Positions 1-46,194 of a DNA stretch of 46,194 nt are shown here, one piece after another. Below the pieces are notes generated by a model. The model was given only the letters and a program-made list of their open reading frames with translations. It did not search any database and was not told where the DNA came from. Every line of letters begins with the position of its first letter. Within the stretch, counting starts at the first letter, position 1. This DNA comes from Candidatus Peribacter sp. (GTDB taxonomy: Bacteria > Patescibacteriota > Gracilibacteria > Peribacterales > Peribacteraceae): the NCBI GenBank assembly GCA_030647195.1, contig JAUSKD010000015.1, forward strand, positions 1-46,194, in the 5' to 3' direction. A program made the translations under genes and the position numbers.

Positions 1-1
1 C

Positions 2-550
2 AAGCTTTCGCTTCTTGATTTCCTGCGCAAGGACTACCCGGGCTTGAAGCCCCTGCACCGCCTCGATTTCGAGACCTCCGGCGTCGTCGTCTTTGCACGA
101 ACGAAGGGGGTCGCCGAAGCGGTGATCGCATCGAAGTTCGAGGGATGGAAGAAGACGTACATCACGCTCGTCGCCGGGCGCATGCCGCGTCAGGACGGCG
201 TCATCCGTTCCCCGCTCCCGTCCCGCGGGAAGGGAGTGGTACCTGCGGAAACCGTCTATCGCGTGCTCCAAGTATTCGCCAATTCCTGTCTGGTCGAGGC
301 GGATATCGAGACGGGGCGGCACCATCAGATCCGCCGTCACTTTGCCAGTATCGGCCATCCGCTTCTACTTGATGAAGAGTACGGTAACAAGGGGATCAAC
401 CGGGTCTTCACGCGGGAATTCAGACTCCGCCGGTTCTTCCTGCACGCCGCCAAAGTATCGTTTCCGCATCCGGTGACCGGGGAACCTCTGACCATCGAGG
501 CGCCGCTGCCGAGGGTGTTTGAAGGGGTGTTGAAGCAGTTGCGGCAATAA
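2..550 (+). CDS. RluA-family RNA pseudouridine synthase, 5'-truncated by window edge
   Basis: The reading frame is open from base 2, so the gene starts outside the window; 182 residues are visible. The catalytic signature HRLDFETSG is at residues 19-27 with the nucleophilic Asp at about residue 22. The second family motif, ETGRHHQIRRHFASIGHP followed by a D-x-x-YG, lies in the middle. The family isomerises uridine to pseudouridine in rRNA or tRNA. The N-terminal part, where an S4 domain would sit, is not visible, so RluA, RluC or RluD-type specificity cannot be assigned. The stop is followed by a G-rich inverted-repeat spacer before trpS. The family call is secure; the target RNA is unknown. 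Confidence 0.9.
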   Translation, partial: KLSLLDFLRKDYPGLKPLHRLDFETSGVVVFARTKGVAEAVIASKFEGWKKTYITLVAGRMPRQDGVIRSPLPSRGKGVVPAETVYRVLQVFANSCLVEADIETGRHHQIRRHFASIGHPLLLDEEYGNKGINRVFTREFRLRRFFLHAAKVSFPHPVTGEPLTIEAPLPRVFEGVLKQLRQ

Positions 551-640
551 GGACTTAGGACAGAGGACTTGGGACTTAGGGTAGTAATAAGAGGGATACC
601 GACTCGGTGTTCCTCTGTCCCATGTCCCAAGTCCTTCTTT
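551..640. repeat. G-rich inverted-repeat spacer between rluA-type gene and trpS
   Basis: Words such as GGACTTAGG and AGAGGACTTGGGAC (551-590) face their reverse complement (GTCCCAAGTCCTT, about 620-637), giving a long imperfect hairpin directly 3' of a gene. It may act as a transcription terminator. The same GG(A/G)(C/T)TTAGG-type sequence recurs in many other spacers of this window. Confidence 0.5.
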
Positions 641-652
641 CGTCCCGTTCTC

Positions 653-661
653 TGCTACACT
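653..661 (+). promoter_or_regulatory. Extended -10 promoter of trpS (TGCTACACT)
   Basis: TGC plus TACACT, ending 6 nt before the trpS ATG. The expected start of transcription is therefore the A of the start codon, predicting a leaderless mRNA. The identical 9-mer precedes the SLH protein gene at 18405. Confidence 0.6.
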
Positions 662-667
662 TCCTCT

Positions 668-1624
668 ATGAGAGTCCTTTCTGGAATTCAACCCTCCGGC
701 TCCCTCCACCTCGGCAATTACTTCGGTTCCATCAGGCCGAATCTTGAGTGGCTGAAGAAATCCGACGAGAGCTTCTTCTTCATTGCGGATCTGCACGCAC
801 TCACGACCATGCAGGATGCTGCCAAACTGAAGCAGGCGCGCGAGGATATCGTGCTCGACTACCTCGCCTGCGGATTCGACCCGGACAAGGCGGTGATTTT
901 CGAACAGTCTCAGATCCCGGAACACACCGAGCTTCTCTGGATCCTCTCTACCGTGACACCGATGGGGCTTCTGGAGCGGGCTGTGAGCTACAAGGACAAG
1001 GTTCAGCAGGGGATCGCCGCTTCTGCAGGGCTCTTCACCTACCCCGTGCTCATGGCGGCAGACATCCTCCTCTACCAGACGAACATCGTTCCGGTCGGGC
1101 GCGATCAGAAGCAGCACGTCGAGATCGCCCGCGATATTGCGACCAAATTTAATCGCACGTTCGATGAGGTCTTCACCTTGCCAGAGCCTTTCATCCGTGC
1201 GGAGGTTTCGGTAGTTCCGGGCACGGACGGTCGCAAGATGAGCAAGAGTTATGGCAATACGATTCCGCTCTTTGCCGAGGAGAGCGTCATCAAGAAGGCG
1301 ATCATGGGCATTCAGACTGATTCCAAGGGAATGAACGATCCCAAGGATCCCGATACGTGCCCTATCTTCCAGATTCACCGGCTCTTCCTCGATAAGAAAG
1401 AATCGGAAGAAATGGCCGGGGAGTACCGGAATGGCTTGAGTTATGCCGACGCCAAGAAGCGCCTGTTCGAGCAGGTGATGGAAGTGCTGAAGCCGCTGCG
1501 TGTTCGCCGGTCTGCCCTCAAACCCAAGGAGGTTTCCCAGGTGTTGCAGCAGGGGAATGCGCGTGCCCGAGATCTTGCGGAGGAAACCATGCAAAAGGTG
1601 CGAAAGGCCGTTGGATTGCGGTAA
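668..1624 (+). CDS. trpS: Tryptophanyl-tRNA synthetase
   Basis: 318 residues, normal for bacterial TrpS, a class I aminoacyl-tRNA synthetase that charges tRNA-Trp in the cytoplasm. It begins MRVLSGIQPSGSLHLGNYFG; HLGN is the HIGH-type ATP motif at about residues 15-18, and KMSKSYGN is the KMSKS loop at about residues 194-201. The frame is open further upstream (to 569), but the start at 668 places the family N-terminus correctly and sits 6 nt after an extended -10 box. There is no Shine-Dalgarno sequence; the bases before the ATG are pyrimidines. The stop overlaps the promoter of the next gene. Confidence 0.97.
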   Translation: MRVLSGIQPSGSLHLGNYFGSIRPNLEWLKKSDESFFFIADLHALTTMQDAAKLKQAREDIVLDYLACGFDPDKAVIFEQSQIPEHTELLWILSTVTPMGLLERAVSYKDKVQQGIAASAGLFTYPVLMAADILLYQTNIVPVGRDQKQHVEIARDIATKFNRTFDEVFTLPEPFIRAEVSVVPGTDGRKMSKSYGNTIPLFAEESVIKKAIMGIQTDSKGMNDPKDPDTCPIFQIHRLFLDKKESEEMAGEYRNGLSYADAKKRLFEQVMEVLKPLRVRRSALKPKEVSQVLQQGNARARDLAEETMQKVRKAVGLR

Positions 1625-1644
1625 AAGAGCTTTTTTGCTATAAT
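1616..1644 (+). promoter_or_regulatory. Sigma70-type promoter, TTGCGG-17-TATAAT
   Basis: -35 TTGCGG (1616-1621), 17-bp spacer, perfect -10 TATAAT (1639-1644) preceded by TGC, so also an extended -10. It overlaps the trpS stop codon and drives the secreted protein gene at 1668 with a leader of about 17 nt. Confidence 0.75.
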
Positions 1645-1667
1645 GGTGAGATTCCTCCCTCTCACCC

Positions 1668-2333
1668 ATGAAGCGCAGCAGACTCTCCGTGTATCTGTCG
1701 ACCGGCGTCCTCACCGTCGCCATTGCCGTCCCTATGGCAACGGCGTTCCTGAAGGACAACGGGCACTACAGCGAGACATTGCAAGATCAGGCCTTTGGTA
1801 ATCAGACGGAGCTGAAGGCGACCCGACGTGCCCTTACGCGGCTCAATGCGCGTTGCGGCAGAGAGGGGGTCAAGCCGGATGCCGTGTGCGAGGCCTATGC
1901 GATCGTGCAGAAGGAGTGTCTGAAGCGGCAGAGTCAGTATTTTGAGAACACAGGATGTCCCACGATCAATGACATGGCGCGTATCGCAACGGTGCAGCGT
2001 GCCATCGAGATGAAGCAGCCTGTCCCCGCAATCGAGGATGGATCTTCCTCCTCGGCCCCGTCCCATGCAGCGGCTGCAAGCGGGCTGACCATTCAGGATC
2101 TGGCTCCCGATCAGCGGCTGGCGATGCGCCGGGCCGTGCGGGTGCAGTACTGTTCCAAGAAGCTGCCGCAGGCGTTGTACCTGCTCTGCACGTCGCTCGT
2201 GGGTGCACAATTGCAAGATGCCGCTCCCACAGGCCTTGGCAATGACCTGCAACAGATCCGGACCACTCGTCGCACGTCGCAGCCCTCTACGCTCAAGGAT
2301 CGCATCGAGATGACGAAGCCTGTGGAAAGGTAA
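1668..2333 (+). CDS. Hypothetical secreted or membrane-anchored protein
   Basis: 221 residues, family not recognised. Residues 1-27 (MKRSRLSVYLSTGVLTVAIAV onward) form a positively charged then hydrophobic signal peptide or N-terminal anchor. The rest is soluble, with several Cys (CGREG, CEAYAIVQKEC, CPT, QYCSKKLP, LCTS), suggesting disulfides outside the membrane, and a Ser/Ala-rich stretch near the middle (SSSSAPSHAAAASG). A strong own promoter precedes it. The tail is followed by a G-rich low-complexity spacer and then maf. Function unknown; export is inferred from the N-terminus. Confidence 0.75.
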   Translation: MKRSRLSVYLSTGVLTVAIAVPMATAFLKDNGHYSETLQDQAFGNQTELKATRRALTRLNARCGREGVKPDAVCEAYAIVQKECLKRQSQYFENTGCPTINDMARIATVQRAIEMKQPVPAIEDGSSSSAPSHAAAASGLTIQDLAPDQRLAMRRAVRVQYCSKKLPQALYLLCTSLVGAQLQDAAPTGLGNDLQQIRTTRRTSQPSTLKDRIEMTKPVER

Positions 2334-2335
2334 TG

Positions 2336-2384
2336 AAGGTAAGGTAGGTACGGGAGGTCAGGAAAGTAGGGAAGGTAAGGAATG
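2336..2384. repeat. G-rich low-complexity spacer (GGTAAGG words)
   Basis: Runs of AGGTAAGG, AGGTAGG and AGTAGGG between the secreted protein and maf. This is one of several degenerate G-rich tracts in the spacers of the window. Confidence 0.45.
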
Positions 2385-2400
2385 TTTGATGAGTTTTGGT

Positions 2401-2406
2401 TATCAT
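2401..2406 (+). promoter_or_regulatory. -10 box (TATCAT) of maf
   Basis: TATCAT ends 6 nt before the maf ATG at 2413, matching the leaderless spacing seen at trpS. No convincing -35 is visible. Confidence 0.4.
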
Positions 2407-2412
2407 GCACAC

Positions 2413-3009
2413 ATGTATCGCACACTCGTGCTTGCGTCGGCCAGTCCGCAGCGGCGGCAGCTCCTCGAGGGGCTCGGTCTGCCGTTTGAAGTCTGTGTGA
2501 CGGGCGTGGAGGACGAGAGCGATGTGACACATCGTGATCCCGCGGAGCGGGCGCAGTATTTTGCACGCCTGAAAGCGGAGCATGCGCACACCGTTCATCC
2601 CGATGCATGGATCATCGGCTGCGACACGCTGGTCCAAGCCCCCGACGGGACGCTCCTCGAAAAGGCGAAGAATGCGGAGGAGGCGCGTGCGATGATCCGG
2701 TTGCAGAGCGGCGGAACATCCCTTGTCTACTCCGGACTCTGCGTCATGAATCCGCAGGGCGAAGCCCACGAGGGCATGTCAAAATCTTCGGTGACGTTCA
2801 AGAGCCTCTCGACGAAGGAGGTGGACTGGTGGATCGGTACTCGGCTCTGGGAAGGGCGTTCCGGCTCGTTTCAGATCGACGGCCCGGGACAGCTGATGAT
2901 CGAGCGCCTCGAGGGGGACTGGTCTTCGGTTGTGGGGCTGCCGGTGTTTGTACTTGGCCAACTCCTGAAGAAAGCGGGGTGGGATATTTTTGAGAAAGAG
3001 ATAAAGTAA
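2413..3009 (+). CDS. maf: Maf-family nucleotide pyrophosphatase (septum formation inhibitor family)
   Basis: 198 residues, typical for Maf/YhdE/YceF. The family hydrolyses non-canonical or excess NTPs to NMP and PPi and has been linked to septum control. The N-terminal signature ASASPQRRQLLEGLGL (S-x-S-x-R-R) is at about residues 7-22, the acidic active-site loop IIGCDTLVQ at about 70, and ARAMIRLQSG with a downstream conserved Glu/Asp region follows. The frame starts earlier (MMSFGYHAH) but the start at 2413 gives the family N-terminus. The gene is followed at once by a compound repeat (3016-3185). Confidence 0.9.
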   Translation: MYRTLVLASASPQRRQLLEGLGLPFEVCVTGVEDESDVTHRDPAERAQYFARLKAEHAHTVHPDAWIIGCDTLVQAPDGTLLEKAKNAEEARAMIRLQSGGTSLVYSGLCVMNPQGEAHEGMSKSSVTFKSLSTKEVDWWIGTRLWEGRSGSFQIDGPGQLMIERLEGDWSSVVGLPVFVLGQLLKKAGWDIFEKEIK

Positions 3010-3015
3010 TGCGTT

Positions 3016-3185
3016 CCTCGTTGAGGCTCGTATCAGCCTGTTTCTTTTTGTCAGGGGACTTAGGGAACCTTGTTCGGTTCCCTCAGCCCCCCGACACCCC
3101 CCTCACCCTCCTAACCCAAACTGGGAGGCAAACCTGCGGGTTTTCCTCCCCTCCGGTCCCTCCTTTCCATTTGGTTTTGTCTTTG
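3016..3185. repeat. Compound hairpin/G-quadruplex repeat, copy 1
   Basis: About 170 bp, nearly identical in order to 29077-29245 and 41831-42026. In order: CCTCGTT and a TCGTAT box, TTTCTTT, a hairpin GGGAACC-TTGTTC-GGTTCCC (about 3063-3082), a C-run block (3080-3117, G-runs on the minus strand), CCTAACCCAAACTGGG, a second hairpin around AAACCTGCGGGTTTTCC, then CTCCGGTCCCTCC and a T/G-rich tail. It lies between convergent maf and the IMPase gene. It encodes nothing. Confidence 0.85.
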
Positions 3186-3190
3186 TTTTG

Positions 3191-3985
3191 TTATTTAAAT
3201 ACGAACCTGCACAGTTCCTCGAAGATCGGCTGGGTGGAAGCGACACAGCGCACGCCGCCACGGGGATTTTTGGGGTCCATCAGCTCGGTGCGGGAGCGGC
3301 CTCCTGCCTCTTCGATGAGCAGGCAGGCCGGGGCGACATCCCACAGGTGCACGCCCTCGAAGAAGACGCCGTCGTTCCTGCCCTTCAGGATTTCCGCCAT
3401 CTCCACCGCGGCGCAGCCGTAGTTCTGCAGCGAGGCGCAGCGGGGATGCGTGATCGTCATCACCTTGTCCGTACCGCGTGATTTGCCTCCCATGTTCGTG
3501 CAGAGGATCGCATCGTCGAGGTCGCGCGTTTGGCGAAGGCCGTTCACCGCTTTGCCGTTCCAGAATGCGCCCCCGCCGCGCGTCCCCCAGAAGCTGTCAT
3601 TTTTTGCAGGTGCTTCCATGACGCCGATGATGTTCTGCCCGTTTTCCTGCAGTGCGATGATGCAGGCGAACTCATCTTTTCCGTGCACGTAGGGCTTGGT
3701 GCCGTCGAGCGGATCGATGATCCAGAGAAACGGGGAGGAAGGATCGCCCAGCCCCTCCGCACCGGCTTCCTCCGCCAGGATGCGGTGATCCGGATAGGTC
3801 TCGCGGATCATCGCAATGATGGCTGCTTGAGCTGTGCGGTCCACATCCGTGACGTAATCGGTGATCTCTTTTGCCTCCACCACAAGACGTCCCAGGGATT
3901 CCCGCTTATTCATGGCGATCTTCGCACCGGCCTGAGCGGCTCTGCGTGCAATCGCGAGTGCCTGTGCGAGATCCGTTGCATTCAT
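3191..3985 (-). CDS. Inositol monophosphatase-family phosphatase
   Basis: 264 residues, a full-length member of the Mg2+-dependent, Li+-sensitive phosphatase family (IMPase, SuhB, CysQ, HisN). The metal site is visible: the acidic pair in ILAEEAGAEG (about residues 73-82), WIIDPLDGTKPYVHGKDEFA (about 91-110) with the DPLDGT motif, and LWDVAPACLLIEEAGGR near residue 220. Substrate could be inositol-phosphate, PAP or histidinol-phosphate; sequence alone does not decide. It has its own promoter (TATACT, 4003-4008) and its 3' end abuts repeat copy 1. Confidence 0.9.
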   Translation of the reverse strand: MNATDLAQALAIARRAAQAGAKIAMNKRESLGRLVVEAKEITDYVTDVDRTAQAAIIAMIRETYPDHRILAEEAGAEGLGDPSSPFLWIIDPLDGTKPYVHGKDEFACIIALQENGQNIIGVMEAPAKNDSFWGTRGGGAFWNGKAVNGLRQTRDLDDAILCTNMGGKSRGTDKVMTITHPRCASLQNYGCAAVEMAEILKGRNDGVFFEGVHLWDVAPACLLIEEAGGRSRTELMDPKNPRGGVRCVASTQPIFEELCRFVFK

Positions 3986-4002
3986 GCGGTGAACAGAAAG
4001 CC

Positions 4003-4008
4003 AGTATA
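4003..4008 (-). promoter_or_regulatory. -10 box (TATACT) of the IMPase gene
   Basis: TATACT on the minus strand, ending 17 nt before the ATG at 3985. It sits at the stop codon of the small acidic ORF upstream. Confidence 0.4.
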
Positions 4009-4149
4009 CTACTGCTGGTCATTCGTGAGGTCTTTGCCCTCGCCCGCGGTCGTGAAGTCATCACCCAGATTGTTGTCATCCTGTTCCGGAAGCGGCTCCG
4101 GGGGAGGGGGAGTGGGTTTGCCATTGTTGTCATCGTCATCGTTGAGCAT
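4009..4149 (-). CDS. Possible small acidic Pro-rich protein (46 aa)
   Basis: A 46-codon ORF opening MLNDDDDNNGK, then a TPPPPEPLPEQ segment, then DDNNLGDD and an acidic tail ending NDQQ. It begins 5 nt after the stop of the secreted protein upstream (same strand), which suggests a two-gene transcript. Composition is that of a disordered linker-like peptide; no Cys, Trp or membrane segment. The start ATG and lack of internal stops fit a real gene, but length alone cannot prove coding. No function can be proposed. Confidence 0.45.
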   Translation of the reverse strand: MLNDDDDNNGKPTPPPPEPLPEQDDNNLGDDFTTAGEGKDLTNDQQ

Positions 4150-4154
4150 GGAGA

Positions 4155-4994
4155 TTAGTGGGAAGGGGAGGAGGATGAGGAAGCAGATTGAAGGGCCTTT
4201 GCTTCAGTGAGGAGTGCAGGGCACGGAGCGATGGTCGTGAACGCCAGGGCAAAGTTCTTGCTGGATTGCTCCAGTGTCTCCGCGTCCTGTGCAGCGACGA
4301 GCAGAGGTTCGGCTGTTTCGTAGCACTGCAAGGCAGAGAGGATCTTTTCCTGCACGGCTGGCGGGAGTGTTCCCTCCTGCGTCAGGGAGTGGAGCGAGAG
4401 CAGCAGGTCATCCAGTTGCGTGAGCGCGGCGTCGGCACGGAAACGTGCGGAGGCAAGCCAGTAGGGTTGGCGATACTGTGTGAGCAGATTGGCACGAACA
4501 TTTTGGAAGGCATCCAGCGACGTGAAGACCCTGGCATCTATGGCATCGACGACCGGCTGGAGGGAACTGAGCAGCGCATCCATCTTCCCGAGCATCGCCT
4601 TTTTGGATGCTGCGGGAATTCCGGGCCACTGGTTGACGATTGATCGTTCATTCGTGAGGGAATCCCGCTCCAGCATGAGCTGGCCGCGATAGCATTGCAG
4701 CGTCACCGGCAACAGGGTGTCACGGTTTGCGCCGCGCACGTCATCGTGGCACCGGTCGATGTGTGCCGTCAGCTTGCCGTGTGCCTTCTGCCACTTCGTG
4801 ACCCAGCTTTTCTGCACGAGTGCAAAGTCCGCCCACTGCGCGCCGAACATACCCACACGCTCCTGGCGCTGAGCCCAGATATCCACGCTGTTCCCACTTC
4901 CTGTCGCCGCAGAGCTCAATGAAGAAGCTGTCTCGGCATACGCCATTGGTGTCAGGAGGCAGAAGGCGAGAAGAGAGAGGATGACCGTGCGCAT
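4155..4994 (-). CDS. Hypothetical secreted protein
   Basis: 279 residues from the preferred start at 4994 (MRTVILSLLAFCLL). The first ~20 residues are a classic signal peptide ending TPMAYA-ETASS, so the mature protein is exported. The remainder is mostly helical by eye, with a Cys pair in CHDDVRG and CYRGQ and another in CYET and CPALL, and a Ser-rich C-terminus (SASSSSSPSH). An alternative ATG at 5006 lies inside the -10 box TGCTATGAT (5002-5010), so the 4994 start, 7 nt after the -10, is favoured. Family not recognised. Confidence 0.75.
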   Translation of the reverse strand: MRTVILSLLAFCLLTPMAYAETASSLSSAATGSGNSVDIWAQRQERVGMFGAQWADFALVQKSWVTKWQKAHGKLTAHIDRCHDDVRGANRDTLLPVTLQCYRGQLMLERDSLTNERSIVNQWPGIPAASKKAMLGKMDALLSSLQPVVDAIDARVFTSLDAFQNVRANLLTQYRQPYWLASARFRADAALTQLDDLLLSLHSLTQEGTLPPAVQEKILSALQCYETAEPLLVAAQDAETLEQSSKNFALAFTTIAPCPALLTEAKALQSASSSSSPSH

Positions 4995-5001
4995 GGGGGA
5001 G

Positions 5002-5010
5002 ATCATAGCA
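5002..5010 (-). promoter_or_regulatory. Extended -10 (TGCTATGAT)
   Basis: Minus-strand TGC-TATGAT, 7 nt before the ATG at 4994. Leaderless geometry, like trpS. Confidence 0.6.
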
Positions 5011-5018
5011 CGTGTGGA

Positions 5019-7079
5019 TCAGGAATCAGGATGGGGCGAGAGCGCGCGTTCTTTTTCCACAAACTGCAGGACCGTTTCCACGAATGTTGCGTGGCTCCAT
5101 GCGAGCGGGGCGACCGAGAGTGGCTCCCCCGTGATGGGGTGCACCTGTTCCGGCAGGATGCCCGTGCGGGATGCCCGGTCCGCAGCCCACTCAAGGGATT
5201 GCCTGGCCGGCTTGAGGTCGTCTACGTTCTTCGCCTGTGCAATGCACCACTGCGCCTCCCAGAGGGTGGTGATGATCCAGGGATTGCCAGGGATCTCCTG
5301 CGTGAGGGGCACTTTGGCGTGGTAGACGTCGTGCGTGAATCGCGCGAGGCCACCGATCGGTGTGCGGACGGTCAGCGCCTGCTTCATCTGCTCCATGGTC
5401 GAGACGACGCGCGGATCGCCTGCCGGGAGCACGTTGAGCTTCCAGATTGCCGCGATGCTGGCGTCGATCGTGAGATCCCGTTCGACCGTGCGTCCATCCT
5501 TGCGCCGGATCATCTTCATGAAGCGCTTTTCCTTCTCATCGTAGAGGTGGAAGTGCAGTGCCTGCCGCGTTTCATCCGCGGCGGTGTGAAACCGTTCGGA
5601 GTGCGTGTGGTGGCCAAGAATCTGACAGATCTGCGCCGCAGCATGCAGGCCGGCGGCCACGGTGGCGACCGTGTAGGTGAAGATGCCGCGGTGCTCCTCC
5701 CACGGGTCGTAGCTGGGGAAGGGCAGCCCCGTCGCATCCTCGCGGAACTCCGTGAGGAACTGGCCGGCTTTCTTCACGAATTTCTCGTACATCTCCTGTA
5801 GAAATTCGAAATCCTGCACGCGCTCAAAGTGTTTCCACAGCGCATAGATCACCAGTGCGGTCTCGTCTTCCTGAATGGGCATCTGCGCCTCGCCATCGCG
5901 GTACCACGGGTGCCACGATGATCCCAGCGAGCCGTCGGGATTGTACTTGTGCAGCAGGTAGCCGTCTGGCGTCTGCACACGCGCGCAGAATTCGAAGAAG
6001 CGTCGCGTCACCTCGTGCAGATGTGCCTGATCCAGTGCGAGCGAAATGAAGGCGCCGTCCCGCGGCCACACGTACGTGTAGGTGTCGCGGTTGAACGCCA
6101 TGATGTCCGCGTCGGCCGCCGCCACGATTCCGCCGGCGTTGTCCGCGTGCAGGCGGATCAGGAGCAGACTCCTGCGATACAGATCCACGATGCGCTCGCT
6201 CAGGCTCCCGAAGGACTGCTGTGCCATGTGCACGAGACTTTTCCAGTAGTTGTGGCAATTTGATTGCAGCCGCTGCTGCCCCTCCGTTGTGACGATCTGA
6301 TGCAGGTTGACCACCTCCTCGAGGTTCCTGCCCATGCAGAGCCAGAGCGTGACGGTCGTTTCCCTGTTCGGGGGCAGGACGGCATGGATGCCCACGGTCG
6401 AATCGACCGAACCCTGATCGATGGTCGTGTTCGAGAGTGCGCCGTCTTCCGCGTCCCGCCAGGTGCCCTCGAATCCCTGATAGTTCGCTTTGCCGATGGA
6501 GTAGCTGCCGATGCCTGAGGTCCCCAGACGTTCCTTGCTGCGCAGCACGGACTGATATTCGCCTGCTCCCACATGTCCGGTGATGCCCGCATCCGGATCG
6601 CTCGTCTCGCCGCCGATCAGAAAGTAGCGCGTCTGGCGGTAGTGGATGACGGTGTTCGTGAACGGCTCGTAGAAGGCGGTATCCTTCTGCTTGTCGCCGT
6701 AGATGAACAGGTTGTGGTGGAAGTAGACGCGGATGTTCTTTTGGCTTCCGTCCAGGCTCCGGATGCGGAAGTTCCGGATGAGGATGTTGTAGAACGGATG
6801 CACGAAATCCTCGGCAATGAGCTCGATGCCCAGATGTTCGTTCTTCAGCTTCGACTCACCCACGAGGGAATCCATGCGGTACCGTGGTTCGACCGACCAC
6901 GAGGGGTCCGAAAACCACGCGAATCCTTTGCCCTCCACGAAGATGCCCGTGCGGTGCACGTTGCCGTAGCCCGTGTGATCCTCCATGCCGACATGGGGGA
7001 AGTACAGGTCGCGCATCTGCAGCCGTTCATCGAATGCGGCGAGAATGGAGCCGTTGCCGATGACGAGGGAGCGGGGCAT
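5019..7079 (-). CDS. Glycoside hydrolase family 15 (glucoamylase-like)
   Basis: 686 residues, the usual length of prokaryotic GH15 enzymes (glucoamylase, glucodextranase, some trehalases). It has an N-terminal beta-sandwich region (MPRSLVIGNGSILAAFDERL onward, with DLYFPHVG) and a C-terminal (alpha/alpha)6 barrel containing YTYVWPRDGAF, GSLGSSWHPWYRDGEAQMPIQEDETALV with the putative general acid Glu, and GILPEQVHPITGEPLSVAPLAWSHA with the second catalytic Glu. It would release glucose from alpha-glucan ends. No signal peptide is seen, so it is probably cytoplasmic and acts on storage glucan. It is the last of three minus-strand genes (GT, GH57, GH15). Exact substrate is unproven. Confidence 0.92.
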   Translation of the reverse strand: MPRSLVIGNGSILAAFDERLQMRDLYFPHVGMEDHTGYGNVHRTGIFVEGKGFAWFSDPSWSVEPRYRMDSLVGESKLKNEHLGIELIAEDFVHPFYNILIRNFRIRSLDGSQKNIRVYFHHNLFIYGDKQKDTAFYEPFTNTVIHYRQTRYFLIGGETSDPDAGITGHVGAGEYQSVLRSKERLGTSGIGSYSIGKANYQGFEGTWRDAEDGALSNTTIDQGSVDSTVGIHAVLPPNRETTVTLWLCMGRNLEEVVNLHQIVTTEGQQRLQSNCHNYWKSLVHMAQQSFGSLSERIVDLYRRSLLLIRLHADNAGGIVAAADADIMAFNRDTYTYVWPRDGAFISLALDQAHLHEVTRRFFEFCARVQTPDGYLLHKYNPDGSLGSSWHPWYRDGEAQMPIQEDETALVIYALWKHFERVQDFEFLQEMYEKFVKKAGQFLTEFREDATGLPFPSYDPWEEHRGIFTYTVATVAAGLHAAAQICQILGHHTHSERFHTAADETRQALHFHLYDEKEKRFMKMIRRKDGRTVERDLTIDASIAAIWKLNVLPAGDPRVVSTMEQMKQALTVRTPIGGLARFTHDVYHAKVPLTQEIPGNPWIITTLWEAQWCIAQAKNVDDLKPARQSLEWAADRASRTGILPEQVHPITGEPLSVAPLAWSHATFVETVLQFVEKERALSPHPDS

Positions 7080-7121
7080 TTCTTGGAGAGGGGAGTGAAG
7101 AGGGAATGAGTGAAGGGAAGA

Positions 7122-7149
7122 AGCTGATAGCTGTTAGCTTTTAGCTTTT
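7122..7149. repeat. AGCT-rich tract covering the GH57 stop codon
   Basis: AGCTGATAGCTGTTAGCTTT-type repeats. On the minus strand it encodes the last residues PKAKS and the TAA stop of the GH57 gene. Related tracts lie at 17264-17299 and 17770-17796. Confidence 0.6.
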
Positions 7150-8429
7150 GGGTGGCGTTTGCTGTGTGTTGTGCGCTGTTTGTGTTTGGGTTCCACGCGT
7201 GATTTCAGGTCACACAGTGCGTGGCTGTAGCGGCGATAGGCTTCATACGGGGAGTCGTAGGGACTGAAGTACTTGTGCACGTCGCCGTCGTTCCAGTACT
7301 TGGTGCACATGTAGTAGAAGTGATCGGATGTCTGCAATTTGCGCCACGTGCGGATGAGATCGGCGTTGCCGGTCGCTTTGACCAGCGGCCCCAGATCATG
7401 AATGGCCCTGAGTGCGGACATCTGGATCTGATTACCCTGCCACGCCGAGAGATCGCGCTCGGTATCCGCCCACGAGATGACAGTATGTGCGTCGTACACG
7501 GGGGCCTCTGTGTGTTCCCACGCATCAATCACCTGGGATGGCGTCGCGCACGTGATGCCGCGTTCCTGCCAGATACGGGGCAGTGTCCGGAGGAATTCGA
7601 AGATGCCCGTGTCCTCCCACTGGTGCTCGCCGAATGTTTCGTAATCCATGAACAGGTTCACGCTGTGTCCGCCGCCCCCGAGCAGCCAGTCGGTGAACGT
7701 TTCCGCCCGGAGCGGGAAGCCCACCCAGCTTTTGTCCGAGAAGCGGAAGGCCACGTCATCGGAGAGGCGATAGTTCTTGAGGAGCACGGCGATGTCGTCT
7801 GAGCGCTTGGAAAATGGTCGGTGACGGGCGATGAGCATTTCCTTTGCATGTGGCAATCTGAACTGCGGAGGTGTGTACGGCAGATTCGCGCTTCTGCCCT
7901 GCAGCAGATGATCGGTCCCTTCGGCCAGAATTCCTTTGAATCCCATCAGCCGCACTGTCTGGGCCAGCTCGTTCGAGTAGATCAGCTCCGTGTTCCGGAA
8001 GACCGTCGGGGTCATGCCGAACAGATCCTCGATCTTGCGGATGTGCAGCGTGGTCTGCTCGCAGAATTCTTGCGTATCCTGAATGGACGAGAGCGAGTGG
8101 TAGTACGTCTCGGCGAGGAATTCCACCCGGCCCGTCTGAGCCAGGCGCTGGAAGCTCTCCAGCACGTCCTTTCCGTATTCCTCGCACTGATCCAGAAAGA
8201 CACCCGAGAGCGAGTAGGCGACGGAAAAATCCGGGTATTGTTCCAGAAGAGACAGCATCAGTCTGTTTGCAGGCAGGTAGCACTTCTCGGCGACCTTGCG
8301 GAAGACCGCATGGTTCTTGTCGTGGTCAAAGTAGTTCATCGTTTTTCCCTTGCCGATTTCCGTGATGCGCAGATCGCGCAGCCTGTACGGCTGGTGAACC
8401 TGGAAGTAGAGGCAGATGCGGGGGGGCAT
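7134..8429 (-). CDS. Glycoside hydrolase family 57 (alpha-amylase/glucanotransferase type)
   Basis: 431 residues from the preferred ATG at 8429 (MPPRICLYFQVHQPYRLRD). The GH57 motifs are present in order: HQPYR near residue 11; LAETYYHS near 110; FRNTELIYSN with the presumed nucleophile Glu near 150; and NLFMDYETFGEHQWED with the acid/base Asp near 225. The frame continues upstream to 8768, but that part overlaps the glycosyltransferase and looks like a shadow. Family members are alpha-amylases, branching enzymes or 4-alpha-glucanotransferases; which one is not decidable here. A C-rich (on the mRNA) spacer of 41 nt separates it from the GT gene. The C-terminus is supplied by an AGCT repeat. 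Confidence 0.9.
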   Translation of the reverse strand: MPPRICLYFQVHQPYRLRDLRITEIGKGKTMNYFDHDKNHAVFRKVAEKCYLPANRLMLSLLEQYPDFSVAYSLSGVFLDQCEEYGKDVLESFQRLAQTGRVEFLAETYYHSLSSIQDTQEFCEQTTLHIRKIEDLFGMTPTVFRNTELIYSNELAQTVRLMGFKGILAEGTDHLLQGRSANLPYTPPQFRLPHAKEMLIARHRPFSKRSDDIAVLLKNYRLSDDVAFRFSDKSWVGFPLRAETFTDWLLGGGGHSVNLFMDYETFGEHQWEDTGIFEFLRTLPRIWQERGITCATPSQVIDAWEHTEAPVYDAHTVISWADTERDLSAWQGNQIQMSALRAIHDLGPLVKATGNADLIRTWRKLQTSDHFYYMCTKYWNDGDVHKYFSPYDSPYEAYRRYSHALCDLKSRVEPKHKQRTTHSKRHPKAKS

Positions 8430-8432
8430 TTT

Positions 8433-8474
8433 GTTGAGGGTTAGGGGATAGGGGGTAGGGCGTAGGGGGGTTAG
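8433..8474. repeat. G-rich spacer (GGGTTAGGGGATAGGGGG type)
   Basis: Degenerate G-rich tract on the plus strand; as transcribed from the minus strand it is C-rich and nearly G-free, which could serve as a Rho loading site. Similar tracts are at 26443, 33650 and 35086. Confidence 0.45.
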
Positions 8475-9688
8475 GAACGAAGAAGATTGTTGTAAATCGA
8501 AACGACTTTTCCGGCCTGGTTCTCCCACGTGAGGCGCTGAAGCACGCGAGGAGCCTCGGCTGTCAGTTGAGAAGCAAGTGGTGTCTCGCGGAGAATCGTG
8601 AGCACGCAGTCCGCCATCTTTTCGGTATCCCAGAAGTCCACTTTGAAGGCGTGTCCGATCACTTCGCTCGCTCCGGATTGCTTGCTCAGGATGACCGGTG
8701 CGCCCTGTGCGATTGCCTCCAGCGCCACGAGTCCGAACGGTTCCGAGAGCGAGGGCATCACGAAACAACTTGCCTGCGCGTAGAGTTTGCGCGCCTCGTC
8801 ACTCGTCACCTTCCCGGCGAAGACGGTGCAATCCTGCAGGCCGAGTCTGGCTGCCTGGTTCACGAGGGAGGGGAGCATGTGGCCGTCCCCCGCGACAACG
8901 AACTGCACGTTCGGATCGTGCTTGTGCACCATCGATGCCATTTCCAGAAAGTGCAGAGGACCTTTTTGGATGGCGAGACGGCCGAGGAAGAGCACCATCG
9001 GATGCTTCTTTCTTGCGAGCGTTGTTTCCGGTTGTCGCATCGGTTCCCCCTGCTGAGGCTCGCCGCTGCCGTTGTGCACGACAGAGATCTTGTCTGCAGA
9101 AATGCCGTAGTGCTGCACCAGGATGTTCTTCGTGTAGTTGCTCACGGCGATGATGTGGTCCGCCTGTTCGAAGCCCCATCGCTCGCGTCCGTAAATCCAC
9201 TCGTTGGGGTGGAAGTGTGTGCGGTCCAGCTCCGTGGCGTGGATGTGCGCAACAAGCGGCTTGTCATGGTGTCGTGCAGAACGCAGCCCCGCCTCGTAGG
9301 TCATCCAGTCATGCGCGTGGACGATGTCAGGCTGAAGGTGTTTCGTCACCTCAACGCTCGTTTCGGTGAAGACGTGCACGGCATGGCCGAGGTCTGCGCC
9401 GTAGATTTGCGCCGTTTCGTGCGGGACAGACTGGATGCGTTGGGCGTAGAGATCTGCGGAGTCGTAGGGCAGCAGCAGACTGGCAACACGGATCTTCTGA
9501 ATGTGGTGCTCCTGCGGACAGAGAATGTCGATCTCATCGGGCGATCCGTCAGCGGCGAATGGCAGCACCAGTGTGATCTTTACATTCTGGTTGATGAGTC
9601 CCCGCACGAGTCCCTGACAGGCCACGCCGAGTCCCCCCAGGTGACGCGGGGGGTACTCCCAGCCGAACATGAGTGTATGGAGCGACAT
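8471..9688 (-). CDS. Glycogen synthase-like glycosyltransferase (GT4/GT5)
   Basis: 405 residues, GT-B fold. N-terminal domain opens MSLHTLMFGWEYPPRHLGGLG, the G-G-L-G acceptor/ADP-glucose loop typical of glycogen/starch synthase-like enzymes, followed by DIVHAHDWMTYEAGL. C-terminal nucleotide-sugar domain: VLFLGRLAIQKGP, FVVAGDGHML, and the E-x7-E motif in SLSEPFGLVALEAIAQGAPV. It probably elongates alpha-1,4-glucan. It is first of the set GT, GH57, GH15, a combination used for glycogen turnover in many archaea and some bacteria. It has an extended -10 (TGGTATAAT, 9730-9738) with a 35-nt leader. Confidence 0.88.
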   Translation of the reverse strand: MSLHTLMFGWEYPPRHLGGLGVACQGLVRGLINQNVKITLVLPFAADGSPDEIDILCPQEHHIQKIRVASLLLPYDSADLYAQRIQSVPHETAQIYGADLGHAVHVFTETSVEVTKHLQPDIVHAHDWMTYEAGLRSARHHDKPLVAHIHATELDRTHFHPNEWIYGRERWGFEQADHIIAVSNYTKNILVQHYGISADKISVVHNGSGEPQQGEPMRQPETTLARKKHPMVLFLGRLAIQKGPLHFLEMASMVHKHDPNVQFVVAGDGHMLPSLVNQAARLGLQDCTVFAGKVTSDEARKLYAQASCFVMPSLSEPFGLVALEAIAQGAPVILSKQSGASEVIGHAFKVDFWDTEKMADCVLTILRETPLASQLTAEAPRVLQRLTWENQAGKVVSIYNNLLRS

Positions 9689-9729
9689 GGATGTTTGTTT
9701 CTTCGCGCACGTACGCGAATATTCTCATG

Positions 9730-9738
9730 ATTATACCA
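9730..9738 (-). promoter_or_regulatory. Extended -10 (TGGTATAAT) of the glucan operon
   Basis: Minus-strand TGG-TATAAT; predicted transcript start about 9723, giving a leader of about 35 nt before the glycosyltransferase ATG at 9688. Confidence 0.6.
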
Positions 9739-9800
9739 CAATTGCCCCTGAGCCTGAAGGCTATGAGCGTTGCGTGGACTTAAAATGATGGTGTGGATTT

Positions 9801-10733
9801 CTAGGCTTTGGAAAGCTCTAAAACGTGGCCCTTGATGACCTTCAGAACGCTATCTAAATCCTCGTTGACAAGGATATGGTCGAACAGGTGAGCAGCGCGC
9901 GTGAAGTAGTCCAAATCCGCCTGTGCGTTCAAGAGCCGTTCCTCGATCTGGGCATCCGTCTCACGACCGCGTGCGCGCATTCTATGCAGAAGATGGCTGA
10001 GCATGGCGCGCTTGCTCGCCCCCGGGGGCAGCAGCCCGAATGAGAGGATGGAGCGTCGTCCGAAGTGCCCCGCGAGTCCCTGTAGAAGCTGCATTTCCGT
10101 CACCACGACCGGGAGCTTGCCCTGTTCCCAGATCGCCTCGATATCGTTCTTGCGATAGCCGTAGGAGCGTTGTTCCGATTCGGAGGGCAGATGGGTCCAG
10201 GCGACGAGCGCTCCGCTCTTCTCCAATCGCTCGAATTCCCTGGTGGAGACGTAGTCGTACTCCTGATCGTCGCCTTCTTTCGGAGTACGGCTTGTGACGA
10301 TGGGTACCTTGGTCGTGAAGTCGCTGAGCATCTTCGTTAAGAGCAGCGAGACCGTGGTCTTGCCCACGCCCGACGGACCCGTGAGTGCGAGGATGTAGCC
10401 GGGAAATTCTTTCGTTTCGGATGCGGTTTCTGCCATGCGCTCCGTGAGTTCGTAGACGACTTCGTAGAGACGAAGCCCCTCCGCATTCACACGGCTCAGA
10501 TGCATCCGGGGGATCACCACCTGCCCGATCTTCGGTTCGGCGGAGCCTGACAGCGCGCCGAGCACGCGGTGGCCATCGGTGAGTTCGATCAGGCCGATCT
10601 GGCGCGGGCGATCCGGAAACCCCTTGGGAGGATGGGTGACGGTTGTGAACGAGAGCAGCGTGCCCGGCAACAGGCGCGCTTTTTGACGCGTCAGGGAGCG
10701 TGCGGCGACGGCGGGGGAGTCAGGCGTGCGCAT
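9801..10733 (-). CDS. DUF35 OB-fold domain fused to guanylate-kinase-like P-loop kinase
   Basis: 310 residues from ATG 10733 (MRTPDSPAVAAR), overlapping the thiolase 3' end by 14 nt. Residues ~22-95 match the OB-fold of DUF35 proteins: PGTLLSFTTVTHPPKGF, IGLIELTDGHRVLGAL, EPKIGQVVIP. The Cys-rich zinc ribbon that normally precedes it is missing. Residues ~112-310 are guanylate-kinase-like: P-loop GPSGVGKTT at ~119-127, TSRTPKEGDD, SYGYRKNDIE, and the C-terminal DHILVNEDLD. Several GMP-binding positions are altered relative to E. coli Gmk (FLE to LVA, YGT to YGY, DI to TE), so the substrate is open. In archaea a DUF35 protein holds thiolase and HMG-CoA synthase in one complex; here those two genes lie directly upstream. 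The frame is open upstream to 10838, but that part overlaps thiolase codons. Confidence 0.85.
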   Translation of the reverse strand: MRTPDSPAVAARSLTRQKARLLPGTLLSFTTVTHPPKGFPDRPRQIGLIELTDGHRVLGALSGSAEPKIGQVVIPRMHLSRVNAEGLRLYEVVYELTERMAETASETKEFPGYILALTGPSGVGKTTVSLLLTKMLSDFTTKVPIVTSRTPKEGDDQEYDYVSTREFERLEKSGALVAWTHLPSESEQRSYGYRKNDIEAIWEQGKLPVVVTEMQLLQGLAGHFGRRSILSFGLLPPGASKRAMLSHLLHRMRARGRETDAQIEERLLNAQADLDYFTRAAHLFDHILVNEDLDSVLKVIKGHVLELSKA

Positions 10734-11877
10734 GAGGAGAGTGCTGAAGAATGTGTACGCAGCAGGTGGCGCCGACGCCGCCGAAATTGTGGGCGAGGCC
10801 GTAGCGTTTTCCAGAGGCCTGCAGTTGCTTACTGACATCGATGATTTGTTTGATGCCCGTCGCCGCGACCGGATGTCCGCAGGCCTTCAATCCTCCGCTG
10901 GCGTTCACCGTCATGGGTGTGTTCTGCTCGTACCACCGGATTCCTTCACCGCTCTCCGCGAATCCCATGTCTTCCAGCGCGATGAGAGCGGCGACGGAGA
11001 AGCAGTCGTGCAGTTCCACGTGTGCGATGTCGCTCGTCGCACAATCCGCCTCGTCCAGTGCACGTTGCATGGAATCTTTGGTCGCGGAGAACGAGGTGAG
11101 GACCGGCCGATCGGCGATGCTTAAGGCATCGGTGCTCGTTTGGGAGGCGGCAATGCGCATAGGGGAGTGGTGTTTGGTGGAGAGGATGCAGGCGGCAGCT
11201 CCGTCACTGATAGGAGAGCAGTCCAGAAGCCGCAGGGGATCCGCCACGAGCGCACTCGCGCCGATCTGCTCCGGGGTCATCTCCTGCCTGAACTGCGCGA
11301 AAGGATTCTTGAGGGCGTTTAAGTGATGTCGGGCACTCACGAGATTGAGTTGGCTGCGCGAAAGTCCGAATTCATGCATATAGCGGCGCGCTACAAGCCC
11401 AAAAAGTCCGGGGAACGTCAGGCCGCAGGGGGCGTCTTTTTCGCTGTCTGCTGCGCCCATGAGTGCGGTGGTGATCTCATCGCCCGAAGCGTCGGTCATC
11501 TTCTCGGCACCGACGACCAAAACGGTCTCGGCGCGTCCGCTCTCGAGCAAGGCACAGGCGGTGTGCACCGCGATCGATCCCGAGGCGCAAGCCGCCTCCA
11601 CACGCAGGGCGGGAGGATGATGCGGGAGCAGGGAGGAGGCGACGGCACCCAGATGTGCCTGTCCGTTCACGGATTCGGCCAGCATGTTGGCCACGATGAT
11701 GAAGTCGATATCCAGCGCCGAGCAGGGGGCAGACAGAATTGCACTGTCCACTGCCTCTTCGATGAGGGTGAAGAGACTCTTGCCCCACCACTCCCCGAAT
11801 TTGGTCTGGCCGATTCCAATAAGCGAGATGTCCTTTTGCATGGAATGTCTGGAGGATTCTACACGGTCTTCCGCCAT
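10720..11877 (-). CDS. Archaeal-type thiolase (acetyl-CoA acetyltransferase)
   Basis: 385 residues from ATG 11877, which shares its A with the TGA of HMG-CoA synthase (translational coupling). A second candidate start is ATG 11841 (MQKDISLIGIGQTKFGE), which matches the usual family N-terminus better. Nucleophile Cys at about residue 97 in EAACASGS; C-terminal ACGHPVAATG and NFGGVG supply the remaining active-site and oxyanion residues. The sequence is of the archaeal/SCP2-like branch that condenses two acetyl-CoA to acetoacetyl-CoA as part of a thiolase/HMG-CoA synthase/DUF35 complex. Gene order synthase, thiolase, DUF35 supports that reading. Confidence 0.9.
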   Translation of the reverse strand: MAEDRVESSRHSMQKDISLIGIGQTKFGEWWGKSLFTLIEEAVDSAILSAPCSALDIDFIIVANMLAESVNGQAHLGAVASSLLPHHPPALRVEAACASGSIAVHTACALLESGRAETVLVVGAEKMTDASGDEITTALMGAADSEKDAPCGLTFPGLFGLVARRYMHEFGLSRSQLNLVSARHHLNALKNPFAQFRQEMTPEQIGASALVADPLRLLDCSPISDGAAACILSTKHHSPMRIAASQTSTDALSIADRPVLTSFSATKDSMQRALDEADCATSDIAHVELHDCFSVAALIALEDMGFAESGEGIRWYEQNTPMTVNASGGLKACGHPVAATGIKQIIDVSKQLQASGKRYGLAHNFGGVGATCCVHILQHSPHAHA

Positions 11878-12917
11878 CACGAAACCGGTGTTTTCTCGGA
11901 ATTTCTGCGGTATTCCCCGTAGGAAATGTAGTGAAGTTGTCGCTCGTCTACGGGCAGAACGGGGGCATCCCGGAGCATGGTCAGCAGGAAGGCATCGGCC
12001 CCCGCACCCGAGCCGTACGAGACGAGCAGAATTTTCTGGTGCTTTTTGGCTTGCTGCAGCACGTGTACGAGTCCGAGCAGGGAGCAGGCGCTGTAGGTAT
12101 TGCCGATCACGGGCACGATGAACCCGGCCTGCATCTGCTCTTTGCTGATCTTGAATTCCTTTGCGATCTTTCCCGGAAACTTGGCATTGGGCATGTGCAG
12201 GACGACATGATCGATGTCGCTCAATTTCGTCTTCGTCACGTCGAGGATGCCGGTGAGTGCCTGACGGACGTGCAGGAAGTATCCCGGTTCCCCCGTGAAA
12301 CGTCCCGCGTGGGCGGGATAGGGCGCCTCTGCGGTGCGCCAGAAATCAGGTGTGTCTGTCGTGAACGAGATCGTGTGTTCGATGCGACAGAAGGCATGCT
12401 CGGAACTCTCGGATCCCACAATGATTGCCGCCGCCCCAGCAGCAGCCGTGTATTCCAGTGCGTCCCCGGGCTTCGCCTGAGCCTTATCGGTGCCGATGGC
12501 CATTCCATAGGTGATCTGTCCGCTCCGGACGAACGCATCCACGATTTGCAGCCCGGCGGTCCCCGCCTTGCAGGCGAACTCCAGATCCGCGCAGAACGAG
12601 AAGGGGTGCAGGTCGAGGGCGGCTGCCAGCATGCCGCTCGTGGGTTTGACCGCGTAGGGGTGACTTTCAGAACCGGCGAAGATGGCCGAGATCTCGGAAG
12701 AGCGGATGCCTGCGGTTGCGATGGCCTGTGTTCCGGCCTCGAACGCGAGTGTGAAGCTGTCTTCGTCGGCACCCGCGACTGCTTTTTCTGTTACGCCCAG
12801 CCCATTGATGATTTCCTTCGGGTCACGTCCCCAGTGTTTCGCGATCTCCTCGACCGTGATGCGGTTATTTGGGATGTACATGCCGAAGCCGACGATGGCG
12901 GAATGGGGAGAGGGCAT
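11877..12917 (-). CDS. Hydroxymethylglutaryl-CoA synthase, archaeal type
   Basis: 346 residues, the length of archaeal HMG-CoA synthases (the eukaryotic and Gram-positive types are longer). Opens MPSPHSAIVGFGMYIPNNRI. The catalytic Glu is in AGSESHPYAVKPTSG (about 84), the nucleophile Cys in DLEFACKAGTAG (about 116), and the His in HVVLHMPNAKFP. It condenses acetyl-CoA with acetoacetyl-CoA to HMG-CoA. Stop and thiolase start overlap as TGATG. A TATACT box (12929-12934) lies 11 nt before the ATG. Confidence 0.93.
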   Translation of the reverse strand: MPSPHSAIVGFGMYIPNNRITVEEIAKHWGRDPKEIINGLGVTEKAVAGADEDSFTLAFEAGTQAIATAGIRSSEISAIFAGSESHPYAVKPTSGMLAAALDLHPFSFCADLEFACKAGTAGLQIVDAFVRSGQITYGMAIGTDKAQAKPGDALEYTAAAGAAAIIVGSESSEHAFCRIEHTISFTTDTPDFWRTAEAPYPAHAGRFTGEPGYFLHVRQALTGILDVTKTKLSDIDHVVLHMPNAKFPGKIAKEFKISKEQMQAGFIVPVIGNTYSACSLLGLVHVLQQAKKHQKILLVSYGSGAGADAFLLTMLRDAPVLPVDERQLHYISYGEYRRNSEKTPVS

Positions 12918-12928
12918 TGGATGGGTTG

Positions 12929-12934
12929 AGTATA
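12929..12934 (-). promoter_or_regulatory. -10 box (TATACT) before HMG-CoA synthase
   Basis: Minus-strand TATACT, 11 nt before the ATG at 12917, so a leader of only about 4-5 nt. It suggests the synthase-thiolase-DUF35 trio can be transcribed apart from HMG-CoA reductase. Confidence 0.45.
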
Positions 12935-12955
12935 CCTTTGTTGGTTCATGTGTTG

Positions 12956-13045
12956 GGAAGGGATAAGGGGAAAGTATTATGGGGTAAGGGTTATGCTGAC
13001 AGACCCTTTACCCTCCCATACCCCTTCATACTTATCCCTTTCCCC
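12956..13045. repeat. G-rich inverted-repeat spacer 3' of HMG-CoA reductase
   Basis: GGGAAGGGATAAGGGGAAAG on the left pairs imperfectly with CTTATCCCTTTCCCC on the right, with GGGGTAAGGG facing CCCTTTACCCTCCC inside. A long imperfect hairpin between two minus-strand genes, suited to terminating the reductase transcript. Confidence 0.5.
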
Positions 13046-13049
13046 ATAT

Positions 13050-14210
13050 TTACCGGGCGAGTTTTTTGTGCGAAGAAGCCAGCGTCTGTGTTGCCTGCGC
13101 CGCAAGCAGGCTCAATTCACCTGCAAGGACGGCCGCGCCGATTGTTTCCGCGAGTTGCTGTGGAACCCGGAGGCTCGTTTTTGCCCTCAGCATAAGCGAA
13201 AGGCACTGATTTTGGGCAGGCAGGGCCGTTCCGCCGCCCCGTACACCGACGAGGATGGCGGGCAGGCGCGTTTGCATGACAATGCCGTCCTTCGCAGACG
13301 AAACATTGGTATCCGCCAGCGATCCTTCCACCACGTGAGCGGCGTCCTGACCCGTTGCCAGATAGAGGGCTGCGATCACATTGGCGGCATGTAAATTACT
13401 GCCGATGGCTCCCGCGATTTCCGATCCCACGCGGAGTTTGGCATCGGCCACGGCGAGCAGGTGTTCGGGGGTTGTCTTCAGTATTTCTTTGATAACGGAG
13501 GAGGGGATCACAGCACTCGCGGTCACCTCGAACCCGCGGCCGCGGTCGTGCGTGCGCTTACTCGGCTTCTTGTCGCTGTCGACGTTCGCTGCGATGGTGA
13601 TGAGATCGGCATCAAGCTCTTGAGCAAGGAAATCCCCGATGGCCTGCGCGGCAATCGTCGTCATGTTCATGCCCATGGCCTCCGATGTGTCACAGAAAAT
13701 CGTGAGGAACGTGTAGCCATCAGATTCATCCACGTCGTAGCGGAGAATTTTGAGATGTCCGCTCGTCTCCTCGCCGATTTTCTTCCACTCAGCCTCCGTT
13801 GCCTTGATCGTGGTGGTGTACGATTGTCCTTTCCCTGTTTTCGGCTTCAGAACGATCGATCGGGACATGCCATGGTAGACGGATTCAACCGCAACACCCC
13901 CGATTGTCGAAAGAACTTTGCATCCGCGACTGACGCTTGCGACCAGAGCAGCTTCGGTCGTGGCGAGCGGAAGAAATACATCTGCTTTTTCGCCGGAGCT
14001 GAAGGTGATCGCGAGCGGCCCGGCAATTCCAACCGGAAGCGGCACGGAGCCGATCATTTGCTCGCAGTTCTTCTCGTCGGCCTGACCGATGTGTTTGTCG
14101 TCCGTGTGTAAGATCGAAAGATCCACGCCCAATTCCGCTTCAACGCGCGCTCTTCGCTCATCGCAGCGCTGTTCCGCATTGAGGCCGGAAGGGAGATTTC
14201 GGAGATCCAT
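13050..14210 (-). CDS. Hydroxymethylglutaryl-CoA reductase, class I
   Basis: 386 residues from the preferred start at 14210 (MDLRNLPSGLNAEQR). Soluble catalytic domain only, with no N-terminal membrane segments. Class I motifs: CEQMIGSVPLPVGIAGP, LATTEAALVASVSRG (catalytic Glu), SEAMGMNM (NADP(H)-site), DSDKKPSKR (catalytic Lys), and GVRGGGTALPAQ in place of the common GTVGGGT. It reduces HMG-CoA to mevalonate with two NADPH. Upstream ATGs at 14240 and 14219 are in frame, but the TACAAT box (14218-14223) ends 7 nt before 14210, favouring a leaderless start there. Confidence 0.95.
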   Translation of the reverse strand: MDLRNLPSGLNAEQRCDERRARVEAELGVDLSILHTDDKHIGQADEKNCEQMIGSVPLPVGIAGPLAITFSSGEKADVFLPLATTEAALVASVSRGCKVLSTIGGVAVESVYHGMSRSIVLKPKTGKGQSYTTTIKATEAEWKKIGEETSGHLKILRYDVDESDGYTFLTIFCDTSEAMGMNMTTIAAQAIGDFLAQELDADLITIAANVDSDKKPSKRTHDRGRGFEVTASAVIPSSVIKEILKTTPEHLLAVADAKLRVGSEIAGAIGSNLHAANVIAALYLATGQDAAHVVEGSLADTNVSSAKDGIVMQTRLPAILVGVRGGGTALPAQNQCLSLMLRAKTSLRVPQQLAETIGAAVLAGELSLLAAQATQTLASSHKKLAR

Positions 14211-14217
14211 CGGATTC

Positions 14218-14223
14218 ATTGTA
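14218..14223 (-). promoter_or_regulatory. -10 box (TACAAT) of HMG-CoA reductase
   Basis: TACAAT on the minus strand followed by 7 nt and ATG (14210). The same TACAAT-7-ATG arrangement precedes the GT4 gene at 43173. A palindrome immediately upstream could terminate the decarboxylase transcript. Confidence 0.5.
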
Positions 14224-14255
14224 CCGTAGCCGGGGTTCATGAACCCCGGCTGCCG
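14224..14255. repeat. 32-bp palindromic element, copy 1
   Basis: Left half CCGTAGCCGGGGTTCA, right half TGAACCCCGGCTGCCG; the inner 24 bp are a perfect palindrome. Same frame and ends as the palindrome at 27486-27517 (left half CCGTAGCTGGGATTCG). It lies in the 47-nt gap between the decarboxylase and HMG-CoA reductase. Confidence 0.7.
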
Positions 14256-14257
14256 AT

Positions 14258-15268
14258 TTATTCAACCAAACATGCCCCCGGGCCCACTTTCGTTTCGAAG
14301 ATTGTGCATCCCTTCTGTGCGTGGGCGAAGGAGAGAACGGCTGATCTGCCCTCTTCTGGACACACAAGGTGGACTGTTGGTCCCGCATCCATGGTGAAGA
14401 GCACGGGCAGATGCGCCTTTGTGCGCAATGCTTTGATGGCATCGACGATCCGATGCGTTTCTGCGTTGAGGTAGTGCAGAGGAGGAGTGGAGGTCTCCAT
14501 CACATGATGCATATCGAGGCAGTCCTCCTCCGTCACGCGCTGAAGGGCTTCGAAATCTTTTTTTCGGATCGCCTCGATGCACTCCCGCTGGCGACGTGAG
14601 CGGATGGATTTCACGCGTTCGGCATAGAAAGGGCTGGTGGAAGCCAATGCATGGCCCTCCGTGGAACCCACCTTCTTTTCGTCCATTGCGGGGATCACAA
14701 CGATGTCATGGAGGAGCCAGTGATGTTCGTCGGCGATCTGCTCGCTCCAGGAGCCCCCGATTTCCATACCGCCTCCTTCCTCGAGTGTCGAAAAGCCGCC
14801 GAAGATGCTGCGTGCGGCGGAGCCCGATCCGAGGCGCGCAAGGATACTCACCTGTTTGTCTGTGAGCTCCTTTTTCTCACGGATGAATCCGGCGATCGCT
14901 TTTGCGAGGCAGCTGAAGACGGCAGCAGAGGAGGCAAGACCCACTGCAGGTGGAATGTGGGAACGCACGGTGATCAGGAGGTTCTCGGACAGTGCATTTG
15001 CCGCTCCCAGCGTGTCCAGATACCGCTGCATCAGTGCGAGGACTTTCCGAAAGCGCTCGATGTCTTTTTCTTTCAGTGTTTTCTCAGATCCGTCTGCGAG
15101 AAAGGAACGAACCGCAAACGCATCCGCTTCTTCCACGGTGATTTCGACCGTCGGCCGGTCCAGTGTCATCGAGAGCGAGGGGGCCATGGGCAGCCGCAGA
15201 TCCTCGGAGCGATTACCCCAGTACTTGATGAAGGCGATATTGGGCGTGGAACGGGCGGTCGAAGGCAT
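14258..15268 (-). CDS. Mevalonate diphosphate (or phosphate) decarboxylase
   Basis: 336 residues, GHMP superfamily. N-terminal STPNIAFIKYWGNRSEDLRL corresponds to the APxNIAxxKYWGKR motif; the P-loop-like PPAVGLASSAAV is near residue 115 and SGSAARSIFGGF near 155; TMDAGPTVHLV near the C-terminus holds the D-A-G-P motif. It produces IPP from mevalonate diphosphate by ATP-dependent decarboxylation. The N in KYWGNR, instead of K, is shared as I recall with Chloroflexi enzymes that use mevalonate monophosphate, so substrate should be tested. The start at 15268 lies 6 nt after a TACCCT box; an in-frame GTG at 15283 is the alternative. Confidence 0.88.
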   Translation of the reverse strand: MPSTARSTPNIAFIKYWGNRSEDLRLPMAPSLSMTLDRPTVEITVEEADAFAVRSFLADGSEKTLKEKDIERFRKVLALMQRYLDTLGAANALSENLLITVRSHIPPAVGLASSAAVFSCLAKAIAGFIREKKELTDKQVSILARLGSGSAARSIFGGFSTLEEGGGMEIGGSWSEQIADEHHWLLHDIVVIPAMDEKKVGSTEGHALASTSPFYAERVKSIRSRRQRECIEAIRKKDFEALQRVTEEDCLDMHHVMETSTPPLHYLNAETHRIVDAIKALRTKAHLPVLFTMDAGPTVHLVCPEEGRSAVLSFAHAQKGCTIFETKVGPGACLVE

Positions 15269-15274
15269 GGGAAG

Positions 15275-15280
15275 AGGGTA
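15275..15280 (-). promoter_or_regulatory. -10-like box (TACCCT) of the decarboxylase
   Basis: Minus-strand TACCCT, 6 nt before ATG 15268; same hexamer as the ruvB promoter. Divergent from the HAD gene promoter. Confidence 0.4.
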
Positions 15281-15287
15281 CACGTTA

Positions 15288-15315
15288 TTGACGAAATCAC
15301 CAATTAGTCTATTCT
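15288..15315 (+). promoter_or_regulatory. Promoter of the HAD gene, TTGACG-16-TATTCT
   Basis: -35 TTGACG (15288-15293), 16-bp spacer, -10 TATTCT (15310-15315). Predicted start about 15322, only 4 nt before the ATG. Confidence 0.55.
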
Positions 15316-15325
15316 ATCTTTCTTT

Positions 15326-16186
15326 ATGGAACTCCAGGAAATCAACTGTGTGCTCCTCGATAAAGACGGCGTTCTGATGAACGGAAACACTGTTCTTCCC
15401 GGTGCACAGGAATTTGTCGAGCAGGCGCGAAAGAACAGCATGCCGACCACCATTCTCTCCAATACATCGCGGCTCACCGGGCAGGCTCTCGCGCGCGTCA
15501 TCCGTGAAAAAATCGGCGTCAGTGACCTCAAAGATGAAGAAGTGGTCACTGCGGTGGATGTCACCATGCAGTACCTGAGAGAGCACCCGTCCCGCGAACG
15601 TCCGGAAGATGTGCTCCTGCATGTTGTCGGGGAGGACGGATTCATCGAGGCAATGCAGGATGCGGGGTTCGCCGTCGCAAATGATCAGTGGAAGAACGGG
15701 AACTGGGCAGTACTGCCCACCGATGTCGTCAACGGTTTGGATACCCACAGTACGTACGAAAAACTCGCACCTGCATGGAATGCGGTGCGGCTCGGTGCGC
15801 GGCTTATCTCAGTCAACAGCGACCGCTCCTACCGTTCTGCATCGGGGGCGGAATTGCCGGCAGCCGGTGCACAGTTGGCCTATTTGGCGACGGCGAAGGA
15901 GAACGGCCGGCCGGATATCGTCCTCGGCAAGCCGAATGTCGAAATTGCAGAGGTTGCCCTGGGGCGTATGCATCTTTCGAAAACAACCGCGCGCATCGCG
16001 GTAATCGGCGACAATCTCCGTGAAGACATGGGCCTCGCCACTCAGCTGAATGATGCGGGATGGAAGGCGGAAGGCTGGATGATGCTCACTGGCGTGACCG
16101 CGAAGGACCAGTGCAATCATGCCGCCATCAGTCGCGTCTTTATGGATTTGCGGGAGACCATGAAGGCGCTCTTCTCACAGAGATGA
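15326..16186 (+). CDS. HAD-superfamily (type IIA, NagD-like) hydrolase
   Basis: 286 residues. Motif I CVLLDKDGVLMNG with nucleophile and acid Asp at about residues 11 and 13; motif II TILSNTS; motif III Lys in IVLGKPNVEIAE; motif IV IAVIGDNLREDMGLA. The long insert between motifs II and III is the C2-type cap of subclass IIA (NagD, phosphoglycolate and pNPP phosphatases). It stands alone on the plus strand inside the minus-strand isoprenoid cluster, divergent from the decarboxylase and overlapping the 3' end of mevalonate kinase by 12 nt. The substrate is unknown; a phosphorylated isoprenoid precursor is only a guess from position. Confidence 0.85.
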   Translation: MELQEINCVLLDKDGVLMNGNTVLPGAQEFVEQARKNSMPTTILSNTSRLTGQALARVIREKIGVSDLKDEEVVTAVDVTMQYLREHPSRERPEDVLLHVVGEDGFIEAMQDAGFAVANDQWKNGNWAVLPTDVVNGLDTHSTYEKLAPAWNAVRLGARLISVNSDRSYRSASGAELPAAGAQLAYLATAKENGRPDIVLGKPNVEIAEVALGRMHLSKTTARIAVIGDNLREDMGLATQLNDAGWKAEGWMMLTGVTAKDQCNHAAISRVFMDLRETMKALFSQR

Positions 16187-17050
16187 CGCAGAGAGCGGCA
16201 GCATACTTTGTGCACTCTTCCGAATCACCGGCCGGATGAGATCCGGATTTTTATGAAGTGCCAGCACGGTGCCTCCGCCTCCTGACTTTCCCCCTGCCCC
16301 GAGCACCTTGGCGGCTCCGCCCAGACGCTCAATCTCTTTGATGAGGACCTGCACGGGCTTGGGAACGACGCCCAGAGCCACCTGCGACTTGTGATGATCG
16401 CGAAAGACCGTACGGATATCCTCGCCTTTGCGCAGGCGCTCCGTACATTTGCCGATAGCAATCAGGGCCTGCTTCACGCGCGGATCGTCTGTCCGTTCCT
16501 TTACCCACTGAACAAGCTCGGGTGTTGTTTGATCGGGCGTGCCGGTATCGACCAGGAGCGCGCCGCGCAGTAGATCCGATGGTACCGTGATGACCTGCGG
16601 CTCCTGTCCTTTGCGGAAGTAGAGCGGCTTCTCCTCCCAGATCACCGCGAAGTCGATGCCGCTGTGGCCGGGGTTCATCGCATCTTCGATTGCCAGCGCT
16701 TCAGCGCGCTTCTGCGGACCCAAAAGGATTCGCGTGAGGGCGATCACGAGGGCGGTTGAGGAGCCCATTCCTTTCTTCAGTGGCAGATGATTGCGGATTG
16801 TCAGCGTTCCGCGGAAGGACAGTGCTGCATTCTGCTCAAGATGCAGGATGATCTTGCGGGCGTAATCCTCCCACACTTCCCCGCCGCTGATGCCAAGCCA
16901 TTTGAGTGTGAGAGCACGACTCGCGGCGTTCTCTTCAAAAGTGGCCTGCATGGCGAGCGGAGCGGGCACCGCGATGCCGGGATGGCCGAAGACCACGGCG
17001 TACTCGCCGGTGAGAATGATCTTGCCGTGTGCGACGGCCGTGTGCTTCAT
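16175..17050 (-). CDS. Mevalonate kinase (GHMP family)
   Basis: 291 residues. N-terminal HGKIILTGEYAVVFGHPGIA is the mevalonate kinase-type motif 1; LPLKKGMGSSTALVIALTR (about residues 90-108) is the ATP-binding P-x3-G-x-G-S-S loop; NPGHSGIDFAV carries the substrate/catalytic Asp region; KVLGAGGKSGGGG is motif 3. It phosphorylates mevalonate to 5-phosphomevalonate. A phosphomevalonate kinase role cannot be wholly excluded in the GHMP family, but the motif 1 pattern favours mevalonate. The ATG overlaps the uppS stop as ATGA. The 3' end overlaps the HAD gene, convergent. Confidence 0.9.
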   Translation of the reverse strand: MKHTAVAHGKIILTGEYAVVFGHPGIAVPAPLAMQATFEENAASRALTLKWLGISGGEVWEDYARKIILHLEQNAALSFRGTLTIRNHLPLKKGMGSSTALVIALTRILLGPQKRAEALAIEDAMNPGHSGIDFAVIWEEKPLYFRKGQEPQVITVPSDLLRGALLVDTGTPDQTTPELVQWVKERTDDPRVKQALIAIGKCTERLRKGEDIRTVFRDHHKSQVALGVVPKPVQVLIKEIERLGGAAKVLGAGGKSGGGGTVLALHKNPDLIRPVIRKSAQSMLPLSASSL

Positions 17051-17757
17051 CCTCCAAACCGTCTGGAACGCTTGGCGAAGCCATCAACGGCTTCCTTCAG
17101 ATCATCCGTCGTGAAATCGGGGAAGAGCTTGTCCAAAAACACCCACTCGGCGTACGGACTCTGCCAGAGGAAGAAGTTACTCGTTCGTTGTTCCCCGCTC
17201 GTGCGGATGATCAGGTCCAAGTCCTGCAGCTCCGGGTGATCCAGGTTTTCCCGAATGGGATCGGAGCTGATAGCTTGTAGCTTGTAGCTTGTAGCTTGAT
17301 TCTGGTTGAGGATTTTCTCGACCGCACGTTCGATCTCATCCTTGCCGCCGTAATCGATTGCGAGGTGCAGAGTGAAATCGGAAAAGTGCTTCGTTTCCTC
17401 CTCAATCGTCCGGATGAGTACCGAGAGGGAAGCGGGGATGCGGTCCTTGCGTCCCGAGTGGAGCAGCCGCGTGCTTTTCTGTTGGAAGGTGGGACGCTCT
17501 TTCTGAAGATAGTTCTCAAATATGGTCATGAGCTTTGCGACTTCCTGCGGATCGCGCTTCCAGTTCTCGGTCGAGAAGCACCAGACCGTCAGCACGGCGA
17601 TGCGCGGATCGGCCTGACACCAGTCCGTGATCGTGCGGAAGTTCTCAACGGCCTTCTCGTGCCCCTGCCAGGGGTGCCAGGCGCGCGCACGTGCCCAGCG
17701 GCGGTTGCCGTCGGGGATGATGGCGATGTGGAGGGCGTTTGGTTGCTTGGGAGTCAT
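17047..17757 (-). CDS. uppS: Isoprenyl (undecaprenyl-type) diphosphate synthase
   Basis: 236 residues from ATG 17757 (MTPKQPNALHIAIIPDGNRR). The catalytic Asp is in IIPDGNRRWARA; VWCFSTENWKR, LHLAIDYGGKDEIERA and LIIRTSGEQRTSNFFLWQ are the remaining cis-prenyltransferase motifs. It condenses IPP units onto an allylic diphosphate to make the lipid carrier for wall glycans. Between YGGKDEIERAVEKIL and the RTSGE motif there is an extra segment, NQNQATSYKLQAISSDP, encoded by an AGCT-rich repeat (17264-17299) like those in spacers. The frame is open upstream to 17895 but that overlaps idi. Confidence 0.93.
   Translation of the reverse strand: MTPKQPNALHIAIIPDGNRRWARARAWHPWQGHEKAVENFRTITDWCQADPRIAVLTVWCFSTENWKRDPQEVAKLMTIFENYLQKERPTFQQKSTRLLHSGRKDRIPASLSVLIRTIEEETKHFSDFTLHLAIDYGGKDEIERAVEKILNQNQATSYKLQAISSDPIRENLDHPELQDLDLIIRTSGEQRTSNFFLWQSPYAEWVFLDKLFPDFTTDDLKEAVDGFAKRSRRFGG
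17264..17299. repeat. AGCTTGT tandem tract inside uppS
   Basis: GAGCTGATAGCTTGTAGCTT continuing with two more AGCTTGT-type units. Same kind of sequence as the spacer tracts at 7122 and 17770, but here within a reading frame and keeping it open. Confidence 0.7.
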
Positions 17758-17769
17758 GAGAATAGAGAG

Positions 17770-17796
17770 AGCTGTTAGCTGTGAGCTTTCAGCTTT
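17770..17796. repeat. AGCT-rich tract covering the idi stop codon
   Basis: AGCTGTTAGCTGTGAGCTTT then CAGCTTT. It supplies the last residues (PKLKAHS) and the TAA stop of idi, and lies in the short gap before uppS. Confidence 0.6.
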
Positions 17797-18314
17797 GGGG
17801 GATGCATGATCATCGGCAGGGCCAGATGAAACCACGGCGCGTAGAGGAGGGGACGCATGTGCATCTCTTTCGTGAGCTCTTCCGTAGAGATCCACTTCAC
17901 CGCGTTCACCTCGGCGGGGTCGGCCTTCAGGGGCGGGTTCCCCGTGACGGTCCCCGTGAGGATCGTGTCGTACTCGTACTCGGTGCCACGCCCGGCGGGG
18001 TCTTCGGCGCGGTAGACGAAGGAGGCCACTTCTTTGAGCGGGCAGGTGAAGCCGAGTTCCTGATAGAGGCGGAGTTGAGCCGCATCGGGGAGCATTTCGC
18101 TTTCCTGCAGGTGACTGCAGCAGGTGTTGGCCCAGATCAGGGGGAACAGTGTCTTCTCTTTGCTTCGTTGTTGGATCAGCAGCTCTTGTCTTCCTTTCCG
18201 GAACACGAATACGGAGAACGCGCGGTGCAGCATGCCGGGCGATGCATGTGCGGCCTCGCGTTCAGCGGCCCCCATGGGGGTGCCGTCTTCGGTAGTGAGG
18301 AGGACCAAACTCAT
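17775..18314 (-). CDS. idi: Isopentenyl-diphosphate delta-isomerase, type 1
   Basis: 179 residues from ATG 18314 (MSLVLLTTEDGTPMGAAERE). NUDIX fold enzyme interconverting IPP and DMAPP. Catalytic Cys in ANTCCSHLQESE (about residue 68) and catalytic Glu/metal ligands in GTEYEYDTILTG; the Nudix-like helix lies in AAQLRLYQELGF. An in-frame TTG at 18335 would add seven residues but the ATG gives the family N-terminus. First gene of the idi-uppS-mevalonate kinase transcript. The C-terminus is encoded by an AGCT repeat that also provides the stop. Confidence 0.93.
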   Translation of the reverse strand: MSLVLLTTEDGTPMGAAEREAAHASPGMLHRAFSVFVFRKGRQELLIQQRSKEKTLFPLIWANTCCSHLQESEMLPDAAQLRLYQELGFTCPLKEVASFVYRAEDPAGRGTEYEYDTILTGTVTGNPPLKADPAEVNAVKWISTEELTKEMHMRPLLYAPWFHLALPMIMHPPKLKAHS

Positions 18315-18404
18315 GAGCTCAGCATGGCTTTCCAACGCCGTGCGATCAAGGAAATCCTCTTCATCTCTTGGGCCATATCTGCCATAAAAGTGAAGGGATT
18401 GGCG

Positions 18405-18413
18405 TGCTACACT
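18405..18413 (+). promoter_or_regulatory. Extended -10 (TGCTACACT) of the SLH protein gene
   Basis: Identical 9-mer to the trpS promoter. Predicted start about 18420, leader of about 17 nt made of C and T. Confidence 0.6.
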
Positions 18414-18436
18414 TTTCTCCCCTTTCCATCCTCTCT

Positions 18437-20899
18437 ATGCACATCATTCGCAGAGTCCTTTCCTCTGCTCTCATCGGCGCGGCGCTCCTTCTGAGCGTGC
18501 CTTCCGCCTCTCTCGCACTCGTCTTTCAGGATGTGCGGCCGGGGGTCACTCCCTATGCCGCGGCCATCGAAGCTCTCAAGACAAGCGGGGTCATCGAAGG
18601 GTACAGCGATGGCACCTTCAAGCCGTCCCAAACGGTGACCCGCGCGGAGTGTTTGAAGATCATTCTTGCAAGCCGGGGCACAGCCGTCACCGGCAGCAAC
18701 TGTTTCCCCGATGTCCGTGACGAGTGGTTCGCACCGTACGTTTGCGGTGCCAAGGCGGAGGGGATCGTCGGCGGCTACCCTGACGGCAGGTTCAAGCCGG
18801 AGCAGACCATTTCGTTCGTCGAAGCTGCCAAGATTCTCTCACTGGCATACGGGCAGCAGGTGCAGTCCGGCGGCGAGTGGTACGTGGGCTACGCGCGAGC
18901 CCTCGAGAGTTCCAAAGCTATTCCCCCCTCGGTGGAAGGACTCACGACTGCAGTCACGCGTGGAGAAATGGCCGAGATGATGTGGCGCCTTACCGAGGGG
19001 GTCACCGACCAGCCCACGCAGGCATTTCTGAACGTGAAGTACCCGTCCCTCGGTATCAATCTCGCGCTTGAACAGCCTCAGATGGCGAAGAGCTGCGGAG
19101 ATCTGGCCGCATTTGCGGAGGAATCGCAGCAGACGGGCACGTGGCGTGAACGCGGCATGATGCTCGATATAATGGCTCCGACGGGGGCGATGGCACCGCA
19201 GGCGAAGTCCGAGGCGGCGCAGACGGGTGGAGGTGGGACAGGCGATTACTCACAGACGAATGTGCAGGTCGAGGGCGTGGACGAATCCGACATCGTCAAG
19301 ACGGACGGCACGTACCTGTATACGGTGCAGGATGACATCATTCGTATCATCCGGGTCGAGCCTGCTTCCGACATGCAGGTCGTGAGCATGATCGATCTCC
19401 ATGATTCGTCGTTCTCCCCCTCCGAGCTCTACCTTGATGGTGACCGGCTGGTGGTGACGGGTTCCATGTGGAAGGAGCAGCCCTATACCATCATGCAGAA
19501 GGTCATGCCGGGCCTCTATCCGTATCCGTACGGCCGGCAGCGTACGCAGGTGCGTCTGTACGACGTTTCCGACCGCTCCAATCCGAAACTGAGCCGGGAA
19601 CTGTCGTTCGACGGATCACTGGTCTCGAGTCGGCGGATCGGGGACAAGATGTATCTCGTCATGAATCAGGGGTTCATGTGGGTCGGCCCGATGCCTCTCT
19701 ACCGCGAGGAGAACGTGCTGCCCTCGTACACGGATTCCGCAAAGGGCGAGAGTGATCTGCCCGTGGCCAGATGTGGCGATGTGACCATCCTGCCCCACAC
19801 TCCTCAGCCGGAGTACCTGATCGTGGCTGTCGTGCCGCTGACGAGTGCCACAGCCGAAGTGAAGAAAGAGGTCGTCGTCGGCTCCGCGCAGAATCTGTAC
19901 GTCTCGACCGATAATCTGTATGCCGCCGCAACCGAGTCGTCGTATTTCTGGCGCGAGGGCGCGGGAAGCTCCGAGGAAAAGACGCATCTTTACCGCTTCT
20001 CGCTCACGAATGACGGCGTTTCATTCAAGGCGCAGGGAACGGTGCCCGGTCATATTCTCAACCAGTTTTCGATGGATGAGAACGGGCAGTCGTTCCGCGT
20101 TGCGACAACGGCTGGGAACACATGGGATTCATCGCATCCGTCCACGAACAGTCTGTATGTCCTGAATCTTGGCCTGGAGCGTGTGGGTGCCATCGAAGAT
20201 ATCGCTCCCGGCGAGCAAATCTACTCCGTGCGCTTCATGGGCGACCGTACCTACATGGTGACCTTCAAGAATACCGACCCCTTCTTCGTCATCGATACGA
20301 GCGATCCAAGGAATCCCCGCATTATCGGCAAGCTCAAGATTCCGGGATACAGCAATTACCTCCATCCCTACGACGAGACACACATTCTCGGTTTCGGCAA
20401 AGAAGCGGAGGATTCCAAAGACGGCAATTTCGCCTGGTACCAGGGCATGAAGGTCGCGCTCTTCGACGTTACGGACCCCAATAACCCGAAAGAGATGAGC
20501 AAGGTAACGATTGGCGACCGGGGAACGCAGAGTCCGCTCCTCTCGAATCACAAGGCGCTGCTGTTCGATCGTGAGCGCCATTTGCTCGCATTCCCGGTTT
20601 CCGTTGCCAGGATTTCGGATGCAGCCAGACAACAGGGTTCGTGGGATTCCCCCGCGTACGGCGATACGATGTTCCAGGGGGCGTACGTCTACAACGTGGA
20701 TCTGCAGAGCGGTCTCACGCTCCGCGGCACCATCACACACTATGGCGAGGATGACATCCTGAAATCCGGGAGCTATCTCTACGGCAAGGATATCGGGCGC
20801 ATCGTGCGTATCGGGGGGTCGCTCCTCACGATCGGGCAGGATCGGGTGGTGAGCTCCAATGAGCAGACGGTAACGGGGGAGGGGAAGGTGATTTTCTAG
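18437..20899 (+). CDS. Secreted S-layer-homology protein with C-terminal beta-propeller
   Basis: 820 residues. Signal peptide MHIIRRVLSSALIGAALLLS with cleavage near SLA-LVFQD. Two clear SLH repeats follow: FQDVRPGVTPYAAAIEAL to FKPSQTVTRAECLKI, and CFPDVRDEWFAPYV to FKPEQTISFVEAAKI; a weaker third ends TRGEMAEMMWRLTEG near residue 190. After a Gly/Ala-rich linker comes VQVEGVDESDIVKTDGTYLY, the hallmark of the secreted beta-propeller family (Pfam Beta_propel), with repeated LYDVSDRSNPK, VIDTSDPRNPR and LFDVTDPNNPK blades. SLH domains bind wall polysaccharide, so it is probably a cell-surface protein. It is followed by a strong hairpin. Confidence 0.9.
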   Translation: MHIIRRVLSSALIGAALLLSVPSASLALVFQDVRPGVTPYAAAIEALKTSGVIEGYSDGTFKPSQTVTRAECLKIILASRGTAVTGSNCFPDVRDEWFAPYVCGAKAEGIVGGYPDGRFKPEQTISFVEAAKILSLAYGQQVQSGGEWYVGYARALESSKAIPPSVEGLTTAVTRGEMAEMMWRLTEGVTDQPTQAFLNVKYPSLGINLALEQPQMAKSCGDLAAFAEESQQTGTWRERGMMLDIMAPTGAMAPQAKSEAAQTGGGGTGDYSQTNVQVEGVDESDIVKTDGTYLYTVQDDIIRIIRVEPASDMQVVSMIDLHDSSFSPSELYLDGDRLVVTGSMWKEQPYTIMQKVMPGLYPYPYGRQRTQVRLYDVSDRSNPKLSRELSFDGSLVSSRRIGDKMYLVMNQGFMWVGPMPLYREENVLPSYTDSAKGESDLPVARCGDVTILPHTPQPEYLIVAVVPLTSATAEVKKEVVVGSAQNLYVSTDNLYAAATESSYFWREGAGSSEEKTHLYRFSLTNDGVSFKAQGTVPGHILNQFSMDENGQSFRVATTAGNTWDSSHPSTNSLYVLNLGLERVGAIEDIAPGEQIYSVRFMGDRTYMVTFKNTDPFFVIDTSDPRNPRIIGKLKIPGYSNYLHPYDETHILGFGKEAEDSKDGNFAWYQGMKVALFDVTDPNNPKEMSKVTIGDRGTQSPLLSNHKALLFDRERHLLAFPVSVARISDAARQQGSWDSPAYGDTMFQGAYVYNVDLQSGLTLRGTITHYGEDDILKSGSYLYGKDIGRIVRIGGSLLTIGQDRVVSSNEQTVTGEGKVIF

Positions 20900-20910
20900 G
20901 TTCCTATGAA

Positions 20911-20934
20911 AGGGGGCGGCCGAAACCGCCCCCT
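20911..20934. terminator. Hairpin terminator between SLH gene and serA
   Basis: AGGGGGCGG, 6-nt loop, CCGCCCCCT: a perfect 9-bp GC-rich stem between convergent genes. No long U-run on either side, so bidirectional but perhaps imperfect. Confidence 0.7.
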
Positions 20935-20942
20935 GTGTTCTG

Positions 20943-22241
20943 TCATTCACTTCCAAGAGCGAGAGTGCGCATACGGTGCGGATGCAACGCCTCTTCGATT
21001 TTTCTTCTGATCGCGAGGATCTTTGGGATCTGCTGTTCGGGGATATCGAACATAGTCATGGCAAGCCGTGGTTCTGTGGGGATTTTTCCATCCTTCGTGT
21101 CGAGTCCGGTGATGTTTTCACCTGCTTCCGCCACGATACCAGTGACTGTCCGAAGCACGCCGGGAACGCTTGGGTGAGTCAAAACGAAGCGCGTTCTCGG
21201 TTGATCCTCACTGCTTCCGTTTCCACCTCCATTACCATTGTCGTCTTCTGAAGGAGTGTCCCGCAGGCTCACGCGCGGCAGTGTGTGCCCCGGTAGGTTC
21301 CCCGGGTTCACCGTCCCTTCCTCTGCAAATTCAATCACGCGTTGCGCAGCTTCGATACCGAGCTTCTTTTGTGTCACGGGGTCCGCGGCAGCAGTATGCG
21401 GAGTGCCGAGAAAATTCGGGTGCTGTGTCAGCCCCTGCACTTCGGGAATTTCGAACATCGTTGCGCCTTCTTTCGGATACACATCGAGCGCGGCGGCCCC
21501 TCCCTGATCCAGATGTTGCAGGAGTGCTGCTGTGTTCACCACTGTCCCACGGGCGGTATTCACGATCAGCGCCGTGGGTTTCATGGTCACGATGCGCTCT
21601 GATGTGAGAACTTCCTCCTTTCCAGAAACATTAATCGAGACGACGTCTGCTTCCCGGAGCAGTGTCTCCAGATCTGTTGCCCCTTCAACGGGGCGCACAT
21701 CGGTATAGAGGATGCGTCCGAAGTGCGGCGCAGCAAACTCCTTTGTCTTCCTGCCGATACGGCCGTAACCGATGATGCCGAGCGTCTTTTCCGAAAGATC
21801 GATTGGCTCCACTTCCGGCTGATTCTTGGGCCACTGGGCCTTTCTCAGTGCATCGGTTCCCTGAACGACTCGTGAAGCCCAGCTCAGGATGTGTGCCAGT
21901 GAGCGGCGGGCAACAGCATCGGTACTGGCCCCCGGCGTATTCACGGTTGCAATGCCCCGCTCCGCGGCGAGGGGCATGGCGATGTTGTCCACGCCCACGC
22001 CTGCGCGTGCCACGTACATCAGGTGCTGGTACGCCTCCAGGTCGCCCTCTGTAAGGTACTTCGTGGCGCTGCGGATGATGGCAGCCTGGGTGACGGTCGG
22101 ATCATCGGTCACTTCGATATGCGGGCGCTCCGTGAGCAGACGGACGGCTTCGGAGCTCACTTTGTCACGTGCGGCAACGCGAAAGGGTTCAAGGTCACCG
22201 GTTGGTGTGATGTCTCCGCGATACTGTGGTGCAATCTTCAT
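20943..22241 (-). CDS. serA: D-3-phosphoglycerate dehydrogenase-like with ACT domain
   Basis: 432 residues from ATG 22241 (MKIAPQYRGDITPTG). 2-hydroxyacid dehydrogenase fold: TLGIIGYGRIGRKTKEF is the NAD loop; the catalytic Arg is in IVNTARGTVVN and the His in FLGTPHTAAADP. A C-terminal ACT domain (TRFVLTHPSVPGVLRTVTGI to the end) would bind serine or a related effector. Between them is a low-complexity linker of Asp, Asn, Gly and Ser (SEDDNGNGGGNGSSEDQ). The architecture fits SerA, first step of serine synthesis, but no other serine genes are nearby. A terminator and a possible small gene precede it. Confidence 0.88.
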   Translation of the reverse strand: MKIAPQYRGDITPTGDLEPFRVAARDKVSSEAVRLLTERPHIEVTDDPTVTQAAIIRSATKYLTEGDLEAYQHLMYVARAGVGVDNIAMPLAAERGIATVNTPGASTDAVARRSLAHILSWASRVVQGTDALRKAQWPKNQPEVEPIDLSEKTLGIIGYGRIGRKTKEFAAPHFGRILYTDVRPVEGATDLETLLREADVVSINVSGKEEVLTSERIVTMKPTALIVNTARGTVVNTAALLQHLDQGGAAALDVYPKEGATMFEIPEVQGLTQHPNFLGTPHTAAADPVTQKKLGIEAAQRVIEFAEEGTVNPGNLPGHTLPRVSLRDTPSEDDNGNGGGNGSSEDQPRTRFVLTHPSVPGVLRTVTGIVAEAGENITGLDTKDGKIPTEPRLAMTMFDIPEQQIPKILAIRRKIEEALHPHRMRTLALGSE

Positions 22242-22261
22242 CAGTGAGAGAGGAAAAGAAT

Positions 22262-22294
22262 AAAAAATCACCCCCGGTTTTTTGGCGGGGGTGA
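22262..22294 (-). terminator. Rho-independent terminator upstream of serA
   Basis: Minus strand: TCACCCCCG stem, short A-rich loop, CGGGGGTGA, then TTTTTTATTC. A textbook intrinsic terminator for a minus-strand transcript coming from the 22.4-23.4 kb genes. Confidence 0.85.
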
Positions 22295-22308
22295 CGCGTG
22301 CATGTGGA

Positions 22309-22413
22309 CTACGGACGTTCTTTCATGCGCGTGCATCCCCTGCTAAGGAGCAGCAGGAGGACACAGGGGAGCAGGAAAGGACGTACGCAGAATTCACGGG
22401 TAAATCCTGCCAT
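22309..22413 (-). CDS. Possible tiny lipoprotein-like peptide (34 aa)
   Basis: 34-codon ORF opening MAGFTREFCVRPFLL, with a hydrophobic run LLPCVLLLLLSRGC that resembles a signal peptide ending in a lipobox-like Cys, and a short basic tail. A GGAGG sequence lies 9 nt upstream of the ATG, one of the few Shine-Dalgarno-like sites in the window, and an intrinsic terminator follows 15 nt after the stop. Suggestive of a real small gene, but too short to be sure. Confidence 0.3.
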   Translation of the reverse strand: MAGFTREFCVRPFLLPCVLLLLLSRGCTRMKERP

Positions 22414-22488
22414 GTCTTTTCCTCCATGTCAAAACCCGCTCTGGCGAAAAACATGGAACTCTTGCGAAAACATGTCATCATTTCTTTT

Positions 22489-23412
22489 CTATTGCAGTCT
22501 CCGCCTGAGGCGGTTCATGAGCATGCGTTCTCCCAGCAGGGGGGTGGCGATGAGCAGAGGAAGGACATAATAGATCCCGCGGTACGCCAGCAGGATTCCC
22601 AGCATTTCGGATGGCGAGTTTTCGGAGGGCAATAGGCTCAGGATTGTGGCCTCAAACACACCTAATCCTCCGGGCGTGTTGCTCAGAACACCGAGATTAT
22701 GGGCCAGCATGAAGACGCTCACGAAGACCGGCAGGGACGCCCGTCCCTCCGGCGGCAGGAGCACGTAGAGGATGCCTGCCTCCACCACCCAATCCACGGT
22801 GGCGACGAGCGTCTGCAGCAGACTGGCGCGCAGGCGGGGGAGCGTGAGGTGCCAATGGAACAGGTGGAGGGGTTTGCCGCGCGCACACAGCCAGAAGTAC
22901 AACAGGCATCCGGCAAGCAAGCAGGCTCCGACGGTCTCCGGCAGCCAGGAAGCCTGCTCGGAGATTTCGAGCGGGTCGAAGACGAGAGCCAGTCCGGTGA
23001 GCAGAAAGAAGCTGACGCTGAATGCGAGCGAGAAGAGGAGCAGCATCTTTCCGGTTTGACGGGCATCCAATCCCAGCGATGTGAAGAGACGGAAGCGCAT
23101 GGCGGCACCGCCGAAGAAACCCGCGTTGTACTGGAACGTGATCCCGATGAAGGAGGGGAGGAGCATCCGGGCATACGACACTTGTTTTCCCGCGAAGCGG
23201 GCTGCGATGGTATCCATGGCCGCGACGAGCAGGTAATTCACGATGATCAGCAGCAACGCCCACACCACGTACGAGGGCGGAACATCCATGATGCTCCGAA
23301 AGATCTCGCGGGGGTGGTGTCCGTCCAGTGCCTTGCGGATCGCCCACACGGCGATGAGAAAGAGGACGAGGCTGACGAAGGCCGAAAGCAGGCGGCGTTC
23401 CCTTGTCGTCAT
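22489..23412 (-). CDS. UPF0104/YbhN-type integral membrane protein
   Basis: 307 residues with about 7-8 hydrophobic segments (first LLSAFVSLVLFLIAVWAI, then VVWALLLIIVNYLLVAAM and others). Belongs by pattern to the family of lysylphosphatidylglycerol synthase transmembrane regions and flippase-like proteins: GITFQYNAGFFGGAAMRFRL early and LSNTPGGLGVFEATIL late are the typical P-x-G-G-x-G-x-x-E signatures. Members lack the MprF catalytic domain when this short and are thought to move or bind lipids. Substrate unknown. Confidence 0.82.
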   Translation of the reverse strand: MTTRERRLLSAFVSLVLFLIAVWAIRKALDGHHPREIFRSIMDVPPSYVVWALLLIIVNYLLVAAMDTIAARFAGKQVSYARMLLPSFIGITFQYNAGFFGGAAMRFRLFTSLGLDARQTGKMLLLFSLAFSVSFFLLTGLALVFDPLEISEQASWLPETVGACLLAGCLLYFWLCARGKPLHLFHWHLTLPRLRASLLQTLVATVDWVVEAGILYVLLPPEGRASLPVFVSVFMLAHNLGVLSNTPGGLGVFEATILSLLPSENSPSEMLGILLAYRGIYYVLPLLIATPLLGERMLMNRLRRRLQ

Positions 23413-23544
23413 GAGACTGAACGGCAGGATAGCTCAAGTGACGGTTCGTGTCGCAAAATCGTGCCGTAAAGGCACCCAAAGGCCTATCCCAGGGTTGAAA
23501 TTCTGCATACACTATTGCGCCCCTATCCCTTTCTTTTACGATTC

Positions 23545-24996
23545 ATGGAACACGGAGAAGTCATCTTGCGATTTCAGGACGTGTCGTTTCACTACGAACA
23601 CAAAAAGCCGATTCTTACAGAGGCCGGTTTTTCGGTGCGCGAGAATGCCAAGCTGACGATCGTCGGCCAGAATGGCGCGGGCAAGAGCACCATCTTCAAG
23701 TTGATCATGGGCGAGATGAAGCCGACCGGTGGAGAGATGCATATGAAGCGGGGAACCACGATTGGGATTGCCAAGCAGATCGTGCCCCATCAGGACATGG
23801 AAAAAACCGTTCTCGAATTTTTTGAAGGCGCGTTTTCGGGGAAGAAGTACGATATTGAACGTCACATTGCCCGGGTTCTGGATGCGGTGCATTTGCACGC
23901 TCCGCGCGATAAGAAAGTCACTGCCTTTTCCGGAGGCCAGAAAGCCCGTTTACTGCTGGCCTTCGCCCTTATCCAAGAGCCCGATATTCTGTTACTCGAT
24001 GAGCCGACGAATAACCTGGATGCCCAGGGCATCGAGCACTTAACCAAATTTTTGATCGAGTACGACAAGACCTGCATCGTGATTTCCCACGATGCCGCGT
24101 TTTTGAATTGTTTCACGCACGGAGTGCTCTACCTCGATAATTTTGCCCACAAGGTGCAGCAGTACGTGGGGAACTACTTTGACGTGGTCGAGCAGATTCA
24201 GGCACAGATTGAGCGTGAGCAGCGCCAGAATGCACGCATGCAGAAAGATATCATTGATCAGAAGGAGAAAATCAACTTCTTCTCTCACAAAGGCGGAAAG
24301 ATGCGCAAGCTTGCGAGCAAGATGCGTGATGCCGTCGAGGAAGCCGAAGAAAACAAGGTGGATGTCCGTCAGGAGGATAAGACGATCCCTCCGTTCACGA
24401 TCGACAGTACCGAATACAGTAAACCGCTTGTGCAGATCACTTCCGTGACCGTGATGAAGAATCACAAGCCGACGAAAAAGAATGTGCATGTCACAGTGCG
24501 TAAGCGGCATCGTGTGCTCATTACTGGCCCGAATGGCATTGGAAAAAGCTCGCTTTTGGAAGCGATGGCCAGTGGCAAAGAGAAAGGAGCCATCATTTCT
24601 GCCGGGATGAAAGTGGGGTATTACCGTCAGGATTTTTCGGGTCTCCCGATGGAAAAAACGGTGTACGACACGCTTGCGGAAGTCATGGAAAAACCGAATC
24701 ACCAACTGGTCTTCAGTACGGCGGCGCGTTTTTTGCTTCCGGGGGAAAAAGTACAAACAAAGGTGGGGTCCCTTTCGGAAGGCCAGAAGGGGCTACTGTG
24801 TTTTGCGCGTTTTCTGCTTCAGAAACCGACCCTTCTCATTCTCGATGAGCCGACGAACCACATCAATTTTCGTCATATTCCCGTTATCGCTCAGGCTCTC
24901 AATGAGTATAAGGGGGGAATGATTTTGGTCAGTCATGATCATGAGTTTGTCTCTCAGATCGTGATGAACGAAGAATTGGATCTGGGGGCGCTCTAA
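23545..24996 (+). CDS. ABC-F family ATP-binding protein
   Basis: 483 residues, two ABC domains and no membrane segments. Domain 1: Walker A GQNGAGKST (about 45-53), signature FSGGQKARLL, Walker B ILLLDEPTNNLD, H-loop ISHDAAF. The linker of about 80 residues is charged and helical (IEREQRQNARMQKDIIDQKE). Domain 2: GPNGIGKSS, LSEGQKGLLCFARFLL, LLILDEPTNHIN, VSHDHEF. ABC-F proteins act at the ribosome E-site in translation or antibiotic protection. The specific subgroup (EttA, Uup, YbiT) is not clear. The second signature, LSEGQ rather than LSGGQ, and the LDEPTNHIN ending are slight departures. Confidence 0.93.
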   Translation: MEHGEVILRFQDVSFHYEHKKPILTEAGFSVRENAKLTIVGQNGAGKSTIFKLIMGEMKPTGGEMHMKRGTTIGIAKQIVPHQDMEKTVLEFFEGAFSGKKYDIERHIARVLDAVHLHAPRDKKVTAFSGGQKARLLLAFALIQEPDILLLDEPTNNLDAQGIEHLTKFLIEYDKTCIVISHDAAFLNCFTHGVLYLDNFAHKVQQYVGNYFDVVEQIQAQIEREQRQNARMQKDIIDQKEKINFFSHKGGKMRKLASKMRDAVEEAEENKVDVRQEDKTIPPFTIDSTEYSKPLVQITSVTVMKNHKPTKKNVHVTVRKRHRVLITGPNGIGKSSLLEAMASGKEKGAIISAGMKVGYYRQDFSGLPMEKTVYDTLAEVMEKPNHQLVFSTAARFLLPGEKVQTKVGSLSEGQKGLLCFARFLLQKPTLLILDEPTNHINFRHIPVIAQALNEYKGGMILVSHDHEFVSQIVMNEELDLGAL

Positions 24997-25039
24997 AGAG
25001 GGGACGCAGCGAAGACAGATGGAGCGGAGTACTGGAAAA

Positions 25040-25492
25040 TTATTGCATCCGTGATGGGTCCGATGCAGGTTTCATCGAGACGGACAATCTACTGCGCACA
25101 TTGCCGATGGAGTCTGGAATCCAGAGAGGTGCCCCGATTTGAGGACGTGTTATTCGCCGAACAAATTCTTCCTCAATGAGCATTTGCATCCTCCGATTCT
25201 CGGTTGAATTTGGGAACCAAAACTTATTCCAACGAGAGGTACGAATAGTCATCGTTTCTTGGGCAGATTTCTCATGGAGTTTCTGGTCTGCCACTATCAA
25301 GTCGACATATGCAGTCGCCGCTTGTTTTTCAATTGTAACGAGTGTGGGGTTGCGTTCGGGATTGCGACAGTGATTGCCATACTCAAAGCCGCTACCCCGT
25401 GCTGCATTGAATGCAGTCACAGCATCTAAAAATGCTTGTTCGACCGTGAAATGTTCTTCATCAAGCGGCTTGTTTGAAGTGAGCTTATCCAT
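25040..25492 (-). CDS. Orphan hypothetical protein
   Basis: 150 residues, no family recognised, no signal peptide or membrane segment. Opens MDKLTSNKPLDEEHFTVEQA; contains a Trp/Phe-rich patch SRWNKFWFPNS and a charged middle. Base composition is visibly more AT-rich than its neighbours and the upstream spacer (25493-25530) is very AT-rich. This and its position by tRNA-Gly suggest acquisition from elsewhere. Confidence 0.6.
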   Translation of the reverse strand: MDKLTSNKPLDEEHFTVEQAFLDAVTAFNAARGSGFEYGNHCRNPERNPTLVTIEKQAATAYVDLIVADQKLHEKSAQETMTIRTSRWNKFWFPNSTENRRMQMLIEEEFVRRITRPQIGAPLWIPDSIGNVRSRLSVSMKPASDPSRMQ

Positions 25493-25630
25493 AATAAAAT
25501 TATAGTTTATATTTCAATTCTGTCAATAAAGCGGGCGAGTACATGCGCTTCGCTCAGTACTGCCTTTCATCCGATTTACTGCGTCGTTTCACTCTTGTTC
25601 ATCGCATGAAAGTTTCACTCACTTTGTTCG

Positions 25631-25705
25631 TGGAGCGGGCGAGCGGAATCGAACCGCCGTCACCAGGTTGGAAACCTGGGGTAATAGCCATTATACGACG
25701 CCCGC
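25631..25705 (-). tRNA. tRNA-Gly (TCC)
   Basis: 75 nt including the encoded CCA. Acceptor GCGGGCG pairs with CGCCCGC, discriminator T; anticodon stem-loop CAGG-TTTCCAA-CCTG gives anticodon TCC (Gly). T-loop GGTTCGATTCC is canonical. Confidence 0.95.
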
Positions 25706-25864
25706 GTTTCAAAAGAACGAAAGGAACAAAAAGAAAGGAACCAAAGGATTACTGCTAAAGAAAGCATAATGAGGTCATTGGTTCTTGTCACGCAACGCGG
25801 GAACGATTTCCCGCTTTCGCGCTGGCCCTGAACGGAGCGAAGCGGAGTCGAAGGGTGAAGTCGC
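25706..25864. other. Spacer between tRNA-Gly and yidD with hairpin and REP-like motif
   Basis: Holds an A/G-rich stretch upstream of the tRNA, a small hairpin GCGGGAA-ACGA-TTCCCGC-type (about 25797-25814) and the REP-like motif at 25826-25855. No ORF is convincing. Confidence 0.5.
25826..25855. repeat. REP-like motif (CCCTGA...GTCGAAGGG)
   Basis: CCCTGAACGGAGCGAAGCGG then AGTCGAAGGG. Same word family as 33601-33640, 37710-37725 (reverse) and 38494-38515. Confidence 0.5.
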
Positions 25865-26212
25865 TCAGTGCCTGTTTTCATGCGAGGCCCGCATGATCCG
25901 TTCCGGGCTCGGGTTTCTCCATGGGTGGCAGGTGAGCAGGCGTTTCAGAGTCAGCAATGTTCCGATTGCCGCGCCACGTTCCCCAATGACCTGCTTCCCG
26001 TATTCTGAGCATGTCGGAGAGTGCCGGCAGTAGCCGTACCGCCACAGGTGCCGAAGCGGCCCATGATCGGGCGAGAGGGTGTGCTGGTACAGCGTGATCG
26101 CGGCGACAATCGTCTTGCGGGGCAGGAGCCAGAGAGATGAGAGGGGATTGCGCACAGAGATCGGGAACGATAGGCTACGCCCTACGTTCTCCTCTGCCCA
26201 TGATTTCTGCAA
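25865..26212 (-). CDS. yidD: YidD-family membrane protein insertion efficiency factor
   Basis: 115 residues from the upstream ATG; a GTG at 26155 would give about 96 residues, closer to the usual size. The core is diagnostic: AAITLYQHTLSPDHG, CRHSPTCSEYGKQVIGERGA, and GTLLTLKRLLTCHPWRNP, with the conserved Cys pairs. YidD assists YidC-dependent membrane insertion. The ATG start overlaps the divergent gene at 26200 by 13 bp, another reason to prefer the shorter start. The usual rpmH-rnpA-yidD-yidC neighbourhood is absent. Confidence 0.85.
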   Translation of the reverse strand: MQKSWAEENVGRSLSFPISVRNPLSSLWLLPRKTIVAAITLYQHTLSPDHGPLRHLWRYGYCRHSPTCSEYGKQVIGERGAAIGTLLTLKRLLTCHPWRNPSPERIMRASHENRH

Positions 26213-26442
26213 GTGATCTGCTGCTCGGAATGGAATTCGCCATTGCGATTCTTGTTCTGATCGTGCTCTACCACGTGATTTTCATCGTCGTGGATCTGCG
26301 CAAAGTGATGCGGCGGGTCGAAGGGCTGACGCAGGAGCTTGAAGATGTGCTCATGAAGCCGCTCAGTATGGTCGATGCCATCCTGCAGTGGGTGCTCGAC
26401 ACGATCGAAAGTGGCAAGAAGAAGCACGAGAAGAAGGATTAG
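26200..26442 (+). CDS. Small single-pass membrane protein
   Basis: 80 residues. One N-terminal membrane segment (LLLGMEFAIAILVLIVLYHVIF, about residues 7-28), then a charged amphipathic helix (VDLRKVMRRVEGLTQELEDV) and a Lys-rich tail. No family recognised. ATG 26200 is preferred over an in-frame upstream ATG at 26137. Divergent from yidD. Confidence 0.65.
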   Translation: MISASDLLLGMEFAIAILVLIVLYHVIFIVVDLRKVMRRVEGLTQELEDVLMKPLSMVDAILQWVLDTIESGKKKHEKKD

Positions 26443-26521
26443 GGCGTAGGGTTAGGGTTAGGAGTAGGTTTACGAAATGCCGTCAGTGTTTTTCCCGAAC
26501 CCTAGCCCTAATCCTGACCCT
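26443..26521. terminator. G-rich inverted repeat between convergent genes
   Basis: GGGCGTAGGGTTAGGGTTAGG on the left (quoted in part as GGGTTAGGGTTAGG) pairs with CCTAGCCCTAATCCTGACCC on the right. A long imperfect hairpin placed between convergent genes, so probably a bidirectional terminator. Confidence 0.5.
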
Positions 26522-27005
26522 ATAAAATGGGTTGTTCGTCGATGAACACGCGGATGAAGAGACGCCGGATCACGTCCACGGAGGATTCAAACAGGTTCGC
26601 GAGCAGACGGTTTAAGAGTCGGATGCGCGAGTAGAGCTTGTTGAGTTTGTATGCCGCCCCGGGGTGGCTGCTGCCCGGGATGGAACGGATTTGCTTGCGG
26701 AGCGAGCCGACCTCCGCACGGATGACCTCCGCGAGCTTCGTCTGCATCACCTGTTCGCCGGGCAGAGCGGCAATGGCCTGATCGCGCGGGGAAATCGCAC
26801 GGGTCCCCGCAGTGCCGGTCTGTGCCTGTCCGCCGCCCCCTCCCATGTCGCCGGACTTATCTTCGACGATGCGCTCGCTCATCTGATCGATCAGGTTCAG
26901 GGTATCGAGCAGGCTCCCGATCTTCTCGGGTTGCATGACCGTGAGCACGGGCTTGGGTGCCAACGGGGCGATCTCGGAGTGCGTGTCGGGAGTGTTCCCA
27001 GCCAT
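26520..27005 (-). CDS. Hypothetical protein
   Basis: 161 residues, family not recognised. N-terminus is Pro-rich and probably flexible; a Gly-rich stretch GDMGGGGGQAQTG sits near residue 55; the C-terminal half is helical and basic (VMQTKLAEVIRAEVGSLRKQ; LNKLYSRIRLLNRLLANLFE) and ends in a hydrophobic FIRVFIDEQPIL. No signal peptide. Ends next to the convergent inverted-repeat spacer. Confidence 0.65.
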   Translation of the reverse strand: MAGNTPDTHSEIAPLAPKPVLTVMQPEKIGSLLDTLNLIDQMSERIVEDKSGDMGGGGGQAQTGTAGTRAISPRDQAIAALPGEQVMQTKLAEVIRAEVGSLRKQIRSIPGSSHPGAAYKLNKLYSRIRLLNRLLANLFESSVDVIRRLFIRVFIDEQPIL

Positions 27006-27120
27006 CGCCTCTATTATCTCTTAAAATGGCAATAAAGTCAAAGATACCTCCTTTCCCGATTCTGAGGAATTGTCTCTGATTGGCGGCAACGGATATGCTG
27101 GGAGTACCCTTCCATTACCC

Positions 27121-27459
27121 ATGAGCGAGCAAACTCTCTTTCATAAAATCAGGGATAAGAAAATTCCCGCGACGATCGTCTACGAGGATGACGAGGTGCT
27201 GGCATTTAAAGATATCCACCCCAAGGCTCACACGCACCTGCTCTTCATCGCGAAGAAGGACAGCGACTTCGTAGCATCCATCGATGATCTCACCGAGGCC
27301 ACGGCGCACGTGCCCGGTCTTCTCATCCGCAAGGCTCAAAGTTTTGCAAAAGCGCACAGCATCACCGGCTACCAGCTCAAGTTCCATGTGGGGAAGGACG
27401 GGGGACAGGAGGTGTTCTACCTGCACCTGCATTTTTTGAGTGAGCAGAAGATCGGCTGA
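27121..27459 (+). CDS. HIT-family (HINT-like) nucleotide hydrolase
   Basis: 112 residues, normal length. Opens MSEQTLFHKIRDKKIPATIV; YEDDEVLAFKDIHPKAHTHLL is the conserved N-terminal block; C-terminal GGQEVFYLHLHFLSEQKIG holds the HIT motif. The usual first His of H-x-H-x-H is Tyr here (Y-L-H-L-H); the middle catalytic His is kept. Family members hydrolyse purine nucleotide phosphoramidates. A TATGCT box lies about 24 nt upstream. Confidence 0.9.
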   Translation: MSEQTLFHKIRDKKIPATIVYEDDEVLAFKDIHPKAHTHLLFIAKKDSDFVASIDDLTEATAHVPGLLIRKAQSFAKAHSITGYQLKFHVGKDGGQEVFYLHLHFLSEQKIG

Positions 27460-27485
27460 GGATGTTTGCTATGTCCTTAACAAAA

Positions 27486-27517
27486 CCGTAGCTGGGATTC
27501 GCGAATCCCAGCTACGG
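27486..27517. repeat. 32-bp perfect palindrome, copy 2
   Basis: Left half CCGTAGCTGGGATTCG followed by its exact reverse complement. It lies between convergent HIT and rpsA genes, where it may terminate both. Sister of 14224-14255. Confidence 0.75.
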
Positions 27518-27532
27518 GAATGGATTCTGTGA

Positions 27533-28936
27533 TCACGCGCTGAAGCCCGCTTTTTCCGCATCCTTCTCTGTCTTGAAGTAGACGCGGTTCTCCTCTTTGA
27601 TCTTCTGTCCGGCTGCGGAATCCAATGCGTAGTACTTCTTGCCGGTCTTGGAGGCAACCCACGCACCGGTTTTGGCTGCGGGCTCCTCTGTGGGGAAAAG
27701 CGCTTCCTGCTTCACCTTCTTCGCCGGCTTCTTCTCGTCGGCTTCTGCCGTCGGTTCTGCGGCCTTCGTTTCCTTGGGTTCTTTCTCCTTTGCCGCCTCT
27801 TCCTCGCGTTCGCGCTTGATGCGCTCCATGGTCTCTTTGTCGATGGGCAGGAGCGCCTTGATCGAGAGGCCGATGCGACGCTCGTCGATGTCGATATTGA
27901 TCACCTGCGCATCCACTTTCTGGCCGATCGTGAGCACTTCGGAGGGGTCGGTCACCTTGTGGTGGGCGATTTCGGAGAGGTGCACGAGACCGTTGATATC
28001 CCGCTCCAGCTTGAGGAAGGCGCCGTACTCGGTGAAGCGCACGATCGTGCCCTGCACGCGCTTGCCCACCGGGTAGCGCTCGGCCACCTCTTCCCACGGG
28101 TCCTTCGTCAGCTGCTTGATCGAGAGCGAGATCTTGTCGCCGTCCATGCCGATGATCTTCACGGTCACTTTGTCGCCCAGCTCCGCATGCTCGGCCGGGT
28201 TGCGCACGTGTCCCCAGGCGATCTCGGAGATGTGCACGAGCCCCTCCACCCCGTCGAAGGAAACGAAGACGCCGTACTTCACGATGCCGCTTACGATGCC
28301 TTGTTTCTCGTCGCCGACTTTCAGGCTCTCCAGTGCCTTGGCGCGCTCTTCGGCCATGGCCTCGCGTTCGCTGACGACGATCTTGCCGGCCTCCTCATCC
28401 ATCGTGATGATCTTCACAGTGAAGGTGTGGCCGATGAATTTCTTGAGCTTCGAGATGATTTCGGAGGCGTCGGCGTTATTCACGCGGGGGTAGTTAGAGG
28501 GGGCGAGCTGGCTCACCGGCAGGAAGGTGCGGATGCCGTCGATGTTCGCCAAGAGGCCTCCCTTGTTCGCCTCCTGTGCCGCGAATTCCATGGTGCCATC
28601 CGCCTCCACCAGCTTGTGGAAGCGCTCCCAGGCCTTCTGCTGGCTGGCCATGCGCAGGCTCAGGACGATCATCCCTTCGTCGTTCTCCTCCTCCAATACG
28701 AGCGCGGTTACCTCCTCTCCGATCTGCAGGCTGCGGAAGGTGTTGAAGGAGTCTCTCAATTCCCGTCCCGAGACGATGCCGGTCTGCGATCCGCCGATAT
28801 CGAGCAGCAGCTTGTTCTTGGCTTTGAAGACCACCATCCCTTCGACGAGTTCGCCGGGGCGCACGCGCACGATGGGTGGAGCAGACTCGAGGAGCTGATC
28901 CATGAGGGGATTCACAACGGGAGCGGGGCGTGCCAT
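27533..28936 (-). CDS. rpsA: 30S ribosomal protein S1 with C-terminal extra domain
   Basis: 467 residues. Four S1 repeats: about 25-95 (PGELVEGMVVFKAKNKLLLD), a degenerate second at about 115-190 (GGLLANIDGIRTFLPVSQL), third at about 210-280 (GIVSGIVKYGVFVSFDGVEG), fourth at about 295-365 (GTIVRFTEYGAFLKLERDIN). Then a Lys/Glu/Ala-rich linker and a ~44-residue C-terminal module (GAWVASKTGKKYYALD, ENRVYFKTEKDAEKAGF) that resembles the small Ada-like SK-x-x-KKYY/ENR-x-YF domain, but without its Cys. S1 guides mRNA on the 30S subunit. The start is preceded by a CTCCCTCTTTCTT pyrimidine tract, not a Shine-Dalgarno sequence. Confidence 0.93.
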   Translation of the reverse strand: MARPAPVVNPLMDQLLESAPPIVRVRPGELVEGMVVFKAKNKLLLDIGGSQTGIVSGRELRDSFNTFRSLQIGEEVTALVLEEENDEGMIVLSLRMASQQKAWERFHKLVEADGTMEFAAQEANKGGLLANIDGIRTFLPVSQLAPSNYPRVNNADASEIISKLKKFIGHTFTVKIITMDEEAGKIVVSEREAMAEERAKALESLKVGDEKQGIVSGIVKYGVFVSFDGVEGLVHISEIAWGHVRNPAEHAELGDKVTVKIIGMDGDKISLSIKQLTKDPWEEVAERYPVGKRVQGTIVRFTEYGAFLKLERDINGLVHLSEIAHHKVTDPSEVLTIGQKVDAQVINIDIDERRIGLSIKALLPIDKETMERIKREREEEAAKEKEPKETKAAEPTAEADEKKPAKKVKQEALFPTEEPAAKTGAWVASKTGKKYYALDSAAGQKIKEENRVYFKTEKDAEKAGFSA

Positions 28937-29076
28937 AAGAAAGAGGGAGTGCGGGGAGAAGAAAGTAAGGGGTGAGCCATGCCCGCACGAGCCATGACGT
29001 CAGCTTCAGCTTCCCATTCCGGGCTTAATGAGTCAAGAAAACAGGCCTTTTTGAGGAAATAGCAGAGGAACCCTTT

Positions 29077-29245
29077 CCTCGTTCAACGTCGTATGAATAA
29101 ATTTCTTTTGTCAGGGGGCTTAAGGAACCTTGTTCGGTTCCCTCAGCCCCCCGACACCCCCGTCACCCTCCTAACCCAAACCGGGCGGGAAACCTGCGGG
29201 TTTCCCTCCCCTCCGGTCCCTCCTTTCCAGCCGGTTTTGTTTCTG
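29077..29245. repeat. Compound hairpin/G-quadruplex repeat, copy 2
   Basis: Same order of blocks as copy 1: CCTCGTT, CGTATGAAT, TTTCTTTTGTCAGGGGGCTT, hairpin GGAACC-TTGTTC-GGTTCC, C-runs (29140-29177), a hairpin GGGAAACCTGCGGGTTTCCC, CTCCGGTCCCTCC. It lies downstream of the TraC-like gene and upstream of rpsA (both minus strand). Confidence 0.85.
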
Positions 29246-29276
29246 TGTGTTTTCATATTTCCGTTCAAAAAAATTA

Positions 29277-29321
29277 TCGCGAAGTCGTGGGTGCCTCCGG
29301 CGGGCCCCGCGACTGGAGCGA
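29277..29321. ncRNA. Structured hairpin of unknown role
   Basis: On the plus strand TCGC, AGTCG, GGG and GCC on the left pair in order with GGC, CCC, CGACT and GCGA on the right, with small internal loops. It is part of the 440-nt gap between the TraC-like gene and rpsA and shows no ORF. It does not match a riboswitch or tRNA that I can name. Confidence 0.3.
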
Positions 29322-29345
29322 TACCACTGAAGGGAAAAGAGAGCC

Positions 29346-29379
29346 CGTGAGAGAAAAACCGTTAGGTTTGTCTTTCACG
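29346..29379 (-). terminator. Terminator after the TraC-like gene
   Basis: Minus strand: CGTGA...AAACC-TAAC-GGTTTTTCTCTCACG. The core AAACC-TAAC-GGTTT followed by T-rich sequence is an intrinsic terminator form, and is almost the same as the hairpin after DUF378 at 45027. Confidence 0.6.
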
Positions 29380-29381
29380 AA

Positions 29382-30152
29382 TTACAATACTAACTCCGCC
29401 GTGTTCAAATTCGGAATCTGGCTCAGTTTCTGCTCCTGGCTGGTTCCCGGGTTGTAGACCTGGTAGTAGAGCTCCAGCAGTTCACGCGTTGAGAGCCGGC
29501 GCGTGACCAATCCGACATTATTGAGACCGGCTTCCACCAGGTTGATGCGGTCGCGCAGCGGCGAAATGCGCTTCTCGAACATCTGGTGGCGGGCGAGCGC
29601 CTTGCTCGTGGAATCATCGATGCCGATCCATTCGAGGAAGGTGGCGATGAGGGATTTGTGCTTGGGATGATCATCCAGAGGAATGATCACATAGAAGCGC
29701 TTCTGCATGATATCGGCGGCCTCCACGATGCGCTCGATGAAGTTCGCGTACTCCACGGTCTGATCCCTGAGGAGTTCATTCGGTTGGTCCTTCGCCCGGG
29801 CACGCAGCTGATTGATGTAGGGATCGATATTGATCTTGGTCGAGCGGATAGAGATCTGCAGGGGGAAGTCGATGGTATTCATGAACGACTGGTAGCCGGC
29901 GATGATGCCTTTCTGCTCAGTTTCGCTCTTCAGGTTGAAGTTCAGCGCTTCCACGGCCAGGACGGCCCTGAGTCCTCCGTTCTTCAGGACCACGGTGTCG
30001 TTGCGGATCTCTGCGATGGGGAGGAACCGCTGTGTGGCGGCCTTGGAGAGTCCTTTGCGGTTGCGCACGGTATCCTTGGGCTTTCTGCCGTGAGGAGTAT
30101 CGGGTGCGTGATCCGCAGAGGTGGCCATGTGTTCGGAAACATCGGGTGTCAT
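29382..30152 (-). CDS. TraC/VirB4 N-terminal-domain-like protein
   Basis: 256 residues. After a basic N-terminal tail, RFLPIAEIRNDTVVLKNGGLRAVLAVEALNFNL is the usual opening of the conjugation ATPase N-terminal domain; FPLQISIRSTKINIDPYINQL and RRLSTRELLELYYQVYNPGTS follow. The P-loop ATPase half of VirB4 is absent, and the protein stops at LNTAELVL, as do the stand-alone TraC-like proteins of CPR genomes. The start ATG overlaps the PrgI stop by 4 nt (ATGA). It probably belongs to a type IV secretion or pilus-like machine; the motor ATPase must be elsewhere or lost. Confidence 0.75.
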   Translation of the reverse strand: MTPDVSEHMATSADHAPDTPHGRKPKDTVRNRKGLSKAATQRFLPIAEIRNDTVVLKNGGLRAVLAVEALNFNLKSETEQKGIIAGYQSFMNTIDFPLQISIRSTKINIDPYINQLRARAKDQPNELLRDQTVEYANFIERIVEAADIMQKRFYVIIPLDDHPKHKSLIATFLEWIGIDDSTSKALARHQMFEKRISPLRDRINLVEAGLNNVGLVTRRLSTRELLELYYQVYNPGTSQEQKLSQIPNLNTAELVL

Positions 30153-30799
30153 GCGTGGGCGCTGGAAGGGGGAAGCAGATCCATCATGGTCGCCTGGGGG
30201 GGCTGTGGCAGGTGCTCCGCCGTTTGTGGGGGAGGCTCCGGCCTGATGTCATCGAAGGGGAACGCATCTTCGGATTTCTCGGCCCGTATGCGTCCCTGGT
30301 CCACCGGGCGCGGAATTGCAGATTCCCCGGCGCTTGGCGTTGTCGTCTCTTTTTCGCTGCTCTTGGGCGTTACCACCGGTCCCTGATCCAACATAGCACT
30401 CAGCTCTTCGAGCTTCTCGCGGTGCGGCTGCAGAACGACCTGCTTTTTCTTTTCCTCCACCCCGGAGAAGTACTGGAAGTTGATCGAAATGCCGCGGCGG
30501 GGGGACCACAGTCTGACGGCCGGCTTATCCATTTTCTCCGCCATCAGCAGAATGAACCGCATCAGGCTGATGCCCTGAATCCGCACGAACGCGAATGCGG
30601 CGCCGATGACGAACGGGATCCAGCAGACGATGGTGATGGGAATGCTGGAGGCGCCAAGCTGATTCTTTGCGAGGGTCCAGATGGCATAGCTGAATCCCGC
30701 AGTAGCGAGCAGGATGATGAGTTGTCGCAGGGTGACCGGGCCGACGATGCGATCCTCGACGTAGACGTTCTGCGGGATCTTGACGGGTTCGATAGGCAT
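30149..30799 (-). CDS. PrgI-family membrane protein
   Basis: 216 residues. MPIEPVKIPQNVYVEDRIVG, then two adjacent membrane segments (LRQLIILLATAGFSYAIWTL and IPITIVCWIPFVIGAAFAFV), then ISLMRFILLMAEKMDKPAVRLW are typical for PrgI, the small inner-membrane partner of VirB4/TraC in Gram-positive and CPR type IV systems. The C-terminal ~100 residues are a Pro/Glu-rich, probably disordered extension. Coupled by ATGA to the TraC-like gene. Confidence 0.8.
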   Translation of the reverse strand: MPIEPVKIPQNVYVEDRIVGPVTLRQLIILLATAGFSYAIWTLAKNQLGASSIPITIVCWIPFVIGAAFAFVRIQGISLMRFILLMAEKMDKPAVRLWSPRRGISINFQYFSGVEEKKKQVVLQPHREKLEELSAMLDQGPVVTPKSSEKETTTPSAGESAIPRPVDQGRIRAEKSEDAFPFDDIRPEPPPQTAEHLPQPPQATMMDLLPPSSAHA

Positions 30800-30875
30800 T
30801 GGCTCAGAAAGAGGGTAATCACGTCATTATAGCAGGAAAATGAGAAACAGACTAGATCCCTCTGGATACAGTCAG

Positions 30876-30967
30876 GAAGCCGAAGACGCAGAGGAGGCCG
30901 AAGAAACCGAAGAGGCCAGGGATGTCTTTTCCTCGGCATCCTCGGACTCATCGGCATCGTCGGCTTC
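30876..30967. repeat. Long imperfect inverted repeat with 3-bp period, 3' of clpC
   Basis: Left arm GAAGCCGAAGACGCAGAGGA; right arm (reverse complement) GAAGCCGACGATGCCGATGA. Over about 37 bp the mismatches fall almost only at every third base. It may act as the clpC terminator before prgI. Confidence 0.6.
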
Positions 30968-30969
30968 TT

Positions 30970-33573
30970 TCACGCGACTTCTGCTTTCTGCTCTTCTAGG
31001 GCCGGTTCTTCCATTTTTGCCGCGCTGGCAGGGAGGATTGTTACGTGGTCATCATCCTTGCGTGCGATGACGATCGTATCGCCCGGACGGAAGATGCCTT
31101 TCAGCATCGATTCGGCGATCTCGTCTTCCACTTTCTCCTGGATCATGCGGCGGACAGGGCGCGCACCGTAGGCCGGATCGAAGCCGAGTTTGGCCAGCAC
31201 GGCGATGGATTTCTGGTCCGCCTTGAGTGAGAGGCCCTGCGCCTTCAGACGTTCCGCGAGCATATCCAAGTGCATCTTCACGATCTTCTGGATGTGTTCC
31301 TGATTGAGCGCGTTGAAGACGATGATGTGGTCGAGGCGGTTCAGGAATTCCGGGCGAAGCCTGTCCTTCAGCTCCGCGATGACCTCTTCGCGCTTGGCCT
31401 CGTAATTCTTCTCTTCATTCGTCGCTTCGCTCTCCAGTTGGAAGCCGATCTTGGCAGCCTGCTTGGTCAGCTTTTCGGCGCCGATGTTGCTGGTGAGCAC
31501 GATGACCGTGTTGCGGAAATCCACCTGCTTGCCCTGTCCGTCCGTCAGCGTTCCGTCTTCCATGATCTGCAGGAGCAGGTTGAAGAACTCAGGATGCGCC
31601 TTCTCCACTTCGTCGAAGAGCACCACGGAGTACGGCTTGCGGCGCACGGCCTCGGTGAGCTGGCCGCCTTCCTCGTAGCCCACGTACCCAGCGGTCGTGC
31701 CGATCAGGCGCGAGACGTTGTGTCGTTCCATAAATTCGGACATGTCGATCTTGATGAGTGCGTCTTCGCGGTTGAAGACTTCGGTTGCGATGGTGCGCAC
31801 GAGCTCGGTCTTGCCGACGCCCGTGGGGCCGAGGAAGAGGAAAGAGCCGATGGGCCGCTTGGAATCCGAGATGCCGACGCGACTGCGCCGAATCGCGCGG
31901 GAGACTTTTTGAATGGCTTCGTCCTGCCCGATCACGTGCTTCTTCAGTACGAGCTCGAGGTTGGCGAGGCGCTTAGATTCAGACTTGAGCATCTTCGTCA
32001 CGGGGACGCCCGTGATGCGGGCGAGCGTGTGTGCGATGTCGTCGCCCGTGATCTGAATGGGCGTGCGGCGGTCGCCGTCCGCCTGTCCCTGCAGCTCCTT
32101 GAGCTTTTCCGCGAGCTGCTGCTGTTCCTGCTTCAGCTTGAGCGCCTGGTGGTACTTCTGTTCCTTCACTGCCAGCTGCTGCTTCAAAACGATCTTCTCG
32201 AGCTTCTCTTCGATCTTCTTTAGGTCCGGTGAGATGTTCTGCTGGATGCTCTTGCCGGCAGCGGTCTCGTCCAGGAGGTCGATCGCCTTATCCGGCAGGA
32301 AGCGGTCGGCCAGATAGCGCTTGCTCAGGACGACGGCCTTTTCGAGGGCCTCATCGGTGATGGAGAGATGATGGAACTCCTCGTAGGTGGGGCGGATGCC
32401 CTGCAGAATCTTGATCGTATCCTCCACGCTGGTTTCTTCGACCAAAATGGACTGGAAGCGGCGTTCCAGAGCTCCATCTTTCTCGATGGTGCGGTACTCC
32501 TCCGTGGTCGTGGCACCCACCACCTGGATCGCGCCACGGCTTAAGGCGGGCTTCAGGATGTTGGCGGCGTCCAGCGATCCTTCGGCGCTGCCCGCACCGA
32601 CGACGGTGTGGAGCTCGTCAATGAAGAGGATCACCTCTTTCTCGCTTTCGAGAGCTTCTTTGATGATGTCGTCGAAGCGCTGCTCGAACTCGCCACGGTA
32701 CTTGGTGCCTGCGATGATCGAGCCCATGTTCAGCTGCAGGACTTTCTTGTTCCTCAGGCTCGCCGGCACCTTGCCGGCGGCGATGCGCTGGGCGAAGCCC
32801 TCCACGATGGCGGTCTTGCCCACTCCCGGCTCGCCGATGATCACGGGATTATTCTTCGTCTTGCGATTCAAAATGTGGATGAGGCGTTCTATCTCGAGAT
32901 CGCGTCCGATGATGGGATCCATCTTGCCCTGCTTGGCCTTTTCCACGAGGTCATCGGTGAAGTAGTCCAGAACAGGGGTCTTGCTCTTGCTCTCGCCGTT
33001 GCGTCTGCGCTTGAGGCCCTCGGGTTCCATCATCATGTTGGCGCCCTGCATGCCGACGATGGCGCCCTGCAGCCCCTGAAAGAATGCCTCGAGGGATTGC
33101 TCCATGTTGCGGTTCTGCTGCTTGAACTGGCTGATCTGGCCGAACATCTCTTCTACGCGGGCCTTCAGATCATCCGGGTCCACCTGCATCTCCGCGAGGA
33201 GCACGGTGGCGGCGTTCTTTCCTGTGGAGACCAGTGAGTGGAGCAGATGCTCCGTGCCCACGTTGGCGTGGCGGAATTTGTGCGCGGTGATCACACTCTG
33301 TTCAATGACGTTGTGCAGGAAGACGGAGAGACCGTGGCGCACCTGGGAACCTTCGATGTTCTGCGTCTTAGAGGCCTTGAGGAGGATGCGCACGTTCTCC
33401 AATGTCACGCCCGCTCCCGTGAAGATCGAGAACCCGAGCGACTTGGGGATCGAGAGTAACCCCAGGAGCAAATGCTCCGTCCCGATGTAGAGGCTCTTCA
33501 TGTTCTTCGCCTCCTGCTCGGCGATCTGCAGAGCGAGCTTGGCATTGGGGGTGAATCTATCGAATGGGTGCAT
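30970..33573 (-). CDS. clpC: ClpC-type AAA+ unfoldase (Clp protease ATPase subunit)
   Basis: 867 residues. Clp N-domain repeats (FTPNAKLALQIAEQEAKNM; SLYIGTEHLLLGLLS; NVGTEHLLHSLVS). First AAA+ domain: GEPGVGKTAIVEGFAQR, VILFIDELHTVVGAGSAEGS. Middle coiled coil around KKIEEKLEKIVLKQQLAVKE, short as in ClpC, not the long ClpB type. Second AAA+ domain: GPTGVGKTELVRTIATEVF, VVLFDEVEKAHPEFFN, then ARPVRRMIQEKVED. It unfolds proteins for ClpP. A CIRCE operator lies over its -10 box, so HrcA repression and heat induction are likely. Confidence 0.95.
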   Translation of the reverse strand: MHPFDRFTPNAKLALQIAEQEAKNMKSLYIGTEHLLLGLLSIPKSLGFSIFTGAGVTLENVRILLKASKTQNIEGSQVRHGLSVFLHNVIEQSVITAHKFRHANVGTEHLLHSLVSTGKNAATVLLAEMQVDPDDLKARVEEMFGQISQFKQQNRNMEQSLEAFFQGLQGAIVGMQGANMMMEPEGLKRRRNGESKSKTPVLDYFTDDLVEKAKQGKMDPIIGRDLEIERLIHILNRKTKNNPVIIGEPGVGKTAIVEGFAQRIAAGKVPASLRNKKVLQLNMGSIIAGTKYRGEFEQRFDDIIKEALESEKEVILFIDELHTVVGAGSAEGSLDAANILKPALSRGAIQVVGATTTEEYRTIEKDGALERRFQSILVEETSVEDTIKILQGIRPTYEEFHHLSITDEALEKAVVLSKRYLADRFLPDKAIDLLDETAAGKSIQQNISPDLKKIEEKLEKIVLKQQLAVKEQKYHQALKLKQEQQQLAEKLKELQGQADGDRRTPIQITGDDIAHTLARITGVPVTKMLKSESKRLANLELVLKKHVIGQDEAIQKVSRAIRRSRVGISDSKRPIGSFLFLGPTGVGKTELVRTIATEVFNREDALIKIDMSEFMERHNVSRLIGTTAGYVGYEEGGQLTEAVRRKPYSVVLFDEVEKAHPEFFNLLLQIMEDGTLTDGQGKQVDFRNTVIVLTSNIGAEKLTKQAAKIGFQLESEATNEEKNYEAKREEVIAELKDRLRPEFLNRLDHIIVFNALNQEHIQKIVKMHLDMLAERLKAQGLSLKADQKSIAVLAKLGFDPAYGARPVRRMIQEKVEDEIAESMLKGIFRPGDTIVIARKDDDHVTILPASAAKMEEPALEEQKAEVA

Positions 33574-33600
33574 GGTCTAGAGGGGGAAGCGACTTGCCCG

Positions 33601-33640
33601 GCGTAGCTCCGCGTGAGCGGAGCGAAGTCGGGTCGAAGGG
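33601..33640. repeat. REP-like motif in the clpC leader
   Basis: GTAGCTCCGCGTGAGCGGAG then CGAAGTCGGGTCGAAGGG. Contains an inner hairpin CTCCGCGTGAGCGGAG and ends in the GTCGAAGGG word shared with other REP-like sites. Confidence 0.5.
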
Positions 33641-33649
33641 ATGCATGTG

Positions 33650-33682
33650 GATAGGGTTAGGAATAGGGGAAGGGCGTAGGGA
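33650..33682. repeat. G-rich tract (ATAGGGTTAGGAATAGGGG)
   Basis: Degenerate GGGTTAGG-type tract in the 5' leader region of clpC; C-rich in the clpC mRNA. Confidence 0.4.
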
Positions 33683-33688
33683 TGATGG

Positions 33689-33715
33689 TTAGCACTGTAG
33701 CATAGAGAGTGCCAA
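33689..33715. promoter_or_regulatory. CIRCE operator (HrcA binding site) of clpC
   Basis: TTAGCACTG-N9-GAGTGCCAA, 16 of 18 positions matching the CIRCE consensus TTAGCACTC-N9-GAGTGCTAA with exactly the 9-nt spacer. The minus-strand -10 TATGCT (33699-33704) lies inside the spacer, so HrcA bound here would block the promoter. Confidence 0.85.
33699..33704 (-). promoter_or_regulatory. -10 box (TATGCT) of clpC within CIRCE
   Basis: Minus-strand TATGCT between the two CIRCE arms; predicts a clpC leader of roughly 120 nt. Confidence 0.5.
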
Positions 33716-33815
33716 GTCGGGGGGAAGTTCTGGTCATTTTAGCAGAAATAGTTCTCTCGATCAGTGGTGAGCAAACCCAGAGCGTGGTCTGATGATGAGA
33801 TGTCGATAATACTTA

Positions 33816-35078
33816 TCATCCCTTGCGTTCCTGCGCGGATCGCAAATCCTCCAGGAATATTGCAAGGATGGTGGTCATGGGGATGGCCAGGAGCACGCCG
33901 AGCACCGGATGGATGGTTGTGGGGAAGCTGATACCGGCGAGCAAGGCGAAGAGGATCGCGATGGGGGAGAGGCCGACGGCGCGCTTCATAATCAGAGGGA
34001 CGAGCAGGTTATTCTCGCACCACTGGATCACGTAGTAGACCGCGACGAGGACCACGCCCCACATGAAGCCGCCCTGCGTCACACCGATGAGTACCGAGGG
34101 CACGGCGGCGATGAACGGGCCGACGGCCGGGACGAATTCACAGAACCCTGCGAGCACTGCGAGCGTGAGGGCGTACGGCATGCGGAGAATGACGAGGGCC
34201 ACGAGCGTTAAGGAGAAGATGCTGAACATGAGCAGCAGCTCGCCCCGCGCCCACTGGCTGATTTTGGTGTGGATCGCCTCGAGCTTCAGGTTCGTGTAGT
34301 TGCGGTAGCGCACGGGGAGGAAGCCGCGGGACCACTGCAGGATCTTCTCCTTTTCCATCTGCATGAAGAATGCGAGGACCAGCACGATGATGAAGCTTGT
34401 GACGAAAGAGGCGACCGAGCCCGTGACGGTCTTCAGCACTTCCCACGATCCCCCTGCAAATTCGGACAGATTGGATCCCGCACGCTCGATGGCGCCCGTA
34501 AAGTCATGAATGGCAAGCTGTTCCAGCGAAGTTTTGAGAAGTGCGGTGAGGCGCAGATTCACATCCCCCGAGACCAACGGCAGGTGGATCTGGGGGTCGG
34601 CGAGGAACACGTTCACCTCCGTCGACAGGAAGAGCGAGAGTTGCTGGAGCTGGATGGCGATAATCGGAATGAACGAGACGACGAGGAAGATGAGGGCAAA
34701 GATCGCCACAAGGTAGTGCAGGAGGACGGCAATTCCACGGGGGATGTGCAGGCGGTGCATGGCCTGCACGCTCGGATCAATGACCACGGCGATGAACGCG
34801 GCAATGAACAGGAGGATCAGCTTGTCGCGCAGTTGGAAGACCAGCCAGACCCCGAACAGGATCGCCAGCAGTGCGAACAAGCCGCGCGCGACGCTTGCCA
34901 CGGAGATGTGCATTGTCACTTCCTGATGTCTGACGGCGGAGGGGAATTTGCCCGAATGCGGCCTGCCTTCTTTTGGCGTCTGCGCGATGCCTTTCCGTGC
35001 CCGTTCGAAGAGCCGCTGGGCTTTCTTGCCGATGATGCGGAAGGACGAGAACGCGTCGGAGGATGGGGAGGGAGTCAC
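33816..35078 (-). CDS. AI-2E/PerM-family membrane transporter
   Basis: 420 residues from GTG 35078; an ATG at 34913 (MHISVASVARGLFALL) would give 365 residues, nearer the family norm, leaving the extra 55 residues as a charged, disordered N-terminus. About eight membrane segments: paired helices FALLAILFGVWLVFQL and LILLFIAAFIAVVIDPSVQA at the start, then VASFVTSFIIVLVLAFFM and the conserved FVPAVGPFIAAVPSVLIGV and QWCENNLLVPLIMKRAVGLSP (quoted in part) near the C-terminus. Members export AI-2, siderophores or other solutes; substrate unknown. Confidence 0.87.
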   Translation of the reverse strand: MTPSPSSDAFSSFRIIGKKAQRLFERARKGIAQTPKEGRPHSGKFPSAVRHQEVTMHISVASVARGLFALLAILFGVWLVFQLRDKLILLFIAAFIAVVIDPSVQAMHRLHIPRGIAVLLHYLVAIFALIFLVVSFIPIIAIQLQQLSLFLSTEVNVFLADPQIHLPLVSGDVNLRLTALLKTSLEQLAIHDFTGAIERAGSNLSEFAGGSWEVLKTVTGSVASFVTSFIIVLVLAFFMQMEKEKILQWSRGFLPVRYRNYTNLKLEAIHTKISQWARGELLLMFSIFSLTLVALVILRMPYALTLAVLAGFCEFVPAVGPFIAAVPSVLIGVTQGGFMWGVVLVAVYYVIQWCENNLLVPLIMKRAVGLSPIAILFALLAGISFPTTIHPVLGVLLAIPMTTILAIFLEDLRSAQERKG

Positions 35079-35085
35079 GGAGGGG

Positions 35086-35116
35086 GGGGTTAGGGGTTAG
35101 GACTTAGGGGTTAGGA
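35086..35116. repeat. G-rich tandem tract (TTAGGGGTTAGGAC)
   Basis: Two tandem units of TTAGGGGTTAGGACT in the 45-nt gap between the AI-2E and VirB2-like genes. Confidence 0.55.
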
Positions 35117-35123
35117 CTTCGGA

Positions 35124-35471
35124 TCATATTCCGGCGATGGTGGAAATGATGAAATCGATGATGAAGAATGTGAGGGCGGCGGTGACGAAGCCGATGATGG
35201 CCCATCGCAGCATCTCGAAGCCCGTGGATTTGTCGCCGCCGGTGACCACGGCAAGCAGGATGCGGTAGCCCGAAATCAGAATGAGAATCAGACATACGCC
35301 GCCGACGAATCCGAACACCACCTGAATGACGTGCGCGATGAAGAGCGGTACACAGTTTTTCGTGATATCACCCGAGGCAAAGTCACAACCGGCTACCCCC
35401 CCGTCCGGAAAGAGACTCAAAGTCTGCGCGTAAGCTTTCTCGATCCACATATCTGCCCCATTCTGCTGCAT
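35124..35471 (-). CDS. TrbC/VirB2-like pilin protein
   Basis: 115 residues. N-terminal ~45 residues include AYAQTLSLFPDGGVAGCDFA and a second Cys (KNCVP), then two long membrane helices (IQVVFGFVGGVCLILILISGYRI-like and WAIIGFVTAALTFFIIDFII) joined by LLAVVTGGDKSTGFEML, a usual VirB2/TrbC pattern. Probable pilin-like subunit of the same type IV system as the PrgI and TraC-like genes about 4 kb away, here separated by clpC and the AI-2E gene. Confidence 0.7.
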   Translation of the reverse strand: MQQNGADMWIEKAYAQTLSLFPDGGVAGCDFASGDITKNCVPLFIAHVIQVVFGFVGGVCLILILISGYRILLAVVTGGDKSTGFEMLRWAIIGFVTAALTFFIIDFIISTIAGI

Positions 35472-35540
35472 AAGGAGCCTTCAGTGCGATAGACTGGGTA
35501 TCACTTAGTCTCGTCAGCCTTCGCAATCTGTGTTCTTCTT

Positions 35541-36536
35541 ATGCTCATGACGTCAGGTCTGGTTCCCTTTCGCTGGCAGAACGCCCGTCGTCCCATCGCG
35601 ACGCTCGCGCCCATGGCCGGCGTGACGGATGCCTCGTACCGGCAGCTGATCAAGACGCTCGCACCCGAAGTGATCGTCTATTCGGAATTTCTCTCGACCG
35701 ATGCGCTGGCGTACGGCGGCAAGAAGACCATGGCCATGATGCATTTCGATCCTGCCCTGGAGCGCCCCTTCATCGTGCAGATCTTCGGCAAGAAGCCGGA
35801 GCACTTTCTTGAGGCGGCGAAAATTGTGGAGCAGATGGGTGCGGACGGCATCGACATCAACATGGGGTGCCCCGCCGCCAAGGTCGTCTCGTCGGCCCAC
35901 GGTTCGGCGCTCATTAAAACTCCCGAGCTGGCAGCAGAGTTGGTCCATGCGACGGTGAAGGCGGTCCACATTCCAGTGAGCGTGAAGACGCGTCTCGGGT
36001 GGGATACGCCTGCGACCCTGATTCCGTTCTGCACGCGCCTGGTCGAGGCCGGTGCGCAGGCGCTGGCGGTTCACGGGCGAAGGTTTACGGACAAATTCAC
36101 CGGGAGCGCGGACTGGGTTCCCATCTATGCACTCAAAGAGGCATTGCCCTCCGTCACGATCATCGGAAACGGCGACATTTGCTGCGCGCAGGATGCACTG
36201 GACCGGATCGGCAATCTGGATGGTGTCATGATTGGCCGCGGGACGATCGGAAACCCGTGGCTCTGCCGGGATATCTGCGATGCGTTTGCAGGGAAGGGGA
36301 TTCACTCGACGAGAGACGCCATGCCGTTCGCTCAAAAAATTCCGTTCATCCTCGAACACTGCGCGCTCGCGGTGAAGACGAAGGGCGAGCGCAAAGGCAT
36401 GCTCGAAATGCGCACGCACCTGGCGCACTACGTCAAAGGGATGGATGGCGCAAAGGATCTGCGGGCCCGTCTCGTGCGGGTGGAGACACTGGAGGAAGCG
36501 AAGCGGATTCTGGAGCCGTTTGTCGCATGCACTTAA
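35541..36536 (+). CDS. tRNA-dihydrouridine synthase
   Basis: 331 residues, TIM-barrel FMN enzyme. LAPMAGVTDASYRQL at the start; GIDINMGCPAAKVVSSAHGSAL with the catalytic Cys (about residue 110); SVKTRLGW; LAVHGRRFTDKFTGSADW; IGNGDI and VMIGRGTIGNPWL for FMN-phosphate binding. It reduces uridine in tRNA D-loops. Closest in pattern to DusB, but subtype not proven. The last stop overlaps the convergent ROK stop by 4 bp (TTAA shared). Confidence 0.93.
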   Translation: MLMTSGLVPFRWQNARRPIATLAPMAGVTDASYRQLIKTLAPEVIVYSEFLSTDALAYGGKKTMAMMHFDPALERPFIVQIFGKKPEHFLEAAKIVEQMGADGIDINMGCPAAKVVSSAHGSALIKTPELAAELVHATVKAVHIPVSVKTRLGWDTPATLIPFCTRLVEAGAQALAVHGRRFTDKFTGSADWVPIYALKEALPSVTIIGNGDICCAQDALDRIGNLDGVMIGRGTIGNPWLCRDICDAFAGKGIHSTRDAMPFAQKIPFILEHCALAVKTKGERKGMLEMRTHLAHYVKGMDGAKDLRARLVRVETLEEAKRILEPFVACT

Positions 36537-37522
36537 GCGGCTCTTCGCTCGTCATGCAGCCGTTTCCAGATGCTTGCTGCCCCATAGAGCGGACCGAGAG
36601 GTTCTCCGCTCTGCAGTTTGGGAGCCGCAAGTTCCACGATCTGCACATTTTCGTGCATCTGCGGGAGCATGGAACGGGCGAGCATTGCCCTTCTCACCTC
36701 ATCGCGAAAAAACCCGATTCTCATGGCGCATTCCAGCATTGAACCCTGGTAGGCGATGTGGGTGATCGAAGGTCTGTAATTGAGTCTTGTTCCCCAAACA
36801 TTGCCGACGAATGTCGCAAGAGAGGTATAGAGCTGCACTGCCCATGGGGTGCCTTTCTCTGCTTCTTTGTCTGCGAAGGCGCCGGGATTGGCCTGATATT
36901 CTTCGGGGATTCGAATTTCACCTCTGCTATCCATTTCACGCAAGCGCCGTTCAACGGCTATGCCGCTCGCACCTGCTTCGGCACAGTCTGTTTTTCCACA
37001 TCCGCAGAGCACTCCTCCCTGCGGAATGTACGCATGACCGGGTTCCGCTGCGAAGGTGACGCCGTTCTCGACATTTGCACCACCCCACCCCGATCCGATG
37101 TTTTCCAGTAGCGCGTTCTTCACTCCCCTCAGCGAACCCATTTCCACCTCGCCTGCGCAGGGCGCCTCGACATCATTTGCGCACCAGCTCTCACGATCAA
37201 ATCTTCGCTCCAGTTCCCCTGCCAGATTCAAGGGTGTGATGGTATGCAGGCAGGCGATATTCGGGGAACTGAATAATGTCCTGTGATCCGGTATCGGGCC
37301 GGCGACAGCGAGGGCGGTGCCGTGGATCTGGCCGTTGAATTTTTGAATCGTTGCGCCAATTCCTCTGTCCAGTACCTGCCCCAGATCCCGCTCGTCCTTT
37401 GATCTCCATGATCCGTAGGTCTCTTCGAGGAGATGTGGTGTGTTTCCTTCATAGGCGACGACGGCGGTTCGGCAGCGGGTTCCTCCGAGGTCACAGGCGG
37501 CGACGTTCATGGCTTCAGACAT
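36533..37522 (-). CDS. ROK-family sugar kinase (glucokinase-like)
   Basis: 329 residues from ATG 37522 (MSEAMNVAACDLGGTRCRT). Phosphate-1 loop ACDLGGTRCRTAVVAY; CANDVEAPCAGE with the catalytic Asp; NIGSGWGGANV; and CGCGKTDCAEAGASG, the zinc-binding ROK motif (C-x-C-x4-C). It would phosphorylate glucose or another hexose using ATP. A third Cys of the usual four-ligand set (with His) should lie upstream at GHAYIPQG. The frame extends to 37576 but has no good start there. Confidence 0.85.
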   Translation of the reverse strand: MSEAMNVAACDLGGTRCRTAVVAYEGNTPHLLEETYGSWRSKDERDLGQVLDRGIGATIQKFNGQIHGTALAVAGPIPDHRTLFSSPNIACLHTITPLNLAGELERRFDRESWCANDVEAPCAGEVEMGSLRGVKNALLENIGSGWGGANVENGVTFAAEPGHAYIPQGGVLCGCGKTDCAEAGASGIAVERRLREMDSRGEIRIPEEYQANPGAFADKEAEKGTPWAVQLYTSLATFVGNVWGTRLNYRPSITHIAYQGSMLECAMRIGFFRDEVRRAMLARSMLPQMHENVQIVELAAPKLQSGEPLGPLYGAASIWKRLHDERRAA

Positions 37523-37658
37523 GGGAAAGTTGGAAATGAATGGGGCCCATCCTAGCGTTCTTCGTTTTTCCTGCAATGGAGATGGAGCAAGTGAAGTTCA
37601 CGCACAACCAGGAGTGTCGCTCCCATAGATACGTGAACCTGTGTCGCCGATGTTGCGA

Positions 37659-37706
37659 CTACAACGACAGCTTGATGCCCGGGCCCATCGTCGGAGCCAC
37701 GGTCAC
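37659..37706 (-). pseudogene. Relic 3' end of a second rplA copy
   Basis: Read on the minus strand, these 48 bp encode VTVAPTMGPGIKLSL and a stop, exactly the C-terminus of the intact rplA, but with synonymous codon changes (for example CTG-TCG-TTG-TAG instead of TTA-TCC-CTC-TGA). Homology ends at the boundary with a REP-like motif (37710-37725). It lies 60 bp beyond the true rplA stop. Confidence 0.8.
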
Positions 37707-37709
37707 CCA

Positions 37710-37725
37710 TTCGACTACGCTCAGG
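37710..37725. repeat. REP-like motif (TTCGACTACGCTCAGGG)
   Basis: Reverse complement of the CCCTGAGCGTAGTCGAA word; sits between the rplA relic and the intact rplA. Confidence 0.55.
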
Positions 37726-37765
37726 GTGACCTGACTATTCCCAAGAGAAGGTGCTTGATTCGAAA

Positions 37766-38467
37766 TCAGAGGGATAACTTGATGCCAGGTCCCATCGTCG
37801 GAGCCACGGTCACGGAGGCTATGTACTCGCCCTTGATGCCGGAAGGCTGCGCCTCTTTCACGGCGTGGAGCAGGGCCTCGAGGTTCTCTTTGAGCTTTTC
37901 GGGTCCGAAGGAGAGCTTGCCGAAGGTCGCGTGGATGATGCCCTGCTTATCCATCTTGCACTCGATGCGGCCTTTCTTGAGCTCCGCAATCGTCTTCGCA
38001 ATGTTCGTCGTGACGGTGCCGGATTTGGGGTTCGGCATCAGGCCCTTCTGGCCGAGGGTCTTGGCGACCTTGCCGAGTTCTTTCATGACCTCGGGCGCGG
38101 CAACGGCGATATCAAAGTCGATCACGCCCTTCTCGATCTGTGCGATCAATTCCTCTTTGCCCGCCAGATCCGCACCGGCCTTCTTGGCCTCTGCGATGCG
38201 GTCATCCGGCACGAAGGCGGCCACGCGCACCGTGCGGCCCGTCCCGTGGGGGAGGGCGACCGTCGTGCGTACCAACTGGTCGGCCTGCGTGGTGTCGGCG
38301 AGGATGCGGATGTGCACCTCGGCGGTCGCATCGAATTTCGTCATCGAGAGCTTCGGCAGAAGCTCCATCGCCTCGGCAATCTCGTAGCGGCTCTTGGTGC
38401 GGAGCGCGAGGCGCTCGGCATATTTCTTGCCGCGCTTGCGGGCGAGGGGACTGCGTTTACTGGTCAT
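37766..38467 (-). CDS. rplA: 50S ribosomal protein L1
   Basis: 233 residues from ATG 38467 (MTSKRSPLARKRGKKYAERL). Conserved core LPHGTGRTVRVAAFVPDD, GLMPNPKSGTV, and GIIHATFGKLSFGPEKLKEN, with the C-terminus VTVAPTMGPGIKLSL. It binds 23S rRNA at the L1 stalk. A 38-bp-plus copy of its 3' end lies just downstream. It is separated from rplK by a membrane protein gene, unlike the usual adjacent rplK-rplA. The frame extends upstream to 38626 without a family match. Confidence 0.96.
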   Translation of the reverse strand: MTSKRSPLARKRGKKYAERLALRTKSRYEIAEAMELLPKLSMTKFDATAEVHIRILADTTQADQLVRTTVALPHGTGRTVRVAAFVPDDRIAEAKKAGADLAGKEELIAQIEKGVIDFDIAVAAPEVMKELGKVAKTLGQKGLMPNPKSGTVTTNIAKTIAELKKGRIECKMDKQGIIHATFGKLSFGPEKLKENLEALLHAVKEAQPSGIKGEYIASVTVAPTMGPGIKLSL

Positions 38468-38586
38468 GATATGGAGGGGGAAGAGGTGCAGGCGTCCCGA
38501 GCGTAGCCGAGGGACTCCCTCTAAAGTGGGCATAGTGTGCCTACGGCAGACGAAGCTCGCAACCGATTTCCGCAAAAAACCGCAGT
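38468..38586. other. Spacer between membrane protein and rplA
   Basis: 119 bp holding a REP-like hairpin GTCCC...GGGAC (38494-38515, GTCCCGAGCGTAGCCGAGGG) and a pyrimidine-rich stretch before the rplA ATG on the minus strand. No ORF seen. Confidence 0.5.
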
Positions 38587-39234
38587 TTACGCACGCTTGC
38601 CGATGAGCCGGAAGAAGCCAAACCACCCATTCCGTTTCTTGGCCTTTTTCGCGGCCTTATGCGGAGCATGCAGCGGGGCGGACTGGAACGAGTGATCGCC
38701 GATTTCACTCTCCCGGGCGCTCCAGAAGAGCAGGATGCCGTAGAGCAACAGGACCACCGGCGAGACCCACCAGTGTGCGGGATACTGACCCAAAGCAGTC
38801 TGGATGAGCAGAACAAGTCCCGAGAAGAGAGCCACCACGTAGCCGATCGTCTTCACAGTGGTGACGAACAGCGCATGCACCACGGCGAGCGAAGCGTGTT
38901 CGATCTTCTGCGTGCACTGCTCATTCCACAGGAAGAGCGCGCCGCCGACGAGGAAGATCCAGAGCAGGCTCATGTAGACGCGACCGGGGTAGGGAGGCCC
39001 GCCGAGGACGCTCGTCAGTGTCGGGATCGCGCCCACCGTCATCAGGACGATACCGAGCCCCTGCATGATGTAGTGGAACGCCGCGCGGGTCACCTGACCG
39101 GCCTTGGCTCCCGGGGTCGAGGCACTTGCGAGCAGAATGAGCGCAAGCAACAGGAGCAGAATGACGGGAACCGTCACGGAGTAGAACACTCCGACGGGAC
39201 TCAAGAAGAACGAGAGCGGGGAAGCGGCGGACAT
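38587..39234 (-). CDS. Hypothetical multi-pass membrane protein between rplK and rplA
   Basis: 215 residues with about five membrane segments (FYSVTVPVILLLLLALILLA; IMQGLGIVLMTVGAIPTL; SLLWIFLVGGALFLW; VVALFSGLVLLIQTAL; VSPVVLLLYGILLFW), ending in a basic tail KAAKKAKKRNGWFGFFRLI. No family recognised. Same strand and direction as rplK and rplA with gaps of about 170 and 120 bp. Confidence 0.7.
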   Translation of the reverse strand: MSAASPLSFFLSPVGVFYSVTVPVILLLLLALILLASASTPGAKAGQVTRAAFHYIMQGLGIVLMTVGAIPTLTSVLGGPPYPGRVYMSLLWIFLVGGALFLWNEQCTQKIEHASLAVVHALFVTTVKTIGYVVALFSGLVLLIQTALGQYPAHWWVSPVVLLLYGILLFWSARESEIGDHSFQSAPLHAPHKAAKKAKKRNGWFGFFRLIGKRA

Positions 39235-39405
39235 AGTCGAAGAAGGGGAGGAATCTGATAGAGCTTACGGTTCGCACTTGCCAACCGCACGAGAATTCCA
39301 TTGCGAAACGGAGAAATGGATGATCTGACTAAGGATGACCCCTCCGGGCTCCACGGCGAAACTTTCTCTCAAACACGGGAGAGTCTGGCTTACGGATGCG
39401 GAATT

Positions 39406-39828
39406 TCACTCGATCGTCACCCCCATGCTGCGGGCCGTCCCTTCGATCACCCGCATGGCGGCGTCGAGATCCTTGGTATTGAGGTCCGGCATCTTCACCT
39501 GGGCGATCTCTTTCACCTGGGCTTTCGTAAGGGAGCCCACTTTGTTCTTGTTCGGTTCGCCGCTGCCCTTCTCGATCTTCGCACGCTCGATGATCAGCGC
39601 AGACGCGGGGGACTGCTTGAGCTCGAACGAGAAACTGCGGTCGGTGTAGACCTTGATGACCACCGGCACTACCTGACCCATCCGGTTCTTCGTCTTGTCG
39701 TTGAACTTGGTGCAGAACTCCTGAATGTTGATCCCGGCCTGTCCGAGGACGGGTCCGAGAGGAGGTGCGGGGTTCGCCTGCCCGCCGCGTGCCTGAGCCT
39801 TGATGACCTTTGCGACCTGTTTTGCCAT
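39406..39828 (-). CDS. rplK: 50S ribosomal protein L11
   Basis: 140 residues, normal length. [40 protein letters not shown], and C-terminal [19 protein letters not shown] and GTARSMGV are the L11 signatures. L11 forms the GTPase-associated stalk base. A strong promoter (TTGACG-17-TAAAGT) precedes it, with the -10 9 nt before the ATG. Confidence 0.97.
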
Positions 39829-39837
39829 AGCCGCGAT

Positions 39838-39866
39838 ACTTTAGGTGTTGAGGTTTTCGGCGTCAA
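39838..39866 (-). promoter_or_regulatory. Promoter of rplK, TTGACG-17-TAAAGT
   Basis: Minus-strand -35 TTGACG (39861-39866), 17-bp spacer, -10 TAAAGT (39838-39843); the start codon follows after 9 nt, so the leader is 2-3 nt at most. Confidence 0.7.
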
Positions 39867-39887
39867 TGAAGAAGGGATGTAAAAACG

Positions 39888-39972
39888 CGGGAACTAGGGA
39901 AGTAGGGAAATCGGGAATATTGGGAAAAGGATTCATGAAAGAACCGAGTTCCCGAACCCGAGTTCCCTAGCT
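39888..39972. terminator. G-rich inverted repeat 3' of the secreted protein gene
   Basis: GGGAACTAGGGAAGTAGGG faces CCCTAGCTCCC, and TCGGGAATATTGGG faces CCCGAACCCGA. Long imperfect hairpin between two minus-strand genes; probable terminator of the 39975 gene. Confidence 0.45.
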
Positions 39973-39974
39973 CC

Positions 39975-40685
39975 CTAATTCGTCAGTGCTTCCACCAGCG
40001 TATACATCGCTTCATCCTTCCCCGGTGCGATGTGGAACTCGTACAGCCGCTCGCGGACGCGCACGAAGACGAACCGCTCCTCACTCAGGGCGGGATCGAG
40101 GAAGGTCAGGAAGTTCCTCGGAGGCTTGCCGGCGGGGGATTGCATCTCGTCTAAAAGATCCCGCACTTCGGGCGAGAAGAGCGTGTGCAGGGAATCCTTG
40201 AGCACGAGGAAGACCTCCTTCACGTTTGGCGTCTCGATCCAGGCGAGGAGCCCCGCACGGTCACCATTGAGCAGCAGCACGCGCGTGGTCACGAGGGACT
40301 GCTCTTTCACCACGGCGGAGATCAGACTTCGTTGGTCGGTTTCTTCGGCAGTGAAATTGAGCTGCGAGACGATCGTGAGAGGATCTAAACCCGATTTCTT
40401 CGTCACGGCTCCTTCGGGCGGAGTTTCCGACGAAGGCGGCGGCGGGGGCAGCACGTCCACCGGGGTGGGCACGGGAACCTCCGGCAGAGGAAGAGCAGCT
40501 TCGGAGGACGGGGGGAGGGGGATTTCCTCCGGTTGTGAGGCCAGACTCGATGCGGATGCAGAAGAGGAAGAAGCCTGTCCGGCCGGAATCGCGGGCATGG
40601 GATCGACGAGGAGCGCATCAGCCGCTCCGAATGAGAAGAGGGCGAGGAGAAGACCGCCGGTGAGCAGAAGGGAGCTTCGCTGCAT
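39975..40685 (-). CDS. Hypothetical secreted protein with Pro-rich linker
   Basis: 236 residues from ATG 40685 (MQRSSLLLTGGLLLALF). Signal peptide ending near FGAADA; then about 75 residues of Ser/Ala and Pro-rich linker (LPPSSEAALPLPEVPVPTPV, LPPPPPSSETPP); then a folded region of about 120 residues beginning SGLDPLTIVSQLNFTAEE with no Cys. No family recognised. A TAGAAT box (40699-40704) favours this start over 40694. Divergent from ruvB. Confidence 0.7.
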   Translation of the reverse strand: MQRSSLLLTGGLLLALFSFGAADALLVDPMPAIPAGQASSSSASASSLASQPEEIPLPPSSEAALPLPEVPVPTPVDVLPPPPPSSETPPEGAVTKKSGLDPLTIVSQLNFTAEETDQRSLISAVVKEQSLVTTRVLLLNGDRAGLLAWIETPNVKEVFLVLKDSLHTLFSPEVRDLLDEMQSPAGKPPRNFLTFLDPALSEERFVFVRVRERLYEFHIAPGKDEAMYTLVEALTN

Positions 40686-40698
40686 GGGCCTCACTGGA

Positions 40699-40704
40699 AT
40701 TCTA
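40699..40704 (-). promoter_or_regulatory. -10 box (TAGAAT) of the secreted protein gene
   Basis: Minus-strand TAGAAT, 13 nt before ATG 40685. Confidence 0.4.
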
Positions 40705-40727
40705 TCTTATTCCCGTGCCCGGAGATC

Positions 40728-40736
40728 TGCTACCCT
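40728..40736 (+). promoter_or_regulatory. Extended -10 (TGCTACCCT) of ruvB
   Basis: TGC-TACCCT, 8 nt before the ruvB ATG, so a leaderless or nearly leaderless mRNA. Confidence 0.55.
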
Positions 40737-40744
40737 AGTGATCC

Positions 40745-41791
40745 ATGGCACTGGCTCACCAGATGAGGCACACCTCCGCCGCCGCGCCGACGAAGACCGC
40801 CCGCGAGAGCGAGGTCTTTGAACAGACGCTCCGGCCGAGGACCATTGCCGAGTACGTGGGGCAGAGTGACATCAAGGGGCATTTGCTTGTCCACATCGCT
40901 GCAGCCAAAACACGGACGGAACCCCTCGGTCACACGCTCCTCCACGGGCCGCCGGGGTTGGGCAAGACCACGCTCGCGCACATTCTGGCACACGAGATGG
41001 GCGCGCAGATCCGCATCACCAGCGGTCCGGCCATCGAGAAGCCGGGGGATCTGGCCTCGATGCTCACGAATCTGCAGCAGGGTGACGTGCTCTTCATTGA
41101 CGAGATCCACAGACTTCGGCCGGTGATCGAAGAGGTGCTCTACAGCGCCATGGAGGATTACGCCCTGGACCTCGTCATCGGCAAAGGGCCGTCGGCGCGC
41201 TCCATGCGCCTCACGCTGAAGCCCTTCACGCTCATCGGGGCCACCACCAAGGCCGGATCCGTCTCTGCCCCGCTTCGTGACCGCTTCATCCACAACTTCA
41301 AACTCTCCTTCTATACCCCTGCCGAGATGGAGCAGATCGTGATCCGGTCGGCACGCATCCTATCGATTGCGTTGGAAGACGGAGCCGCCGATCTGATTGG
41401 CAGTTCCAGCCGCGCCACCCCGCGCATAGGTAACCGTCTCGTCCGTGCCATCCGCGATTTTGCCCAAGTGAAGAGCGAGAAGACGGTGACGCTCGATCGG
41501 GTGCGCTGCACGATGGAAGCGCTGGGCATCGATGACCGCGGACTCGACCGCACCGACCGCGCGATCCTGCAGGCGATCATCGCGAAGTTCGGCGGAGGTC
41601 CCGTCGGTCTCTCGACGCTGGCTGCCGCGACTGCGGAGGAGGAAGAGACGCTGGAGGATGTGTACGAGCCGTACCTGCTTCAACAGGGCTATCTACAGCG
41701 CACGCCCAAGGGTCGCATCGCTACACCTCATGCGTACAGCCTGCTCGGGATGACGATGCCTGAGGGGGCGCAGAAAAATTTATTTGTTTGA
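40745..41791 (+). CDS. ruvB: Holliday junction branch migration ATPase RuvB
   Basis: 348 residues. LRPRTIAEYVGQSDIKGHL opens the AAA+ domain; Walker A LLHGPPGLGKTTLAHILA; Walker B VLFIDEIHRLRPVIEEVLY; sensor 1 TLIGATTKAG; Arg finger LRDRF; the winged helix GGPVGLSTLAAATAEEEETL completes it. It drives branch migration with RuvA. ruvA and ruvC are not in the window. Repeat copy 3 follows. Confidence 0.97.
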   Translation: MALAHQMRHTSAAAPTKTARESEVFEQTLRPRTIAEYVGQSDIKGHLLVHIAAAKTRTEPLGHTLLHGPPGLGKTTLAHILAHEMGAQIRITSGPAIEKPGDLASMLTNLQQGDVLFIDEIHRLRPVIEEVLYSAMEDYALDLVIGKGPSARSMRLTLKPFTLIGATTKAGSVSAPLRDRFIHNFKLSFYTPAEMEQIVIRSARILSIALEDGAADLIGSSSRATPRIGNRLVRAIRDFAQVKSEKTVTLDRVRCTMEALGIDDRGLDRTDRAILQAIIAKFGGGPVGLSTLAAATAEEEETLEDVYEPYLLQQGYLQRTPKGRIATPHAYSLLGMTMPEGAQKNLFV

Positions 41792-41830
41792 TGGCTTTCC
41801 ACCTTTGTCGCGACAACGCAGGGATCACTT

Positions 41831-42026
41831 CCTCGTTGGCTTTCGTATGAATCTGTTTCTTTCGTCAGGGGACTTAGGGAACCTTGTTCGCCTGCCTGCC
41901 GGCAGGCAGGGTTCCCTCAGCCCCCCGACACCCCCCTCACCCTCCTAACCCAAACTGGGCGGGAAACCTGCGGGTTTCCCTCCCCTCCAGTCCCTCCCTT
42001 CCAATCGGTTATGTGTGTGTGTTTTG
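41831..42026. repeat. Compound hairpin/G-quadruplex repeat, copy 3, with nested palindrome
   Basis: Blocks as in copies 1 and 2: CCTCGTT, TTTCGTATGAATC, TTTCTTTCGTCAGGGGACTT, GGGAACCTTGTTC, then an extra 20-bp palindrome (41891-41910, half-site CCTGCCTGCC) in the hairpin loop, GTTCCC, C-runs (41914-41951), GGGAAACCTGCGGGTTTCCC, and CCAGTCCCTCC. It lies between convergent ruvB and the GT4 gene. Confidence 0.85.
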
Positions 42027-42027
42027 T

Positions 42028-43173
42028 CTACTTTGATGCCATTACGTTCTGAATAGCTTGCTGTATCTTCGCTTCAAATTTCGCGCGCGAAAAATCCTCC
42101 GCCCTCGTTCTGCACGCGTCCGTGTCGAAATTTTCCCGCCTGAACTTCTGCAGGGCCTGTGCGAGAGACTCCACGGTCGGCGCATCGAAGAACGCGCCAG
42201 TCTTGCCTTCCATGATGGTTTCGAGCGGTCCTCCCGCACGGTAGGCCAGCACCGGTGTTCCGCAGGCCATGGACTCAAGTGCGACCAGATTGAAGTCCTC
42301 CTCGCCGGGGACAATCGTTACTTGGGCCGAGCGGTAGAGATCCTTGAGCTCATCCAAGGCGCGGTAACCGTAGAACTCCACATTGTTGCCTGCCATACGT
42401 TTCAGGCTTGCCATAGCCGGCCCCTCCCCCACGATTTTCAAATAGATTCCCGCCTGCTCGCAGGCATGGATGGCGAGGTCGATGCGTTTGTACGGAACGA
42501 GGGTGGAGACGACGAGCGCATAGTCGGGATGCTCCATCGCTCCCGGAGGAGGGGAGGACGCAAACCAGAAGTCGTCGACCGGCGGATAGATCACGTTTGA
42601 TTCTCTTCTCCAATACAGCTCAATGCGGCGTTGTACCTCTTGAGAAGCTGCGATGAGGTGATCGGGCCGGTCGGCCGCTTCGCTATCCCAGATGCGCAGT
42701 TGATGGAACGTGCGTTCGAGGAACTTCCGCCTGAGTGTTCCCAGCACTCCATGCTCCGCACGTTCCAGAACATCGTGCGTCCGGTCCCAGAGGTAGCGGG
42801 CGGGGGAGTGGATGTAACTCAGGTGTTTCGGTTTCCCGTTGGTGATGATGCCGTGTGCAAAGGCTGAGGAACTCGAGATCACCAGATCGAAGCCCGAGAA
42901 ATCCCATGCCTCCACGGCAGAGGGAAACTTCTTGAGATAGAGATGATGATTGAAGCGATAGGGCGCAGGGAGAAGGGCGTAGGGCATCGGGAACAATTGA
43001 TTCTGGAGGCCGCTCATCCGGACACGCTCCTTCGGGAACCAGTCGCCGAGTTTCTTCTCGTCATAGAGCAGCGTAAAGATCGGCGCATCGGGGAACATGT
43101 CCGCGAGCACTTTCGCGACTTTTTCGGCGCCACCCCGCATGGTCAGGAGCTCATGGACCAGGGCAACTTTCAT
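42028..43173 (-). CDS. Glycosyltransferase family 4
   Basis: 381 residues from ATG 43173 (MKVALVHELLTMRGGAEKVA). GT-B fold of the mannosyl/rhamnosyl-transferase type: LVISSSSAFAHGIITNGKPK, YIHSPARYLWDRTHDV, VSTLVPYKRIDLAI, KIVGEGPAM, and PGEEDFNLVALESMACGTPV with the E-x7-E motif. Probably builds surface polysaccharide. The segment QLFPMPYALLPAPYRFN is longer than I expect for the family and is encoded by a G-rich tract (42955-42991). The -10 TACAAT ends 7 nt before the ATG. Confidence 0.88.
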   Translation of the reverse strand: MKVALVHELLTMRGGAEKVAKVLADMFPDAPIFTLLYDEKKLGDWFPKERVRMSGLQNQLFPMPYALLPAPYRFNHHLYLKKFPSAVEAWDFSGFDLVISSSSAFAHGIITNGKPKHLSYIHSPARYLWDRTHDVLERAEHGVLGTLRRKFLERTFHQLRIWDSEAADRPDHLIAASQEVQRRIELYWRRESNVIYPPVDDFWFASSPPPGAMEHPDYALVVSTLVPYKRIDLAIHACEQAGIYLKIVGEGPAMASLKRMAGNNVEFYGYRALDELKDLYRSAQVTIVPGEEDFNLVALESMACGTPVLAYRAGGPLETIMEGKTGAFFDAPTVESLAQALQKFRRENFDTDACRTRAEDFSRAKFEAKIQQAIQNVMASK

Positions 43174-43180
43174 CGGTGGC

Positions 43181-43186
43181 ATTGTA
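43181..43186 (-). promoter_or_regulatory. -10 box (TACAAT) of the GT4 gene
   Basis: Minus-strand TACAAT, 7 nt, ATG 43173. Same geometry as HMG-CoA reductase. Confidence 0.5.
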
Positions 43187-43206
43187 CCTGTGTTTCCCGG
43201 CCACCT

Positions 43207-44127
43207 TCAGATTTTCTTCGGGAAGAGGAGCGAAGCGATGACCGAGCCGACGAGACACGTCATGACGATGCCGAAGGAGGCGAACGAGGAGATTTCGATC
43301 CCGAAGATGTCGAGGAGCATTTTGCCGCCAATGGCGATGAGGATGATCGAGAGGCCTTTCTGCAGATGGTGGAAGCGGCGGATGATCGCCTCCAAGAGGA
43401 AGAACATCGCCCGGAGCCCCAAGATGGCAAAGATGTTGGAGGTGTAGACGACGAAGGGATCCTGAGAGATCGCAAAGACCGCTGGAATACTATCAATGGC
43501 AAAGACCACGTCCGACCATTCGATAATGATCACGACGAGAAAGAGGGTCGTGAGATACCACTTGCCCTCGCGCTTGAGGAAGAAATGCCCCGCATGCTCC
43601 GCATCCGTGAACCGGAAGATCCGGTGGGCCAGGCGGTAGGCATGATTATGGTGGAACTCGATGTGCTCATCGCGCTTCTCGAAAAAGAGCTTGATGCCGG
43701 TGTACACCAGGATCGCTCCGAAGATGTAGAGCACCCAGTGGAAGTGCGAGATCACCACCGCGCCCAGCCCGATGAAGATTCCACGGAGCACGAGTGCTCC
43801 CATGATTCCGTAGAAGAGCGCGCGGTGCTGGTAGCTTTCCTCGATCTTGAAGTAGCTGAAGATCAGGAGCATCACGAAGAGGTTATCCACCGAGAGCATC
43901 TTCTCGGTCACGTAGGCGCTCAAAAACTCCACGGCCTTTACATGGTCGTAGATAAAGAAGATCCCCACGGCGAAGAGAAGCGAAATTAAGATCCAGCAGA
44001 TGCTCTGAATGGCTGCTGCACGGAGGCCGATCCGGTGAGCCTTGCGGTTGAGGATTCCGAGGTCGAGTGCGAGGAACGCGATGACCGTGACCGCGAAGAC
44101 CAAGGTGAGGAGGAAGCGGGGAGACAT
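43207..44127 (-). CDS. TerC-family integral membrane protein
   Basis: 306 residues, about eight membrane segments. Family motifs: EKMLSVDNLFVMLLIFSYF (about 80-98) and IEWSDVVFAIDSIPAVFAIS, each with the conserved intramembrane Asp, then YTSNIFAILGLRAMFFLLE. Related to Alx/TerC proteins involved in tellurite resistance and manganese export during secretion. It is preceded by a G-rich tract and the tRNA-Lys gene on the other strand. Confidence 0.92.
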   Translation of the reverse strand: MSPRFLLTLVFAVTVIAFLALDLGILNRKAHRIGLRAAAIQSICWILISLLFAVGIFFIYDHVKAVEFLSAYVTEKMLSVDNLFVMLLIFSYFKIEESYQHRALFYGIMGALVLRGIFIGLGAVVISHFHWVLYIFGAILVYTGIKLFFEKRDEHIEFHHNHAYRLAHRIFRFTDAEHAGHFFLKREGKWYLTTLFLVVIIIEWSDVVFAIDSIPAVFAISQDPFVVYTSNIFAILGLRAMFFLLEAIIRRFHHLQKGLSIILIAIGGKMLLDIFGIEISSFASFGIVMTCLVGSVIASLLFPKKI

Positions 44128-44260
44128 TTTTTAGGGGTGAGGAGTGAGGAATTGGGATTGAGGACGAAGGTCGTATCTGTTTGTTGATTGTTGAGAGTTG
44201 AAGGTGGAGTGTTGGGCAAGCGGACGACGCAGTGTAGCGTGTTCTCTCGCGCTCTACCTC
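44128..44260. other. Spacer upstream of TerC gene
   Basis: Holds a G-rich degenerate tract (AGGGGTGAGGAGTGAGGAAT, 44136-44155) and the tract TTGTTGATTGTTGAGAGTTG. No ORF or clear promoter for TerC. Confidence 0.4.
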
Positions 44261-44269
44261 TCTCGCGCG

Positions 44270-44275
44270 TATAAT
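44270..44275 (+). promoter_or_regulatory. -10 box (TATAAT) of tRNA-Lys
   Basis: Perfect TATAAT, 16 nt before the first base of the tRNA. Confidence 0.6.
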
Positions 44276-44291
44276 TCTGCCGTTGCCACGT

Positions 44292-44367
44292 GGGTCGGTA
44301 GCTCAGTTGGTAGAGCAGTGCCCTTTTAAGGCATTGGCCGAGGGTTCGAATCCCTCCCGACCCACCA
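44292..44367 (+). tRNA. tRNA-Lys (TTT)
   Basis: 76 nt with encoded CCA. Acceptor GGGTCGG pairs with CCGACCC; D-arm GCTCAGTTGGTAGAGC; anticodon loop CTTTTAA gives TTT (Lys); T-arm GAGGGTTCGAATCCCTC. Confidence 0.97.
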
Positions 44368-44401
44368 GTCATTTCTGGGCTGGCGGGTTTATTGTCCTCG
44401 A

Positions 44402-44581
44402 TTAATCAAGGAGCTCTTCCCGCGTCTCTCGTCTCCAGGCTTCCTGCTCATTCTCCGGTTGTTGCTCGGCAATGCGACCCCTTGTTTCATCCGCAAGCAC
44501 GAGGACGTCCCGCACATCGACAACACCATCAAACTCCTCCCCTGGATCGACTGTAAGATCTGATACCTCATTGCGGCGCAT
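44402..44581 (-). CDS. Small acidic hypothetical protein (59 aa)
   Basis: 59 codons, opening MRRNEVSDLTVDPGEEFD and ending ETREELLD; strongly acidic, with a helical Glu/Gln/Arg-rich second half (IAEQQPENEQEAWRRETREE). On the minus strand an extended -10-like TGTTAGATT (44588-44596) ends 6 nt before the ATG, the leaderless geometry seen at other genes here. No family recognised. Confidence 0.5.
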   Translation of the reverse strand: MRRNEVSDLTVDPGEEFDGVVDVRDVLVLADETRGRIAEQQPENEQEAWRRETREELLD

Positions 44582-44587
44582 GTCTTC

Positions 44588-44596
44588 AATCTAACA
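44588..44596 (-). promoter_or_regulatory. Extended -10-like box (TGTTAGATT) of the small acidic ORF
   Basis: Minus-strand TGT-TAGATT, 6 nt before ATG 44581. Confidence 0.35.
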
Positions 44597-44764
44597 GATG
44601 CTTGTGCATCATGCACGATGTGTTCTTTTCTTTTGCATCGCACAGGCGCGCGAGTTTGCTATCAGTGCCACTGGCCACGAGCCGAAGGGTCCCACGATTG
44701 TGGATGAATGAGGATGACGGATTTCTAAAAATCGTTTCTGCCATCACATCGGCTTGGCGGAGTT

Positions 44765-44773
44765 TGCTAGACT
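44765..44773 (+). promoter_or_regulatory. Extended -10 (TGCTAGACT) of the DUF378 gene
   Basis: TGC-TAGACT; predicted start about 44780, leader about 28 nt, C/T-rich. Confidence 0.5.
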
Positions 44774-44807
44774 CATAACCAATCTTACTTCTTTCCACTC
44801 TCCACCT

Positions 44808-45020
44808 ATGTTCGGCAAATCCTTGTTCGGCATGGTCGCCGGTGTCCTGACGGTCGTCGGTGCCCTCAACTGGGGACTCATCGGCGTCGGCGTGTTCCTC
44901 AATCGGGATCTGAACGTGGTCCGCATGGTCACCGGCACCGTTCCGGCGGCAGAGGCGGTTGTGTACATCCTCGTGGGCTTGGGTGCCGTATGGGTACTCA
45001 TCGAGTCCATTAGGAGATAA
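44808..45020 (+). CDS. DUF378-family small membrane protein
   Basis: 70 residues, two membrane segments. LFGMVAGVLTVVGALNWGLI (about 6-25) with the typical ALNWGLIG motif, and the second helix AVVYILVGLGAVWVLIE. Family function is unknown. The hairpin at 45027-45056 follows immediately. Confidence 0.88.
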   Translation: MFGKSLFGMVAGVLTVVGALNWGLIGVGVFLNRDLNVVRMVTGTVPAAEAVVYILVGLGAVWVLIESIRR

Positions 45021-45026
45021 ATTTCA

Positions 45027-45056
45027 TGGAAGACAAACCTAGCGGTTTTCCTTCCA
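45027..45056 (+). terminator. Terminator after DUF378 gene
   Basis: TGGAA...AAACC-TAGC-GGTTTTCCTTCCA: 5-bp stem at the core within a longer imperfect stem, followed by a C/T-rich run. Near copy of the hairpin after the TraC-like gene. Confidence 0.55.
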
Positions 45057-45085
45057 TGATCCATCCTTTCCCTTTTAATGGACCG
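45027..45085. repeat. Degenerate partial copy of the compound repeat
   Basis: GGAAGACAAACCTAGCGGTT then TTCCTTCCATGATCCATCC parallels GGAGGCAAACCTGCGGGTTT and TTCCTCCCCTCCGGTCCCTCC (quoted in parts) of copy 1. Only the second-hairpin half is recognisable; the G-quadruplex block is missing. Confidence 0.35.
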
Positions 45086-45217
45086 CTGCAGCGGCGGGGC
45101 CCGTCAGAGCCACCCGCCGCTTCGCGCTGTTTTCAAATATGTTTTGTCTTTGTTTGTGTTCATCGGCAGAGAGAGTGAACTGCTGTAGGCTATGCGGGTC
45201 CTTCGCTTCCCACAGCA

Positions 45218-45982
45218 ATGATTGATACCCATTGTCATCTGGCCGACAAGCAGTTTGCCCGGGATCTTCCTCAGGTGATCGCGCGTGCGCGGGAGCAGGG
45301 GATTGACCGTATGATCACCATTGCCGATTCGGTTGCCGAGAGCAGGGCATGCCTTGCGATTGCGCAAAAGTATCCAGAGCTATTCTGCACGGTGGGCGTG
45401 CATCCGCATCATGCGAAGGACTGGCAGCCTGCAGATGCAGACACGCTCCGCACGATGGCGTCCTCTGAGCCGAGGGTGCGCGCCATCGGCGAGATCGGGC
45501 TCGATTATCACTACAACTTTTCGCCGCGCGAGACGCAGCGTCCCGTGTTCCGCGCGCAGCTTGCACTCGCGCAGGAGCTGAAACTTCCGGCCGTGGTTCA
45601 CTGCCGCGAGGCGATTGCCGATGTGCGTGCGGATTTGAAGGAAATGGATCTCACCAGGATCGTGCTGCATTGCTGCACGGAAGCGTGGAGGGATGTTGAG
45701 GATCTGGTTGCCCGGGGGTTACGTCTCTCCTTCACCGGGATCGCCACGTACCCGCAGGCGGAAGAGATCCGGCATGTCATTCAACAGTGCCCGACTTCGC
45801 AGATCATGGTGGAAACCGACGCGCCGTACCTGGCCCCCGTTCCGTATCGCGGCAAACGCAACGAGCCCGCGTTCGTCCTCGAGGTGGCAAAGCTTCTCGC
45901 GCAGCTCAAGAACCTTCCGCCCGAGGATGTGGACCGCATTACTTCTCACAATGCGGTGGAGTTTTTCGGCTTACCTTCGTAA
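45218..45982 (+). CDS. tatD: TatD-family metal-dependent deoxyribonuclease
   Basis: 254 residues, TIM-barrel hydrolase. Metal ligands: MIDTHCHLAD at the start; VGVHPHHAKDW; AIGEIGLDYHY; LPAVVHCREA; VLHCCTEAW (usual form HCF/HSF); METDAPYLAPVPYRGKRNEP. Acts as a 3'-5' exonuclease or deacylase-like enzyme in DNA or tRNA quality control. Ends 12 nt before tRNA-Arg on the same strand and may share its transcript. Confidence 0.95.
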   Translation: MIDTHCHLADKQFARDLPQVIARAREQGIDRMITIADSVAESRACLAIAQKYPELFCTVGVHPHHAKDWQPADADTLRTMASSEPRVRAIGEIGLDYHYNFSPRETQRPVFRAQLALAQELKLPAVVHCREAIADVRADLKEMDLTRIVLHCCTEAWRDVEDLVARGLRLSFTGIATYPQAEEIRHVIQQCPTSQIMVETDAPYLAPVPYRGKRNEPAFVLEVAKLLAQLKNLPPEDVDRITSHNAVEFFGLPS

Positions 45983-45994
45983 GATGGCCGTAGT

Positions 45995-46071
45995 GCGCCC
46001 GTAGCTCAACTGGATAGAGCGTCAGCCTCCGAAGCTGAAGGCTGTGGGTTCAAATCCCGCCGGGCGCACCA
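45995..46071 (+). tRNA. tRNA-Arg (CCG)
   Basis: 77 nt with encoded CCA. Acceptor GCGCCCG pairs with CGGGCGC; anticodon stem TCAGC-CTCCGAA-GCTGA gives CCG (Arg); T-arm TGGGTTCAAATCCCGCC. Confidence 0.97.
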
Positions 46072-46194
46072 CGTACAATCGCTCGCAGCGGCTCGCGATT
46101 ACGTGGCGCTGCCACTACATCAAAAACATCAATTGCTCTTCCACAAGCGAGAAGCGATTTTATGTGTCGCGTGGGCGCGAAGCGCCTTTACGCG
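46072..46194. other. Right edge, no gene seen
   Basis: Contains several small hairpins: AATCGC...GCGATT (about 46078-46101), GTGGCGCTGCCAC, and a CGCGTGGGCGC-GAA-GCGCC hairpin near the window end. No ORF is convincing. Confidence 0.4.

Follow-up and report, generated by a model that had tools for sequence, protein, structure and literature searches.

The mevalonate gene cluster of Candidatus Peribacter sp. contains a gene in which an OB-fold of the DUF35 kind is followed by a guanylate-kinase-like (GK) domain, and this raises the question of what a kinase of this type does beside the first enzymes of the pathway. The stretch of DNA that was analyzed (the window) comprises positions 1 to 46,194 (46,194 nucleotides) of contig JAUSKD010000015.1 in assembly GCA_030647195.1. 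The window genome (G000) is 1.35 Mb in size and 98.6% complete, and named records place it in the Peribacteraceae, which are tiny uncultured groundwater bacteria of the CPR. In a 2016 study, Peribacteria were found to have the genes leading to mevalonate-5P and those from mevalonate-5PP onward, and the pathway was described as "near-complete" (PMC4736985). The features of the locus are as follows.

9801-10733, minus strand: fusion coding sequence (310 amino acids; ATG at 10733, stop at 9801), DUF35-type OB-fold plus guanylate-kinase-like kinase
10425-10733, minus strand: fusion residues 1-103, N-terminal helix (residues 7-19) followed by a DUF35-type OB-fold of five strands that lacks the zinc ribbon
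9804-10409, minus strand: fusion residues 109-310, GK domain that has lost the guanine contacts but retains the ATP and phosphate sites
10353-10379, minus strand: P-loop GPSGVGKTT of the fusion, residues 119-127
10720-11880, minus strand: acetoacetyl-CoA thiolase, archaeal PRK06064-like
11877-12917, minus strand: HMG-CoA synthase, archaeal type (TIGR00748 above cut-off)
13050-14240, minus strand: HMG-CoA reductase
14258-15283, minus strand: diphosphomevalonate decarboxylase (TIGR01240 above cut-off)
15326-16186, plus strand: HAD-IIA family hydrolase within the cluster
16175-17050, minus strand: mevalonate kinase (MVK, GHMP), Glu/Asp pair of mevalonate kinases retained
17047-17895, minus strand: undecaprenyl diphosphate synthase (TIGR00055 above cut-off), true start probably further in
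17775-18335, minus strand: isopentenyl-diphosphate isomerase type 1 (TIGR02150 above cut-off)

A two-domain protein of the Peribacteraceae

Both Pfam domains lie in one reading frame, with scores of 38.4 bits for OB_ChsH2_C/DUF35 (PF01796; cut-off, 27.1) and 52.1 bits for Guanylate_kin (PF00625; cut-off, 25.2). A first-pass annotation of this DNA had described the gene as a DUF35 OB-fold without its zinc ribbon joined to a GK-like kinase, with a start that overlaps the thiolase gene, itself coupled to HMG-CoA synthase. This description is confirmed in each part; the overlap between fusion start and thiolase stop is 14 nt (10720-10733), and that between the thiolase and HMG-CoA synthase open reading frames is 4 nt (11877-11880). 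The annotation had also named an assembly error or frameshift at 9801-10733 as a way in which the fusion could prove illusory. That explanation was ruled out by the occurrence of the same two-domain protein in 48 further genomes of the family, at identities of about 44 to 88%, and by its constant neighbor: in all 48 genomes in which the thiolase could be placed, it was directly upstream of the fusion on the same strand, and the two genes overlapped or abutted in 23 of these.

The whole fusion was present in 49 of the 57 Peribacteraceae genomes examined, and the search of other families in its class and of a phylum sample (380 genomes) gave no full-length copy. Among the matches listed from a scan of the genomes of 84,980 species, which leaves out near records and is not a census, and from the 380 phylum genomes, the full-length fusions belonged only to Peribacteraceae, plus one record (54% identity) that is assigned to Kaiserbacteria by its title alone. 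No description of the fusion, or of a phosphomevalonate kinase (PMK) derived from guanylate kinase, was found in the open-access literature.

HMG-CoA reductase was detected in 48 of the 49 genomes with the full fusion, the exception being G172, a 70-contig assembly in which the fusion is present and the reductase was not found. Seven family genomes lacking the fusion had neither HMG-CoA reductase nor a GHMP kinase above cut-off. Another genome, G017, has no mevalonate pathway genes, yet it encodes a GK-like protein with 49% identity to the fusion and no OB-fold. This stand-alone relative (L043:5498-6256) is located near a secY-like gene, and a normal gmk is also present in that genome.

Within the cluster of the window, the gene for the HAD-IIA hydrolase (15326-16186) overlaps the mevalonate kinase gene on the opposite strand, and the same position is kept in the congener G127. 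The window also contains a dispersed repeat of ∼141 nt in three copies between open reading frames (3046-3186, 29066-29246, and 41820-42020); the latter two have 91% and 75% identity to the first, and the repeat had no Rfam match.

In the archaeal complex described in PMC12329534, a DUF35 subunit links thiolase to HMG-CoA synthase. When a profile was built from 42 copies of fusion residues 1 to 103, its top match among all PDB sequences was the DUF35 subunit of 6ESQ (E value, 1.6e-7), which is the archaeal thiolase/HMG-CoA synthase complex with DUF35. The same protein was the best structural match of the predicted OB-fold (Z, 11.3; 93 residues; 2.4 Å), and the ten best fold matches were all DUF35-type proteins, with a clear gap below them. 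Both the Pfam score and the fold matches place this part of the fusion in PF01796 (DUF35/ChsH2 OB-fold). Like the archaeal subunit, it is an OB-fold with an N-terminal helix, and it is encoded beside a thiolase and an HMG-CoA synthase of archaeal type. Unlike the archaeal subunit, it has no zinc ribbon (there is no Cys motif, and helix 7-19 runs directly into the OB barrel), it carries a C-terminal kinase, and it occurs in CPR bacteria. None of the 26 fusion genomes tested had a PF01796 domain other than this OB-fold, and the search found no such domain in eight family genomes without a mevalonate pathway. By homology with the archaeal complex, to which the first-pass annotation had also pointed, we infer that the OB-fold of the fusion serves as a DUF35 scaffold for thiolase and HMG-CoA synthase, to which it would bind.

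The phosphomevalonate kinase step

In agreement with the earlier remark that the cluster lacks a recognizable PMK, the only GHMP kinases in the window genome were MVK and the diphosphomevalonate decarboxylase (MVD). A third GHMP kinase was not found in 43 of the 49 fusion genomes. The family and structure matches listed for the fusion included no animal-type PMK, a result still compatible with distant kinship.

The enzymes on either side of the PMK step could be assigned. The Glu/Asp pair of mevalonate kinases is catalytic, and both residues were kept in all 34 copies of the resident MVK that were read. The closest solved relative of this protein is the mevalonate kinase 2x7i, although its score in the curated model was below the cut-off (91 versus 163). 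The decarboxylase scored 204.8 with the diphosphomevalonate decarboxylase model TIGR01240 (cut-off, 171) and 109 with the phosphomevalonate decarboxylase model MvaD (cut-off, 475), and therefore mevalonate 5-diphosphate is the expected intermediate.

Two other routes were considered and rejected. The MEP pathway was rejected as the isoprenoid route because no DXR was detected in the window genome and none scored above cut-off in the 26 fusion genomes tested. A route via isopentenyl phosphate kinase has no candidate in the window genome, since its amino-acid-kinase-fold proteins are only UMP kinase, aspartokinase, and an acetylglutamate-kinase-like protein. An isopentenyl-phosphate-kinase-like gene (L052:9646-10266; 71 bits versus a cut-off of 120) is part of the mevalonate cluster of G138, a genome from a different family within the class, and hints that the steps beyond mevalonate 5-phosphate differ there.

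Conservation and decay of the GK domain

The structure predicted for the fusion had a mean pLDDT of 86. Its GK domain adopts the fold of guanylate kinase (Z, 24.8 over 186 residues), including the P-loop and the lid arginines, rather than the GHMP kinase fold of the PMKs in TIGR01220, and it best matched closed, ligand-bound guanylate kinases (Z, 24 to 25). With the guanylate kinase model TIGR03263, the fusion scored 81.4 bits, below the cut-off of 160.45, as did the resident gmk (121.8).

Residues were compared in 42 reference copies of the fusion according to the numbering of yeast GUK1 (1GKY), with 31 separate gmks of the same family as the control; the guanine, phosphate, and ATP contacts of GUK1 are presumed to mark the roles of these positions. 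K14, Y50, Y78, R131, R135, and R146 were kept in 42 of 42 copies and R38 in 41, and R41 was replaced by Lys in 36. The guanine contacts were replaced in every copy (S34 by Pro; E69 by Ala, Ser, or Thr; S80 by Tyr; and D100 by Glu). In the control, S34 and E69 were intact in 31 of 31 sequences, and R38, R41, Y50, and Y78 were likewise intact. The GPSGVGKTT loop and altered GMP-contact positions noted at first pass are confirmed. The fusion shares with guanylate kinase (TIGR03263; 1GKY) the fold, the P-loop, the lid arginines, and the phosphate-binding residues, but it differs in the four replaced residues, in a six-residue insertion before the lid, and in its attachment to an OB-fold, with the true gmk located elsewhere in the genome. 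Judged from sequence, this is the pattern of a putatively active kinase that takes a phosphorylated substrate but not guanine.

Six fusion genomes (G137, G154, G168, G184, G275, and G281) provide a natural experiment because they have an extra GHMP kinase, which is encoded beside HMG-CoA reductase and accompanied by a divergent decarboxylase. In five of the six, the GK domain has lost three to six of seven key residues, whereas at most one was changed in each of the 43 other genomes (Fisher P = 3e-6, with kinship ignored). The copy in G168, for example, has the substitutions K14R, R38C, Y50T, and R146S. The OB-fold was kept in all of the decayed copies. In the thiolase phylogeny, these copies fall in two clades with fully supported branches between them, and the domain has therefore decayed independently at least twice. 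G154 has the extra kinase yet an intact GK domain; the extra kinase was not seen in either of its sister genomes, and thus the gain may be recent. In G269 (L048:1-420), a divergent decarboxylase gene adjoins that of HMG-CoA reductase with no extra kinase between, and thus the divergent type does not always accompany the extra kinase.

Overall, the extra kinase resembles archaeal mevalonate kinases, and curated models name it mevalonate kinase rather than PMK. However, the glutamate of MVK is absent (Val in all five copies read), a GSGFD motif is present, and the best solved match of this region is Lin0012, a phosphomevalonate kinase from Listeria. Considered with the loss of GK residues, these traits suggest that the active site of the GK domain is released once a genome has gained a PMK-like GHMP kinase.

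Proposed role and alternative explanations

The explanation that we favor, at a probability of roughly three in four, is that the fusion combines a pathway scaffold with a PMK derived from guanylate kinase, which converts mevalonate 5-phosphate to mevalonate 5-diphosphate and thereby fills the gap in the pathway of the published Peribacteria genomes. The basis for this reading is the domain content, the conservation and loss of residues, the co-occurrence with the pathway, the failure of the models searched to reveal another candidate, and the decay of the GK domain in genomes with the extra kinase. From these observations, we infer the PMK chemistry, the binding of thiolase and HMG-CoA synthase, and any benefit of tethering. 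The OB-fold would dock on thiolase/HMG-CoA synthase, and the remodeled base pocket of the guanylate kinase would permit ATP-dependent phosphorylation of mevalonate 5-phosphate. ATP would be bound via the P-loop and lid, R38, K41, Y50, and Y78 would grip the 5-phosphate of the substrate, and the mevalonate 5-diphosphate produced would be used by the decarboxylase. Candidates for the residues that take the place of the guanine contacts are Y193, R189, R226, and E213 of the fusion.

The proposed enzyme is unrelated to GHMP-type PMKs. It would share its reaction with the bacterial GHMP enzyme MvaK2 (TIGR01220) but not its fold, and GHMP PMKs are absent from most fusion genomes (a PMK-like one in six, with the GK domain decayed in five). 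That an NMP-kinase fold can carry out the step is known from human PMK, a P-loop NMP kinase (PMC4823745). Compared with animal PMK (human PMVK, NMP kinase family), the fusion would have the same reaction and likewise a P-loop NMP-kinase fold rather than a GHMP one, but its GK domain derives from guanylate kinase and is fused to a scaffold domain. We lean, with less assurance than for the reading above, toward a wider picture of a GK-derived class of PMK built into a DUF35 scaffold, so that the first two enzymes and the second kinase of the pathway are on one assembly, with GHMP kinases having taken over more than once and left pseudo-kinase scaffolds behind.

If the PMK reading is correct, it closes the missing step of a pathway that has been described as near-complete in Peribacteria since 2016 and adds another independent invention of PMK, here from guanylate kinase. 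The fusion would also illustrate how a nucleotide kinase can switch substrate by losing its base contacts and keeping its phosphate grip, with the decayed GK domains of genomes that acquired a GHMP kinase as the evolutionary control. Furthermore, it would add a kinase to a complex hitherto regarded as a channel formed by two enzymes, and pathway assembly in these small cells would become open to direct tests with expressed proteins. Several observations count against the PMK reading: the proline at S34, the GK-like protein in G017 without the pathway, the six fusion genomes in which no second gmk was found, the intact GK domain of G154 despite its extra kinase, the naming of the extra kinase as MVK by curated models, and the fusion in G172 without HMG-CoA reductase.

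The strongest rival is that the GK domain is a protein- or phosphopeptide-binding module, as in MAGUKs, that only extends the DUF35 scaffold. Replacement of S34 by proline converts yeast guanylate kinase (Guk1) into a protein-binding domain (PMC4325336, PMC3335814), and proline occupies this hinge position in 42 of 42 fusion copies, although a one-residue insertion beside it makes the exact alignment there uncertain. As in MAGUKs, the GK fold is part of a scaffold protein and apparently no longer uses GMP. However, MAGUK GK domains bind neither ATP nor GMP, and their greatest divergence is in the LID, where the ATP-binding residues are located (PMC3335814), whereas in the fusion the P-loop Lys and R131, R135, and R146 are invariant in the 42 copies and are lost only where the extra GHMP kinase is present. 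The match of the predicted model to closed, ligand-bound guanylate kinases also speaks against a MAGUK-like role, which would leave the PMK step unfilled. Thus, such a role seems unlikely.

It is quite improbable that the order of the two kinases is swapped, with mevalonate 5-phosphate made from mevalonate by the GK domain and the PMK step left to the resident GHMP "MVK". The low score of the resident MVK and the naming of the extra kinase of decayed genomes as mevalonate kinase speak for this order, but the resident enzyme keeps the MVK Glu/Asp pair and has a mevalonate kinase as its closest solved relative, the extra kinase lacks the MVK Glu, and the phosphate-acceptor residues R38, Y50, and Y78 of the GK domain suit a phosphorylated substrate.

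That the fusion is an ordinary GMP kinase relocated by fusion, one of two possibilities raised at first pass, is very unlikely. Its fold is that of guanylate kinase, and no separate gmk was found in six fusion genomes (G127, G137, G196, G204, G254, and G258); in G127, the single contig lacks the entire 2.5-kb stretch around gmk, and thus some fusion copies might still serve GMP. However, the search for another canonical gmk that the annotation had proposed showed that the window genome and most relatives encode a gmk apart from the fusion, with its GMP contacts intact. Furthermore, the guanine contacts are changed in all fusion copies, the fusion gene tracks the mevalonate pathway and not nucleotide metabolism, and its TIGR03263 score is about 81 versus a cut-off of 160, which the resident gmk also misses (122). 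Together with the PMK gap, these results favor the other possibility raised, namely that the kinase phosphorylates an intermediate of the mevalonate pathway.

The least probable explanation is that the GK domain phosphorylates some other small phosphate compound needed alongside the pathway, such as isopentenyl phosphate, for which no kinase was found in the window genome; only the phosphate-acceptor residues are conserved, and the rest of the substrate is not given by the sequence, but the decarboxylase scores call for mevalonate 5-diphosphate and the extra kinase of decayed genomes belongs to the MVK/PMK family.

The gmk of the window genome has an in-frame palindromic insertion of 39 nt (13 amino acids; L001:788-826, contig C23) that the other family gmks compared do not have. 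The palindrome matches several other sites in G260 at 87 to 94%. In-frame palindromic elements are known in Rickettsia, and the 39-nt palindrome resembles them.
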